NCBI GenBank assembly: GCA_014871385.1
Contig: CM026429.1
Coordinates: forward strand, 2,144,554-2,208,553
From: Ceratodon purpureus
Taxonomy: Eukaryota; Streptophyta; Bryopsida; Pseudoditrichales; Ditrichaceae
Direction: 5' to 3'
DNA length: 64,000 nt
The notes under the pieces were generated by a model. The model made no database searches, had not been told where the DNA came from, and saw only the letters and a program-made list of their open reading frames with translations. The position numbers and the translations under genes are program-made. Of this stretch, positions 1 to 64,000 are shown piece after piece; the stretch's first letter is position 1, and every line of letters starts with the position of its first letter.

Positions 1-904
1 GGTCAGGATAAGAAGCATCTGGAGTGGAAGGAATACCCGAGGTCCCGGAATCCGGACCCCAACAATGATCATCTGTTTCTACGTCGGATTCCCCTTGATT
101 AGACACATCGTCGTCACTGCTGATATTCATTGGAGACCTAGTCCCCAGATCCTGCTCAGACGGAGCGGAGTTGCTTTCATCAATTTCTTCATCTTCGTTC
201 CCCAAGTGAGGCTCCGTCGGCGGGCAGCCGACGGGACATGTGCCAGCCAACGCGCCGTTCACAAGTGGACAGACCTTGTATCCACTCCAAAGTACCAATC
301 GCCCCACAGCACACCCGATCGTTAACACATCCGGTAACTCGCAGAAAGCAGGTGTTTCAGAGAATTCTGGATTGACGGACGACACTCTCACTATTAGAAA
401 GAAGCTGTGAGGAATCAAGAACCCCTCCCACGTTCCTTTAGGAGAGCACTCCATAATGACTCCAGCGGCAACACAACGCTTTGAGCCTCCGGATTCCTCG
501 AGGAGCGCAACTTCCATCTGCTCTGCGAGGTCCAGGAATTCTTGAACGGGCTTGACATCGTCTTCAACATCCGTCGGCGGGCAGCCGACGGCCTTGATGT
601 CATCGTCTTCCACCTCTCCGAAAGGCCTGAGGTCGGCCGCCTCCCACAATATCATTTGTCCTAAGCAGTTGCTCAAGGACTTCGCACCCTCATCCGGAAA
701 TGGTATATTCATTTCCATGCTGTCTGAAACCTCAATCACTTTTACCACCACCACTATAAGATCAAATTCTACAACACGTTGGATCACTGCCCTGCCTGCA
801 TAATAGAGCCCAGAATGAGTAAGGGCCACGACAACGCCCTTTTTAACCTTCCACCGCCCTGATCGGCCATTCCTTAGAAACGTCTGGATCGGCTCTACTT
901 CCAT
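1..904 (-). CDS. Long open reading frame leaving the window, unknown acidic protein (partial, 3' end missing)
   Basis: Reading the minus strand from an ATG at 904, 301 codons run to base 1 without a stop; the frame is also open upstream as far as a stop near 1030. I do not recognise a family. The N-terminal third is basic and beta-rich (GRWKVKKGVVVALTHSGLYY), the middle is mixed, and the last 90 residues are Asp/Ser/Glu-rich and probably disordered. Two segments resemble each other, LSNCLGQMILWEAADL and LTIGCAVGRLVLWSG, which suggests an internal duplication; they faintly recall a G-x-x-V-x-W motif of plant transposon-associated proteins, which I cannot confirm. Two copies of the island palindrome lie in frame and encode VGCPPT. 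The gene diverges from the ParB-like gene with about 1 kb between the ATGs. The uninterrupted length strongly supports coding; function is unknown. Confidence 0.72.
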   Translation of the reverse strand, partial: MEVEPIQTFLRNGRSGRWKVKKGVVVALTHSGLYYAGRAVIQRVVEFDLIVVVVKVIEVSDSMEMNIPFPDEGAKSLSNCLGQMILWEAADLRPFGEVEDDDIKAVGCPPTDVEDDVKPVQEFLDLAEQMEVALLEESGGSKRCVAAGVIMECSPKGTWEGFLIPHSFFLIVRVSSVNPEFSETPAFCELPDVLTIGCAVGRLVLWSGYKVCPLVNGALAGTCPVGCPPTEPHLGNEDEEIDESNSAPSEQDLGTRSPMNISSDDDVSNQGESDVETDDHCWGPDSGTSGIPSTPDASYPD

Positions 905-1913
905 TGGATAAGAGATGAAGACCTCGTCGGCGGACAGCCGACAGGGTCGACGGGAAGTGTCCCCGCCGACGGAGTAAAATGTATCCGCCGACAACGAAGA
1001 CGACTCGGCGGGCAGCCGACGCGGATCCTACGACTCGGAGTGTGCACAGAAATAGCATCCGCCGACGATGACGGACACGTCCGCCGACAGAAATTGCAGG
1101 GGACCTGAGTCGAGAAGCAGTATGATGTCCCTAACCTGTCCAATCAGAGACTCCTCTCAACCGTCCAATTAGAAACGATAGACGAAGAGAACAGAAACGG
1201 CAACAGAAGGTGCGGGACAGTTAAGCACATGCGGGAATAATAACGGTCCTCTCAGGAAACGTGTGCGTCAGGAGCACTCTCAGAGGGAATCGAAAGTGCA
1301 ATGACAAAAATAGAATGAAGTATGCGCATCTGACGGGGGGTTAGTTATGAATTCCCAGGAGTACAAATTGGCGCCAGAATCGAATTCAATTTTGCGCGCC
1401 TTGGACAGATCAAGATCCCATCATGGCGGCGAGATGCCCCCGCCGTCACAGAACAATGTTGGTTCATTATTACGAATTTGAACGTGGCGATTGGAGCAGC
1501 TGTCATATCACATGCCCAGGCCATCATGACTGGGTGACGGATTGAAAAAAAGTCAAAAGACGTCCCATCATCATCCTACGTGGCGTGATGGGACGGATGT
1601 TAGGGATGACCATCCATGCATGGATGGTATGTACATAGCCATACGTCATGACCCATCGGGCGTGACGATTCAGTCTCGGGAGGTGGGGGTCTGCAGGGTA
1701 TACACCCGCCACTCCCGACATTTCCTCCTCATTTCCAGCCTTCTCTTTTTCAGCTCTCTTTTGTCCTCTTCTCAGCGCTCCGCAGAGGTCGCGTCGGCTG
1801 CTAGGTTTTTCTGCGTCGGCTGCTAGGGTTGAGGGCGTCGGCTCCTTCACCTGCGCGCGTCGGCTGCTGTTCGTGGATCATCCGCCGACGGTGAAAGGCC
1901 ATCCGCCGACGAC
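905..1913. promoter_or_regulatory. Divergent intergenic region with clustered half-palindromes
   Basis: This kilobase separates two genes transcribed outward, so it should hold both promoters. No clear TATA box is visible. It carries full palindromes at 926-942 and 1003-1020, then many isolated half-sites: CCGCCGAC near 964, 994, 1059 and 1081, four direct CGTCGGCT halves between 1790 and 1870, and two opposed CCGCCGAC halves at 1881-1912 just before the ATG at 1914. Short open frames here look accidental. Confidence 0.45.
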
Positions 1914-4900
1914 ATGGCAGCCTCCGAGAGTGGGTAAGTTCTCCAGTCGGCTGTCCGCCGACGCTCCCCTTCTTGAGTCCTTCAAGTTTTCAATTTCTCG
2001 CCTGGGTTTGTTCCTCCCGTCGGCTGTCCGCCGACGCCGTGACCCCTTCTTTTGCCCTTCATGTTTTGTGTTCTGGCGCATGGGGTTGTTCCTCCGTCGG
2101 CTGACCGCCGACGCCACCCCTTTCTGAGTCCTTCATTTTTCTATTTTCTCACATGGGTTATTCCCCCCGTCGGCTGTCCGCCGATGGGGAGGGCGTGTCC
2201 ATCCGCCCCGTCGGCTGTCCGCCGATGGAGTGAAAATCTGATGGTCTAATCTTGTGATTCTAATTTTGCAGGGCGAAGGTCGACTCCACCGCAAAACCGA
2301 ATGGGTTACGGTGGCTCTGTGACAAGGTTGTTGATCCTAAAGTAGAAATACTCGCACGGGGCTTGAAACCGAGGGTGACATTCCTCGCTGATTCGAAGAT
2401 AACGGAGTGGGGCATCACCTGGCGTGACACTCCCATGTCGCTGGGCTTCGTGACCAAAATAGGTCAGAAGCAAATGGCAGGTGGACCAAGATTTGAGATT
2501 ATTGGTTCCAGGGAATGCGACGATGACGACAACGTGTTCTTGGTGTTTGCATCGGTTCCTGTCGCGGAGGGCACACCAGTGGACTGCTTCGCGGTTGTAA
2601 TTCCGGTTGAGAAGTGCATGGACGACTTGTGCTCTAAAGAAGTACAGGATGCGGCTACTTGGGGCAGGGGTGAGAACATAGCTGTTGAACAGATACTGGA
2701 CGTGATTGATACGCTCGGGGACAAAGTGATGGTAGAGAGGACGAAGAACTTGGTTAAGCTTGCAGCAAAGAAAAGAGGCGGCCGCAAGTCTGCTGTAGAA
2801 GCGGGCACTGGTACAGTCACCCTCGAGACCGGAGAGACACAGACGACAGGGGAGTCATCGAGAAGGAAGAAGGGAAAGGCAGCGGCTGCTGAGGGCGAGG
2901 GTGGGAAGAAGAAAGGTGGGAAGAAGGAAGAGAAGAAGCAGACCGTGGCGGAAGCTCTCATGCTCGCAAACAATCTCACTTCCAAAACAAAGGACACCGA
3001 CGTCCTTGCCATGTACCAGACGTTGGAGGAGGGACTTGGGCACTGCTTCCCCAACGGGCAACGTGCCCTTCCTTGTCAGATTCCATATAACAGGATACAC
3101 ATAGCTCCCGACGAATTCAAGTACAGAGCGATATTCAGGAAGAGGCAGGATCAGATAAGTCTTTTCTACAAAGGACTTGGAGCAATCCGGAAGAAGCCCG
3201 AGCTGTACTGCCTTCCTATGAGTGGTGACCCCAGAGTAAAGGATCCAGTGACGGGCGAGATTATTAAGCTTAAAGGCTTGGAAGGACTTCTTCGACCTTG
3301 GATGGCCCTAAATATCAAGTATTCACTTACACTGGATGACGGCACAACTAAGCTATTACCTTGGTATGAAGATGAGGGCATCCACTGGTACATAATTGGG
3401 GGCCAGCACACGTTTGAGGCTTGTCGAGAACTGGGAGAGAAGGAACCACTGGACTCTCCTATGCGGCAGTATTACCTTAACCACGATATCATTCCTGTAT
3501 ATTCTGATGACAAGGATACCCTCATAAAGGTCTCTAACGCATTAAACATCGAGGTGAAGGATAAAGTCGCCGAAGTAAGTTTCAGGTCCCAGCTGGCGAA
3601 GATGCGCGCTAAATGGATCGAGCGGGGGAGGATCGACAAGAAAGATGACTACAGCGCATGGAAGGTAATTCACATCTTCCTCTTTTCCTGTTGTTTCCAA
3701 GTAGTTGAAAGTCGTCGGCGGACAGCCGACGCTCAAGTGGTTCTCCGTATTGCCGAAGTGGGATTTATTTATCAATGTCATTTTTTTCTTCCTTGCAGGA
3801 GTTCTGCAAGGAGTACCTCAGTCCGATTCTCGGAAAGTCCCCTACGTCCCAAACCTTCAAGTTGCCCTTAGTCTTCGTGTCTGACGAAACATACAACGAG
3901 TGGCAACTGGTGTTCGACGCCTGGGAGGAGGGGAGGATCATCGGGGAGGACGGTCTGAAACCAGGATTTCCCCCAAAGCTAGCCCGCCGGGACATAACAT
4001 TCAACGACATGCAGTACGTGATCGGTCTTCGGGACCACGAATGCAAGAGGCTGGCCAAGGAAATTCTGGACCTTAAAGTGTACGTCAAGGTCACTGGGAA
4101 AGAGGTGGTTCAACGGGATGGAACATCAGTGGAGAATTGGTGTAAGCGTGTGAAATTCGAGTATATTGTCCGGAACGAGCTCATGTGTATTTACAGGGGC
4201 TTTGCACTTAGGAAGCCAGGGACTGGGAAGAATATTGAGTGGACCATGGATGACTGGAATTCCCTTGAAGTCGAGAAGGGGTTCAATGATACAATGGTTA
4301 GTAATATTCAGGCTGACTTGGAAGATAGTCCTGAGGGGAAGGAGTGGCTTAAGGGACGGAATCATCCGCTCACGCCGTTGCAAGGGCCAACTCCAGAATT
4401 CTTCAAAGACATTGTGCAAAAATACTGGAAGTCGGATGTGGACCAGTCTTCGCAGTCGTCTGTACAGTTCGATGTTCGGATTGCACAGGACCTGGGTGAA
4501 GTGTGCACAGCTCTTGACGTTCGCGGAGCATTCTCCTTCAACAAGGCGCAGTATGAGATGTTCGTGGTCTTTGGCTACGATCCAGCGGGAAAGGAGATGC
4601 CTAACATGCGACAACAACACGTTATAACTGTCGCTGAGAGGATTCACCGTGAGGTGGAGGAGGAGGTCATTCTGGATGGGGAGGTAGATACAATTAAGGT
4701 GAATAAGCTTGTCACTCCATCCTTGTGGCTACTCGATGCTGAGTGTAATCACACTCTTCAAGGCGTGTCAAGGCTGACGAGTAATTCGTGGACGGTTCAT
4801 ACTATGCACTACTTCCCTGATAGTTCCGCCGGGTTTCAAAGGAGTTCTCTCATTGACTCTAGACCCAAGGTTCATGTGTCCGTTATGTATCCAAGAACAA

Positions 4901-6449
4901 CGCCGGGGGATGCATGGAATACCTTCTCGGACTTCACTGGTTTGAAACGTCCGCTTCCTCCCTATGTGGACGAAGGAGAAGATCATCTTGGGGAGGATTG
5001 GTCAAATGGTCACTGCCACGCTAGTTTCTCTTTCCTCCAATCTCTTCTGGAGAAAGCGATGCAGATTGAGGACGTTCGGGTGATCAATTGCTGGGGAGGG
5101 GGGAACGTCACGGCCCTCGCTCTGGTAAGTTACTGCAGTCTCTTCTGGTGCCTTCGCTGTTTGCTCACCAATCGTCGGCTGGCAGCCGACGCTGATTGAA
5201 TCCTTCGTGTTTCTTGGGCAAAAGATGTCCTTAACCGTTTCGTCTTGTTCTGCTGCAGAAAAACCATTTGACTGTAATTGAGATCGTGCGTACCGAGGAA
5301 GAGAGATACGAAGCGCACTGTCGGGTTCGGAATATGACGTTCATTCCTGGCGTTTATAACGTGCCCGTCCAAGCTCCAGTTCAGACCACGCAGTCTGGGG
5401 CCGGGCCGTCTGTCCCCGCCTCTGCTAGAGGCAGGACTGGCTCTCTCACGGCTGCCGACTTGGGTGTGAATGCGGAGGAGGCCCATTTGGTCGGGAAGGG
5501 TGGATGTATGGGTTCGGGGAAGACTGCGGGGGTTCGCTCACAGAGTTATCTGGACTCCGACGACGATGTCGACGAGGAGCCACCAGATGTACCCGACCCA
5601 GACGTTGAAGATGAAGCTGGAGATGGTGAGGAACAGCCAAGAAACGAGGACGACCAAGCTGAGGCTTTCATTCCAACTGGAGATGCAGATGTAGAGGAGC
5701 GAGACACGGAGGAATTAGACTATGAACCAGAACCCGACGAATTACCACTGGAAGAATCGAATCCTCGTTACGTGAACCCACCGCTGTCGCAAGTTCTACG
5801 GGAGACCGGAACTGACTCCCTCAGCTTCGGTATTATTTCTCCTACATTTCAAGAGCAGGGGACTCCTCCCGCCGAGCCAGAACGTGATTTAGACCAGGCG
5901 GGGCGTCCAAAGAAGATGCAGGTTCCTCTAGCATCGAGGCCTGACGATGAAGTGGTTCGCCGTGTCCAGAAGCCAACCCAGGAGCCTGCAGTGAGCATTG
6001 AAGGGCATGTTCCTCCTGCTGCCGTCGGCGGGCAGCCGACGGCAGACGAGCAAACCTCATCTAACCCCTCTGCCAAGACCAAGTTGACAGGGAAGTCAAT
6101 CGCATTCGTCACTCAAGGTGTGAAGGGCGCAACTCGGATGATTGGCCCGGATGAGAACCCTCTGGTGAGGACACGATCAATGAAGAGAAGTAAGACCGAT
6201 GGTACTGCGCAGGATTCCTCTCTTGTGGGTAACTTATCCCGTGATTCCTCAGGGGTTCAGGAAGGGGAGGAGTCCTCTGGGAAGGGCAAACGGAAGGCTG
6301 CTTCGAAGAAGACTTCCTCCAAGAAGGGCACATCTGGGGAAGAGCACATGAGTCCCAAAAATGTGGACGCTCCACAGGACGTTCTGTCACCTGTGCGGGC
6401 ATCCAAACGGGAGCCTAGGCCGAAGAAGCACAAAGGTGGAGGTCAGTGA
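1914..6449 (+). CDS. ParB-like nuclease / degenerate DNA methyltransferase-like fusion protein
   Basis: Four exons with matching phases: 1914-1933, 2272-3664, 3799-5124 and 5259-6449, all GT-AG, giving 1309 residues. Residues 377-395 contain WYIIGGQHTFEACRELG, the ParB/Srx-type nuclease signature, followed by about 70 residues typical of the fold. Residues 900-932 read VINCWGGGNVTALAL then VIEIVRTEEERYEAHCRV; this matches the position and spacing of the SAM-binding motif of N4/N6 DNA methyltransferases (consensus DPFxGSGT then GIE), but the Asp and Gly-Ser-Gly residues are altered. No clean DPPY/SPPY motif is seen; MYPRTTPGDAW may be its remnant. ParB-methylase fusions are known from phages and bacteria. 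A Lys/Glu-rich linker lies near residues 165-210, and residues 950-1309 are acidic, Ser/Pro-rich and disordered with basic NLS-like ends. One palindrome is translated in frame (AVGGQPTADE). Introns 1-3 each carry palindromes. Catalytic activity is doubtful. Confidence 0.82.
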
Positions 6450-6550
6450 ATCAGGCGGTGGCCCAGTCCATCTTTTAAATGCCTGCATTGATAATTTAGT
6501 GTAGTGATCGGGCTCTAGGATTGTGTTAGATGTTTGTACTGCCAAATATG

Positions 6551-6556
6551 AATAAA
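6551..6556 (+). promoter_or_regulatory. Poly(A) signal AATAAA after the ParB-like gene
   Basis: A canonical AATAAA lies about 100 bases after the stop at 6449, in a T-rich context. It supports 3' end formation here, although an in-phase splice could bypass it (6441 to 6682). Confidence 0.5.
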
Positions 6557-6681
6557 TTTTCGGTAAATGCCAAGTTGTACGCTTTCCCTTTTTTCAAATA
6601 ATGTTGCTTGCAAGTCGGCTGTCCGCCGACCGTCATCCTAACCGTCACGTTTGTCCTCTGCTTCGTTTTCTGTCACTCCAG

Positions 6682-7451
6682 AGTCCGCGGACAAGGAAGT
6701 CCATGGAAAACTTCACGAAGATAGACCCAGTGCAGTTCTGGAGCAGGGACCTCCACCTCTGAATCCACTTCACATAGCCCCGGAACAGGCTGGTACTCAG
6801 GTACACGATCCAGTGCTGAAGTACTTTCTTGTTCTGGATATTAACGGCCTGCTATTAGTCCAGACGAAGCAGGGTACTAGGTGGAATACTAAACTTAGAC
6901 CGGGTTTAGAGAGGTTCCTAGAGTTCTGCCTGGACAATTTCGAGGTGGTCTTCTGGAGCTGTGTTCAGGAAAAGAGGTTTCAGATTCTGTGGAAAGCGTT
7001 GCAGCAGCGCTGTCCTCGTCTAGATGCCGAAGTGCGCTACAAGTTCGACCAGAGTTTCTGCGAGACTTGCGTACATAAGGCTAGTAGGGAGTTTTATTTG
7101 AAGAGACTCCAGACCCTCTTTGACCTCGATGACGGGCTGAAGGGGACGGGGGCGTCTTCAATTAACACTCTCTTGGTTGATGATTCCCCTTATAAGAATG
7201 TCGCAAACACTCCTTGGAACGCTGTGCACCCTACACCATATACCTTCGAGTCGAAGGAGTCGGAAAGTAAGAGGAATTATCTGCTTGGAGAATTGATTCC
7301 TTGGTTTACCAGTTTGAAAGAATCCAAACTCCCCGTGCCCGAGTACTGCCAGAAACATTCCGAATTCGGTCAGCGTCGTCTGTTTCCGGGGGATGAAGCT
7401 TATAGTCTCTTCTCTCCACACATTGATTGCCCTAAACGAAAGAGAACATAG
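6682..7451 (+). CDS. HAD/FCP1-like phosphatase-domain cassette 1
   Basis: Open frame of about 256 residues beginning at acceptor CACTCCAG/AG; no ATG lies near its beginning, so an upstream exon must supply the start. It contains FLVLDINGLLLV (motif I), RPGLERFLEFCLDNFEVVFWS, and NTLLVDDSPYKNV (motif III/IV), ending in the basic tail PKRKRT. This is the plant HAD group whose motif I reads LDLNGLL, related to FCP1/TIM50 phosphatases, in which Asn replaces the second Asp. The nearest upstream in-phase donor is GGAG/GTCAGT after 6441 inside the last ParB-gene exon: joining 6441 to 6682 restores GAG and would fuse the two proteins. Otherwise a separate first exon lies in 6450-6650. An AATAAA follows at 7540. 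Confidence 0.75.
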
Positions 7452-7539
7452 TAGATGTAGAAACTGTTTTAGAGAGCATGCACATGATTCAGTCGGCTGA
7501 CAGCCGATGGGATCTTCATGTATTTAGACTTTTACAGTA

Positions 7540-7545
7540 AATAAA
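7540..7545 (+). promoter_or_regulatory. Poly(A) signal AATAAA after HAD cassette 1
   Basis: AATAAAG sits about 90 bases after the stop of cassette 1, downstream of a palindrome copy at 7492-7508. Confidence 0.5.
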
Positions 7546-7708
7546 GTTTTCCTCCTTTTAAATATATGAGAACGGAACTCAGTGTCGAGACTGTGTATTC
7601 TGTCGTGGGTGTCTTATTGTGTCTCCATTTGTACACTAGAGCAAGTATGAATTGTGAGCATGCGATTGATCACCGGAATTTTCTTGGAATTTGTCCTTCA
7701 TTTTTCAG

Positions 7709-8806
7709 GAGTCACTGGAGGATGACGCTGAAATTAAAGTGCACCAGGGACCTTCCCTTCTTAGTATGCTCTTGGAGGAGTACCCAACATCTCCTGATGG
7801 TGATGCTCTCAGAGAAGAGTCGCCGGGAGCGGAAGCCGAGAATGAAAGTGATGGGGAGGACGAGTACGACTATCCAGTCGGCGGGCCGCCGACGCTGTCT
7901 GCTGCACATAGCTCTGGCCGGTGTGCGATGGCTTCCACCTCGTTCGTCGAGACCAACGTCGCGATCCCGCGCACCGGTTCCCCGCGCGATGATTCCGTCA
8001 GTGTCAGCACTGATATTATTGCGCGTAATATTGAGGTACCTCTCCAACGACACTACCTTGTCCTTGACATTAAGGGATTGCTCATCGCGGAGCACCACGG
8101 GTATATCGGTGATGACCTGAAGACAAAAATTCATATCCGGGCTAGACCAGGACTTCTTTCATTTCTAGAGTTCTGCACGGCGAATTTCGAGGTAGTCTTT
8201 TGGTCCACGGTTTCTGAAAAGAATCTCGATCGTCACTTCCAGAAGCTGTTAGCCATTCATCCTTTGCTCAGGAGCAATTACAGACGCCTTCCAGGATTCT
8301 GGTGTGATATCTCAACAAGGACTAATCCGCATGGGAAACGGGAGTACTTGTTGAAGCGTCTGGATAGACTTTTCTGCGACACTAGGCTACTGGCTCGATC
8401 AGGTGCCACTGTCCAGAATACCCTACTGGTAGACGACCGCCCTTATAGGAATGTACTTAATCATCCATTTAGCGCTGTCCATCCTAATTCTTTTTTCTGG
8501 GACTCTGCAGAGTGCAAAGAACCTCAACCCACCCCCAATCCCTATTTAACTAGGGTAGTTACACCATTCCTTGCAGGACTTAAGCAGTCTGGATTGGATG
8601 TCCAGGAGTATTGTAGGAGGAATTCTAGCGTGGGGAAGCCACGTCTTTTTCCAGAATCTCGCGAATACCAGAAGTATAGGGAGGTTATTCCTTCTCATGC
8701 ATGCGGGTTTGACGTCCCGGGTGATCCTGGATCTTGGTTTGTGAATTTACCTTGTCCTCCGGAGGCCCCTGGTTGTTCCATCGTCGGCGGGCAGCCGACT
8801 GATTAG
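7709..8806 (+). CDS. HAD/FCP1-like phosphatase-domain cassette 2
   Basis: Frame of 365 residues from acceptor TTTTTCAG/GAG to TAG. The first ATG inside the frame falls shortly after the acceptor (LLSMLLEEY), so the true start may be there or in an upstream exon. An acidic N-terminal 90 residues precede the HAD fold: YLVLDIKGLLIA (motif I, Lys in place of the second Asp), ARPGLLSFLEFC, FEVVFWST, and NTLLVDDRPYRNVLNHP. The layout matches cassette 1 (C-terminal EYCRRNSS..GKPRLFP against EYCQKHSE..GQRRLFP), so the two are tandem duplicates that have diverged strongly. Two palindromes are translated in frame: VGGPPT near residue 60, and VGGQPT as the last residues before Asp-stop, so the repeat forms the C-terminus. 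Confidence 0.75.
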   Translation, partial: ESLEDDAEIKVHQGPSLLSMLLEEYPTSPDGDALREESPGAEAENESDGEDEYDYPVGGPPTLSAAHSSGRCAMASTSFVETNVAIPRTGSPRDDSVSVSTDIIARNIEVPLQRHYLVLDIKGLLIAEHHGYIGDDLKTKIHIRARPGLLSFLEFCTANFEVVFWSTVSEKNLDRHFQKLLAIHPLLRSNYRRLPGFWCDISTRTNPHGKREYLLKRLDRLFCDTRLLARSGATVQNTLLVDDRPYRNVLNHPFSAVHPNSFFWDSAECKEPQPTPNPYLTRVVTPFLAGLKQSGLDVQEYCRRNSSVGKPRLFPESREYQKYREVIPSHACGFDVPGDPGSWFVNLPCPPEAPGCSIVGGQPTD

Positions 8807-9096
8807 AGCCTACATCATCGGCGCCACTAGTTTTAAAAATCACATATGATACTCTGCACTCTTTAGTTTAATACGCTAAGACTGTTCCCTTTCTGAACTT
8901 CCCTGCACCACACAATTGTTTCCAGTGCTGCAATTCGGTACTTCTTTTTGTAGATGCATGCATGACATTTCACTTGCTGCACATTTACCTTTGAGGTTTC
9001 TTCAATGCATCGACGACTTTGAATGTAGTCCATTTCTTTCATATACTTCGTCCTGTTCCTTGATTTCCTTCACTGATTGCATTTCATATTCTTCAG

Positions 9097-9774
9097 GGTT
9101 CCTCGTTTTATTTCAAATGCCTTCACGGTACACCTCATCATGTCAAGAAATGTATTGTCCTATGCGTCAATGGCCTTCTCTGCTATGTGGATCCCAGGAT
9201 AGAGGCTTTGCCATGGGATACGCATCGGAATGTAGTGAAGCGCCCAGGTTTGAAGAAGCTTTTCGACATGCTTTTCTTGCATTTCCATGTTGGTCTGTGG
9301 TCGAAGATGCCCTTGGGAGAACTGAAGCCTTTACTCACACATATTCTGCCGGCCGGTGTAATGGAGAGGTTGTCCTTCGTGTATAGCAGAAGTGACCTTA
9401 TCGACCGGGAGAATTTCCCCTGGAGTTATAAGACGTTAGGTCAAGTTTGCTCCAAGGTACAGTCTAGAAACGTCTGCAAACTAGATCAGGTGCTATTTGT
9501 GGATGTTGACCCGAGGTCATTGAGGAGGACACCAAACTGTATGTGCTACATTCCTTGGCCTTTTCAGGGTCATCTAAACTTTCCGAACGATGACGGCGTT
9601 ATACCTAACATTGCTACAGATATCCTTCCTCTGGTTTATCCCTTGCACAAGTTCGGATCTGTACCGGAGTATATGGCGCAGGCGTGTAGGCCGGGGCAAG
9701 TGCACTGGGCAATTGAAGCTGCGAGAAAGTTTGGACGTGCACGAGTGGACTGGACTGAAGTTTGCTGGGACTGA
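9097..9774 (+). CDS. HAD-like cassette 3, degenerate
   Basis: Frame open from acceptor CTTCAG/GGT at 9097 to TGA at 9774, 225 residues. CIVLCVNGLLCY aligns with motif I of cassettes 1 and 2, with Cys in place of the nucleophilic Asp; RPGLKKLFDMLFLHFHVGLWS and DQVLFVDVDPRSL correspond to the next motifs. The segment equivalent to the cap between them is shortened, and the C-terminus (FGSVPEYMAQACRPG) matches the family ending. It is the most diverged of the three and predicted to be catalytically dead. No first exon or promoter is evident between 8807 and 9096. A competing frame over 8916-9386 is a shadow. Confidence 0.6.
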   Translation, partial: GSSFYFKCLHGTPHHVKKCIVLCVNGLLCYVDPRIEALPWDTHRNVVKRPGLKKLFDMLFLHFHVGLWSKMPLGELKPLLTHILPAGVMERLSFVYSRSDLIDRENFPWSYKTLGQVCSKVQSRNVCKLDQVLFVDVDPRSLRRTPNCMCYIPWPFQGHLNFPNDDGVIPNIATDILPLVYPLHKFGSVPEYMAQACRPGQVHWAIEAARKFGRARVDWTEVCWD

Positions 9775-11384
9775 GTTAGGCGGACTTTTTCGCCTCCAAT
9801 TTGCACTTCTTCCCTCCTCCTGACCAACAGAACACCTTCCATCGGCTGCCCGCCGACTTGGTCGACCCGTTTGTGCGGCCTTCAAATATATGATTTACTC
9901 ATTGACCTTACGGCTATGCTTTCAGGGAAATAGTTTTCAGAGTAGGTTATAATGTGATAGGATTTACGTGAACTTGGTACATAGTGCTGGGTGTAGACTT
10001 AATGTTGTAGGACTTCAGGACTCAAAGTGCTACGGGACTAGTTAGTTTAGCGTGTTCTATTATCGGCGGGTCGCCGACTCTGTATTGTACATTTCATTAC
10101 TTGAATCAACATGATATTCTTTAAAGTATTCATTGTAACTCTTATTCTGCATTATATGTCGCAATCTTCGGGTTCATATATCCATCACTGGCAAATTCCG
10201 CCCATGCACATCTCGATGTCTAGTTTTGCATTCCATATTCTGTGGTATTCATGTACAATGACACTGTTCATCTGTGGTCTCCATCCATCGGCGGTCCGCT
10301 GAGTTCGCATTGGTCATTTTTGAATTCTGGACTTTTTTTTGTCCAGAATTACCTAAATATCCCTTAGTAGAAAAGAGTCTAGTTTGGTAATTTTGGCCAA
10401 TAGGCAACAAAGATCTTTAGGGTTAAGTGCTCCTCCTAATTTGGCAGTGTCAAATCACTCCATATTCCACTCTTGCTCAAACAAGTCTTCAAACCAATAA
10501 AAGAACTCATGAATTGACAAATAGCTCTGGCAAAAATCAATTCTCTAGCAAAAAACAACTCTTATAGCACAAAGCCTTTATTTGATTTGTCCATTCAGTA
10601 ATACTGACTTTTGATTATTTTTTATTCATTATCATCAAAGTGTCTACTCTTGAAAGGAAGGAGTTGTTCTATATTACTAACTTATGGCTTTGGACTTGGC
10701 TTAGTGGTAGAACAAATATATACTTTATGCTTGTTAATCTCCTTTGGTGACTAGAGTTTATTTTTTCCTTACTAGATTAGAAACATTGTAAGAAAATAAG
10801 AAATACAACAAATAATTTAAATACAAATACATTCGCTTTTTCAAAAAATATCACATATATAATAAGTATATATTTTCATTGATTCGTAGTTTGTACATCA
10901 CTATGCAATTTGAAATTTGTATATGACATGCAAGGGTATGTGATATGCTGCTTTAGTCTTATATACAATTTGCAATTTGTGTGTATGCAATTTCCACATA
11001 TACATGATTTTGCAATTTGCATTTCTTGCCGTATGGTTTGTATATATGTGTATATGTGATTGACGCTATGCATGTATGTATATGTATGGAATTGATATTG
11101 TATATGCGTATATATAATTGATGGTATATGTGTAAGTAAATAATTAGCGATGTACGTATACATATGTATAATTGACAATATATAATTCATGTTATACTAC
11201 TTTATATAACAATTCATACAATATATACAATAATGTAATTAAATTTATATAGGTTCAAAACATCAATATTTGAATTTGTTTCAAACTAAGAGTTGTACTC
11301 TCATTTGGTATAAGTGTAAATACAAAGGCTTTGAAACTATACAAATGGTTGATGTCACAATATTAAACATTGTCTATTGATGAG
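9775..11384. other. End of the palindrome island and AT-rich spacer
   Basis: The last palindromes are at 9841, 10062 and about 10287; after that the composition drops sharply to AT-rich sequence. Bases 10870-11190 are alternating TATGTATA/TGTGTATA low complexity. I see no gene from 9775 to 11384. Confidence 0.6.
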
Positions 11385-11578
11385 AGGACTAAGACGATGA
11401 AGATGACTAAAATGATCAATAATATATGACTTAGATACTTAAAATGATTGAGATGCTTGAGTTGAGAGTACGACGACTTTGATGACCGAGATGCTTGAAA
11501 TTTTTAAGATGACTAAGATGACTAAGATGCTTGAGATGATTAAGATGACTAAGATGCTTGAAACCACTAATATTAGCG
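11385..11578 (+). repeat. Degenerate minisatellite, block 1 (GATGACTAAGATGCTTGA)
   Basis: Imperfect tandem arrangement of two short modules, GATGACTAA and GATGCTTGA, in mixed order, best preserved at 11500-11570. The same modules recur at 14060-14365. Confidence 0.7.
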
Positions 11579-12690
11579 ATTTATTTATTTATTTATTTTT
11601 TATTTATTTTTTTTGGAGCAAATGAACGAACTTCATTGCAGAAAGAAAAGTACAACCCTCATCGGATTTTTTTCCAATAGCAAGATTTGTTCTATATCCC
11701 ATAATGTTTCTAATTAACCATCTAGAGTCAAAAGCTTTCAATAAGTCCTAGATAATCTCTTTATTCCATAATGTTTCTAATCAACCATGGCTAGAGTCAA
11801 AAGATTTCAATAAATCCTAGAAAATCTCTTCAACTTCTATACTAGAATTGGCTTTGAGGGTTTTCTTCCAAGCTATATGCCGATAGTCAATAAGAAAGTC
11901 CCAGATGAACTGTCTAATCTGTTGGATAGGCCAACACTCATTCTCAAAGATTTTAATATTTCTACTTCTCCATATATACCATAGACTTATCCTTCTAAAG
12001 CAAAGACCAGATTTTAACTAGACCATGTTTCCTAAATCTAACAGTTTGACTAAGCACACATTGTCCAAAAGAAAGCTTCTGTGGGGGTGAAAAGTTGTTT
12101 CTTTGTCTTTGCATCGAGATACACAAGGTAGAAGCAATAGTTCCATAATTCTTTCAAAAAAGCAATGAGTATAGATTTCCATTGGACTGCCATGACAAAT
12201 CATGTAGGATTGATCTATTGCAGGATTGAATTTACCTCTATGAATTTGTTGCCACTGCTTGATGCCAAATGGACCACATAAAGGTAGCCTCTTTCTTGGA
12301 TCTTCCACCTTTCCATAATTCTTTCCAATTGGAGGTGAATCTAAATTGGTCATGACTCATTTCTCTTCCACTTCTCTTGGATTAGTTTACTAAAGAAGGA
12401 TCTATCTGTTAATAATTGTATGCCTCTCCTTGAGCTGTACATCATAAAGGAAGTGCCACAAGCCCATTTCCACAAGGCAGGATCTATGCCTAATAACTTG
12501 TTTGTTCTTCCAAAGTAGACATAATATTCCTCCTTAGAAGTATTATGTTTGTTTATCTGCTCCACTATAATATGATGAAAGGTACCTTGCCAGTGTACCA
12601 ACTTTTCTAAAGAGGAGGATAACTCTTGTTTATACAGCAAACGTGATCTAGAGCCTACTGCATGAATAGGTGTGAGAATAATGGAGTCTC
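11579..12690 (-). mobile_element. 5'-truncated, decayed LINE (non-LTR retrotransposon) 3' part
   Basis: Minus-strand frames keep protein-like segments: LHWQ-type and WKWACGT-type pieces in 12640-12350, RKRLPLCGPFGIKQWQQIH in 12353-12018, then SLWYIWRSRNIKIFENECW and IWDFLIDYRHIAWKKTL in 11995-11840. The WYIWRSRN block is typical of the zinc-binding C-terminus of plant LINE reverse transcriptases. The element ends at 11618-11579 with CATTTGCTCC followed by an A-rich (AAAT)n tail, as expected of a LINE 3' end. Stops interrupt the frame at least twice, and a roughly 70-bp segment is duplicated at 11690-11835. No RT catalytic core is present, so it is 5'-truncated. Confidence 0.55.
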
Positions 12691-12974
12691 TAAGGCATGG
12701 GATGTTGGTAAGGGAACTTGGGTTCTAGGTTGTGGATGTCCTTATGATAAAGGTTGGGTCCTGACATTATTGTCAAAAGCTCCTACCTAGGCCCTTAGTC
12801 TTAATTCAACCTGCTATGAACGAAGGACATGGCCTAATGAAGATTCTATTTGACTTACTAAGTTAGTGAGACGTGTTATCTCCTTATGATTAAGATTGAA
12901 CTCCCATGAGCTGATATGGGGCGGCCTTGGGCATTATCCCATATGTCCTTCACATGCTTCAAACCTTTGTTGTA
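12691..12974. other. Unassigned repetitive-looking spacer
   Basis: Moderate-GC sequence between the LINE fragment and a TIR element. No conserved frame or repeat end was found. Confidence 0.3.
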
Positions 12975-13938
12975 CAGTACCCACCAATAAGTTTACGTTC
13001 ACAACACAAATAAGAGAACATTTCTCAATTTTCAAACAATCACCATGTTCTCAAAAATGATCCAAATTGCCAATTGCAAAGTATATTGGAAAGATAATGG
13101 AGTCTTTTATACCATTATGTAAAAGATTTTCCAAAAAAATAAAAAATATGTGCTATTATACCACTTTCCTTATGTAGTATCTACTATTTACCCTTAGCTC
13201 TTATTAGGGGCTTTCTACGTTGAGGTATGCCAGAAAGGAGAACTTCAACCATCTTCATAGAAAGCTCTTCCAATTCCTTTTGTATAAATGCAACTTTTTT
13301 TTAGAAAAAATATGAATTATACTTACCAAGAAGCTTAATTTTAGACTTTCATACTCTAACTGAAGTGTCACCATAAACAAGTGTAACTTCAAATGATCAT
13401 ATCTCTGACCTCAAATGACCAAATTTCATGAAACTAACACCAAATTGTCTAAAACGTAGTAAATTTCATCAAAACCATCTCTTGTGTACTAATCCAAGCC
13501 ACATGTGTAAGGAAATTTCATTAGCAATCATTGCACTTAAAAATGTGTATGTTACTTTTTCACAACGGACCACGTCAACGCTTATCACGCCAACTCTATT
13601 CAATATTTGTCAGTGTGGGTCACATCTATACAAAGGGCATCAAAAGAGGTCTCTCAAGAGATAATAAGATTCTTTTTCTCAACATATCTCACCACATGAA
13701 GGCCTTTGTAACAACGAAAGGTAGATACTAAAAAGTATGTTAAAATATGCTAAAGTTATTAGATAATTTTCCACTCTTTTTGGAAATTTTTCATATATTG
13801 GTAAAGAAGACTCTACTATCTTCCTTATGTAATCGGTACTTTGCAATTTAGATTAGTTTTGTGGGCATGGTGGCCAATTGAAAATTGGAAGCATGTTATC
13901 TCTTACTGCTATGAACGTAAACTTGTTGGTGGGTACTG
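12975..13938. mobile_element. 964-bp nonautonomous DNA transposon with 27-bp terminal inverted repeats
   Basis: The left end CAGTACCCACCAATAAGTTT and following bases match the complement of the right end with one mismatch in 27. TA dinucleotides flank both ends, consistent with a TA target duplication. The interior is AT-rich with no transposase; short frames inside are not convincing. Near-identical TIRs suggest a fairly young insertion. Confidence 0.75.
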
Positions 13939-14059
13939 TACAGTTAGCTAGCTTGGACCTTGGAAATGCTCAACTGACCAACTTTGCATCTAATGTCCCA
14001 CCACACTGACATATTATTTAGAGCCTCAGCTGGAAGAGTTAGGGGGTTGGTGAGATTAT

Positions 14060-14365
14060 CAATTTTAGACCAAGATGCTTCAGATGACTAAAATAATTGA
14101 GATGGATTAATTGACTTAAATGACTGAGATGAGTTAAATGACTGAAATGACAAAGATGAGTCAGATGACGGAAATGACTCATATGACTTAAATCAGTGAA
14201 TTTAAAATAAGATGTTGGAGATGAATGAAATGACCCAGATGACTAAGATGATGCCTAAGATTAGTGAGTTGAGATTAAGATGCTTGAGATGACTAAGACA
14301 ATTAAGTTTTTGAGATGACTGAGATGCTTGAGATGACTTAGATGACTTAAAATATATGGCTAAGA
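14060..14365 (+). repeat. Degenerate minisatellite, block 2 (GATGACTAAGATGCTTGA-like)
   Basis: Same modules as 11385-11578 (GATGACT, GATGCTTGAGATGAC, AAATGACTGAGATGA), on the same strand and just beyond the 964-bp TIR element. The two blocks probably belong to one array split by later insertions. Confidence 0.6.
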
Positions 14366-15883
14366 TACTTGGGATGAACAATACTTGCCTCATGAAATGT
14401 AGCTCGGGATTTATTGCAAACAAAGGTTTGTGATTGTAAGATGGCTAAAAACTTAAAGAATTATATTAGTACTTTTAATTATTAATCAAGAATTATAATG
14501 ATTCTGAAACATGCTTATAACATCATAACTCATAGATATTCTTTATCAAAAAGATTCTCAAACAGATCAAGTCCTCTTTGACTTTCAATTATACATGTAG
14601 TTAAAAATAAAACAAACAAATATAATCTTTATATAATAATATACTCATTAAAATTGTTTTTGTCCACATAGATGCTATTTGGCATACATGCATTTGAACA
14701 TTTACTTGACAAATATTTGGAGATTTGACAAACATATATTTGAAAGGCAATTTACACTAGGGACCAAGGATTTATCCTATACAACTCTAAAATTGATGAG
14801 TGGCTTCTTTGACCATTTTTTGATTTTTGATTTTTTAATTTTTTTTCTCTCTCATTTTAGAGCCAGTCATAGATTTTAGAGTTGCTTGGAACAAGCTCTT
14901 GGTTTGGAGTATAAAGTGCTCTTGGTTTGGAGTATAAAGTGCTGCTAAGGGCATATATTTGTTTAAAAATTAAATGGTAAAAAAAATCATTACTTTTACA
15001 AAAGATGATCTAAAATAAAAATAAATTTTATAATAAAAATAAGTTACATAAAATACAAATAATTTACTTATAATAAATCATTTCACTTAAAATAAATTTA
15101 AACCATTAAATAGGAAAGACCTCTCTCCCCCCTCTCTGATCTGTCTCTCCCAAAGAAGGCCATGTCATGGACAGAAGCTCATGTCTCCATGGACACATCT
15201 CTTGCACAATTCAGTACCATGGCTATGGCTGGAGAGAGATAAGCATGTTGAGTGTGAGAGAAGCAAACTTCCAATGACGGTGTTGTACCTGATTGCTCTG
15301 CATTTGCATTGAATTGCTCAAAACAGGGACATCTCCAGATTTGACACACCGGAGAGCCCCAGCATTCATTACAATTTACTAGGATGGGTTTGTTTCGGTG
15401 GGGCTCAATCAAGTGCTCTCTCCAGACTCTAGATTCAGGAATTGCAATTTGCTGCTTCTGCTGTGGAGAAAACTAAGTTATGGCCTTTCCATATGCCCAT
15501 TGTGTTGAAAACAAACTGGTGGTCTTTGCAGAATTGAGTTTGAAATCAATGTTCTAGGTCTAGAGGATACATGGCAAGTCATTGTAAGATAGCTGTTGTA
15601 CATACTGCAAGGATAGGGATTCACGATGGTGTAGGTGCAGGCCCCTGTTTGCATTAAGGTACAGTTGTTGTTTGCATCAAGGCCGGGGTTCAAAGCTGGA
15701 GCGTTGGAGCGATCTGACATCCAGAACTGGGACCATCTGGCATGATTTGACATATGGGGAGCTTCAGAATTGAATAGGGTTTGGGGGAGTCTGTTAGAGG
15801 GCAATTGCTGCTGTTGGTGCTGCATTTGCAGTCTGTGCTTGGGAGCTTTGGTTGCAGTTGCTGTGGAGGAGGGAGGGTTGAAG
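14366..15883. other. AT-rich spacer and upstream region of the Pol IV/V subunit gene
   Basis: No gene seen. A 22-bp direct duplication lies at 14898-14944. From 15150 GC rises toward the next gene, so 15400-15883 probably holds its promoter and 5' UTR. Confidence 0.4.
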
Positions 15884-16954
15884 ATGTTTTTTGAGGTTGA
15901 GATGAGGCGGTCGGTGATGGTGGAGCCGCACGAGCTGGGGGGCACGTTGCAAATGCAGAGAGCCATGCTTCGGCGCCTGATCAAGGACGTGGAGAAAGAG
16001 GTGGGTTCGGACGAGTATGGGTTCCATGTGGCTGTGACGACGGTGAACGGTGTGTCGGGTGGGAAAATCCAATCCGGGACTGGCGCTGTGGTGTTCTCGG
16101 TGGATTTCAACTGCATCGTGTTTAAGCTCATCGAAGACGAAGTGGTTGAAGCTGAGGTTGTCAGCACCGGGCAACAGGGCTTTTTCGTATGTATGTCAGC
16201 AAGCTCACCCCTTCCATCCTTTCAGTGTAGTCATTTTGGGGTTCTAAATTCGGTTTTTAGGTACTAGATGGTTTTATGTGAAATGCTTTCGTGTTGTGAT
16301 GGATTATGGTGCATGAGGGCTACGAGGAGCAAATCGTATGTTTGATGTGAGGCTTTCCCTCTGATTTTGGTCAGCTACTGCTTTTCTTTAAAGCTTTCCT
16401 TATGAGTCATGGAAGTGCGAAATACAGACATACGATCGTCCTTTTGAAAGCCTTTGTTCTATAATAGGTTATGGTGCATGAGAAATAGAGTAATGCGGAG
16501 CACATTGTGTGTTCAATTTGTGTTCATATTCTTTGAAGTTTTTCTCATTGCTTTTGGTAGCTACAGCTTTTGTCCTTTCTCTATCTTTTAAATTTTTAAT
16601 GCGTCATGGAAGTGTAAACACGGGCACGTGAATCTCCTTTTGAACTCCTGCCAAAAACAAGGTTCGTTTTAACTGAAATTTTCTTCTGCTCATGCAGCCT
16701 GCGGGCCTTATGCGTCGATGTTCATTCACAGGAAGGAGATGACTGGATTCTCATTCCAGCCGGGGCCATCGCCAGAGTTCAATGAATGGCGTGATTCAGG
16801 AAGTGTGATTCATCCCAAATCCTTGGTGCGAGTGAGAGTTAAAGCTCACTCAATATGGGATCCCAAAAGAAAGACATTTAACGTAGCAGGGACTTTGAAT
16901 GGTGATCTGTTGGGTGTTGTCGTCGATGAAACCGGCAAAGATGATGAAGATTGA
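15884..16954 (+). CDS. NRPD7: RPB7-like seventh subunit of RNA polymerase IV/V
   Basis: Two exons, 15884-16190 and 16698-16954, join in phase to 187 residues; the second of two overlapping GTATGT donors is the in-frame one. The N-terminal tip domain starts MFFEVEMRRSVMVEP, and the C-terminal OB-fold half has GFFVSCGPYASMFIHRKEM and VAGTLNGDLLGVV. It is clearly in the Rpb7 family (usual length 170-180). LQMQRAMLRRLI and GPYASMFIHRKEMTGFSFQP are closer to plant NRPD7/NRPE7 than to the highly conserved Pol II RPB7, so I assign it to the Pol IV/V class, which acts with subunit 4 as the stalk in RNA-directed DNA methylation. A short acidic tail (DETGKDDED) extends it. The gene stands alone, with repeats on both sides. 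Confidence 0.87.
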
Positions 16955-17844
16955 AAGGCAAATCTCTTGTTATCGTCTTACGATACAAATTTCTCCTCTG
17001 CTTTGTTCGAGGACAGGAGCCTGCATATCTAGATCAATTTTTTGCTGTAATCATAATCTTTAAGCAGGTACAAACCAAAGAGCTGAGTTACTTCTGGAGA
17101 GCGAAATGCTGTTTTTTGTAAACATAACCAGCGAAGGTAAACAAGGCATATATTTTTGAGGTTCGCGTGTTCTAGTTGATTTCAGTTCTGTAGTTTCCGA
17201 AGCATGTTTTGAACTGCTTGACGACCAACACTGTCTCACAGTGTGTAGCTTCGACTTAGTACAAGGCCCTGGAAGAACCGGAAAACTCTCTTTTATTTCT
17301 ATGGAGCGTTATCCATCTCAAGGTTCATCTGCAAGTTTTCACCCTTTGCAGCCCAGAGTGGCTCGCTCCGGAGAAACCGCAGTTTTTTGGATCATTTTTT
17401 CTTAAAACTCTGTGTTTTGTTGAATCCGGGATACTATTTATGATATTTAATTCAAATTTTGAAAAATGAAAGTGATGGAGATACAACAATGACCTATGTC
17501 AACACCCAAGAATGGAAAGAGCTAGTGCATTGAATAAGATTGGAATACATAATCTTATGGAGCATGAACAAGGGAATACAATCCAAAAAATATAAAGCCT
17601 TCCAAATAGAAGAAATATTAAATAGTACATGTCATATATTTGTGAGTATTTTTTTATTTTAAAATTTTTGTAGTATATTTGTGTTTTGTTCATTGGTATT
17701 TTGATAGCTACATATCTCCAAATTGAAATTTTATTTTTTTAGAAAATGCATAATTCTGTATGCGAAGAAATTAGTATCTTCCCTAGTCTTTTCAAACACT
17801 GGTTCAAGCTAAATGGGACAAGATGATCAGTACAAGATGATCTA
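16955..17844. other. 3' flank of the Pol IV/V subunit gene
   Basis: Probable 3' UTR to about 17250, then AT-rich spacer. No further feature seen. Confidence 0.4.
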
Positions 17845-18233
17845 AGGTAGACACACCTTAAACCACCAGCACTCCCAGAACCAACTTGTAGATCTCCCCA
17901 GAACCGCAACTTGGCTGAACTAGCATTGTCAGACCACTCAATTCAAACTGACCAATCAAAACACTCAAAAAGTTGGTGGTTTTGGGTCGGATCATGAGTG
18001 GAAATTAGTACCAAATAAGTGTGACAATGGAAAAATCTACAGATTAGTTTTGGGTCACGAAGTACTTTTGTATTTAAAAATTCGTATCTATTTCAATATT
18101 GAGAAGAAAATTTTGAAAAAATTTGCATTCTATGAGAAACCTATTTTTTGACAAGTCAAAATTACATCCCAAAAATAACCCTGAAAAAAAAGGCTCAAAA
18201 TCCTTAAGTTGGTGGTTTTAGGTGTCTCTACCT
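17845..18233. mobile_element. 389-bp MITE, TA target site, AGGTAG ends (copy 1)
   Basis: Left end AGGTAGACACACCTTAAACC matches the complement of the right end at 22 of 24 positions. TA flanks both ends. Subterminal AAACCACCA is shared with the 62183-63423 element. TA duplication and short size fit a Stowaway/Tc1-mariner-like MITE. Confidence 0.8.
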
Positions 18234-18799
18234 TATACTTTGAAAAAAATCGTCAATCTCCAGGCCTTGGTTCTGTAAATACCAATGTTTCTGTTTATGG
18301 ACTACATGACAGGTTGAGCCCAAAGTCCATTATGGGACATAATTTGCGCCACATTCTTTCTGGAATTGAAATAGAAAAGGGTTCGTTCTTACAATACTTG
18401 GAATTTGAAAAGACGCAAAAAAACTATGGAAAATAATCTTTCAGTGAGTAGATGATTATACTACACCACATTATCACCACCAAACTTTGGAGTAGTTATG
18501 AATAAAACAACCATTTCTTAATCCCTAATTGGCCATAGTTGTAGAATGGGTTTTTGGAAATTTTTGGCAGGTTTCATTAATGGTAATTTTGGATGTGATT
18601 TTATTTTATTATTTAAATAGACATAGGGAATTGCAAAAGCTTCATGGGAAAATAATTTCTTTTTGCTCTAGACATCTAAGAAAATGTTTATGGTGCCGGA
18701 AGCGGATTTTTTACTTTTGATGCAATTTCAAATTATTGCTACACCTTTTAACTACCGATGGGATTTATTATAAAAGTAACCTACATGATTGCCTTTGAG

Positions 18800-18898
18800 A
18801 TTATAAAAGAAAAAATAAAAATAAAAAATAAAAAATAAAAAAATTTAAAAAATAAAAAAATAAAAAAATTAAAATTAAAATTAAAATTAAAAAAAATC
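18800..18898 (+). repeat. A-rich low-complexity tract
   Basis: Runs of AAAAATAAAAA and AAAATTAAAATT without unique sequence. Confidence 0.85.
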
Positions 18899-19151
18899 CT
18901 TCTATAATGGGGAAAAATCATTCTATGAGAAGTTAAGGTTTTCTAACCCGTTTATCTATCACGTAAAAGATAGATATTTTGTTTTCTTCTTTATTCTACT
19001 TCGAGAATAGATATAAACCCATGTTTTTATTGCATGGATTCATATTCTAAAAATATATAGGGATCATCACAAAAATAAAATGATTACTAACAATGTTACA
19101 AACCTATTTTCTTTTTACAATGTTTTCCACAATGCTACACTTTTTTGTTAC

Positions 19152-19497
19152 TTCTAAAATTTGGTACACAAGTAATTAACATCATGACATCATATTAGTA
19201 CAAAAATTCCAACTTGTAGAGTGGAAAATATTCATACAAAGTGAAGTCAAAGTCTATTGATCATGTTTTGAAAGGATAGAAAAAACAATGTTTCTTAATT
19301 CAAACTCTATAATTTTGTAATCCATAAGGTCAAATTTCTTTTAAAAAGAAATGACTCATGATCTTCTAGAAGTCTAATGTAAAATCCACCGGTTGAAGAT
19401 GTAAAGAAAGCCTTAGTCTTGGTTAGTTCACTCTTGCTTTGGAAATGATAGTTTTTGGAGTGTTTTTTGGTGAGAAATGGTCACGGCCAATTAGGGG
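19152..19497 (+). mobile_element. TTAA-type MITE (diverged copy)
   Basis: The right half matches the 27173-27463 and 49183-49403 elements (TTTGGAAATGATAGTTTTTGG, GTTTTTTGGTGA) and ends TTAGGGG next to TTAA. The left end near CTTCTAAAAT is uncertain. This is the most diverged of three copies. Confidence 0.5.
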
Positions 19498-19501
19498 TTA
19501 A

Positions 19502-22500
19502 CATTCTTTTTATGTAGAAAGTTAATTGGATCCAATTAAAAGAATTTGACATGACTCAAACAATAATCATTATGAGTGTAACTATTTTATTGGACGCTCG
19601 GATAGTAAACCTTGAGCAACAAAACACAATCATAGGCATAAATTGCCAAAATTCATTGACTTGTTTATAAAATTTGGTAATTTTGATGGCAATAGTATAG
19701 TTCAACTAACTAGACAGAGAAAAAATAAAATAGAGTGTTGCATGAAGAGATGAATTATAAATAAAGTGCCATAGTTTATCTTCTAAAGTACCATGCAAAT
19801 TCCATCAAAAAATGTTACCATGGATTTTGCTTTTTAAAAGCCCTTTAGACCTTGAATTTGGATATAATTCGTGTGATTCCCATAATATAATTTTTTCTGA
19901 GTAAGTTGTTTTAGTTCCAAGGGACATCAATTAAATTTTTGCAAATAAGTCTCTGAATCAACTATATTATTATGAATGCATGCATCATATCCATTTGAAG
20001 ATTATATAAATATCATCTTATTTAAATGGTTTGATATAATGGTAAATCTTATTTAAGATAAAGTTAAAGGATAATCCTTCACTTTCAAATATTCAAGTCG
20101 ATAGTTTCATTCTTCATAAAATAGTTTTTCTATATTATGTTAATTAATAATTCATATTAGTTCAATATCAATTTATAATTATATCTTAAGGCTAAAGATG
20201 GGTCTATTGAATTATTTTGAAAAAATTGAAGTCTTTAGCACAATATTTTTTCCATAGATTTATACAAAGGTGATGATGAATGAAGGCATATTTCTTTTTA
20301 AAGAAAAATAATTGTAACTTTTGTTGTATTTACTTGTCTGCATTAAATGAAAATAAAGATGCAATTCTATTGATTTTTACTCAATTAATATAAAAGACTA
20401 AGTATTTTCAACATCAATATTTTTGAATTCCATGTTTTTTAAAATACTATTTTATTTAAATACTAAAGGTTAAACATCGTTATAAGATTTGAAGTTGATT
20501 TTTAATTTTTTCCTTTAGTTATAAGTCCAAATTTATGTTGTTGAAATTTGGTTATCACTTTAATTACTTGATTTTATCATAGTACGATCTTAATTAATCA
20601 ATAATAAGAAAATTCCCATTTATGGTTCAGTATGTATAATACCTTATTCCATCGTCACAATAGAATGTATTTATCAATCATCTATATTTTAATTACAAAA
20701 TGTGGCTATTGTTATTATTTGTTCAATTCTCATACTACTAAATGGTGAATCTTTTTAAAGAATTGAACATTATTATAACTCTGTATTAGAAAGATTCATC
20801 TTATTTTGAAAAGGTGTAAAATATCCATTGTAAAGAATAAATAATCTCCAATCGATTATCCAATATAATCTTGATTGTATTATTCTATCAAGGTTTTTAT
20901 TTATAATTTTTTAAAGTGAATGTATGGATATATTCTTGATATTATAATAACCTTCATGTTGATTATTCAAGTGATAACATTGTAAAAGCAAGATCAAAAT
21001 TTAATCAAAAATATTAAACAAAATACAAAGACCTATCATTTCAATGATTTTCTTGACTACTACATTTTTGCTTGTTTAAAGAAATAAAATGGAACCATTG
21101 AATAAAAACTTGTCGTGAAATAGTTGCATGAATTCAAAAATTCATTGTCTTTCCATGAACCACGTAAATATGGATGATCTACAATCATCATCATATTATT
21201 ATTTTGTTCAATAATATAATTCTTACAATATTTTTTATGATATTTTTCTCAGTATTTTTTTTTCAAAATTTTCACATTATTCTTTTTCTTATAAAATTTC
21301 TAATCATCAGAATCTGGTTCATTATTAAGAATTATGTACAAAAATGCAATAATTGCCAACCATGGTACTTGACTAGCATCCATGTCCGGGCCCGAACTAC
21401 ATTGATCCGCTGGCATCTCACGTCATTTTAATGTTTTATTTTAATTTAATAATTTATCTTCAAATCATTCTTGGTAGTCGTTAATGCTTTTGTTATTTTC
21501 AGTTCAATGGATTTCAATTTTGAAGAGACATATTTGATGCCTATTCATTAATGAATTTTAAAAATAACATTTGTTCTTTTTCCATCCACTTATGTCTCTT
21601 CATTTTTATATTGGAAATATAGCTTAGTTTTTCGATAACTTTAATGGCATGATAGGCTTTCAAAAACAAAAATTGTGATTGCATAAATTTTAATGTTTGA
21701 ATATGCATGCTAATATAAAATGATAGATATAGAATTGAAATTTACTTTTAATATATTGTTGAATTTAAACATTTCATTCAAATGTTTAGCATGATGAATC
21801 AATTTTATTTGGCCCATGTCTCATTATCGAACAAAAATCTACATATTAGTTCTTAGATTCATTTTCACTAAAGATAATTTGAAATTAAATATAATATATA
21901 AACATGGTTTAAATTATAAACTTAATAAGGAGTCAAAAATTCCTTTATTTTTAAAAGTGAATTAAGCAAAAATATATATATTTTAAAATATCCTAACAGA
22001 GTCCTTCAAACCTCAAGAACCTATTGCCTAAAATATTATCTTTTTGAGGATTTGGATTGACTTTTGAAGTTGTATTTTCAATTGTACATTTCTGAGAATG
22101 TTTGAAGAATGTAGACAAGAGGATGAAGGTTGTTATTTTATTTTACCAATTTAACTTTTGCCTTGACATGCACTGTACATTAAAAATTGACAAGTACAAA
22201 ACAGGGGAATCTTTAATGAAAAATTTACTTGAATTGATCTATTTTGTATAACATTTATAAGATTTTTTTTTGTACAAAGGATTACATGGATTTCAAATGT
22301 AAACAATGCCTTGTTGTTATTAGTCTATTATTTTTTTTTGAAATAAGGCAAATAAGTTTGACAAATGATGATTCAATCTAGTCGGAAGGATATCAATAAC
22401 AATCTTGTTGAAGCTTTCAACAAGTTGTTTTCACTCTTGTTAGCAATCAAGCATGTCGTTGTAAATCTTTCAACTAATTTTAATATGAACCACAATATTA

Positions 22501-24800
22501 TTGAAGTACACCTTGTTACCAAACAAAATCATTCATCAGTCAATTTTCAACATGATATAAGTAGATCATCTCTCTCAATTCAGTCACTTAATTTTAAAGT
22601 ATGTTTTCAGATAATTTATTCTATATTTCAACATTGAAAATCGATATGTTTTAAACTAATCAATAAGAGTGTTAAAACCATCCTTAAACTAATCAATTCC
22701 ACCAATAAATGATGCATATCTAATATTGTTACTGAGTTCAAAACAAAACATTATCAACACAATCCGTAGATTTAGACACAAACTTTAGGCTCTTGATAGA
22801 TAATGTTAATTATGGATACAAAAATGGTATTGCACATGTATCCACGTAGTAGTTGGTAGAATCAACGAATACAAAAATAACATTTTGGATAGAAAGATTG
22901 GATTCAATTGCTTTGTTTTCAAACATGTATGAACATTGTGAAACACCGAGTGTAGTTCTTTGTAGCTATGTGTGTGTTTTAGGAGCAATGCAACATTACT
23001 CTACAATCAACATTGTCTTTAGATTCCAAACACTCAAGGTGTATGTATGCTCCTATTAATAAAAAACCAATTTGTTTTAGGTGTGGAGACAATTTCCGTT
23101 GTACATCCCTTGTGAACCGTAGTACCATAGAAGGTTCGTCTAAAATAATTCTAAAAATTAAAAACATGAAACTTTAAAATTATGAAAATAAAATACCAAA
23201 AATAGAATAATATATTTTGTAATAATAAGTTCTTTTTAAGTCATTTAAGATCATTTTTACTTATTTTTTGCTATAAACGAAGATTGAGAAATTCAATTTT
23301 TGAGAGGCGAACCTCATTTTTTCAAAAATAAGAAATATTCATTTGCTAGGTGGTAAACTTGCTATGGTATTACGGTACCACATCCCAAGTTCTTCCAAGG
23401 CATGTGCCATCATCATCTGAAGTTGGGTTTGGTTCAGTAACTGTTGTAGTTCCCATCAGTATTTGTGGATTTGTGGAGGGAATGCTCCCGTTCTTTCAAT
23501 CAACAATTATGATGAAGGTTGAAGAAAATTACAATTTGAAAGAAGAACGTCACAATGCTTGTCATACAAGCTCAAACTTTCCAAACATTGGGTTTCAATG
23601 TATGAAAGGAATGAATCTTATTGCATCCAATCCGTCAACAATATTTATTCTAAAATTTGTAATTCAAAGCATTGGAATAGTATACTGTATGCACTTGGGA
23701 ACCTTATCCAATCAAGAAATCATGACATCTCAAGCTATAAATTAAAGACAACATTTACAAAAATAGTAATAACAATATACATCAAGGAATGACTCCAAAA
23801 AAGTAATATTTGGCAAAATGTGCTATATGTTGTTGTGCTTCTGGAACCATGTTTAATAATTGGTAATAACCTTTCAACCGTTGCTACATGTATATTGTTA
23901 GAAATACAATAGATTGAAGTACAAGTCCAAAAACATATTGAAGTAGAAGTCTTCTAGAATATTGAGATAATTATTACTATAGGCCTGTTGCTTTTGTCTT
24001 TTTAGCCTTCAACAATTTGAAACTCATAAAGTAGCATTCTTGTTTGGCTCAAATATGCTTGTATGCTTTTTATCCATTAAAATCTAGAGTGAATAAAAAA
24101 ATTCCAAAAAAATACCATTGTTTTCAAAGCCTTTAATCTATACTATGCCATTTATATTTCACTAGAAATGAATATAAAGCAAGATTTGTTAATAGATGAT
24201 GTTGTTCTTGGCATCATTGGAACAAAAACTATGTTTATTGATATGGGCCATTTCATTATCAAATCAAGGAAAATCACCTTTACAAATTTGGTGTTCATTT
24301 CAATAATATGTTCATACATAGGTAATATTGCATATCTCATGTAGAACCAATCTAGTAAAGATGTTTTGTTCACATTCTGCTGAACCATTCCAAAGCTACA
24401 TTGCAAAAGTTATTTCTAGCCAAACAATAAAATCTACAGCTTATTCTATGATCCAAAATGTCATGGCTCTTGGCTGCTTCCTTAGGGTGACAATAATTCA
24501 TATTAACAAGAGAGTGAATGGACAAATTTATGTTCTTGAAATAAATTGGCTCATTATGACACTTAAATGGCTATTGTTGAAGGATTGAGCAAAATTGCAA
24601 TGTCTATGGTATAGCCTTAAAAGGAGTTTTTTTTAAAAATAAATTAGGGCTACGCAATGCTATGCACAACCATCGACAAAAATCATAATTTATCATGTCA
24701 TTTGATAAAAATCCATCTAAAATTTTGAATATAAATTAAAATATTTCACAATTAAGTGTCAATTGCGGCACTCGCCAGAGCAATGTGAAGTCTCACATTT
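19502..24800. other. AT-rich gene desert
   Basis: Very AT-rich sequence with only short, low-complexity frames. I looked for transposase, reverse transcriptase and kinase motifs in 22300-24600, where frames are longest, and recognised none. No RNA gene seen. Confidence 0.5.
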
Positions 24801-24839
24801 AGGAAGTAAATAAATAAATGTATATTTAGATGTATATTT

Positions 24840-25053
24840 AGAAAGTTGCAAGCGGATCTAGGTTGACAATAATCACGACCACGCCGATGCCTATGCCTTC
24901 CAATTCCCTTTGTGTTAATAACAGTGCATCGTTTCTTCTACAATTCATGCCTTAGAATGCAATGTGTGCAGATTTGGAGCTGCTGTAATCCTTGGATAAA
25001 AACCCTCTCTGAATACCTAATTAATAAAGTTAATTTAAAAAAAAAAAAAAAAA
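24840..25053 (+). mobile_element. Probable retroposed 3' end with poly(A) tail
   Basis: A GC-richer stretch (GATCTAGGTTGACAATAATC onward) embedded in AT-rich DNA ends in AATAAAG at 25023 and a 17-base A tract at 25037-25053. This looks like an integrated polyadenylated RNA end (LINE, SINE or processed copy). No coding remnant is readable; the 5' limit is not defined. Confidence 0.4.
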
Positions 25054-25569
25054 GTTATTCGTTTTTTGAATGATGGTTTGTAGTATGTAAACTTGGAAAT
25101 TGCTTGAAGACTACTTTGTAAAAAACATTCCAAAAAAATCAAAACTAACAAGTGAGAAATGAAAGGTGTTGATATAAAAATAATATAATATAATTTTTAC
25201 ACAAAATATAAATGAAGTTGAAATTTGCTTTTGTTTTTAAAATATGTTGATTGATTTTGAAATATGTTTGAAATAACTTTTGCAATAACTTTTTGAACAT
25301 CCATCTATGTAATCTTTATAACCTTTCAAACAACCTTTGAAGTTTCCAACTCCAACTTCAATCTCTTCAATCATGATGATAAACAAATCAAAAATTAATT
25401 TTAGTAATTTTCATTTGTTAGAGAGTCATTTGAGAAATTTTTGTAAAAAAATGAATGTCATAAACTCATTCTTGTGCTTGATGGGTGACAACCTATTTTT
25501 TGCATGCATGTTAAGTATGGTTCATTTAGCATTGCATTTAAAGAGTAAACCACATTCAGTTCATTTTAA

Positions 25570-25575
<6 letters not shown>

Positions 25576-25633
<58 letters not shown>
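25576..25633. repeat. (TA)n microsatellite
   Basis: About 29 uninterrupted TA units. Confidence 0.97.
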
Positions 25634-25636
<3 letters not shown>

Positions 25637-25846
25637 GGGTGTTTAAAATGGCCTTATTTGTTTGTCGTCATAGGCCACAATGCAACCAATCGAATAGATG
25701 TGATGATGCTCACGTCTTCTTGGTTTGTCCAAATTGTCACTGGAAAAGGTGAGCTAAACCATAATAAAATTTATTCCCTAACGAAGGTAAATCATTGAAA
25801 TTTAACAGAATGTTAAACCTTAATTATTCACTTCTACATTATTATA

Positions 25847-26157
25847 AGGTAGTGGCCCCGAAAACCAATCAGTACCAAAAACCAATCAGTAGGGGCAATC
25901 ACCTGAAAGTTAGATTCTAGCTTCCAACTCCAAAATTTAATGTACAAGGGAACTAGATATTAGGGTGATTGGTTTTGGGAACCCCTACGATTTTACATTC
26001 AAAATTTCAGAACTAATTCAAAAAGAGTTCAAAAATTATGATTCCATCATCACCAGCCTCCCACAAACTTTGCAGATGCCTCAAAAAATATACCCTTCAC
26101 CACTCCACAATATACTTGCCAAATCTGAAATTTGATTGGTTTTCAGTACCACTACCT
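25847..26157. mobile_element. 311-bp MITE, TA target site, AGGTAG ends (copy 2)
   Basis: Left AGGTAGTGGCCCCGAAAACC and complement of right AGGTAGTGGTACTGAAAACC match at 23 of 26 positions, with TA on both sides. The inner part contains a second inverted pair around GTAGGGGCAATCACC and GGTGATTGGTTTTGGG. Confidence 0.82.
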
Positions 26158-27172
26158 TACACGTCATTGTCATCTATTATCTTTGCCCATGTAGAATGAT
26201 AGGCACAAAACTCATGTCTTCAGGAAAACTTCTACTGGTTGCTCTCATAAATTGACAAGCCCACACAAAGTCAAAATCACACAACCACCCTCCTCACCTT
26301 TAGTTACAAACTACGTAAACTTGGAGCTGTTGAAAGTTGAATTCAACCAACTATCAGGACAATGTCACTATCCGTCAAGCACAGCAGGTCATAACAATGT
26401 CGAGTAAAACCAAAAACAAAACTTTTCACTAATCTACAATATCGTCTCTGAAGATACAATATCCTCTCTGAAGATAAGAAGCTCCTTTGTTAGTCTCATG
26501 TATGAACCAATATCTGCATAAACTCTAAGTATGTTGAACTTAGTGGAATCAACTTCAATGGTCTACTGTAGCAAAGCTATGTCTGTATGCACAACCTACG
26601 TAGCCATCTATATAATCTATGTGAAAAAAAATTGAATTTTTTTGTGAATGAATTTTTTAATGGAATGTGATTTTTCCTCAATTAGATATTTATATAAATA
26701 GTTATGGTACTCGATGTGAAAATTTGTATTTAGTAGGCAATTTGGGCAGCCGTGCTAAATACATCTCGTACCTATGAGATTATTTCTATAAATAATTTAT
26801 GTTGTCCTCTCTGAGATTTTTCAAAAATAAACTTCTTTCAATACAAAACGTTCACTCCACAAAAAATCAAAGTTTTCTCACCGTTTTGGGCAGTGTACTA
26901 AAAGAACTTCTTCTTTCTCTCATAAATGTTAGAAATTTGTTTTTTTAGGTGTTTTCTTTTTTTCACTTAAAGGATGGAGATCAATCTTAAACTTTATTGT
27001 TTGGATTTGGACTTTATAACATAATGGAATTTCTAAGAAAAAAAATATGAATTAGCATTCTTTTGTATTCAACTTAATAAAAACATTGTTTTCAACATGC
27101 TACACTTGACTTTTGTGTGTAATGTTTTTTTATACAATTAGCTAACTTAGTCTTCTTTGACATGCACCAAAA
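26158..27172. other. AT-rich spacer
   Basis: No gene seen. A small tandem pair (AATATCGTCTCTGAAGATAC type) lies at about 26440-26476. Confidence 0.4.
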
Positions 27173-27463
27173 CCTCTAAAATCCACAATGCAAAAAAACT
27201 AAGTAAACAAAAGTTAGAGTGTATCACCCTAGTCATAAATCTAGTCAAACATGTTTGTTTTCAAATTTCAACCGCTATAATCTTATAATATGTAGGGTCA
27301 ATTACAATGAAATTTATTGAGCTATATGCTAGAATAATCTAGTTGAAGATCTTACGGTTATAATTAGAAAGTAGTGTTTTTTAGTCATTCATGATTTTTA
27401 CATTGGAAATGGTGGTTTTCGAGCGTTTGTTTTTAGTGAAACACAATCAAGGAACTTTAGAGG
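27173..27463 (+). mobile_element. 291-bp TTAA-type MITE
   Basis: The left end CCTCTAAAA and right end CTTTAGAGG are inverted; TTAA follows the right end, and the left flank is AAAA (degenerate). The interior ACATTGGAAATGGTGGTTTT and GTGAAACACAATCAAGGAAC match the 49183-49403 element on the opposite strand. Confidence 0.65.
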
Positions 27464-30400
27464 TTAAAAATATCCCAACTCTGCATCCTACAATGACATT
27501 TATATGTTTTTAGCATATTGTTGTAAGAACTATCACAAAAAGAACTAGTCATCATTCAAAGGTTAGGTCCTTCCAACCACTATATATATATGTCTCAATG
27601 CGCAATTTGGTATGCTTATACATACCATATTGAAGACTAGATTATGAACATAGTCTTGAATCTATGTCCTTTGCAAGTTTTAAGAAATTTATATTAAGTA
27701 AAGGAATAGAAAGGACAACAAAAGTGGACGATGAATTTAGAGACGAATTGAATTGTATTTTATATGATGAACAACAAGAATAGAAAATTATAGATGAACA
27801 AATGAATGACCATGACACAAAGACAGTAAATGAGCTTTTGCTATCAAAGAAGGCCAAAGAGGTGGAAGTAGTCTATGTGCTAGGTAACATTGATATCCAT
27901 GCTAAGAAAGATTCTTGGTTTTTCTAAAATATTATAATTGACTATATTTACCAACTTTTATGGCAAAAATGTAGAGTTAATGTATTATATATAAATATTC
28001 CAAAATAAAGACTATCTTAGGTGGGTGAAGAGTATAATGTCTATATCCCTTAAATACTTAAATTAATTTAAATTTGGAAGAAAAATGTCTAAATTTTAAT
28101 TTCCATTAATTAAAGTATCTCAATTTTTAATTATCAAGTAAGAATGGACCCTACTTCTCAATATTCTTTACAATAATAAGGTACCAATAGCCAGGGTATG
28201 TATATTGAATGCAATTGTCCATTTAAGGTGAACAATTCTAAAACAATTATTTACTCATAATAATTAGTTATAAAACTCAATTAATTTGTGCCAATGAATG
28301 TAAAAGTCATGATTATGGGTTGAAATTTGATGCAATTAGTGTGAGATAGTGGTGGTAATGAAAACTCAAGCCAATGCTTTTATATCTTAATCTATAAAGG
28401 AAAAAGAGACCCAAAACAAGTCTTTAGTGAATTTGGGCAGGTACCTTGATTGTAATAAATTTTTTCCTTTTCTGAATTCTTTGGGAAAGATAGATATTTG
28501 TAAAATCTTTCAAACAAAACAATTTTCATCAAATTTTGATAAACATTGAAAAAGTTATGAGGTTTTTAAGATTTTTGTCCAAATGTGGGCAGGAAGGGCA
28601 AGGTTAAAAAATCCTCAATTATTTATATTAAAAATTAAAAAATAGAATCATATATTGGAGGTTTTTTATGAATTTAGGGAGCTTTGTTTTGTTCCACTGT
28701 GATATGTCAAACAAATGATACAAAAGCCATATTTTTTGGACATTTGTAGAAATTCCAAAGAGAGAAAACCTTTGAATTTTTATCTTGAATTTGATTTCAA
28801 GAATTTTCAAAAAATAAGAATAAGAAAATGTCACCATTGTTTTCTACTTCATTCCCACTACTGGAATTAACATTTTTTTATTTTATGTTGATATTATCAA
28901 TGGTTTAGGTTTTATTATCATTTTATACCCCTATGTGCCTCACAGTTTTTGAAAAGTGAGTATTGAAGTTTCTTTTTTAGCATATGTTTTTTTTTTTTTT
29001 TTTTGTGAATTCCCAACTCATTTACCTACCTCAATACCAATTTCATCAATTGAGAACACAAAGTCATGTTTTTTGAAAACTAAAGATAATTCAATTTTTA
29101 GCTTTAGGAAGGATTGCAAAACATTTGTTTTTGAAGTTTAGGTGTTGAAATCTTGCAATTTGTTTTTATTATAATTTTGATATATGGGGAAACAATTTTT
29201 ACTTTGATAGCTATAAGGTCCTACAGCTGGAGCCATTCAAAAATGTCACAATGTCAAATTAAATAGCCTACTTTATGAAAAAAATTTAAATGATAGTTTT
29301 GAGGGATTAACTATTTGCTTCTTTTGAGGATTAATAGAAACCATGTGGTGGTAATAAATTGAGCACATAATGGTATTTGAATGGAATTAAGTTGATTCTC
29401 CACACAATATATAATGATGATTGATAGTTCATTAGGTGGTATTGAACCGGTACTCTAGTATTTATTCCAACATCCTAAAATTTGTAACTAATTCAAATTT
29501 TTATCAAAAATTTACAACTTGAGTTGCATTGATCTTCAAACCTTGTTTCCTTTCAATTAAAATAATTTATATTTCAACTAATACAATACTTGCAAAACAT
29601 AGCATTCCTTATTATGGTGTCCAGAGGCTCATTCACCTCAACTCATTCCAAAGAACTCATCAACTGAAGTGAAGTCTGATTTTACTCTGTAATGATTCTG
29701 TCTGGGAAGAGGCTATCAACTCAACCCCTTCCCATGCCCACTCAAAACACTAAAGTAGTAAGTTGTCCCTCCCACCCAATGCATCCTCAACACCTCTTTC
29801 CTTTTCCCTTCCTTTCATAGTCTTGCTGGTTAATTTTAGATACAGTGACGCCTTTAGGCACCAGCCTCCATCCCTCCCTCGGATACCAGATAGAATCAAC
29901 CAGCAACAAGGTAAGGTATGGTACCAGCTGCCGAGGTACACTACACAGATTGAACTCAATCCCAAAACTCACCCACTCACAGTTCCAAAATATACAAGGT
30001 GGTTAATTATCCCATTCCCAACTGAATAAGGAATACGGATACAAGGCATTGATATTATTTAGTGTTGTTATTTTTTAAGGTAGGCAAGAAGAAAATAGAT
30101 TCCAACACAAGTTGAAACATAATTTTTGGACGAAGAATGAATTAGTTATAAATTTTTAAAGTTGCAATATCACCCATCCCATTTACGTCATATAGGTACA
30201 CCTCTTTCTGTCTACTAAAGATGCTTAAACCAACAACAACAAATCCATAACCACACCTACATATACTAAAATCAACAAGAGAGAATCCACTACCAAGTGT
30301 AACTCTTGCTACAACCAACATCATTACAACATTGATTGCAGATAATACCCCTAGCTATTGGTGAAAGGAGCGAGTTGGTGATGGGGTAACCACCTTAAGT

Positions 30401-31282
30401 TATGCACCATCATCACATGAGTTAAACTTAGGTCTCGTCCTGTTCACTTGCAGTCCCACCTGTTCCGACAAAGTCCCTATAAATCCCATCGCATGCCATT
30501 CCAGTCCTACACGAGGGTGGGGTGTCCTTAAACTGACCAAGGGAGGAATTCAATGTACTTGTGAGTTGGGAATATACGATCTGATATTTTTCGTTGATAG
30601 GAAAAGAAGTTCTACGCTGTATGCATAAATTTGGACAATTGAATTACTCAAACTCAATTTACTGTAAGTTTTGTAACCGAAAAGTGTCCTGACCCTAGAA
30701 CCAATCAAGCGCTCTAATGTACAAATAAGGTACATCTGTTTATTCACAATCTAGAAATTAGGCCTGATTTGGTTTTGGATCACTGGTTGGTTTAAAGACA
30801 TCCCACCCTAACTTAGCTTACCCCAAAATGAAAGTCATGGTGAAGCCCCTCAAGTTGTGTCCCTCCTTCCCACAATATTCTATTCCATTCTTTTCCTTTT
30901 CCCCTCCCTTCCTTCCTTCCTTCCTTTCCTTTCATTTACCCTTTTTCCATGAAATAGTGGAATCCCTGTCCCTTTGGGGTGTTTCCCTTTCAACGCAGGC
31001 AGGTGGGCAGAACTTTCAATCACCAAAACTTGAGTCCAAACTCCCTCTCTTTTCAATCACGTTGCATCCCAACTTCCAACACAAACACACAAAACACAAA
31101 ACACAAAACACAAGCCCAAGCCCAAGCACAAGACTCGCCTCTTTTGTTTGTTTGCTGTTTTGCAGGTGTTTTGCCGGTGTTGCTCTTCACACAGACACGG
31201 TTGTCTCGCTGCCGAGTTAAGTTATGTCCTGAGCGCCGTGCCTCCCTCCCTCCGCCGGGCTCTCCTCCCACAGCTCTTCGCG
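27464..31282. other. AT-rich spacer, then upstream region of the E(z) gene
   Basis: No gene seen in 27464-29600. GC rises after 29600. A (CCTT)n tract lies at about 30907-30932 and ACACAAAA repeats at 31080-31113, both probably in the promoter or 5' UTR of the E(z) gene. Confidence 0.45.
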
Positions 31283-34200
31283 ATGGCGTCCACCCGGGCC
31301 AGCGCCATCAAGGGCACCGGCACCGCCATCAAGGAGGAGCAGGATCAGGTGCCCGCCCCAAAGGTGCCAGTTTTGGTCCCATTCCTTCCTCCAAAGGCCG
31401 CTGTTTTAGCAGAGTTCGGTGGGCGGTGGGAGCCGCTGTCTGGGTTGTAGAGAAGAAGAAAGGAGATTGTTTGCTTGGTTGAGAGATTTCTTAAGGTTGG
31501 TTGGTTTAGAGATGGGAAGGAGGAGCCGGAAGGTAGGTTCCGGAGGTCCGAAGAATGAGGAGGTGAGGGCAGAGAGAGAGTTGAGTGAGTTTGGTGCCGA
31601 GTGTTGGTTATTATGGTCCGAGGTTTGGTTATTTTTTTTGGTGAACAGTTGTGGTGTTCATGTGGGAGGGAGCGAGGACGTGGGCATTGGGAGGAATGTG
31701 TGAGGGAGGGAGTGAGTGGGAGCGGAGGGCATTCAATGCAATGTAATGGTTTGGAGGACTGGAGATGAGAGTGTATGGGACCACTTGTGTTCACCTGGGC
31801 GACTGTAGGATTGATTCAGTGGGGTCATTGGAGAGTGTATGAGCTTGTGTGTGGAGTTTCAGAGATAGGGACTCAGTTTTAGGCGGAGTTTATGAGAACT
31901 CACAGCATTGTGGGAGGTGTTAGGTTGTGTGGATTGGTGATATAAGCCTGAGTTTATGCGGAGTCCATGAATGTAAACTTGGTTTTGTTGCTGCTTGGAT
32001 AAGCCTGGGTTGATTGTGATGGAGTTTGAGTGATTGAGTGTTTTAGTCGTGTCCATGGGATGGATGGTGTGAGAGTTTTGCGGGGACCAATGTGAGTGTA
32101 GTTGACGTGAAATTAGGGAGAGTTGGGAAGCTGATCGCGTTGACCTAATTGCATCTGATCATAATGGTGGTTGATCAGGGTTACGAGGAGGAAGATGAGG
32201 AGGACACGAATGCAGAAACCGTTGCAATTGAGGTTCAGAGGTTCATGGACAAGGTGCTGTGTGAGCGGCAAGCGTATGTCAAGGTGTGATTATTATCTCA
32301 GTGGTTGCAGATTTTTGGCACAGTGGAGTTGACTCTAGACTTTCTGCAAATGAAGCACACACTTGATAGGCAGGAAGTTCAATTAGAGGAGAGTTCAGTA
32401 CCAATGAGACCTGTGGTAGTAGGTGGCAAACGTAGCTGGTGAGTTCTTTGTGAAACCCGGAAGCATTATTGCATAGGAAGACCTGCCGGGAATAAGTGCA
32501 GAACACGATCAAGATTCTATCGCTGGGAAAATAAAATAATAGGTCCTTGTGATGGAAGGTAATAAGATAAAGTGAGGATGAAGAGAGCCTTTGAATAGTC
32601 ATTTATGGTGAGAGAATTGAATCTTCTCTCCGTATCATGACTTAATGCCAATAGGAAAGAACATTATCTGGTTGGGTTAATCCATGGTTCTTTGCAAGAC
32701 CCTTGACTTCGGACTTGCGGTTCGAATTTTTCGTCGTGTGTGCATTAGAAACTGGATAATGGGCTTCATTTAAGGTTAGTGAATGAGTTGTAATCGGCTG
32801 TTGGAGCTCATGGACCTGCAAGCAGAGCGTTCGGTGGCTTGATTGTGAAGCTGGCCGGAGTGAACTTGATGATTTATGTGAATAGTTCTTGAAAGCAACT
32901 CACATGTTTAGATATTTTCTATAGGAATGAGTGAATTGCAATGAAGGGAGGGAACTGGCGAGCTGGGCAGTAATTGGTTGGCATGGCTGGTTGCTGATGC
33001 AGCGACGGATGTGCACAAACAAGGAGCGGTTGAAGGGGTTCACAGGAAATATTTTGAGACTGGACAGAGAACGCAAGTCGATATGGGAAAGGACTGAAAA
33101 ATCGAACTTCTTCTCACTTTGCATAAAAAGCCATCAAGCTTTCGGAGTTTCGAATGGGTCAGAGACTTCGAATGGAGAGAAGGAAGGCAGACTAGGGACA
33201 CAGGAATCCGGTGGCTTGGAAAAGCCCATGGCCATCATTTATGGGTGTCAAACAGGCGGCAAGGCAGCCGTTAGACCTGTGAAGCTACGGAAAGTTGAGA
33301 ATGTGCCAACATACACAGCATGGATCTATTTAGACAGGTTACATGGCAACTCCAAATAACCGATTGTCTTGCATGATTCCTGTGCTCTAGGTTGATATAG
33401 ATGAGCTGTGATTGTCATGCAATTGTGTACAGTCTCGAACCGAGCACTTGTTCATTACGATTGAAGGTAGTTGTGGCTGATGGTCTTGCATGTCAGGAAC
33501 CAACGCATGACAGAAGATCAATCTGTAGTGGGCCGTCGTCGGATCTACTACGACAGTGACGGCAATGAAACCCTAATTGCAAGTGATAGCGAAGAAGAAG
33601 ATCCTGGGGATGACGATGACAAGGAAGAGCCCAAACATGATTTCAGCAAGGGCGAAGACTCTTTAATCTGGTACTTGGCATTCGCTAATGGTCCAGACCG
33701 TCATAATCCTCTAGCATCATCTCGTTGTTATGTTTATGTCCAAAAGTTCTGGTTGTAGAGCCGTAATTGGCTACGTACATCGACTGATAGAAATGTGGTT
33801 GCATTGTGACATGACTTAATCTAATGTAAGTAGTGCACCTGTTGAAAGGTGCGGGGAGATATTAGAGTTCAGCTACTTACAGAGAAGTAATTTCTGATTT
33901 CTGGCGTAATTATATCTCCAGATTTTGTGTGAGAGCTCTAGACCTGACTAACACTGTCTGAATTAAAGATCCTATCAAGACGGTGGAGGATATGGTGTCT
34001 GATACTACTTTGCTGAGCACCTGTTTCAAACTTGGAAACAGGATGACTATACGGGAGCTTGGATTGAAGAAAGTGGTTCTGGAGGAGCTATTTGATGTGC
34101 TTGAAATAAAACCTGAGGAGATTGAGGTACGCAATACCCATACAACAGTTGTCTAGACACAGAAGTTTGAATCAGATCCTTAGGGTCTCTTACTCTGGCT

Positions 34201-37200
34201 ATTTAGAACACGTTCTCGGTGAAGTGAAGAGTTCTTGATATGTAAGTTTGGAGGAGTCAAGGATGCATATTTGGTTACACGCAGTAAGGGTCATTTTCCT
34301 CGACATTGATTATAAGCATCCACTTTTCTTTCTGTCCAGGAAAGGTATGGCATTCTTCTCAAAGAACATGCCAAGAGTGAACGAAGTGGATTGCCGCTGG
34401 CAAGTTCTGTAGGGACTTTAAGTAGTGGGATAGCATCCTCGCTGAGCAGGAGTATCGTTCCCGCGGTAGAGCTTGCCCAAAGTTCAGTAAATGAAACCAA
34501 CGGGTTCATGAAAGCGACTTCAAATGAAATTATGATGTTCAATCCCGGGAAAGAGATTATGAAGGAGGAAAGTGCAGTCCAAGCCCTCCTGGTATCAGAA
34601 AATAAATACGCTTTGCTGGACAACCAAGAAGATGTCAAGGAGGAGCCAAAGGACCTCCTTGCTGCTATGGATTCTTTCGACAATTTGTTCTGCAGGCGCT
34701 GTTTGGTATAAATCCAACATGTCTTGTCTTTCAAAGCAACTTAACCTATGCAATAATCATATCCCTCAGAGCGTGTGCTCATAGGTAGCTGAAAGGTTAG
34801 TGTCATTGTTGCGCTCAGTTCAGCGAATTGTGTATTGTTGCAGGTTTTTGACTGTCGGTTACACGGCTGCTCTCAAGCTATTGTTCATCCTGTAAGCGGC
34901 GTCTCAGAATTTCGCTTTACTGTTTACAAATCATACTGTTTCCATGATATTTTAGGACGTGAACTTAATTCTCACTTTCTGCAACGGCTTTCATTTGGAT
35001 CTTATTAACTGGTGGAAAATTGAACTTTTGGTGTCTAACAGAGTGAGAAGCAACAAGCGTGGACTGGTACAGAAGAAGCAATGTCCACACCTTGCGGCGA
35101 GAATTGTTATTTATTGGTAAATATGGCTTCTCTTTTGCAAACGTTTGTAAAATGGTTTACATACTTGTGTTGACGAAACCTCGTGTGTCTCTATATGTTT
35201 TGCATCTACATTTGCATGGTGCACTGCGAATGATATTACCATAATTTCACATTCATTTTTTGCAATTGTGTCGACAGACCGACCCTGACTATGTGAAAAG
35301 GACTAGTTTACGTCTTGAAGCTCCGCAGCGAGATGTGGATGGGTCGGATTTCGAACTTTCAGAGAGTCCGGAACAGGACCCAGCCACTATAAACACTCCT
35401 GAAAATGAGGAGGATGCTTTAGTAATACCTGCGAAGACTACAAGATTGTCCAGCAGAGAAAGGTCGAGTTCCTCCGAAACCCAGGCATGGGCTGCATCGA
35501 CAACACTCGAGCCAGCAGCGGCCGAACAGGTCGGACGGGTAACAGAAAAATCTGTGATGGCCTTGAAAGAGAAGAAATTGGAAAAACGTCCGAGTGCAAC
35601 ACGCAGGTCACTCTCACGACGTGTGAAACGGCAATGCCCACCGAGGGATGTGCCCTCCTTTTTGAAGCCACAGTTGAGCCAGGAAGAGTCTGCTATTTCT
35701 CTCGACAGTGAAAGTCAGGACTCTCCAAAGGAAGAGTCTCCTCTTTTGAAGGTAATTCAGTACTTTAATATCTGTTTACAATTCCTTCTATTCTTCGATG
35801 CGACCTGTCTAGGAACGGGGGATTTCTCATGTTCGTTATCTGTAATACAGTTTTCACGTAGGCTATCTTCAAAATCTTGAATGGCATGACGAGAGCCTGT
35901 TTTTAATTTGTACCAGGAAGACGAAAGTCCTCATCAGGAGAAGGCCTCCGAATCAAATGAGGCTGGTCAAGTGAAGGTGCCTTCGAAGAGACCATGCACA
36001 TTAAACGATGATGAGAATGAACGCAATGATCAAGGTGATGATGATACATCGCGAGAAGGCGAAATTGCTGATATGAATATCGCTTTAGTGCCCATACCTG
36101 AAGTCTTCAGTTACAAAGAGGGCCAAGATGAAGCTCCAGATGAAGCAGCGAAACCCGAAGTGGGCGTTGGATGGAGTCAATTGGAGTTAGGCTTATATGA
36201 GAAGGGTTTGCTGATTTTTGGCAAAAATAGGTATGTCATAAATCCTGTTCCTTTACTGCTGTGGTATTGGCATCTTGTCTGTGTACACCGGGGGACAAAA
36301 TGTGTGAATGTGCTTTCTAAGAGAAGAGATACTGTCCTCAATTCAGTATTATTGTTGACGGGAAGGTATCTAAGTTGAAATCCAGATTTAAAAGTTATGA
36401 CAATCGTAGGGTGTGGGCTGAGAGAAGAGATTCAGATTTGAGGGAAATGTTTTTATGTGAGGATACTACATGTGGTTGGTGCAGTCCTCTACTCAAGGAC
36501 TTGGGTGATGGTGTTTTAAGAACTGAATAGACGTTGAAGTATCATGAAGGATTATATCAGAAGGTGTAATTCTGCTAGTAGCAGCGGGTCTTATTAGTAA
36601 CATCCTGATCGATTCTGCCTGCAATGTCTTTAATGCTGTCTACCCGACTCTGTTCCTATTATTGATGATCTAAACTAGAAGTGCTGTTGTCACAGTTGTC
36701 TGATAGCTCGCAATCTGCTCCGAGGCTGCAAGACGTGTGCAGAGGTGGCCAAGTATACACTGGAATTAGATGCCGCCGGGCTTGGTGGTACCCGACGTAG
36801 TGGTGGTGATAATTTGGTATGTTTTGGCACTTTCTTCTCTACCTCCACTTCGTCTTTTTATGATCGGTGAACTGTGAAAGTGATTTGGTGGTCTTTTATT
36901 ATCTCTTGATAGCTGTTGGTTATTACTTCATACAAATTTTCCGGGCAAGCTACGAATATATCCCGTAACTCCGAGAGCAGGTGAAAGCATACTGAATGAA
37001 GATTTTTATGAAATCATGTTCTGTGCAGGATATAGAAGCAGCAAGCAGGGAACGATTGTATGGTGCGCGACGGAAAAGGAATATGCGTAAGCTGAAGTAC
37101 ACATTTAAGTCTGTGGTGCACCCCCTTATACGGAAAAGGCTGGCCAATGGAAAGGACCAACCGTGCCGACAGTACACACCTTGCAACTGCCTCTACAGTT

Positions 37201-40122
37201 GTGGAAGACAGTGCCCATGCTTGCTTAATGGCACATGCTGTGAAAAATACTGTGGGTAAGTTAAGCAACTCTGCGAAGTTAAGATTCATCACATTCCTTT
37301 ACTTCTAAGCCTTGGGAATTCCTTTATCTCCAACCCATTGGTAATTCAAAACTGAGATTAAAGGTTTGGAGACTCTTTCCTACGTTTTTGAGGCTTGTTG
37401 AAAATTATATTAAGCTCAATACAAAACTACGACGCTAACATAGCCTAATGCAAATCTTTTCCCTTGTAAGTATTGAAGTAAAGGGTTCTGATGGGATTGT
37501 TTGACCTTTTAGCCGTTTGCACCTCTAGGAAACGTCAAAATGTATTGTTGCAGAGAAAAAGGCTTACAAACCCTGTCCAGATCTTTCTATTTTGTAGTAT
37601 GGGGAGACTCCAAGTCTTTGTGCTTTACATCAAAACTCTTTCTGTTTCTTTTCAGGAAAAAGAATATTCTTGATGCAATTCTGCACGGCTTTTGAAGAGT
37701 TTTTGATAACCAAAATTAAAACACTTCTGTTGTCTTGCGATTTGATTTACTTTACTAATGAGACTTGTTAATGCAGATGCTCTAAGAGCTGCAAGAATCG
37801 CTTCCGAGGTTGTCATTGTGCAAAGAGTAATTGCTGCAGTCGGCAATGCCCGTGCTTTGCTGCAGGGCGTGAGTGTGATCCTGACGTCTGCCGAAATTGT
37901 TGGGTTGGGTAAGCTACCATCCATACTCCCTTCTCATATCCTACTTGTTACCTGGCTCAGAGATGACGAATGAATATCACATGTTCAAAGATGAACTGCT
38001 GTCTAGCTAAATGGTCAGTGTATAAAACAAGTATCACCTTCCTTGCGGCTCGTCCTCGCTTTTTATATAAGCTGCTAGACACCCTGAGGAAATATGTAAA
38101 GCATGCTCCATCTAGGGAGGAATTATGTCCAATTTTATGTACATTGTATATTTCTTTGGGTGTCTGCGTGTAAGTGGGTATTAATCTGGAATTGCACTGA
38201 TTGCTTGCTTGGTTTTCTCAGTTGCGGAGATGGCACATTTGAAGGACCACCACCTAGAGGAGACAGTTCTGCTTGCCTTAACATGAAGCTCATGCTTAAG
38301 CAACAACAACGGGTGAGAGGTCCTTTTCCATTTGTAGAGAGCTTGTGGTGGGCCTTACAGTAGAGAGGATAAGAAGAGCAGTGCGTTGATTGTGACTAGT
38401 TTTCTTCCGATCGTAGGTTTTGATTGATGCGCTTTTTGAAAAAGAAATTCAAGGTGGAATTTTGTCCAAGTGCTGTAGCTGTGAACAATTTTTTGGAAAT
38501 AAATTTTAAAATTATATAGTAGCCAGTATACCGTGTTCTTCGTTTATTGCCATTTACGATTCAAGAGCGAAGAATCTAAAAGTTTAATGCTCGCATGGCA
38601 GGTGTTATTAGGGAAGTCAGATGTTGCAGGTTGGGGTGCGTTCCTGAAGGTATTTAATTTTGCTCCCTTCAACATTCTTTACCAGATTGGGACAAGTTCT
38701 GAGTGACAGTTTCAGGGCTGAGGAAATGTCCAGACATTAGTGAATCGCTAACATCGATCAAGTCTGTTGACTGGAAACAATTTGATCAGCAGTTCCCTCC
38801 GGAAACGCATTTTGGTCTGGTTGATGGGCACTAGCCTTCTGGATCTTTAGGTGTAAGTAACGAATGCGTAGATATTGTCCTCCTTGTGTTTAAGAGTATG
38901 AGGTTATTTGTGGATTATGGATCATCTTGAAGTTTTTGCAGAGCAGGTCCTGAACATAACATGGTTGATAGTACTTTTGAATATCTTCGATCTACCATCT
39001 TGTTTGTAATTCCTGAGCTCATGGATTGTATGCACGCTTAACGGATCTGATTGCTGTCATTTGCAGAATCCGGTTGCAAAACATGAGTACCTTGGAGAAT
39101 ACACTGGTGAACTCATCTCCCATCGAGAAGCTGATAAACGAGGAAAGATTTACGATAGAGAGAATTCATCGTTTCTCTTCAATCTAAATGACCAGGCAAG
39201 CCATATTAACCAACTAGCTTTGTTTGCTTGTCTTGTACGCACTCTTGATAGTGAATGTTACTCCTACTGTGTCCTTTGTGATTGGCAACACACATTTTGT
39301 AAAACTATCGGTGCCCTTGTGGTCTATGTTATGACAAATTAAAAAGTATATGTACATATTACAACACGTCATAGTGGTGTGATAATATAATCAGCGATGA
39401 AGTTGATAACAGTGCTATTCTGCCAATTTTGTGCAGTATGTCCTAGATGCATGTCGAAAGGGTGACAAGCTCAAATTTGCGAATCATTCACCTCAACCTA
39501 ACTGCTATGCCAAGGTACTTTAAGGATATTTCTTATTATGTTCCGAACCCCAAACTTAAATGATATCCGTGATGCTTTTACTCATTTATTTCTTGTAGTA
39601 GCATATTACAACACTTGTTAGTAAGTGTCTAAGATTAAGGCTTAAGCAGCTCAAGAGATTTGCGTAATGCATTTGACTATGCATGGTAGTCGACTTTCGA
39701 AGCACTAGATGGGCCTTTGTCTCTTCTTCATAATCTACCCTACCAACTTGTCCTACCTTGCAAATACTCGATGTTCAATTGCCTTGCAAATACTCAATGT
39801 TCAAGACCGTATTTTCACGAGTCTTTTCTTCACTAGATTGTATCTCAGCACATTCGGGGAATTTTTCCAAAAGGCGTTACCTGAAAATTGTGACGAGCTC
39901 TGCTAATTTATGCTTGCTATGGAACAGGTTATTATGGTTTCAGGAGACCACAGAGTAGGAATTTTTGCTAAAGAGAAAATTACAGCTGGGGAGGAACTAT
40001 TCTATGACTATCGGTACGAGCCTGACAGAGCACCTCCATGGGCTAAAAAACCTGATGACCCAAACCACAAGCGGGATGATATGCCAAGCACCACTGGCAG
40101 AGCACAGAAGGCTGCTAATTGA
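31283..40122 (+). CDS. CLF: Histone H3K27 methyltransferase, E(z)/CURLY LEAF-like (PRC2 catalytic subunit)
   Basis: Eighteen exons: 31283-31348 (or -31363), 32179-32283, 33003-33337, 33497-33670, about 33969-34126, 34340-34705, 34844-34891, 35042-35116, 35278-35751, 35917-36230, 36696-36816, 37029-37255, 37777-37908, 38222-38312, 38602-38649, 39067-39195, 39437-39514, 39928-40122; roughly 1045 residues. Seen: [19 protein letters not shown] and an acidic stretch in exon 4; [20 protein letters not shown] spanning exons 6-7; [15 protein letters not shown] (exon 11, SANT-like); Cys-rich CXC domain in exons 12-14 ([20 protein letters not shown]); SET domain in exons 15-18 with [24 protein letters not shown] and [14 protein letters not shown]. 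These are complete PRC2 catalytic features. The exon 16 donor is GC rather than GT. The exon 4/5 phases do not agree with any strong donor. The long Ser/Glu-rich exons 9-10 make it larger than Arabidopsis CLF (about 900). Confidence 0.93.
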
Positions 40123-42519
40123 GCTGCCAGCTCAAATTATTCTTCAGGTGAAGGTTTCGAAAGAATTTTTATCAAATATTTTCAAATATTACTGAACTCA
40201 CTGAAGGGGACGTGAATGAAGATGATGGCAATCTGACCATGTGACTAATGTCAAGTATTTTTCCAATTTCATGTCCAATAGAACATTGATTTTAGTGCTG
40301 ATATCGTTCTTATCGGCAGCTAGGCATCTTGGGGTTTGATATTTAGCACGCACCAGGTGCTGCTAGGCTCGCCGTGTACAATGTGTTCTCAGGATGACAA
40401 AGCAGTTGACGAGGGAAAAATTAAATTCCCATTAGTTGGGTTCCTTCATAGGAAACATTGCTTAGTGTTGTTGAGCTTTGCTGGCAGCCATTCATTTTTC
40501 TTGGTTTGTATTTTATTCAAGAACCACATTTTTGAGATTGAGAAGGGACTTGTACTCTTTCCATGTGCAAGAGTTGGATGAGCTCAAGCTCAACAGGCGC
40601 ACTAAAGAAGTTCAGTACTGGAAGTCCCCTTGAAACAGTCCGAAGAGCATGTTCACAGAGGTCACCACCAGTGGCCGCTGTTGTGTACTTCTCTGTCAAG
40701 ATGCGCAGTGCACACATGCACCATGCGCTCATGTAACGTGAGTCAGTGAGCTACATCCATTACAGGCCTTTCAGATTCCGAGTTCAGCATTCTCCTGTTT
40801 TCGATGTCAGCTTCTCGTGCCAGCCCTGAATCGTGTTCCTGAGTCCTGACCATGCACTTGCCGCCGCTTGGGATTTGTGATCAGCTGAAGTTTTTTGACA
40901 GTCCTTTGGATTCCTTTCCTTGTAACTTAACTGCTTCTGTCTGCCACGAATGTGCTCTGCGCCAAAGCCACGATAGAGCTGCAATACACCCTGTTCCGTA
41001 TGCAGTATTATGGACCACATTTCGACCTCATTTCAAACACTCTCGAATGAAATACTCGAAGGGTAGTATCCTACTATCCTGTACAGATGTGCACATCATG
41101 TTTTCCGAGCATGGGAGCCGTTGCATGTTCCTAACCGTTGTTGAAGGCAGCTTTCGGACGGACAGCAAGACTCGCCTGCTGCCGGTCCTTTGAAAGTACA
41201 CAAAGTTAGTCCAAAGTTATCACCTTGGATGGTGAATTGATTTATTATTGAGATGATACTCTCCTTCTAGCTTTTTCATCGGAATTTTATGTTTATAATA
41301 ACACAGCGTTTTCCCCTTTCCTGGGGAGGCCCCAGTTCTTTTAGCACTTTGGACCTTTGGTGACAGCCTGTGTACAGTACAGTACGCTATTCCGAACTTG
41401 TATCACATGACCCATGTTACCCGCATATATCATTAGATATACGATTTACTGAATTACAGTATCCCAGTAAGTTGTGAGATTCAAGGTCCATCTCCCAAGG
41501 AGGATTTCCCTTCCTAAATTCCAGTCATTAATGTAAGGCACATTTACCAAAATACGAAATCTAGTGAGTTTCATCTCCGATTCATGTCGATTTTTTTATT
41601 TCCAGTGAAGAATGACATCATCAACAGGTGATATCAGGAATCGGATAATCACAAAATTCAAATCCTGCAAGAGAGCTGCATTGAGTAATATAACCAACCC
41701 TTCGCAGTAAATCACAGCACCGAAAGTAGCACCATGACATCTCAGATCTGTATTTCTTACACTCGAAAATCATCCTCATGTCTCGGTACGGCAGCCTTCA
41801 ATTCTCGACGGCGGAGTCCCAGCATTGAAAATGAATTTGCACAACGTGCATCCGCTCGTCCACGAATGTCACCATGTCAGCTGTAAGATCACTCTTTCTG
41901 TGGCATGGCTGCCACAGACTAGCAACCAACCAATTCAACGCCGTGACTAACTTAGCCGAAACTTGAAAATTGAAAATCAGTGATCGGAACATTCAACGAC
42001 AGTGTTGAACGATTCAAAGACGCAGCCAATTGTCAGCAATTTTCCGTTACCCGATGCCATGCATCTGATATCACAATAAGAATACTCTTTTCCGTTCAAT
42101 CTGCCAACCGGCCGTCCTCGAAAAGTTCGTGTTCTCCGACATCTCTAGAGTCTAGACATCCGTGTCCGAAAGGCAGAGCTTTCGTGTTGAAGCGGCGATA
42201 GCAGAGAGGAGAATTCGAGACAGAGATGTCCGAATGCGAGCTTGAGGAGTAGAGATGAGGATGAGGATTGGAGAGAGATCGGCTTGTGCGAGACGAAGCG
42301 AGCGGCGTGTGGGACTGGGAGCTGTTGGATGCGCCATCGGACGGCGATCTGATGAACTACTTGTTCCTTTTCTGCATCTGCTTCCTGCCGCTGCTGTCCA
42401 TTCGATGGTCGCGCGTGGCGGAGAAGCCCATCGACGCTGCTGCCCAGCGGAAGCCTGAGTTCACGCCGCCTCCGCCCAGGAGCGGCACCATCAAGGCCCC
42501 CAAGGCGCCCTCGCCAAGC
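40123..42519. other. Spacer between the E(z) and FBPase genes
   Basis: E(z) 3' UTR at first, then no supported gene. Bases 42180-42519 hold the FBPase leader, with a short upstream frame from the ATG at 42225. Confidence 0.45.
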
Positions 42520-44397
42520 ATGGTGGCGCGGATGTTGGGCTTCCGGAAGCCACCCGCACCGACGTTGCCGCCCACATCTGCGTCGTCCTTCTTCCGGTCG
42601 CCTGTTGTGTCCGCGCCCGTGAAGTCGATTTCCTCGTCGTTGAGCTGGTTCACTCCACCAACTAGAAGACGCAAGGCGCCGGCCATGGAGTCGAAGCCCG
42701 CGCAGCCCACGTTGCCGCCCTCGCTGCCGGCCTCCTTCATCCGGCCGCCGCTGCGGTCGCCCCCGCAGGCTGTCCTGACGAGAACCGAGGCCGATGAGGT
42801 GGTGACCATGACGGCGTTTCTGGGCACTGAGGGGTCGAATGTGGACGTGGATTTGGTGGTGCTCATGACGCACATCCAGGCCGCTTGCAAGCACATTGCG
42901 TCGGTGTTATCCTCCCCTGCTGAGCTTCAGGCCACCATCTCGGGCGCTGACGCTGCGCACGGCGTGGGCAGGGATGCGCCCAAGCCCCTGGACATCGTTT
43001 CGGTGGGTTGTTGCAATCCCCTCTCTATTTCTTCCAATTTCGAATTGTTATTCTTCTTCTTCTTGAGACTCTAGTGTGATGATATCTAGGTAGTTCTCAG
43101 GAAATCTAACCTAGAAGTGCATGTGTTACGCTACGGTGACCTCTTGCATTGCAGCAGAACGTCGAATTTCTGTAGTTATATGTCACGATTTTGCAGAGTG
43201 GAGGTTTAAGGGTAGTTCGCTGTTGTAGCTTACCCAATTCCCTGCTATTCCCCATTCCACGACATGCTTTCTGCTTCGATCGTTCAAGTTTAGGTCGATA
43301 TGTTCGTTTGGATCGAATCGGGGTCTCCCCTGGTGCAGCTGCATCACAACCACTTCTTCCAATCTTGAATCTACCTGTGGGCTCTCTCAATTGTCGGAAT
43401 TGTCAATTGTCGGGATTTTGTGTGGAAGCAAAGTAGGCATGCCAAACAGAGATATGACACCAATTGCGACAAGCGCACACATCTGACGTTGCGCACACAC
43501 TGCTGGCAGGCAGAATAACATCATTAAGGCGGCTCTGCGAAGCTCAGGAAAAGTGGCAGCAATGGCGTCGGAAGAGGACGACAGGCCCGTCTGGTTTGGG
43601 GAAGGCCCATACGTCGTCGTCTTCGACCCCCTGGACGGCTCTCGCAACATCGACGCATCCATTCCCACGGGCACAATTTTCGGCATCTACCGCCGCATAC
43701 CCGAAGCCGACCACTTGCCGATTGAGGAGAAAGCATTCGCCAATGTCATGCAGAGAGGCGAGCGTCTCGTCGCTGCCGGATATGCACTCTACTCCTCCGC
43801 CACCATCATGGCCATCTCTGTAGGCTCAGGCTTGCATGGATTCACCCTGGATTACAACATCGGCGAATTCGTCTACAGCCACCACGACATCCGAATCCCC
43901 GAACGAGGTACCCACACACCCTAATTCCTCCTTTCCCCTCCTCCTCTCAAACCTTCCCCTCATGGTACTCACCTTCTCCAATCCATGTGTATGCAGGTCA
44001 GATATACTCCGTCAACGACGCTCGCTACTTCGACTGGCCATCTGGTCTCCGAAAATACATCGACACAGTCCGACAAGGCAAGGGCCAGACACGGAAACAG
44101 TACTCAGCTCGCTACATCTGCTCACTGGTGGCCGACCTGCACCGCACCATCATGTATGGGGGCATTGCAATGAACCCAAGGTCTCATCTCCGGCTTCTGT
44201 ACGAGGCTAACCCTCTGAGCTACCTGGTGGAGCAGGGAGGCGGCAAGGGCACCGATGGCAAGCGACGGATCCTGGAGATCAGTCCCATCGAGATTCACCA
44301 GCGACTGCCGCTGTTTCTCGGCAGCGCTGCCGATATTGCTGAGCTCGTGAGCTATGGCGACATCCAGCAACAGAAGAATCCTGGCTACACTGTTTGA
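42520..44397 (+). CDS. Fructose-1,6-bisphosphatase, chloroplast type II (no redox loop)
   Basis: Exons 42520-43002, 43514-43907 and 43997-44397 join in phase to 425 residues. The enzyme removes the 1-phosphate of fructose-1,6-bisphosphate. Seen: GRDAPKPLDIVS, the metal-binding VVVFDPLDGSRNIDASIPTG, YSSATIMAISVGSG, ARYFDWPSGLRKYIDT, YGGIAMNPRSHLRLLYEANP and the ending NPGYTV. There is no Cys-bearing insertion after MASEEDDRPVW, so the light-regulated loop of the classic chloroplast enzyme is absent, as in cpFBPase II. The chosen ATG has A at -3 and G at +4 and opens a Ser/Pro/Arg-rich, acid-poor stretch like a transit peptide. The frame is open upstream to an ATG at 42352, which would add a hydrophobic 56-residue leader; I consider that less likely. 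Confidence 0.92.
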
Positions 44398-44956
44398 AGA
44401 TGGCAACTCTTGTCTGATCTTCTTATACCATATTTTTATGCAGCTCTGAAGTGTGTGATGGCGGAAGAGGTTAGTGTAGCACGGCACCTTGAATCTACCT
44501 GACGCTTCACGTTGCATAGTTTTGTCGAACTAACAGCTGGTGGTAGCCGGCTGTGCACAGATGACTGACCCAGTTCTCTGTTGTTGAGAGATAGATAGTC
44601 TTGATGTATACGTTCCTTGCCGACATCCCGTTTTTTATCTGATGGAGGTCTTCAGCGCATTTGCAGATAATGTATTTATATAATCTCAACCTCTGATTCT
44701 CTCTCATTGTATTCGACCTGATATGCTTGTTCTAATCGTTGGATTATTTTGTCGAGGTTAAGGAATGTCAGGTCTGACTTTTTCTGCGTTTTGGTGGTGT
44801 CGAACATGTTTAGTGCGATGATCATTAACCTTAAGCCGTGGCAATTTGTCATTATTCCAGAGTAGAAAAACCTTGAATTTTCTGATTTTAGATATTTATA
44901 TATTCTTACGAGAGCCAGTTGCTCAACCAGCGGGATTTCATTCATCCAAGACCATT

Positions 44957-45028
44957 GGCCCCGTAGTCCAGTGGTTACGACTTTGGACTTTGAATCCAAA
45001 AACCCGAGTTCGAATCTCGGCGGGGCCT
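44957..45028 (+). tRNA. tRNA-Gln (anticodon TTG)
   Basis: 72-base cloverleaf without intron: acceptor GGCCCCG paired with CGGGGCC, D-arm AGTGGTTA, anticodon arm TTGGA-CTTTGAA-TCCAA with TTG, and T-arm CCGAG-TTCGAAT-CTCGG containing the B box. CCA is not encoded, as expected for a nuclear gene. A TTTTC run follows within 40 bases. Confidence 0.96.
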
Positions 45029-46174
45029 TCTCATGATCTCCAGTTTTGTTTTCTTTACTTTTCCGTTATTCTAACTCTTTTGATATTTTGCATGTTGAGT
45101 AGGTTGTGGCAGCGATGGCCCAGACTCGTAAGTTGGAAGTCTTCGTTTTTTGTAAACACTAAATCCGAGGGTTTCACGAAGTTGAGGCAGAGTATGTTCA
45201 CACAAATGACCAAGCGTAGTATTTACTGTACATGGTGTTATTCGTACATTAATCACAGAGTAGTACATGGAGCGAGGCATCCAGTCTCGATCTGTGATTC
45301 AGTAAGGTTGAAATTGCAGCTCTTCTATTTACAAGTAGTTGCCCTCATTTTCTCTACATCAGTACTACAACTATCTCATCTTTGTCACCTGGGTAAGCCT
45401 GGAAAAGCAATTCATGTTCTCTCAGAAGCTATGATACATTTCCATCTGAAGGCTCACTCATATTTTTGGTCGGAGACTCACTTGTGTCTCTGGTCGAAAA
45501 CTCCCGTGACCACTCTGCTCAGTGAAAGTCTTGCCTCTTTTCGGATGTATACCACTCCGCATACCACAAAACATCCGATCCGGGTTCACTGGCAAAGAAC
45601 GGAAGGTGCCCTGTTTACTGAGCACCTATTCCATTCCACTCGCAGACAATTCGTCTAATCTAATTCCCAGGTGTGTCTCGTCCCTTTGTCCTCAAAATCC
45701 ATGTTCCCATCTTGTTGTAGGTGGAGTTGACTGCATTGCTTGCGCAGTTTGCCTCACTCACACTTTCGCTACAAGTCGTGTTGTAGTTGCACTGCACAAG
45801 ATCATTACAGGGTTGCAAAAAATGAGGACATATCATTATCATCATCATAATTATTGAAACATGTAATAGTAGAGGAAGACAGATCTCTCTACTTTTCGAG
45901 GGCTTCTTCGCTTTGCTTTGCAGGTTTTGAAGCATGGCCTCACTTTGCAGGGAAAAAATGAGAGTTTTTGGTTTTTGAAAATTGGCATTTCTAGGACAAA
46001 GATGGCCTGACCCCTGGAAAGGTGTTGTGCAGTAAAAACATCCAAGTAGATTTAATGCTTTAAACCTATTTCCATAATAAACCAACCATGGACCAGTTAC
46101 AAACTAGTACATGTCACAACTGCTTCGCCAAGAAAATTATTAGCAAATCCAGATCATGTGCAGAGTTGCATCAA
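45029..46174. other. Spacer after the tRNA
   Basis: No supported gene. The long plus frame that overlaps the tRNA has no recognisable domain. Confidence 0.4.
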
Positions 46175-46519
46175 TCAAATTCGACATACAACATGCCAGT
46201 GACATACAAGCAACTTATCAATGTCAAGAGAGGACACAGCTTCATTACTGCGCGACGCTTGCTCAATCAGCTCCGCACCATCGCAGAACTCACACGCCCA
46301 ATGGGCCATCTTACTGACCTCCACCTCGGGGAAATGCTTGCAGCTAAACACAAACCGGCTCCGTCTCATCACAGGTACTTTATAGCCCAAGGGATCCTCC
46401 GAGGCCGGCGAAGGGCCATACGACGATGAGCCATTGCTCATGCCCACGTTCCTGAGATTGATGTAGCTGGAGTAACATGGCTGCTGACTCATGCCCCCAC
46501 TGCTCTCCATCGACACCAT
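46175..46519 (-). CDS. Small hypothetical protein, 114 residues
   Basis: Open frame from ATG at 46519, preceded by an AG-rich leader (GAGGAGGAGATTC). Ser/Gly-rich start, then a compact block YKVPVMRRSRFVFSCKHFP and WACEFCDGAELIEQ with paired cysteines (CEFC). I do not recognise the family. The codon pattern and compact block favour coding, but a chance frame is possible. Confidence 0.42.
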   Translation of the reverse strand: MVSMESSGGMSQQPCYSSYINLRNVGMSNGSSSYGPSPASEDPLGYKVPVMRRSRFVFSCKHFPEVEVSKMAHWACEFCDGAELIEQASRSNEAVSSLDIDKLLVCHWHVVCRI

Positions 46520-47406
46520 GAATCTCCTCCTCCTCTAGCCAACCTGCAATCCTCTCCTGATCTGATCTTGTACCAGGATGGATCTATCCACTATGTATGC
46601 TTTTATCTGAATCATCTGTTGGCAAGTTTGCATTTGGATTGATCGACGAGATGATCATGAGGTTGCTCTTCGGTTGGAAGTGGTGGAGACTCTTTGGAGC
46701 CCGGCTCTGGAAGAGCTGCCACAGAGCTAAGTTATGCACTCTTCTGTAACCGATAGTCTTCCCAGATCTCGTCCTGTTTCGACTTCCTTTTCACACAACC
46801 ATATTGTCTCATCATTTAATTCAGGTGGTTTTCTGGATTTCGGACAGATTGTACGTTGGCCAACGTTTTCATATTCATCCATATTATGGATGATGTTTTT
46901 CATCCATGTTATGGATGATGTTTTTTCATCCGTATGAAGTAGCATTCTTATCTGAAATTTAATTCTTTGGAATTAAGTACTAATTCTTAAAAAGTAGTAT
47001 TTTCATACAATTGTGCCTTAAAATTTGGTTTCACAATCTAAGGGAACAAGATTTGTTTTTTAGGAACAAACTACAAAACGCACCAAAAATGTTTTCAGCA
47101 TACGTAAGTTATTGATTAAAATTTGATTAACAAATTACATCTCTGTAATTTTAAATTTTTATTGATGCTGAACTAAGAAATTTAGGAAAAAAACCTAGAT
47201 AAACAAATACATGTATAATCCCCATTCTTAATCATACAGTATGATTTTATTATCATTTTTTCTTCACATGAAGTAAATATGTCAAAATCATATTCCAATT
47301 ATTACTATTGTTTCCATTCAAACAACAAGAATAGAAAAAAATCTATTTCGGAGGTATATTTTGTCCATGGATTGAAAAGAAAGACACTAATGGCATTTAA
47401 ATATAC
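46520..47406. other. Spacer
   Basis: No gene seen. A short tandem CATCCATnTTATGGATGATG repeat lies at 46880-46925. Confidence 0.4.
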
Positions 47407-48585
47407 CTATCCTACAATTGAAGCTATTTTAATGGAATTACAAGCTTGTTTATAACTTGAAATGTAATTAGGATAAACTTCGTAAGTTATATCTTGTCTG
47501 TTCTTTGCTACACCATTCGACAAATTTCTACATATTTGACATGGTTTTTGAATAGGTTGAAGATGAGCTATGATGTTTTCATTTACTTCAAATGGGAATT
47601 CTTTTAAATTCACAATACTTGTATGCTTGACCAAATTTGGAAGTTGATTAAACTGTATAGGATTCGTGATGCTTATAAAAAAAGGATGTTGCAAAGCTTG
47701 TGAAGCGGTCAAACGTTTATTTGGATCCCAAGTACAAAGTCCTTGTATCAAATTCAAAGCTTCTGGACTTGCATATGGAATGCATGGAGCAAGAGAAGTC
47801 AATGGAGGAAATTGAGGGAATTGAAAACATGAAGATGTTGCCAATCTCATGCCTTCAGGCCAATTGTAATGATTCGGTGCACCAAATACTTCACAAATTT
47901 TATAAAGTTGATCTTGCTCGCTGGTGCCCGGAAATAGCGGCACGGACCGAAATAATTCCGCCATAATTGTTCCCACAGACCACATGTCTATGGCTGATGT
48001 ATAAGTTGGTGAATGCACCAACAACTCAGGTGCTCTATACCAACGAGTACACACATACTCGGTGAATTTTCCACATGGACAATCTTTTTTTTTATATTGC
48101 AAATGTGCCCATGTTTGAGTAAGACTGTTATGTAAGGACATCTTTTTTGCCATGCCAAAATCAGCTAGCTTCAATGTATTTCCGTTGATCAAAATGTTCT
48201 CTGGCTTCATATCACGATGAATGTAACCTTTGTTGTGCATATATTCAGTTGCTTTAAGGATTTGATACATCCAATATTTAATTTTTGCTTCACATGGAGG
48301 TTGTATTTGTTTCCTGATAGCTTGTAATAAATTGTCTTCCATATATTCAAATACGTATGACAAAGTATTGTCATTTTTGATAATACCCTTCAACTCCACA
48401 ATGTTTGGATGACCTTTCAATGAATTCAAAGCCTCAAATTCAACCAATTTCACTACATTTGTGGGGAGCTTATATTTTAATTGTTTTATTGCAACAATTT
48501 CTTTTGTAGAATGATGAATGGCTTTCCACACGTATCCAAATACACCTTCGCCTAGTTGGCTTAATACTGTATATTGATTATCCAT
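47407..48585 (-). CDS. CMGC protein kinase of the MAK/ICK/MHK group, intronless
   Basis: A single 392-codon frame. Seen: GEGVFGYVWKA (P-loop), VAIKQLKYK (catalytic Lys), YIHRDMKPENILI (catalytic loop), LADFGMA, activation motif TEY followed by VCTRWYRAPELL, and DMWSVGTIMAELF. The order and the TEY...RWYRAPE block identify the RCK/MAK subfamily, whose animal and algal members control cilium length; plant homologues are poorly characterised. The gene is AT-rich and lacks introns, which suggests a retrocopy or strong intron loss, yet every catalytic residue is present. About 20 extra residues with CPC sit between DFG and TEY, unusual for the family. The C-terminal tail is short (about 90 residues) compared with MAK kinases. 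Confidence 0.87.
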   Translation of the reverse strand: MDNQYTVLSQLGEGVFGYVWKAIHHSTKEIVAIKQLKYKLPTNVVKLVEFEALNSLKGHPNIVELKGIIKNDNTLSYVFEYMEDNLLQAIRKQIQPPCEAKIKYWMYQILKATEYMHNKGYIHRDMKPENILINGNTLKLADFGMAKKMSLHNSLTQTWAHLQYKKKDCPCGKFTEYVCTRWYRAPELLVHSPTYTSAIDMWSVGTIMAELFRSVPLFPGTSEQDQLYKICEVFGAPNHYNWPEGMRLATSSCFQFPQFPPLTSLAPCIPYASPEALNLIQGLCTWDPNKRLTASQALQHPFFISITNPIQFNQLPNLVKHTSIVNLKEFPFEVNENIIAHLQPIQKPCQICRNLSNGVAKNRQDITYEVYPNYISSYKQACNSIKIASIVG

Positions 48586-48904
48586 GGTTTGATTGTAGAT
48601 TTTAAGAAAAACGATGATTTGTAAATATACAGAGTGTTTTCAATTGTGAACTTTTGTTTTCAATTGATTTTGAAAGCTTCAAAAGCTTCATCTTCAAACT
48701 TTATAATAACATTTTAAACTTAATATAGTATTTTTTAATACCTCAATCCTCATGCTAACAATCTTCAAGATATGTCCATGTTGATATATACCTTCAAACC
48801 TAGAGTGTATTCAATTTCCATTACTTGCAACATCTCACTCTTGTTGAACAAACATGTACCAAACAAACTAAATTATATAACTACATATACTTAATTAGAA
48901 TATT

Positions 48905-49142
48905 TTACTTTTCACTTACACGAACCTTACTTTGAGATTTTACTTTAGTATTTTACTTTGTGATTTTGCTCTGTGATTTTACTTTGTGATTTTGCTCTGT
49001 AATTTTAACTTGTGATTTTACTTTGTGATTTTACTTTTTGATTTTGCTATGTGCTTTTACTTTCTGATTTTGCTTTGTACTTTTAATTTGAGATTTCACT
49101 TTCTGATTTTGTTTTGTGATTTTACTTTGTGATTTTATTTTG
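48905..49142 (+). repeat. Tandem 14-bp repeat (GTGATTTTACTTTG)
   Basis: About 16 imperfect units alternating TTACTTTGTGATTT and TTGCTCTGTGATTT, upstream of the kinase gene. Confidence 0.85.
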
Positions 49143-49182
49143 TAATATATATTATTTATTTAATAGGAAGAAGATGATTTAA

Positions 49183-49403
49183 CCCCTAAAGTTCCTTGAC
49201 TATGTTTCACCAAAAAACGCTCCTAAACTGCCAATTCCAATGTAAAAAACTTGAATGACCAAAAAATCAATGTTATGGCAAACATTTCCTTGTTATGGCA
49301 AACATTCACAAAAAGTTTCAACAAATATCAACTTAAATTGAAGTCACAGTTACATGCGTAAATTTTTTAAAAACCCAATTTTTGCCAAATTTTCCTTTAG
49401 GGG
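49183..49403 (-). mobile_element. 221-bp TTAA-type MITE, piggyBac-like ends
   Basis: TTAA flanks both sides; the ends are CCCCTAAAG and its exact complement CTTTAGGGG. The interior matches the 27173-27463 and 19152-19497 copies on the opposite strand. TTAA duplication with CCC-type ends is the signature of piggyBac-related elements. No coding capacity. Confidence 0.78.
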
Positions 49404-52400
49404 TTAATTTTCATTCATATTGTATTGTTGTTCAATAAACATGATTTCAAATAAATGCAATGAAGAGAACATTATTAATAACAATTGCAATATTTAACAA
49501 CATAATCATTGAATAAAAAATATATATAATTTTGATAAGTTGTTGTTTAAAGGTACTTATGTTATAAGATCACAAATTCCAAAAATACTAAAAAGGCTTA
49601 CATATGTTTGGCCATTTTTCCATTTTGAAGTTGAGCATATAGTAATTATAAACCTTATCCAATTCCATTTGTGCTAACAAGTGTCTTCTTAAAACATATG
49701 TATTCTTGCTTAAGTTTCTCAAAGTTTCCAATTTTTTGTATTCTTTCTTTGTATAAAACATTCTAAAACCAAACAATACAAGTGTTAAGTTTAAAGTAGA
49801 ATAAATACCAATCGATCATTATGAACCATTAAATTAATAAAACATAAAATTTTATTTCTAAATAATCATAAATATATAATATTGAGAAATTAAATTGTTT
49901 GTATTAAGAAAAAATTGAAATAATATATTTTGAATTTAGAAGAAACCTAACTAAATAAAATCATAGTTAAAGAACATGTAGTTTATATATTTATTACAAA
50001 CAAAATATTCTAGGAAGCAATAAAATTTGAATCATAAAGCTGATTTTTTTAGAAGCTTAAAGTTATGAAAAAGATTTAAATAATGAGTATTTTATATTTA
50101 TAGTCTTTAAAGTTGATACTTGTTCAAAAAACATTAATATACCATTGCTAAAAGAATGAAATGTCTATAGTTGAAATTCAAGATTACATACTAAAAACAT
50201 TGATGAATTTTGAATTTTTTTATTGATTTTATTTTTTATTTTTTAATGCTTTACTTTACCAAATACACATTCTTTGTCATTGGATGGATATCTTGAAATT
50301 TGGCTCCATAAGGAGTTATAAGTAATAAAATCATCATTTTAAGATTTGTTAGCTGACTATTCAATTTTGAAAGTTCATCAACAATATAAATATTTATCAC
50401 TCAATGCTCATTGAGTAGTTACAATCATTGAAAAGATTTGGATGCAAAATAAACCGTATAATGGTTGCATTTCTCAAATGCTTGATTAAATAAAGTTGTA
50501 ACATCCCTGCAATTGATTTAAGAGTTATATTTTATATGCACTTTCAAAGAATAAAAATAAAATCTAAGTGACAAAAATTGAAGCAATTAATAGATGTAAT
50601 TATAAGACATAATTTTTTATGGAAAAGAAATAAATACATAGGTTTTTCTATTTCAAAAGTATCAAAATATATACATATTTCATGACAAGTATGTCTTTTC
50701 ATTTTCAAATGACTTTAAAAAAATAAAAACTTATTAAATTATGATATGCAAATGCAAAATGATCAAGACTAGAGACATTAAAAAGAACCTGTAAATGCAA
50801 CCATAGAGAATTGATTGTTTTAAGAATCCATGGGTGAAGACAATAATTTTAACAAGTTTTTCCAATGAAATCAAAAGAAGAGAGCATGAATTTATTTTGA
50901 ATAACATGCACATCGTTGTTTAGCCATCTAGTGTGCAAAATATGTTGATTCCAGTAAACAATAATATTCTTCAAAATGAAAAAATTCATAATTAAAAAAC
51001 ATGTCATATTCCTGCATTAAATTCAAAAGCACAAAATTAAATTTGAATCTTTTACTTATTTATTGAAATTATAAAATTAAAATACGTGAAAAATTGTGAT
51101 TGGAAATCATTGAGCAATTTTGAAAATATTTTTGAAGATAAAAAATAATGAAGGGTTATGTAAACTTTATAATATATTTGATTTATTAATTTTAATACTA
51201 TCTAATTTTATCATTGCATATTTTTAAAACATCATGTGAATTATTATAATTATGTTTATATAAATTACAAAGAAGGTAAAAATTATTACTTTGTGATGTT
51301 TGTGATTTTAAAACTTAGATAAGACATTTTAACAACATGTTGATTGATGCAAATATAGTTGATCAAAAGGCTTATAACATATTTTCCATGGATTGCATAA
51401 AACGTTTTAGTTTCCTGCAAAAACCAAAATAGTTTTATAAATAATAGTGGAGATTTCTTTGTAAAAGTTTATCAAAATTCTAAATATAAAAGAGAATGTA
51501 TATATGATGGTATACTTATTTATTTTTTGATTTAATTACCTGAGGTTTAAAATTGTGTGAGTAATTCAATATCTCCATCTTGGTATATGAAAACCTTCAA
51601 AATGGAAATTTCCTTGTCTCCAATGGTATGTAATCTAATTTATTCACTGTAAATTTCATAAAATAATGAATATTTCAAAAAACACCAATCTTTGTAAATA
51701 TATAAAAATGATAAATATGTATTAAAGTAAGAGATTTCTCAAAGACACAAATTTATACAAAACATGAGAAATCAACATGGAAACATAAAACCATGATCAT
51801 TAAAGATTAAACCGAATTTTATAACAATCAATTTCATCACTAATTTAAACTTAAAAACATTTTTTTTTGGAATTAAAAATACTAAATGCATAAGCATAAA
51901 TTAGTATTTGAAGAATAAAAATTTTCAACTATCATTCGACCTTTTTTAATATGAATAATATAAAATGAGAAAAATAAGAATTTGAAAAAATAATTTCTTG
52001 AATATCAAATTATGTACATCTAATGAAGAGTGCAATACATTTGAATATGTAATATTGACGGAAGGAAATGAGTTCTTTCTACGATTTAACTGATAATTTT
52101 TGTGCAGAATTAAAAATACCATAATAATTTATATTCAATTTTTTTTTTATTTTTTTTTTTTTTTTTATGATTTACAAGAGGACAGATTCATCGTAAACCT
52201 ATTTTTCTCAATATAGTGCTAATAATATATAAAAAGAGTGTGAAAGAATCGAAAGAGACAAATACTTCATAAAATAAAATTAGGTTATCAACAAAAAAAA
52301 TTGATTTCTATTTAGGCCCAAATTTTACCTCATAAAAAATTAACAACCAAATAAAGATCCTGGATTATAAAATTTAGCAATTTCATTATAACATGTTTTT

Positions 52401-53397
52401 ATAAACACTAGATGAAATTACAAAGAAGGTTTAATGAAGTTTCTCTAATTGTTTCATCATTATATCAAAATTAATTTTAATATAAGATTATGATTTCAAC
52501 AACATGCAATACATGTAAGAGATAGTGTAATTTTTTTGTAAATAAAAACTATCCATAATTTTTTTATAATCAACCTATTGTTTTGGTGCTTTACCATGAT
52601 ATCATCTAATTTTGTGCAATGCAAAGGATGTAACATAGAAGCCATCTTATCCATTTTTAATTCCTTTTCAATCCTATAAATCATTCATTTTTTAAGTTTA
52701 CCAGTCCGTTAAAAAAGGCAAATTATTCTATCTGTACATTCACTAATGTTTTCATCATTCTTCATATTTTGCATGCTATGTTTCCATTCCAAGTGTAAAT
52801 ATTATAATTCTTATAGGTTAATCCAACCCGGTTAAGTTATACCTATTTCTAATTATCAACCTTGTTGTGAATGAAAGTGGAATAACATAAAGTGTTAACT
52901 TACACCACTTTTTAATCTCATTTTAATCTCATTTCAAATTCAAAAACCATTAATTCCTCATACTCTCAAGGTGCCCAACTCTACATCCGCACTCACCACT
53001 GTCTACCTATCTTCTACACTCCATGATATACCCCCCTAAATATTTTCCACAATCTCCACATCTAAACCACCAAAACACCACCTACACATCACACTAAAAG
53101 CCTTAAAAACGGAATTCCAGAGTGCAGACCTGAAGTTACTTAGGGTTATTCTATTTGGAGGTCAAAAAAAACATGACTACTCTTCTAATTGGAAGAGAGC
53201 TCCAAGAGAGACGAAGAGCTCTCAGAGGATCACGGATCAGGCCCATTGCCGCTTTATATACCCACACCCAAGTTTAAGTTTGCGAATTTGCTGCATGCAC
53301 AACTTTGAAAGAGTTGGCAAATGCCCCAACAAGCAGCACAACACAAAACACACATGGAGAGAAGAAGGTCCATCCACTACAACACAGCCACATCACA
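49404..53397. other. AT-rich gene desert
   Basis: Extremely AT-rich with T runs (52140-52166). No supported gene or RNA. Confidence 0.5.
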
Positions 53398-53456
53398 ACA
53401 TACCCACCCAGATACCCACCCAGATACCCTCCCAGATACCCTCCCAGACATCACAC
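53398..53456 (+). repeat. 14-bp tandem repeat (ACCCACCCAGATAC)
   Basis: Four imperfect units, changing to ACCCTCCCAGATAC in the later ones. Confidence 0.8.
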
Positions 53457-53649
53457 AAGCATCAACCAAAGATCACCTAGGTATAACCCAAGTATCACAC
53501 GAACACCACCTAGACATCAAACTTATCCATCCTGCTCCTCAGTCCACACATCCACACACACAACTCCTGTTCCCAATTCAGGCCCAACTGAAGCAACACT
53601 CAATGAAATGATCATGAATTTGCATCAAATTTATCACCTTTCCGGTGTC

Positions 53650-53748
53650 TAGACTAGTTTGGTTTGTCTAGATTGGTTTGGTTTGTCTAGATTGGTTTGG
53701 TTTGTCTAGATTGGTTTGGTTTGTCTAGATTGGTTTGGTTTGTCTAGA
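53650..53748 (+). repeat. 20-bp tandem repeat (TTGGTTTGTCTAGATTGGTT)
   Basis: Five nearly identical units end 44 bases before the SDR gene ATG, so they lie in its 5' UTR or core promoter. Confidence 0.9.
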
Positions 53749-53791
53749 TCTTGTTGAGCTGGGAGCTGGATTGTTGGCGAAGATTGTTGAG

Positions 53792-56700
53792 ATGGAGGTG
53801 GGAGCATGTGCATGTTTGTCGCGGGTGGGGGCATGTCCATCTGGGCTCACCAAAGTTGCGGTGCTGCGAGGAACTGTGGCACACTTCTCCAGTGCGCAGT
53901 CGTTTCGATCCGAGCTCCAGGTGTGTGGGAGGAAGCAGCTGGGAGCTCTGAGGTGTACTGTGAGGCCAGGGAGCTGGGGAGTGTGCGCGCAGGTTGCTGA
54001 TTCTAGCCAGGTGCTGGAGGATCAGTCCAAGGCCGGTGCTTCCAAGTGCGTGCTTGTCGTGGGCGCCACTGGAGGTGTAGGTGAGTTTTCGGAGAATCTC
54101 CTCCTGTTGTGCTTCACAGGTTGGTTAAGATTCCTGGGAATTGAGTTCGGAGGTTTGAGAAATGGGTAAACTTTGCACTGGCAATTGCTCATCGGCTAGT
54201 GCCTATCTTGCATTGGAAGGGATTCGTGACATCTGAGTATTATGGTTAGGGGATTTGCTGATGCAGATTCTGGTATGCATGGGTGCAATGCTGGTGCTGA
54301 GATGAAAGGCATTTTCGGTTTGTGAAGGGTGTTAGTGTTCGATTATGACGGCTGGAGCACAGAGGGGATGATGAATTGTTTGATAGTTATAGAATTTGAA
54401 GCTCTTGTCTCCGTCGTGATTAGGTTAGTACTGATGACCTAGCGTCATGGGTTTTGAGCTTTGGGGGATTTTTGAGTCCGATAATCCCAGTGGCTTATCC
54501 CTATATGAGTTTTAGTTCGCAAACGACTCGATTCCGTCTATGTTCTCTATTGTCTCTCACTTGTTAAATACCTTTAGGTCAAACTTTAGGAGAAATTCAA
54601 ATCTGGTTGTATGCCAACCTGCCATGAGTCTTTTTGGTTTTTGAAATCTGAGTGAAATATAAGAAAAGTATCCGACATCCGTTGACAATTGCACTGACGC
54701 TGATATGGCATTACGTTTGATACCAGGACAGCTGGTTGTAGCAGCTCTATTGGACAGAGGACTACCTGTGAAGGCAGTTCTTCGTGATGCAGAGAAAGCT
54801 CGTGCTCTCTTTGGTGAACATGATCCAGAAAAGTTTCAGGTCTGTGGCATAATGCAGCGCTATTATATAGCCAATGTTATTCCTTGATACTTTGTGCTTT
54901 GGTACATTATTCATATCCTCCTTGTTGCTTACTCTAATCAAATCCTTAGCCATAAATTGATCATGTCTCAATTTCTCGCTAGTAACACGAGTGTCTTCCT
55001 AGTCCAAGAGTTGTTCCTGAACTTAGTACATGAGTTGCTTCTGCATTTTGCATTTATCGTTTCGCTGCTTTGTGTGCATGACAGACCACTCGTCGTGCAT
55101 TCTTTGATGTTTATCATCATTTCCTTTTACTAGGTGCTTATTGGAGACACACGGCAGCCTGAAACTATATCTCCATCTGTATTTGAGGGTGTTACACATG
55201 TGATATGCACTACTGGTACTACGGCGTTTCCTTCTAAGCGTTGGGACGGCAATAATGGACCAGAAAAGACAGGTCATTCATAATTCTTTCTACTTTTCTC
55301 TGCTAATCGTTCACTGCCTTTCTGATGGGAGCGAACGGATCCAGCTTTTAAGTTGATACCGTCAGTGATGATGGTAGAGGTGGGCGTTGCCAATGTGTGT
55401 CGACCAACTTTCTGTCTGTTTTAAAACACTACGTGATACTTTGCATCATCAATTCATTGGACAAAGATTGATCGTAGAGCTAAATATCTGCAGACTGGGA
55501 AGGAGTGCGGAATCTCGTGGCGGCAGTGCCAAAAAGTGTCCAACATTTTGTATTGGTGTCATCCATAGGAGTAACCAAGTCCAACGAGCTACCGTGGAAG
55601 TGAGTTCACCACACTTTCTTGCTTGTGGCACATTTGTGCAATTATGTGTTGGGTTCATTCTTTGCTGTAAGTATTTTCTCCATTGATTGTAGTTGGAAAC
55701 TCAAATAGACCCCATTTCGAGTTCCTCCCTTGCAACAGGCAATTTTCCCTAGCAAGAAAGTAAAACCCTATTTCTGTAGAGGCTATCATGAATGAGTTAC
55801 TTTTGAAAAGTTGTAGACTTTCATTTTGCTCATCCAGACTGATGACTGCATCTACACTGGGTAGTTGTCAACTCTTCAGGACATTTTTTATACCTTTGAA
55901 CACCAAGCTTCGTAGTCTAGTAGGGTATCCTGGACTTAACTTTATATTTTTGTCTGTGGCGTGGGGTGGTTCGTGCACTAGCATCATGAATCTGTTTGGA
56001 GTTTTAAAGTACAAAAAGATGGGCGAGGATTTTCTGTGCGCATCAGGGATTCCTTACACCATTATCAGGTTTGTACATTCTCTCTAAAACTGATCCATAC
56101 TACATGCTTTTCCTTAAAAAACGGATTTCCCTTCAGGTATCGACCTAATCTCGAAATTTCATATTTTGAAGTGCAAATGGACCTCTAATCTTGAATATTG
56201 ATGAGGTGGACATGCTTTACGCAGGCCAGGCCGTTTAACTGATGGACCATATACATCATATGATCTTAATACATTGCTAAAGGCCACTGCTGGTACTCGT
56301 CGGGATGTGATTATAGGGCAAGGTATCATATACGATAATCACTTGACCTCATATTACCTTTTGCTCTTTGAATTTATGCTGAGTAAATCCATGAAGTGCA
56401 TGTCCATTACACCTTCCAATGGCCAATTCTTTTGTCTTGGTTATATTGCAAGTTTCGTTTTTTAGGATCAACAACGTAGACTTATCGGTGGTGTTCTTTC
56501 TGCAAGCTAAGTTGGCTCTGATTATCACATAGCTGGTCCTATCACATTGGCACCAGAGAGGGGACATTATCTTGTGCATCGTTCGACGTGCCTTTTGCTC
56601 GAGTTGAAACAGCTCGGAGGATTCTAAGTTCACTTGCCAAGTGTAGCAGGCATGGCGGTTCCATCTTTTCATCATTAACCCGCACAATGAAATTTCTCCT

Positions 56701-57025
56701 TGATTTCTGCAGGTGATACTTTAGTTGGGGAAGCAAGCAGAGTTGTGGTTGCGGAAGCTTGCATCCAAGCATTGGAAATTCCATGCACAGTTGGACAAAC
56801 GTACGAGATCAGCTCTGTTGAGGTCAGTAAGCTTCATTGTCCTTAGCTTCGTAAGACCTTGTGAGATTTTTTGTTCAACTTGGGTTCCGAATCATATGTT
56901 CAATTTGTTGGTTGTACTCTGGAGGTTGATGAGACGTTTAATGATTTGGGAAATTGCAGGGAGAAGGCCCTGGAAAGGATCGGACACGGTGGGAAATGCT
57001 TTTCAAAAGTGCACACAAGTCCTGA
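53792..57025 (+). CDS. Chloroplast-type atypical SDR (NmrA-like NAD(P)-binding protein)
   Basis: Eight exons: 53792-54080, 54727-54839, 55134-55272, 55494-55599, 55982-56068, 56225-56322, 56713-56822 and 56960-57025. All junctions are in phase, 335 residues. About 85 N-terminal residues are Ala/Ser/Cys/Arg-rich without much acid, a likely transit peptide. Then VLVVGATGGVG (Rossmann dinucleotide motif), LVVAALLDRGLPVKAVLRD, FEGVTHVICTTGTTAFPSKR, NLVAAVPKSVQHFVLVSSIG, IMNLFGVLKYKKMGEDFL (YxxxK-type region), RLTDGPYTSYDLNTLLKATA and the end WEMLFKSAHKS. This matches an uncharacterised plant plastid family (Arabidopsis At4g31530-like as I remember it). The exact reaction is unknown. A 20-bp tandem repeat lies just upstream. 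Confidence 0.9.
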
Positions 57026-58189
57026 ACGTCGAGTAATCCGGCATTCCTCTTGTTTATGTATCATGCACCTTAGACCAGCCTTTTCCTTGATGGTATGTAA
57101 ATTGAGGCTGCTCTTTAGATTTATTAAATGGCTTGATTGTGCATATGAGCAATTCACGCTTCTGTATCATGTCTCTATATTATAATGGAAATGATTCGTC
57201 ATCTATCCCAACGACCCACACACCTTTCTTCTCATCAAAAATTGTTAAATTTTTGAACAAAAGTGACACTAATGTAAAGATTTTTTTTAAAGTCTGATCA
57301 TTCAGACTTCTCCGCAATTACATGAAATGAAACCCCGTGTCATGATCAATCAGTTGTCAAGATACAAAAACAATTTTTCTGATCGGAGCGACATGCCCGG
57401 CGGGTATCCGTCGATGACGCTGCGAGAAATTCATTAAAAACCTTATCATATAGAGGAAGAGGAAATAACTGTGAAATACATTGCCTTCTTCAGTAAGGGG
57501 TCAATCGCAAGGCTTCACCCTGTTAATGTATCACAGTCCGGTGTGCAATATTACCACAAGGTCAAATTCTGAGCATATTATTCACGACGTTTTCAATGGC
57601 AAATTTTCTGTTAGATTGACAACATATTCAACTTCACAAAAGCTCCAATCATTCTTAAGCACACGATGCTTCTTCCCAGCTTAATTATCATAGAAAATCT
57701 ATCATCTGATATATAGACAAGTCCCAACCTTTCGTATGATTGCTACGAATTCCAAAATGGAAGTTTTCGAACCATCTTTTATTACAATCGGGACCAGATT
57801 GTACTACTAATATGATCAACATCCTCAAAATTCTAGGTGCTACATTTTCACGCCCTGTCCATCTAAAAAATTTATCCACATTTGAAGCTCGCTAGTTTCC
57901 AAGCTCTCACTAGGACTAAGATGTGCATTTACATCCTAACATACGATACCACTGGGACAAACAATTCTACCACAATTACAATCGACACATCAGCCACCAA
58001 GTTATGCCAAACTTGTGGGCTACAAATGAACTAATTAAGAGTCTCGACGAGCCTGAGTAGTCCACAGCATGTAGGACTGGAGGAATCAACATAGTATATA
58101 CTAATATAGATTGATATGCACGACCCGTCGCTCATGATCGATTATTAAAAAAGGCTGGGACGAAGCTGGATGGTGGCTCCTTCGCCGAC
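57026..58189. other. Spacer and probable 3' UTRs of convergent genes
   Basis: No supported gene. Confidence 0.4.
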
Positions 58190-58438
58190 TTAGGTCTGGG
58201 CAGAGTGGTGGCACGAACACGAGCACACGCCCACATTGCAGCTACAGATGAACCAGGTACTGCCATCGCAAAACGGGTTCGAGCACGGCCACTCGAACAG
58301 GCTCTGCTGCCCAAATGCCAGCGTGCTGGCCGAGCTCTCGTGCGTCATCTGCACTCCTTTATGCCCAGCCAATTGGTCACGGGCGCCATAGGCAGTTCCC
58401 ACGAACTCCAGCAGCGCCACCACGACGCACACAATCAT
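58190..58438 (-). CDS. Small secreted Cys-rich peptide precursor, 82 residues
   Basis: From ATG at 58438: MIVCVVVALLEFVGTAYG is a good signal peptide with likely cleavage after AYG. The mature part is polar, and the C-terminal end holds seven cysteines (WPCSNPFCDGSTWFICSC, then CSCSC) ending in SAQT. The frame is also open upstream of this ATG without another ATG. A short upstream frame (MASEMKKG-stop) lies in the leader. I cannot place it in a named peptide family; the signal peptide plus a Cys cluster is what supports it. Confidence 0.5.
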   Translation of the reverse strand: MIVCVVVALLEFVGTAYGARDQLAGHKGVQMTHESSASTLAFGQQSLFEWPCSNPFCDGSTWFICSCNVGVCSCSCHHSAQT

Positions 58439-58683
58439 CACAGCTCTCACTGACCCGCTAATGTGCACTGCTCACCCCTTCTTCATTTCAGACGCCATCA
58501 CTTGCTTGCACGCCCGATATCGAATTGAACTTAGCTTGAAGAAAGGCTGCTAGAGTGGAAGGCCCAAACACTGCAAGATCGATCTGCCTGGATGCAGAAC
58601 TGACGATCAGGAGGTGGTGGGTGCTAGATTGGGACGAGTCAAGATCTTTTATAGCACAACAGGGAGCACCTCTTCAGTCGGGA

Positions 58684-59543
58684 TCACGTCAAGATACTCA
58701 ATTCGGACAGTGGATCCAGGAAGACCTCGTTCAATGTCTCTACCGTCCGCTCCACGAGCAACTCACGAATCTTCCCGACAGCCTCTACAGCCATTTCACA
58801 GATCTCGCTATGAACCGATGAGGTCGCATTTACAGTCGTTTGCATGACGACCGTCTTTAGATCCCTTCCAATAGATATGCTTCGCCTACTCTTCTGAGTT
58901 TTCTTTGCAATCATACCTCCGTTAGGTAGAGTTTGAGCAGTATCTTCAATCGCGCTGATGCGCCCACTTGGCCTTGCGAACTCTTTTCATATGGCTTCAG
59001 CAGGTACTTGCTCAGGAGTAGATGTCCCAGGAGCTGCAATTTGGCTCTCACAGAGGTCGCCCGTCATCTCAACTCCCCCTAGTGCCTTTCCGGCTATTTT
59101 CTTGTCTTGGGTGTCAATGACTTCATCGTCATTCGCAGATTCTCTTTTAAAAACAGTCTGATCCTCCATGTCATCTGTCGGAAACTTGACAGTCGACGAC
59201 CGCATACCCCCCGCTGAATGAAATACAACATTGATTGTCACCACAACAGAGAACGGGAGAGTATGAGAAACGAGAAAAGACAGTTAAAGTCGCTCACAAT
59301 AAAGGAAAGTAAAATACCTGTCTTTCCAGTCTTCCATGATGAATACATGTAAGGATCGTTGCCGCAGAAATCGTACGAGAAATCGGGATTTAAATGCTGG
59401 TGTAGCAATTTAAATCCGTATAATTGCTGGTGTCGAATGAACCGTTCGTGACCATGTCGTAACGTGAGATGAAATGCAACGTACTCAGAAAGATTTTGTG
59501 AGTCTTGTGAGATTTTGAAGATGCTGTATGTAGATAAAAACAA
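58684..59543 (-). other. Minus-strand exon-like fragments of an unknown gene
   Basis: Three open segments look coding: 59543-59310 (YGFKLLHQHLNPDFSYDF, then CGNDPYMYSSWKTGK before a GTATTT donor), 59244-58987 (STVKFPTDDMEDQTVF) and 58914-58684 (IGRDLKTVVMQTTVNATSS). The last two share one frame and are separated only by one TGA and 23 codons. No family recognised. They may belong to one multi-exon gene with the 60274-60738 block, or be remains of it. Confidence 0.35.
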
Positions 59544-60242
59544 GACATCTCAAGGTTGAGAAAAGTTACCTCTAAGTACGAAAAATGCTACGGTTCCTCA
59601 AAGTGATAGGCGAAGAAGCCAAGACGATACTGGTCACGATGTTGTACAGATAGTGTAGGATGAGAAGTAGATGGTCTCTAATCGAGGAATCAATAAATGC
59701 ACTGGTAAACCAGTGCAAACAACTCAAAACCTTCTACGTTAAAACTTCTACCTTCTTACTATGAGCATGATTATTAAAACAAAGAATTACAACAAAAGCA
59801 CGATATCACACAAGGCGTTATCCAAGATCCTGTAAGGAAGAAACAGATTCACATACCCCTCGAAAACTGCTAAATCCGTATTCGCTGAGCTGGTAGTTTG
59901 TAAAGGTAACGAAGAATGAAAACGAGGCGGTCACAGATAGTGTCAAGCAAAGGGCCCAACAAAGACCTTGCTGATGAATGGGCTAATTCAAACACGGGAC
60001 CTCCGCGAGCCTGTAAAATATTAACAACCTGTCCACATGGAAGATGTAAGATAAGAAGTCAGAACAGGAAGTGCGAGCTAATGAGATGTATCTTCTAGTC
60101 CTAGGTGTAGCACGCATGTGCGACTGCAAGGAAGCATCTTAGAGTATCGATGTCACAAATCACACAAGATAGCGAGTATCATTTGATATCATGAGATGTA
60201 TCATCTAGTAGGCATTAGATCGCCTTTCCCTTTCCTCTGATG

Positions 60243-60354
60243 CATCAAATTTCAGTTGTTGATACTGATATTCTCAAACAGCTTCGTTAAATCGCCCAGA
60301 AACATTCTCACGAAGTTGTTGAAGAATATCAGTATCAACATCTGAAATTTGATG
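60243..60354. repeat. Near-perfect foldback, 44-bp arms, 24-base loop
   Basis: Arms 60243-60286 and 60311-60354 pair at 40 of 44 positions. The right arm is the coding sequence for DVDTDILQQL of the minus-strand exon, so the left arm is an inverted copy of coding sequence. The shape equals a plant miRNA precursor. Confidence 0.85.
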
Positions 60355-60738
60355 TCGATAATCATCGTTCGTTGTTGTTCCTCTATCTTTGGGCAGGGCC
60401 ACAAAGAATGGGCGAGCATTTTCACCTAAATAACCTCCAGTACTCAGATGTCCATCTACTTCCCATCGCTCGGTAAATTCCTACAACCAGACACATCTGA
60501 ATTAGATGGGAGTCCAAAGAAACATTAAGCGAGGATGGATAGCTCTACCTCAAATATACTCTGGTGAACTTCGTGAGTTGACAATGCCTTCACATCAGAT
60601 ACCTTGGAAAGGAAATACCATAGATTCAGTACCGTACCTGAAGACGGTGTTCAAACTTCGACACCACAACCATAGTACTTTGCAAGCTAGCATCAATTGA
60701 TTTTACGACGTCCAGCCAAAGGGATGAACACCACTCTA
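60274..60738 (-). CDS. Three-exon coding block, unknown protein (5' part undefined)
   Basis: Minus-strand exons from about 60738 to 60638, 60602-60549 and 60480-60274 are joined by GT-AG sites in phase 0 (GTACGG, GTAGAG donors; CCAAG, TTGTAG acceptors). They read WLDVVKSIDASLQSTMVVVS, SKFEHRLQ, VSDVKALSTHEVHQSIFE, EFTERWEVDGHLSTGGYLG, ENARPFFVALPKDRGTTTND and SDVDTDILQQLREN, ending FNEAV-stop. Three consecutive phase-compatible exons argue for a real or recently real gene. I do not recognise the family. Sequence at both ends of the block is duplicated in inverted orientation just outside it (60243-60286 and 60754-60780), which is odd. The start codon and upstream exons are not identified. Confidence 0.5.
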
Positions 60739-60780
60739 CACTTTATTGTTCAATTCGGCTGGACGTCATCAAATCAACTG
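60694..60780. repeat. Second foldback, 27-bp arms, 33-base loop
   Basis: Arms 60694-60720 and 60754-60780 pair at 23 of 27 positions around the shared core GACGTCCAGCC. The left arm is coding sequence of the first minus-strand exon (LDVVKSI). Confidence 0.75.
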
Positions 60781-62182
60781 TTGTTGCAAAAACAGCAGCA
60801 ACCTGTGTTGAGGAGCAGCTAATTCCCGCACCGTGGCTTCAATTTCACCAGGAGTATTGTCCGGATCTCCCTTATTAGCCTGCGTTCCACACGTTAAACT
60901 TTCAGAATCACAGGAATTCCCAAAGAACAGACGTGGTCCATGATGTAGCTTAAGAGTAAAGACACGATTAACGACAGATTGGCAGAGACGTTGTGTTTCA
61001 TCCAACTCCGCTCAACATGCCCACAGAATAAGGCGTGAACGAGCTTCGCAAATACAAATCAGGTGGATAAAAACACCGCAACACGATAGCAAGCATGCAG
61101 ACTAACAAGGGTTCAATTAGCACAGAGCTACTCTCAGCCAAGGACACTGGGTCGCACAATCTTCGTAAATCTCGAAGAGACGAAATGAGTGAGATTCGAA
61201 CAGAATACAGAGGAAAAAACTCTTCTACAGAGATTGGACGCAAGCAAGACACAAAAAATCTTCTGAGACTGAGACCTTTGATTCTTTCAAATAGACAAAC
61301 CTGATAAAAGATGGTTCAGAAGACATGTTGAGGTCTGCTTATACATGAGGTTGTTGGTGAACAACTACCTTAAGCATTTGCCGCAGCAAACTCCATTAAC
61401 TAATACACGTAATCTACAGTGAATACACTGTGCCCTGTCAATACAGGGCAAAAGCCTCCTGCGTTTGAATCCCCCACGACCAGACGGCCGTCACTTTCCA
61501 AAGGTGGCGACGCACTTACTTCGTCCCCCGACTGACGGACGGGAGATTTGGCTTCTTTTTCGAGAGTGGACTATGTCAGGTTTAGGTACAGTGACGCAAT
61601 TTGGGTCTAGGACACTGTCGCGAGAATGCATCTATTCGAAAGATAGATTCTGACTCTGAGTGTGCACATTGCGAAGATGGTGGATTTGCGGACAGCGTCG
61701 CCGGGACATGGCATTGAAGGGGGGTGTCAGGGCAGCCGTCACGGGAGATTTTTAATACAGGCGCCGGAGGGGATGAGCATTGTACAGTACTTGGGGTTAA
61801 TTAGGGAGAAGTGATTGAATTAACCGTGATTTGAATGGCAAGGTGCCTGGTAGTAAGTACGCAATTAGGGAGGGGAGTAAGTTTTGAGTGCCGTGGGGGA
61901 GAATTGAGCTGTTGGATGTGACTTTCTGAGTTTTTGAATTGAGGTGGGGGGAGTAATTGTGTTGGTACTGAAATGGATGCATATCCTTGTAGGTCATATT
62001 TTGGTACTTGTGTATAATCAGGTTGCCGTTGTAACTTGTAATCACTCTGCAGGTTTTGAAAGTTAATCAGGGTTAAGTGGAGTTAATTTGTGTGGTAACT
62101 TTAGTGAATCTTTGGTAGTGTTTCTCTGGTTATTATTTCTTATAATAATAGCCCATGGTCACTGCAATACCTTTTGCAAGTA
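60781..62182. other. Unassigned region with weak minus-strand frames
   Basis: Minus frames at 61252-60998 and 61005-60769 overlap slightly and could be exons of the same unknown gene (RLCQSVVNRVFTLKLHHGPR), but no motif or clear splice pair supports them. A perfect 8-bp hairpin TGCCCTGT-CAAT-ACAGGGCA lies at 61431-61450. Nothing else seen. Confidence 0.3.
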
Positions 62183-63423
62183 AGGTCGGATGTTCTAAAA
62201 CCACCAACTTAACCCCAACAGTCGAAATCAACCCGATCAGTTACTAAATTTAGATTATATTAAGTTGCTACTTTTGGCAGATTGTAGAGTTTTTCCATAT
62301 CTTTTCATAAAGTCATATCATTCTTCAAAATTCCTCATACTTTAGGAGATAAGGTAGAGGGCCCTGGAACCGTCCCCTGTTTCCAAAACCGATCAGGGCT
62401 GAAATGTACAAACCAGGTACATTTCAGCCCTGATCGGTTTTGGAAACATGGGACACTTCTAGGGCCCTCTACCTTATTTCCAGTCAAAGTTAGAAAAGAC
62501 TATTTGAAATCTGCCCAAAACTGCCCAAACTGCGGTATATGCTCATTTATTCTCAAAAATTGCCCAAAATCAATTAAATTGCAAAAACTTCAAAAATTCA
62601 CCAAAAATTGAGTTTTTCCTCTTTCTCAGGTTTTGTTTTTATTCATGTAAATAAGGTTTTAAGGCATGATCTCGCCTTTGTAGTTGAATCTCAGCATACC
62701 TCCATGTGAATAACTAAACATTTATTTAGGTTTTATATGTCGTATGAGGGTAAAAACTACAAAGGCATGTTCCTCACTCACCCAAAAACAAGGATTTGAA
62801 GAGCCTTGTATAAAATTTTCTACCAATAATGATTTTTTACCCTTTTTCCAACAAACAAAAAAACTTTTTTCCATCTTTAAACATTACGATCTCACAAATG
62901 ATAAGGAATTTGAATTTAAGATTTGACATACATATGCACATACAAGTCAGGTACAAGATCTTACGGTTGCATACTCAAAAATACATCAAAAATTAAAAAT
63001 TTGCACCTTGCATTTAAAGAGGGCAGTTTGAAGGTTCTTATCAATTTTGAGGGCATTCAACATTAGGGGTTAAGGATTATGAGTTTTTTTTTGATAGGGT
63101 TATTTTTGAAGTATATTTTCTCATGTATGAAAATGTTTTCTTTTTTGAATTTTCTTCCCAATATTGAAATGGATACAAATTTCTAAAGGCAAAAGTACTT
63201 TGTGAATCAAACTTGATTTATATTTCCCCATGTTCCCACCATGTGGTAAAAACTTTCACTCACAATGACACCCAAAACAACCAACTATTTATTTGCAATG
63301 CTTGGCATGCCATTGGTCCACATGAATATTGAAATTGGTGGTTCTGAGTCTCCACAATGGTGGCCCCAAGAAAAATCTACGTGTTAGAAATGAGGAAGTT
63401 GGTGATTTTAGAACAATCAACCT
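62183..63423. mobile_element. 1.24-kb nonautonomous element of the TA/AGGT family
   Basis: The ends match at 24 of 28 positions (AGGT then GTTCTAAAACCACCAACTT on the left), with TA on both sides. It shares the AAACCACCA motif with the 17845-18233 element. The interior is AT-rich without a transposase frame, and the 123-bp MITE at 62352-62474 is nested in it. Confidence 0.72.
62352..62474. mobile_element. 123-bp hairpin MITE, TA target site, AGGTAG ends (nested)
   Basis: Two 58-bp arms match at 54 positions around a 7-base loop (AAACCAG), so the whole element is one long hairpin. It begins AGGTAGAGGGCCCT and is flanked by TA on both sides. Its position inside 62183-63423 makes it the later insertion. 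Confidence 0.87.
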
Positions 63424-64000
63424 TATTTTTGAATGCCAAGTGTTTTTGGTTTGAAGAAAATAAGGTCTGAAGATGAATGTAACTCAAATCATTTATTGAT
63501 TTTTGATGAAAATTGAATTAGTTGTGAATTTTCAAAAGTGTTGGTGCAAAGCTCCATAAACACCACTAGACCATCGCATTATGCACCTAATCAACAACTA
63601 TCACTATATATTGTGTGCAAAATCAACTCAATTATATTCAAAGATCATCATGTAGTAAACCTATTATTTCTACATAATTTTGTTTGAAAACTTGAAGCAT
63701 TGACTCATTTTTCGAATTTTGGTGATCAATAGATGTGTTATTGGCAATGAGTCAACATTTATATGGCTTACATTCATGAATTATTAGCTCTCGTGATACA
63801 AGATTATTACCTTGTTACCTTGAAGTTCCAAAAACCTTATTAGTATTTTAAAGCCAATATAACTTACATTTAAACACATAATTAGTAATAGGGTTATATG
63901 ATTTGATTTCATATATTTAAATTTTTTGGATTAAAATAATAATAATGAAAATAAAATCTAAGCTTCTGTTAAGGTACAAATGGTAACTTTAACCAACCAC
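63424..64000. other. AT-rich spacer to the window end
   Basis: No gene seen. Confidence 0.45.

Follow-up and report, generated by a model that had tools for sequence, protein, structure and literature searches.

The window, a stretch of 64,000 nucleotides of Ceratodon purpureus DNA, carries in its first 10.3 kb (the island) a family of short palindromes, which we read with middling confidence as operators of a dimeric DNA-binding protein that is most likely encoded by the island itself and coats it in a VANC-like manner. According to the pattern GTCGGC-N5-GCCGAC, 12 exact copies and 6 with one mismatch are present in the window, all within 216-10078, and a decayed copy lies at 10287, which bears out the sequence-only reading of about 18 copies in 10.3 kb. 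The same reading saw no full copy in the following ~54 kb, and with the 5-base spacer none with up to two mismatches was found beyond 10.3 kb: matches with at most two mismatches number 18 in the island and 0 in the remaining 53.7 kb, and those with at most three number 25 in the island and 5 elsewhere in the window. In the shuffled window, copies with at most one mismatch averaged 0.03, with a maximum of 1 in 100 shuffles, compared with the 18 observed. For the island alone, a first-order Markov model predicts 4.4e-4 exact palindromes, and local GC content therefore does not explain them. Moreover, exact arms occur only with the 5-base spacer among the spacers of 0-12 that were scanned. Since the island runs past the left end of the window, the confinement to ~10 kb is established on the right side only.

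Among the matches listed, the GTCGGC dyad is also the most frequent exact 6-Nk-6 inverted dyad in the island (12 copies; k 0-20), followed by its own shifted registers and by unrelated dyads that occur once each. In the rest of the window, the commonest such dyad among the matches listed is TCTAGA with 5 copies, which probably make up a tandem array at 53646-53749. A search of viral_contigs with the palindrome pattern returned 8 contigs, each matched at a single place, which we attribute to chance, and no description of the motif was found among the open-licence literature matches listed. The working set comprises 19 copies, namely the 18 with at most one mismatch and the decayed copy at 10287, which has the KGNCM centre. 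Six three-mismatch matches of the island (1425, 1873, 1894, 5568, 6031 and 7015) were excluded as they are without this centre, and two of them (1873 and 1894) overlap single half-sites, which are tallied separately. The KGNCM centre is likewise absent from all 5 three-mismatch matches outside the island.

The genes and ORFs of the island are as follows, and all introns in the model of the plus-strand gene are GT-AG.

2-904, minus strand: gene with an ORF open at the window edge and a presumed ATG at 904, without family
1914-6449, plus strand: gene with exons 1914-1933, 2272-3664, 3799-5124 and 5259-6449, in frame, 1309 aa
6681-7451, plus strand: NIF/HAD-like ORF 1, motif DING
7709-8806, plus strand: NIF/HAD-like ORF 2, motif DIKG
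9097-9774, plus strand: NIF/HAD-like ORF 3, motif CVNG

The palindromes are distributed over them in the following way.

216-232: exact arms, in the minus-strand ORF (VGCPPT)
573-589: exact arms, in the minus-strand ORF (VGCPPT)
926-942: exact arms, presumed minus-strand leader
1004-1020: one mismatch, inside the left leader cluster
1946-1962: exact arms, intron 1
2019-2035: exact arms, intron 1
2096-2112: exact arms, intron 1
2169-2185: one mismatch, intron 1
2210-2226: one mismatch, intron 1
3714-3730: exact arms, intron 2, offset 49 in 134 bp
5174-5190: exact arms, intron 3, offset 49 in 134 bp
6024-6040: exact arms, exon 4 (VGGQPT)
6614-6630: exact arms, downstream of the 1309-aa ORF and ahead of NIF ORF 1, in a 3' region or an intron
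7492-7508: one mismatch, gap separating NIF ORFs
7877-7893: exact arms, NIF ORF 2 (VGGPPT)
8783-8799: exact arms, final codons of NIF ORF 2 (VGGQPT)
9841-9857: one mismatch
10062-10078: one mismatch
10287-10303: decayed, three mismatches, KGNCM centre retained

The spacer of the palindrome is itself constrained to K-G-N-C-M, position 8 being G in 19/19 copies and position 10 being C in 18/19, so that the refined site is GTCGGCKG-N-CMGCCGAC, consisting of two inverted 8-bp half-sites with one free central base. Ten of the 17 positions are invariant among the 19 copies. Positions 7 and 11 are occupied by G/A in 7 copies, T/C in 7, G/C in 3 and T/A in 2, which means that 14/19 sites join one G-type and one T-type half. 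Altogether, 21 departures from the 19-bp consensus were counted, 20 of which affect the outermost two bases of either end. All 21 are at CpG positions, 9 of them being C>T or G>A, and the inner CpGs of the 19 copies are retained in 37/38 cases compared with 21/38 for the outer ones. Outside the copies, the CpG observed/expected ratio of introns 1-3 is 0.50-0.66. That of the island noncoding DNA is 0.50-0.87 versus 0.70 in genic DNA elsewhere in the window; not being higher, it gives no sign of special hypomethylation, which counts somewhat against a VANC-like reading.

In addition to the palindromes, the island carries 12 single GTCGGC/GCCGAC sequences compared with 3.6 expected (sd 1.9; the largest of 300 shuffles had 10). 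Ten of these are located at 965-1088 and 1793-1910, which are the presumed 5' leaders of the two divergent genes.

963-970, 985-992, 1059-1066 and 1081-1088, minus strand: four half-sites GTCGGCKG in the presumed minus-strand leader, two pairs 22 bp apart
1793-1910, presumed leader of the plus-strand gene: six half-sites, forward at 1793, 1815, 1837 and 1859, reverse at 1884 and 1905

The half-sites of the plus-strand leader extend to GTCGGCKG in 5/6 cases. Outside the palindromes this 8-mer occurs 9 times, always in the presumed leaders, and the KG extension is thus found in 9/10 leader half-sites versus 0/8 of the remaining single GTCGGC of the window. Gaps between leader half-sites of the same direction are 21-22 bp in 6/7 cases, which was matched by 0/20,000 random placements, with leader intervals picked post hoc after inspection of the data and with right-hand half-sites that partly stem from a 22-bp tandem array (1791-1843).

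As to placement, 14/19 copies are noncoding, although 7380 of 10320 bp are coding (p 0.0024 when the intron-1 array counts as one). All five coding copies are in one codon phase and encode V-G-x-x-P-T. The sequence-only reading described the flanks as unrelated, and this stands for most pairs, since, compared with random island DNA, 7/644 non-tandem flank pairs reached p < 0.01 against 6.4 expected, but it fails for the following array and possibly for introns 2 and 3.

1941-2184, plus strand: ~73-bp tandem array in intron 1, carrying the palindromes at 1946, 2019, 2096 and 2169

Introns 2 (3665-3798) and 3 (5125-5258) are both 134 bp long with the site at offset 49, and 48/112 of their bases agree outside the site. 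On one side of the site their alignment beats 99% of shuffles (p 0.008), with p 0.062 on the other, and according to this similarity they may be old duplicates. By another measure, the downstream flanks of the copies are marginally above random (0.262-0.270 versus 0.250). When the sites were tested for even spacing, P was 0.03 and 0.055, but the test was post hoc and is given no weight. Directly past the last site, at a drop in GC content, there is an inverted repeat, AATTCTGGAC-T8-GTCCAGAATT (10323-10350), which is a possible end of an element.

The extended half-site dyad, the two-turn spacing of half-sites, the graded conservation and the lack of covariation between arms together point to a dimeric DNA-binding protein, and on sequence grounds putative operator sites fit better than a mobile unit or an RNA hairpin. 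We propose that a sequence-specific DNA-binding protein would bind GTCGGCKG-N-CMGCCGAC as a dimer, and that it might occupy neighbouring single half-sites in the leaders, spaced by about two turns of the helix. The binder would most likely be the 1309-aa protein or the product of the minus-strand gene, and by coating the island it could act on its own chromatin or transcription, as VANC does on VANDAL transposons. Protein binding, selection on the sites, an island-encoded binder, chromatin opening and an island that is, or once was, a mobile element are what we infer from these patterns.

According to previous studies, the VANC21 motif of Arabidopsis VANDAL transposons is YAGTATTAY, and VANC binds motif arrays in the noncoding parts of its own transposon and strips methylation element-wide; the motifs are mostly noncoding and form tandem arrays within introns and near gene starts (PMC5735166, PMC10398659). 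VANC motifs and island sites have in common a short motif distributed across one stretch, mostly noncoding, with arrays in introns and upstream regions. The noncoding share of the island sites (14/19) and the array at 1941-2184 agree with this. Within the window, 19 sites lie in the island and, allowing up to two mismatches, 0 outside it. Unlike VANC motifs, however, the island site is a 17-bp dyad, occurs in both orientations and has five coding copies. No Pfam family of a VANC protein or MULE transposase was found in the ORFs searched, which come from the part of the island that the window covers. If an island-encoded reader is true, it would represent a second, independent design of self-recognition in a plant element, with a strict dyad operator and half-sites in both leaders versus the short, one-sided VANC motif, and it would provide a direct test of motif families arising at many unrelated places within a few kilobases.

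Several other explanations were weighed against these data. GCCGAC is the DRE/CRT core of plants (AP2/ERF-DREB class), and each arm of the palindrome equals such a core, which, together with the clustering of sites in both leaders, would suit a host transcription factor, e.g., of the AP2/ERF-DREB class, and an island that is stress-regulated and not self-marking. We regard this as unlikely: the sites extend over 10 kb, including introns, exons and 3' regions, and differ from DRE/CRT elements as an inverted pair of fixed spacing that runs through gene bodies, while the other genic single GTCGGC of the window do not have the KG extension (0/8). To our knowledge, DREB proteins do not habitually bind a fixed dyad centred on a single base. 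Bacterial REP sequences, which are extragenic and genome-wide, resemble the island family in being short, palindromic and multicopy, with flanks that are unrelated, and a REP-like mini mobile unit had been suggested before. A self-inserting unit of 17-19 bp would account for near-identical copies in unrelated surroundings; however, the outer bases decay in a graded way while the core is retained, single half-sites exist at a spacing of 21-22 bp, the coding copies share one codon phase, and the slight downstream flank similarity likewise speaks against it. The island also differs from REP in its single half-sites and coding copies, and a RAYT-like transposase was not found, and we now think a mobile unit very improbable.

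The earlier suggestion of a selected protein or RNA binding site is kept in its protein-DNA form, to which dyad, half-sites and graded conservation conform, while the RNA form is unsupported because the arms show no covariation. Transcript hairpins that are bound by an RNA-binding protein or direct processing would be conceivable in that all copies may be in transcribed DNA and the left leader folds better than 200/200 shuffles (z -4.0). Nevertheless, we give them only a very slight chance, as compensatory changes are absent (both-sided changes in 0/6 stem pairs), the pair 7/11 is unpaired in 14/19 copies and the right leader folds no better than its shuffles (z 0.07). No Rfam match was present in 1-11500. 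Functionless spread by duplication, gene conversion or template switching in a fast-evolving gene cluster clearly describes the array at 1941-2184, which is duplicated, and may describe introns 2 and 3 with their equal length and offset. For the family as a whole we consider it improbable, since the remaining flanks are without similarity, core bases persist while edges decay, and half-sites are regularly spaced. As well, a by-product of a local nuclease would predict neither half-sites nor retained inner CpGs.

No Pfam, NCBIfam or PHROG family was found for the 1309-aa protein, and no DNA-binding domain was recognised in the island proteins with the same three collections. A segment of the 1309-aa protein around GGQHTFEA can be aligned to a plasmid ParB/Srx protein (database E 5). 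Against a ParB-like profile of 18 sequences, which was built from the query's own best matches, it scored 22.2 versus at most 14.1 for 22 controls (the reversed sequence, 20 shuffles and exon 3), with an hhalign probability of 5%, and a ParB Pfam match is absent even at E 10. These comparisons weakly suggest that the protein may hold a ParB-like domain. Of the ParB-like and HAD genes hinted at earlier, the HAD/NIF domains are present three times, while ParB is left with the faint profile match. According to a study of plasmid RK2, the KorB operators (OB) are palindromic, act both near and far from promoters and are bound by a ParB-family protein (PMC11790492). However, the KorB system belongs to a bacterial plasmid with another operator sequence, and the ParB-likeness of the 1309-aa protein is weak. 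A eukaryotic nuclear element with a ParB-like protein and parS-like operators, in which the protein loads at scattered dyads, spreads and marks the element, is in our view a long shot.

The catalytic D-x-D reads DIN, DIK and CVN in NIF/HAD-like ORFs 1-3, respectively, and with this altered first catalytic motif the three tandem ORFs may be pseudo-phosphatases. In a PDB sequence search, two middle segments obtained chance-level matches only and the NIF ORF none, and two structure models had mean pLDDT values of 34 and 33, too low for use. Protein scans of viral_contigs found no relatives of the island proteins, nor any with the plasmid ParB protein as query. The segment CWGGGNVTALAL, which we had taken to resemble methyltransferase motif I, found no support, and the methyltransferase-like reading was dropped. 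A transposase and a terminal repeat were not found, nor was a second island copy in the window (self-comparison, E 1e-3), and a transposon nature of the island is therefore uncertain.

Elsewhere in the window, fructose-1,6-bisphosphatase exons were identified at 43553-43924 and 43987-44397 (plus strand), with 5iz1, of moss origin, as the best PDB relative. Together with the spliced genes, this gives the window a plant-like look. An intronless protein kinase ORF of 392 aa is present at 47407-48585 (minus strand) and is perhaps a retrogene. Finally, ARAGORN predicted a tRNA-Gln (ttg) at 44957-45028 (plus strand).
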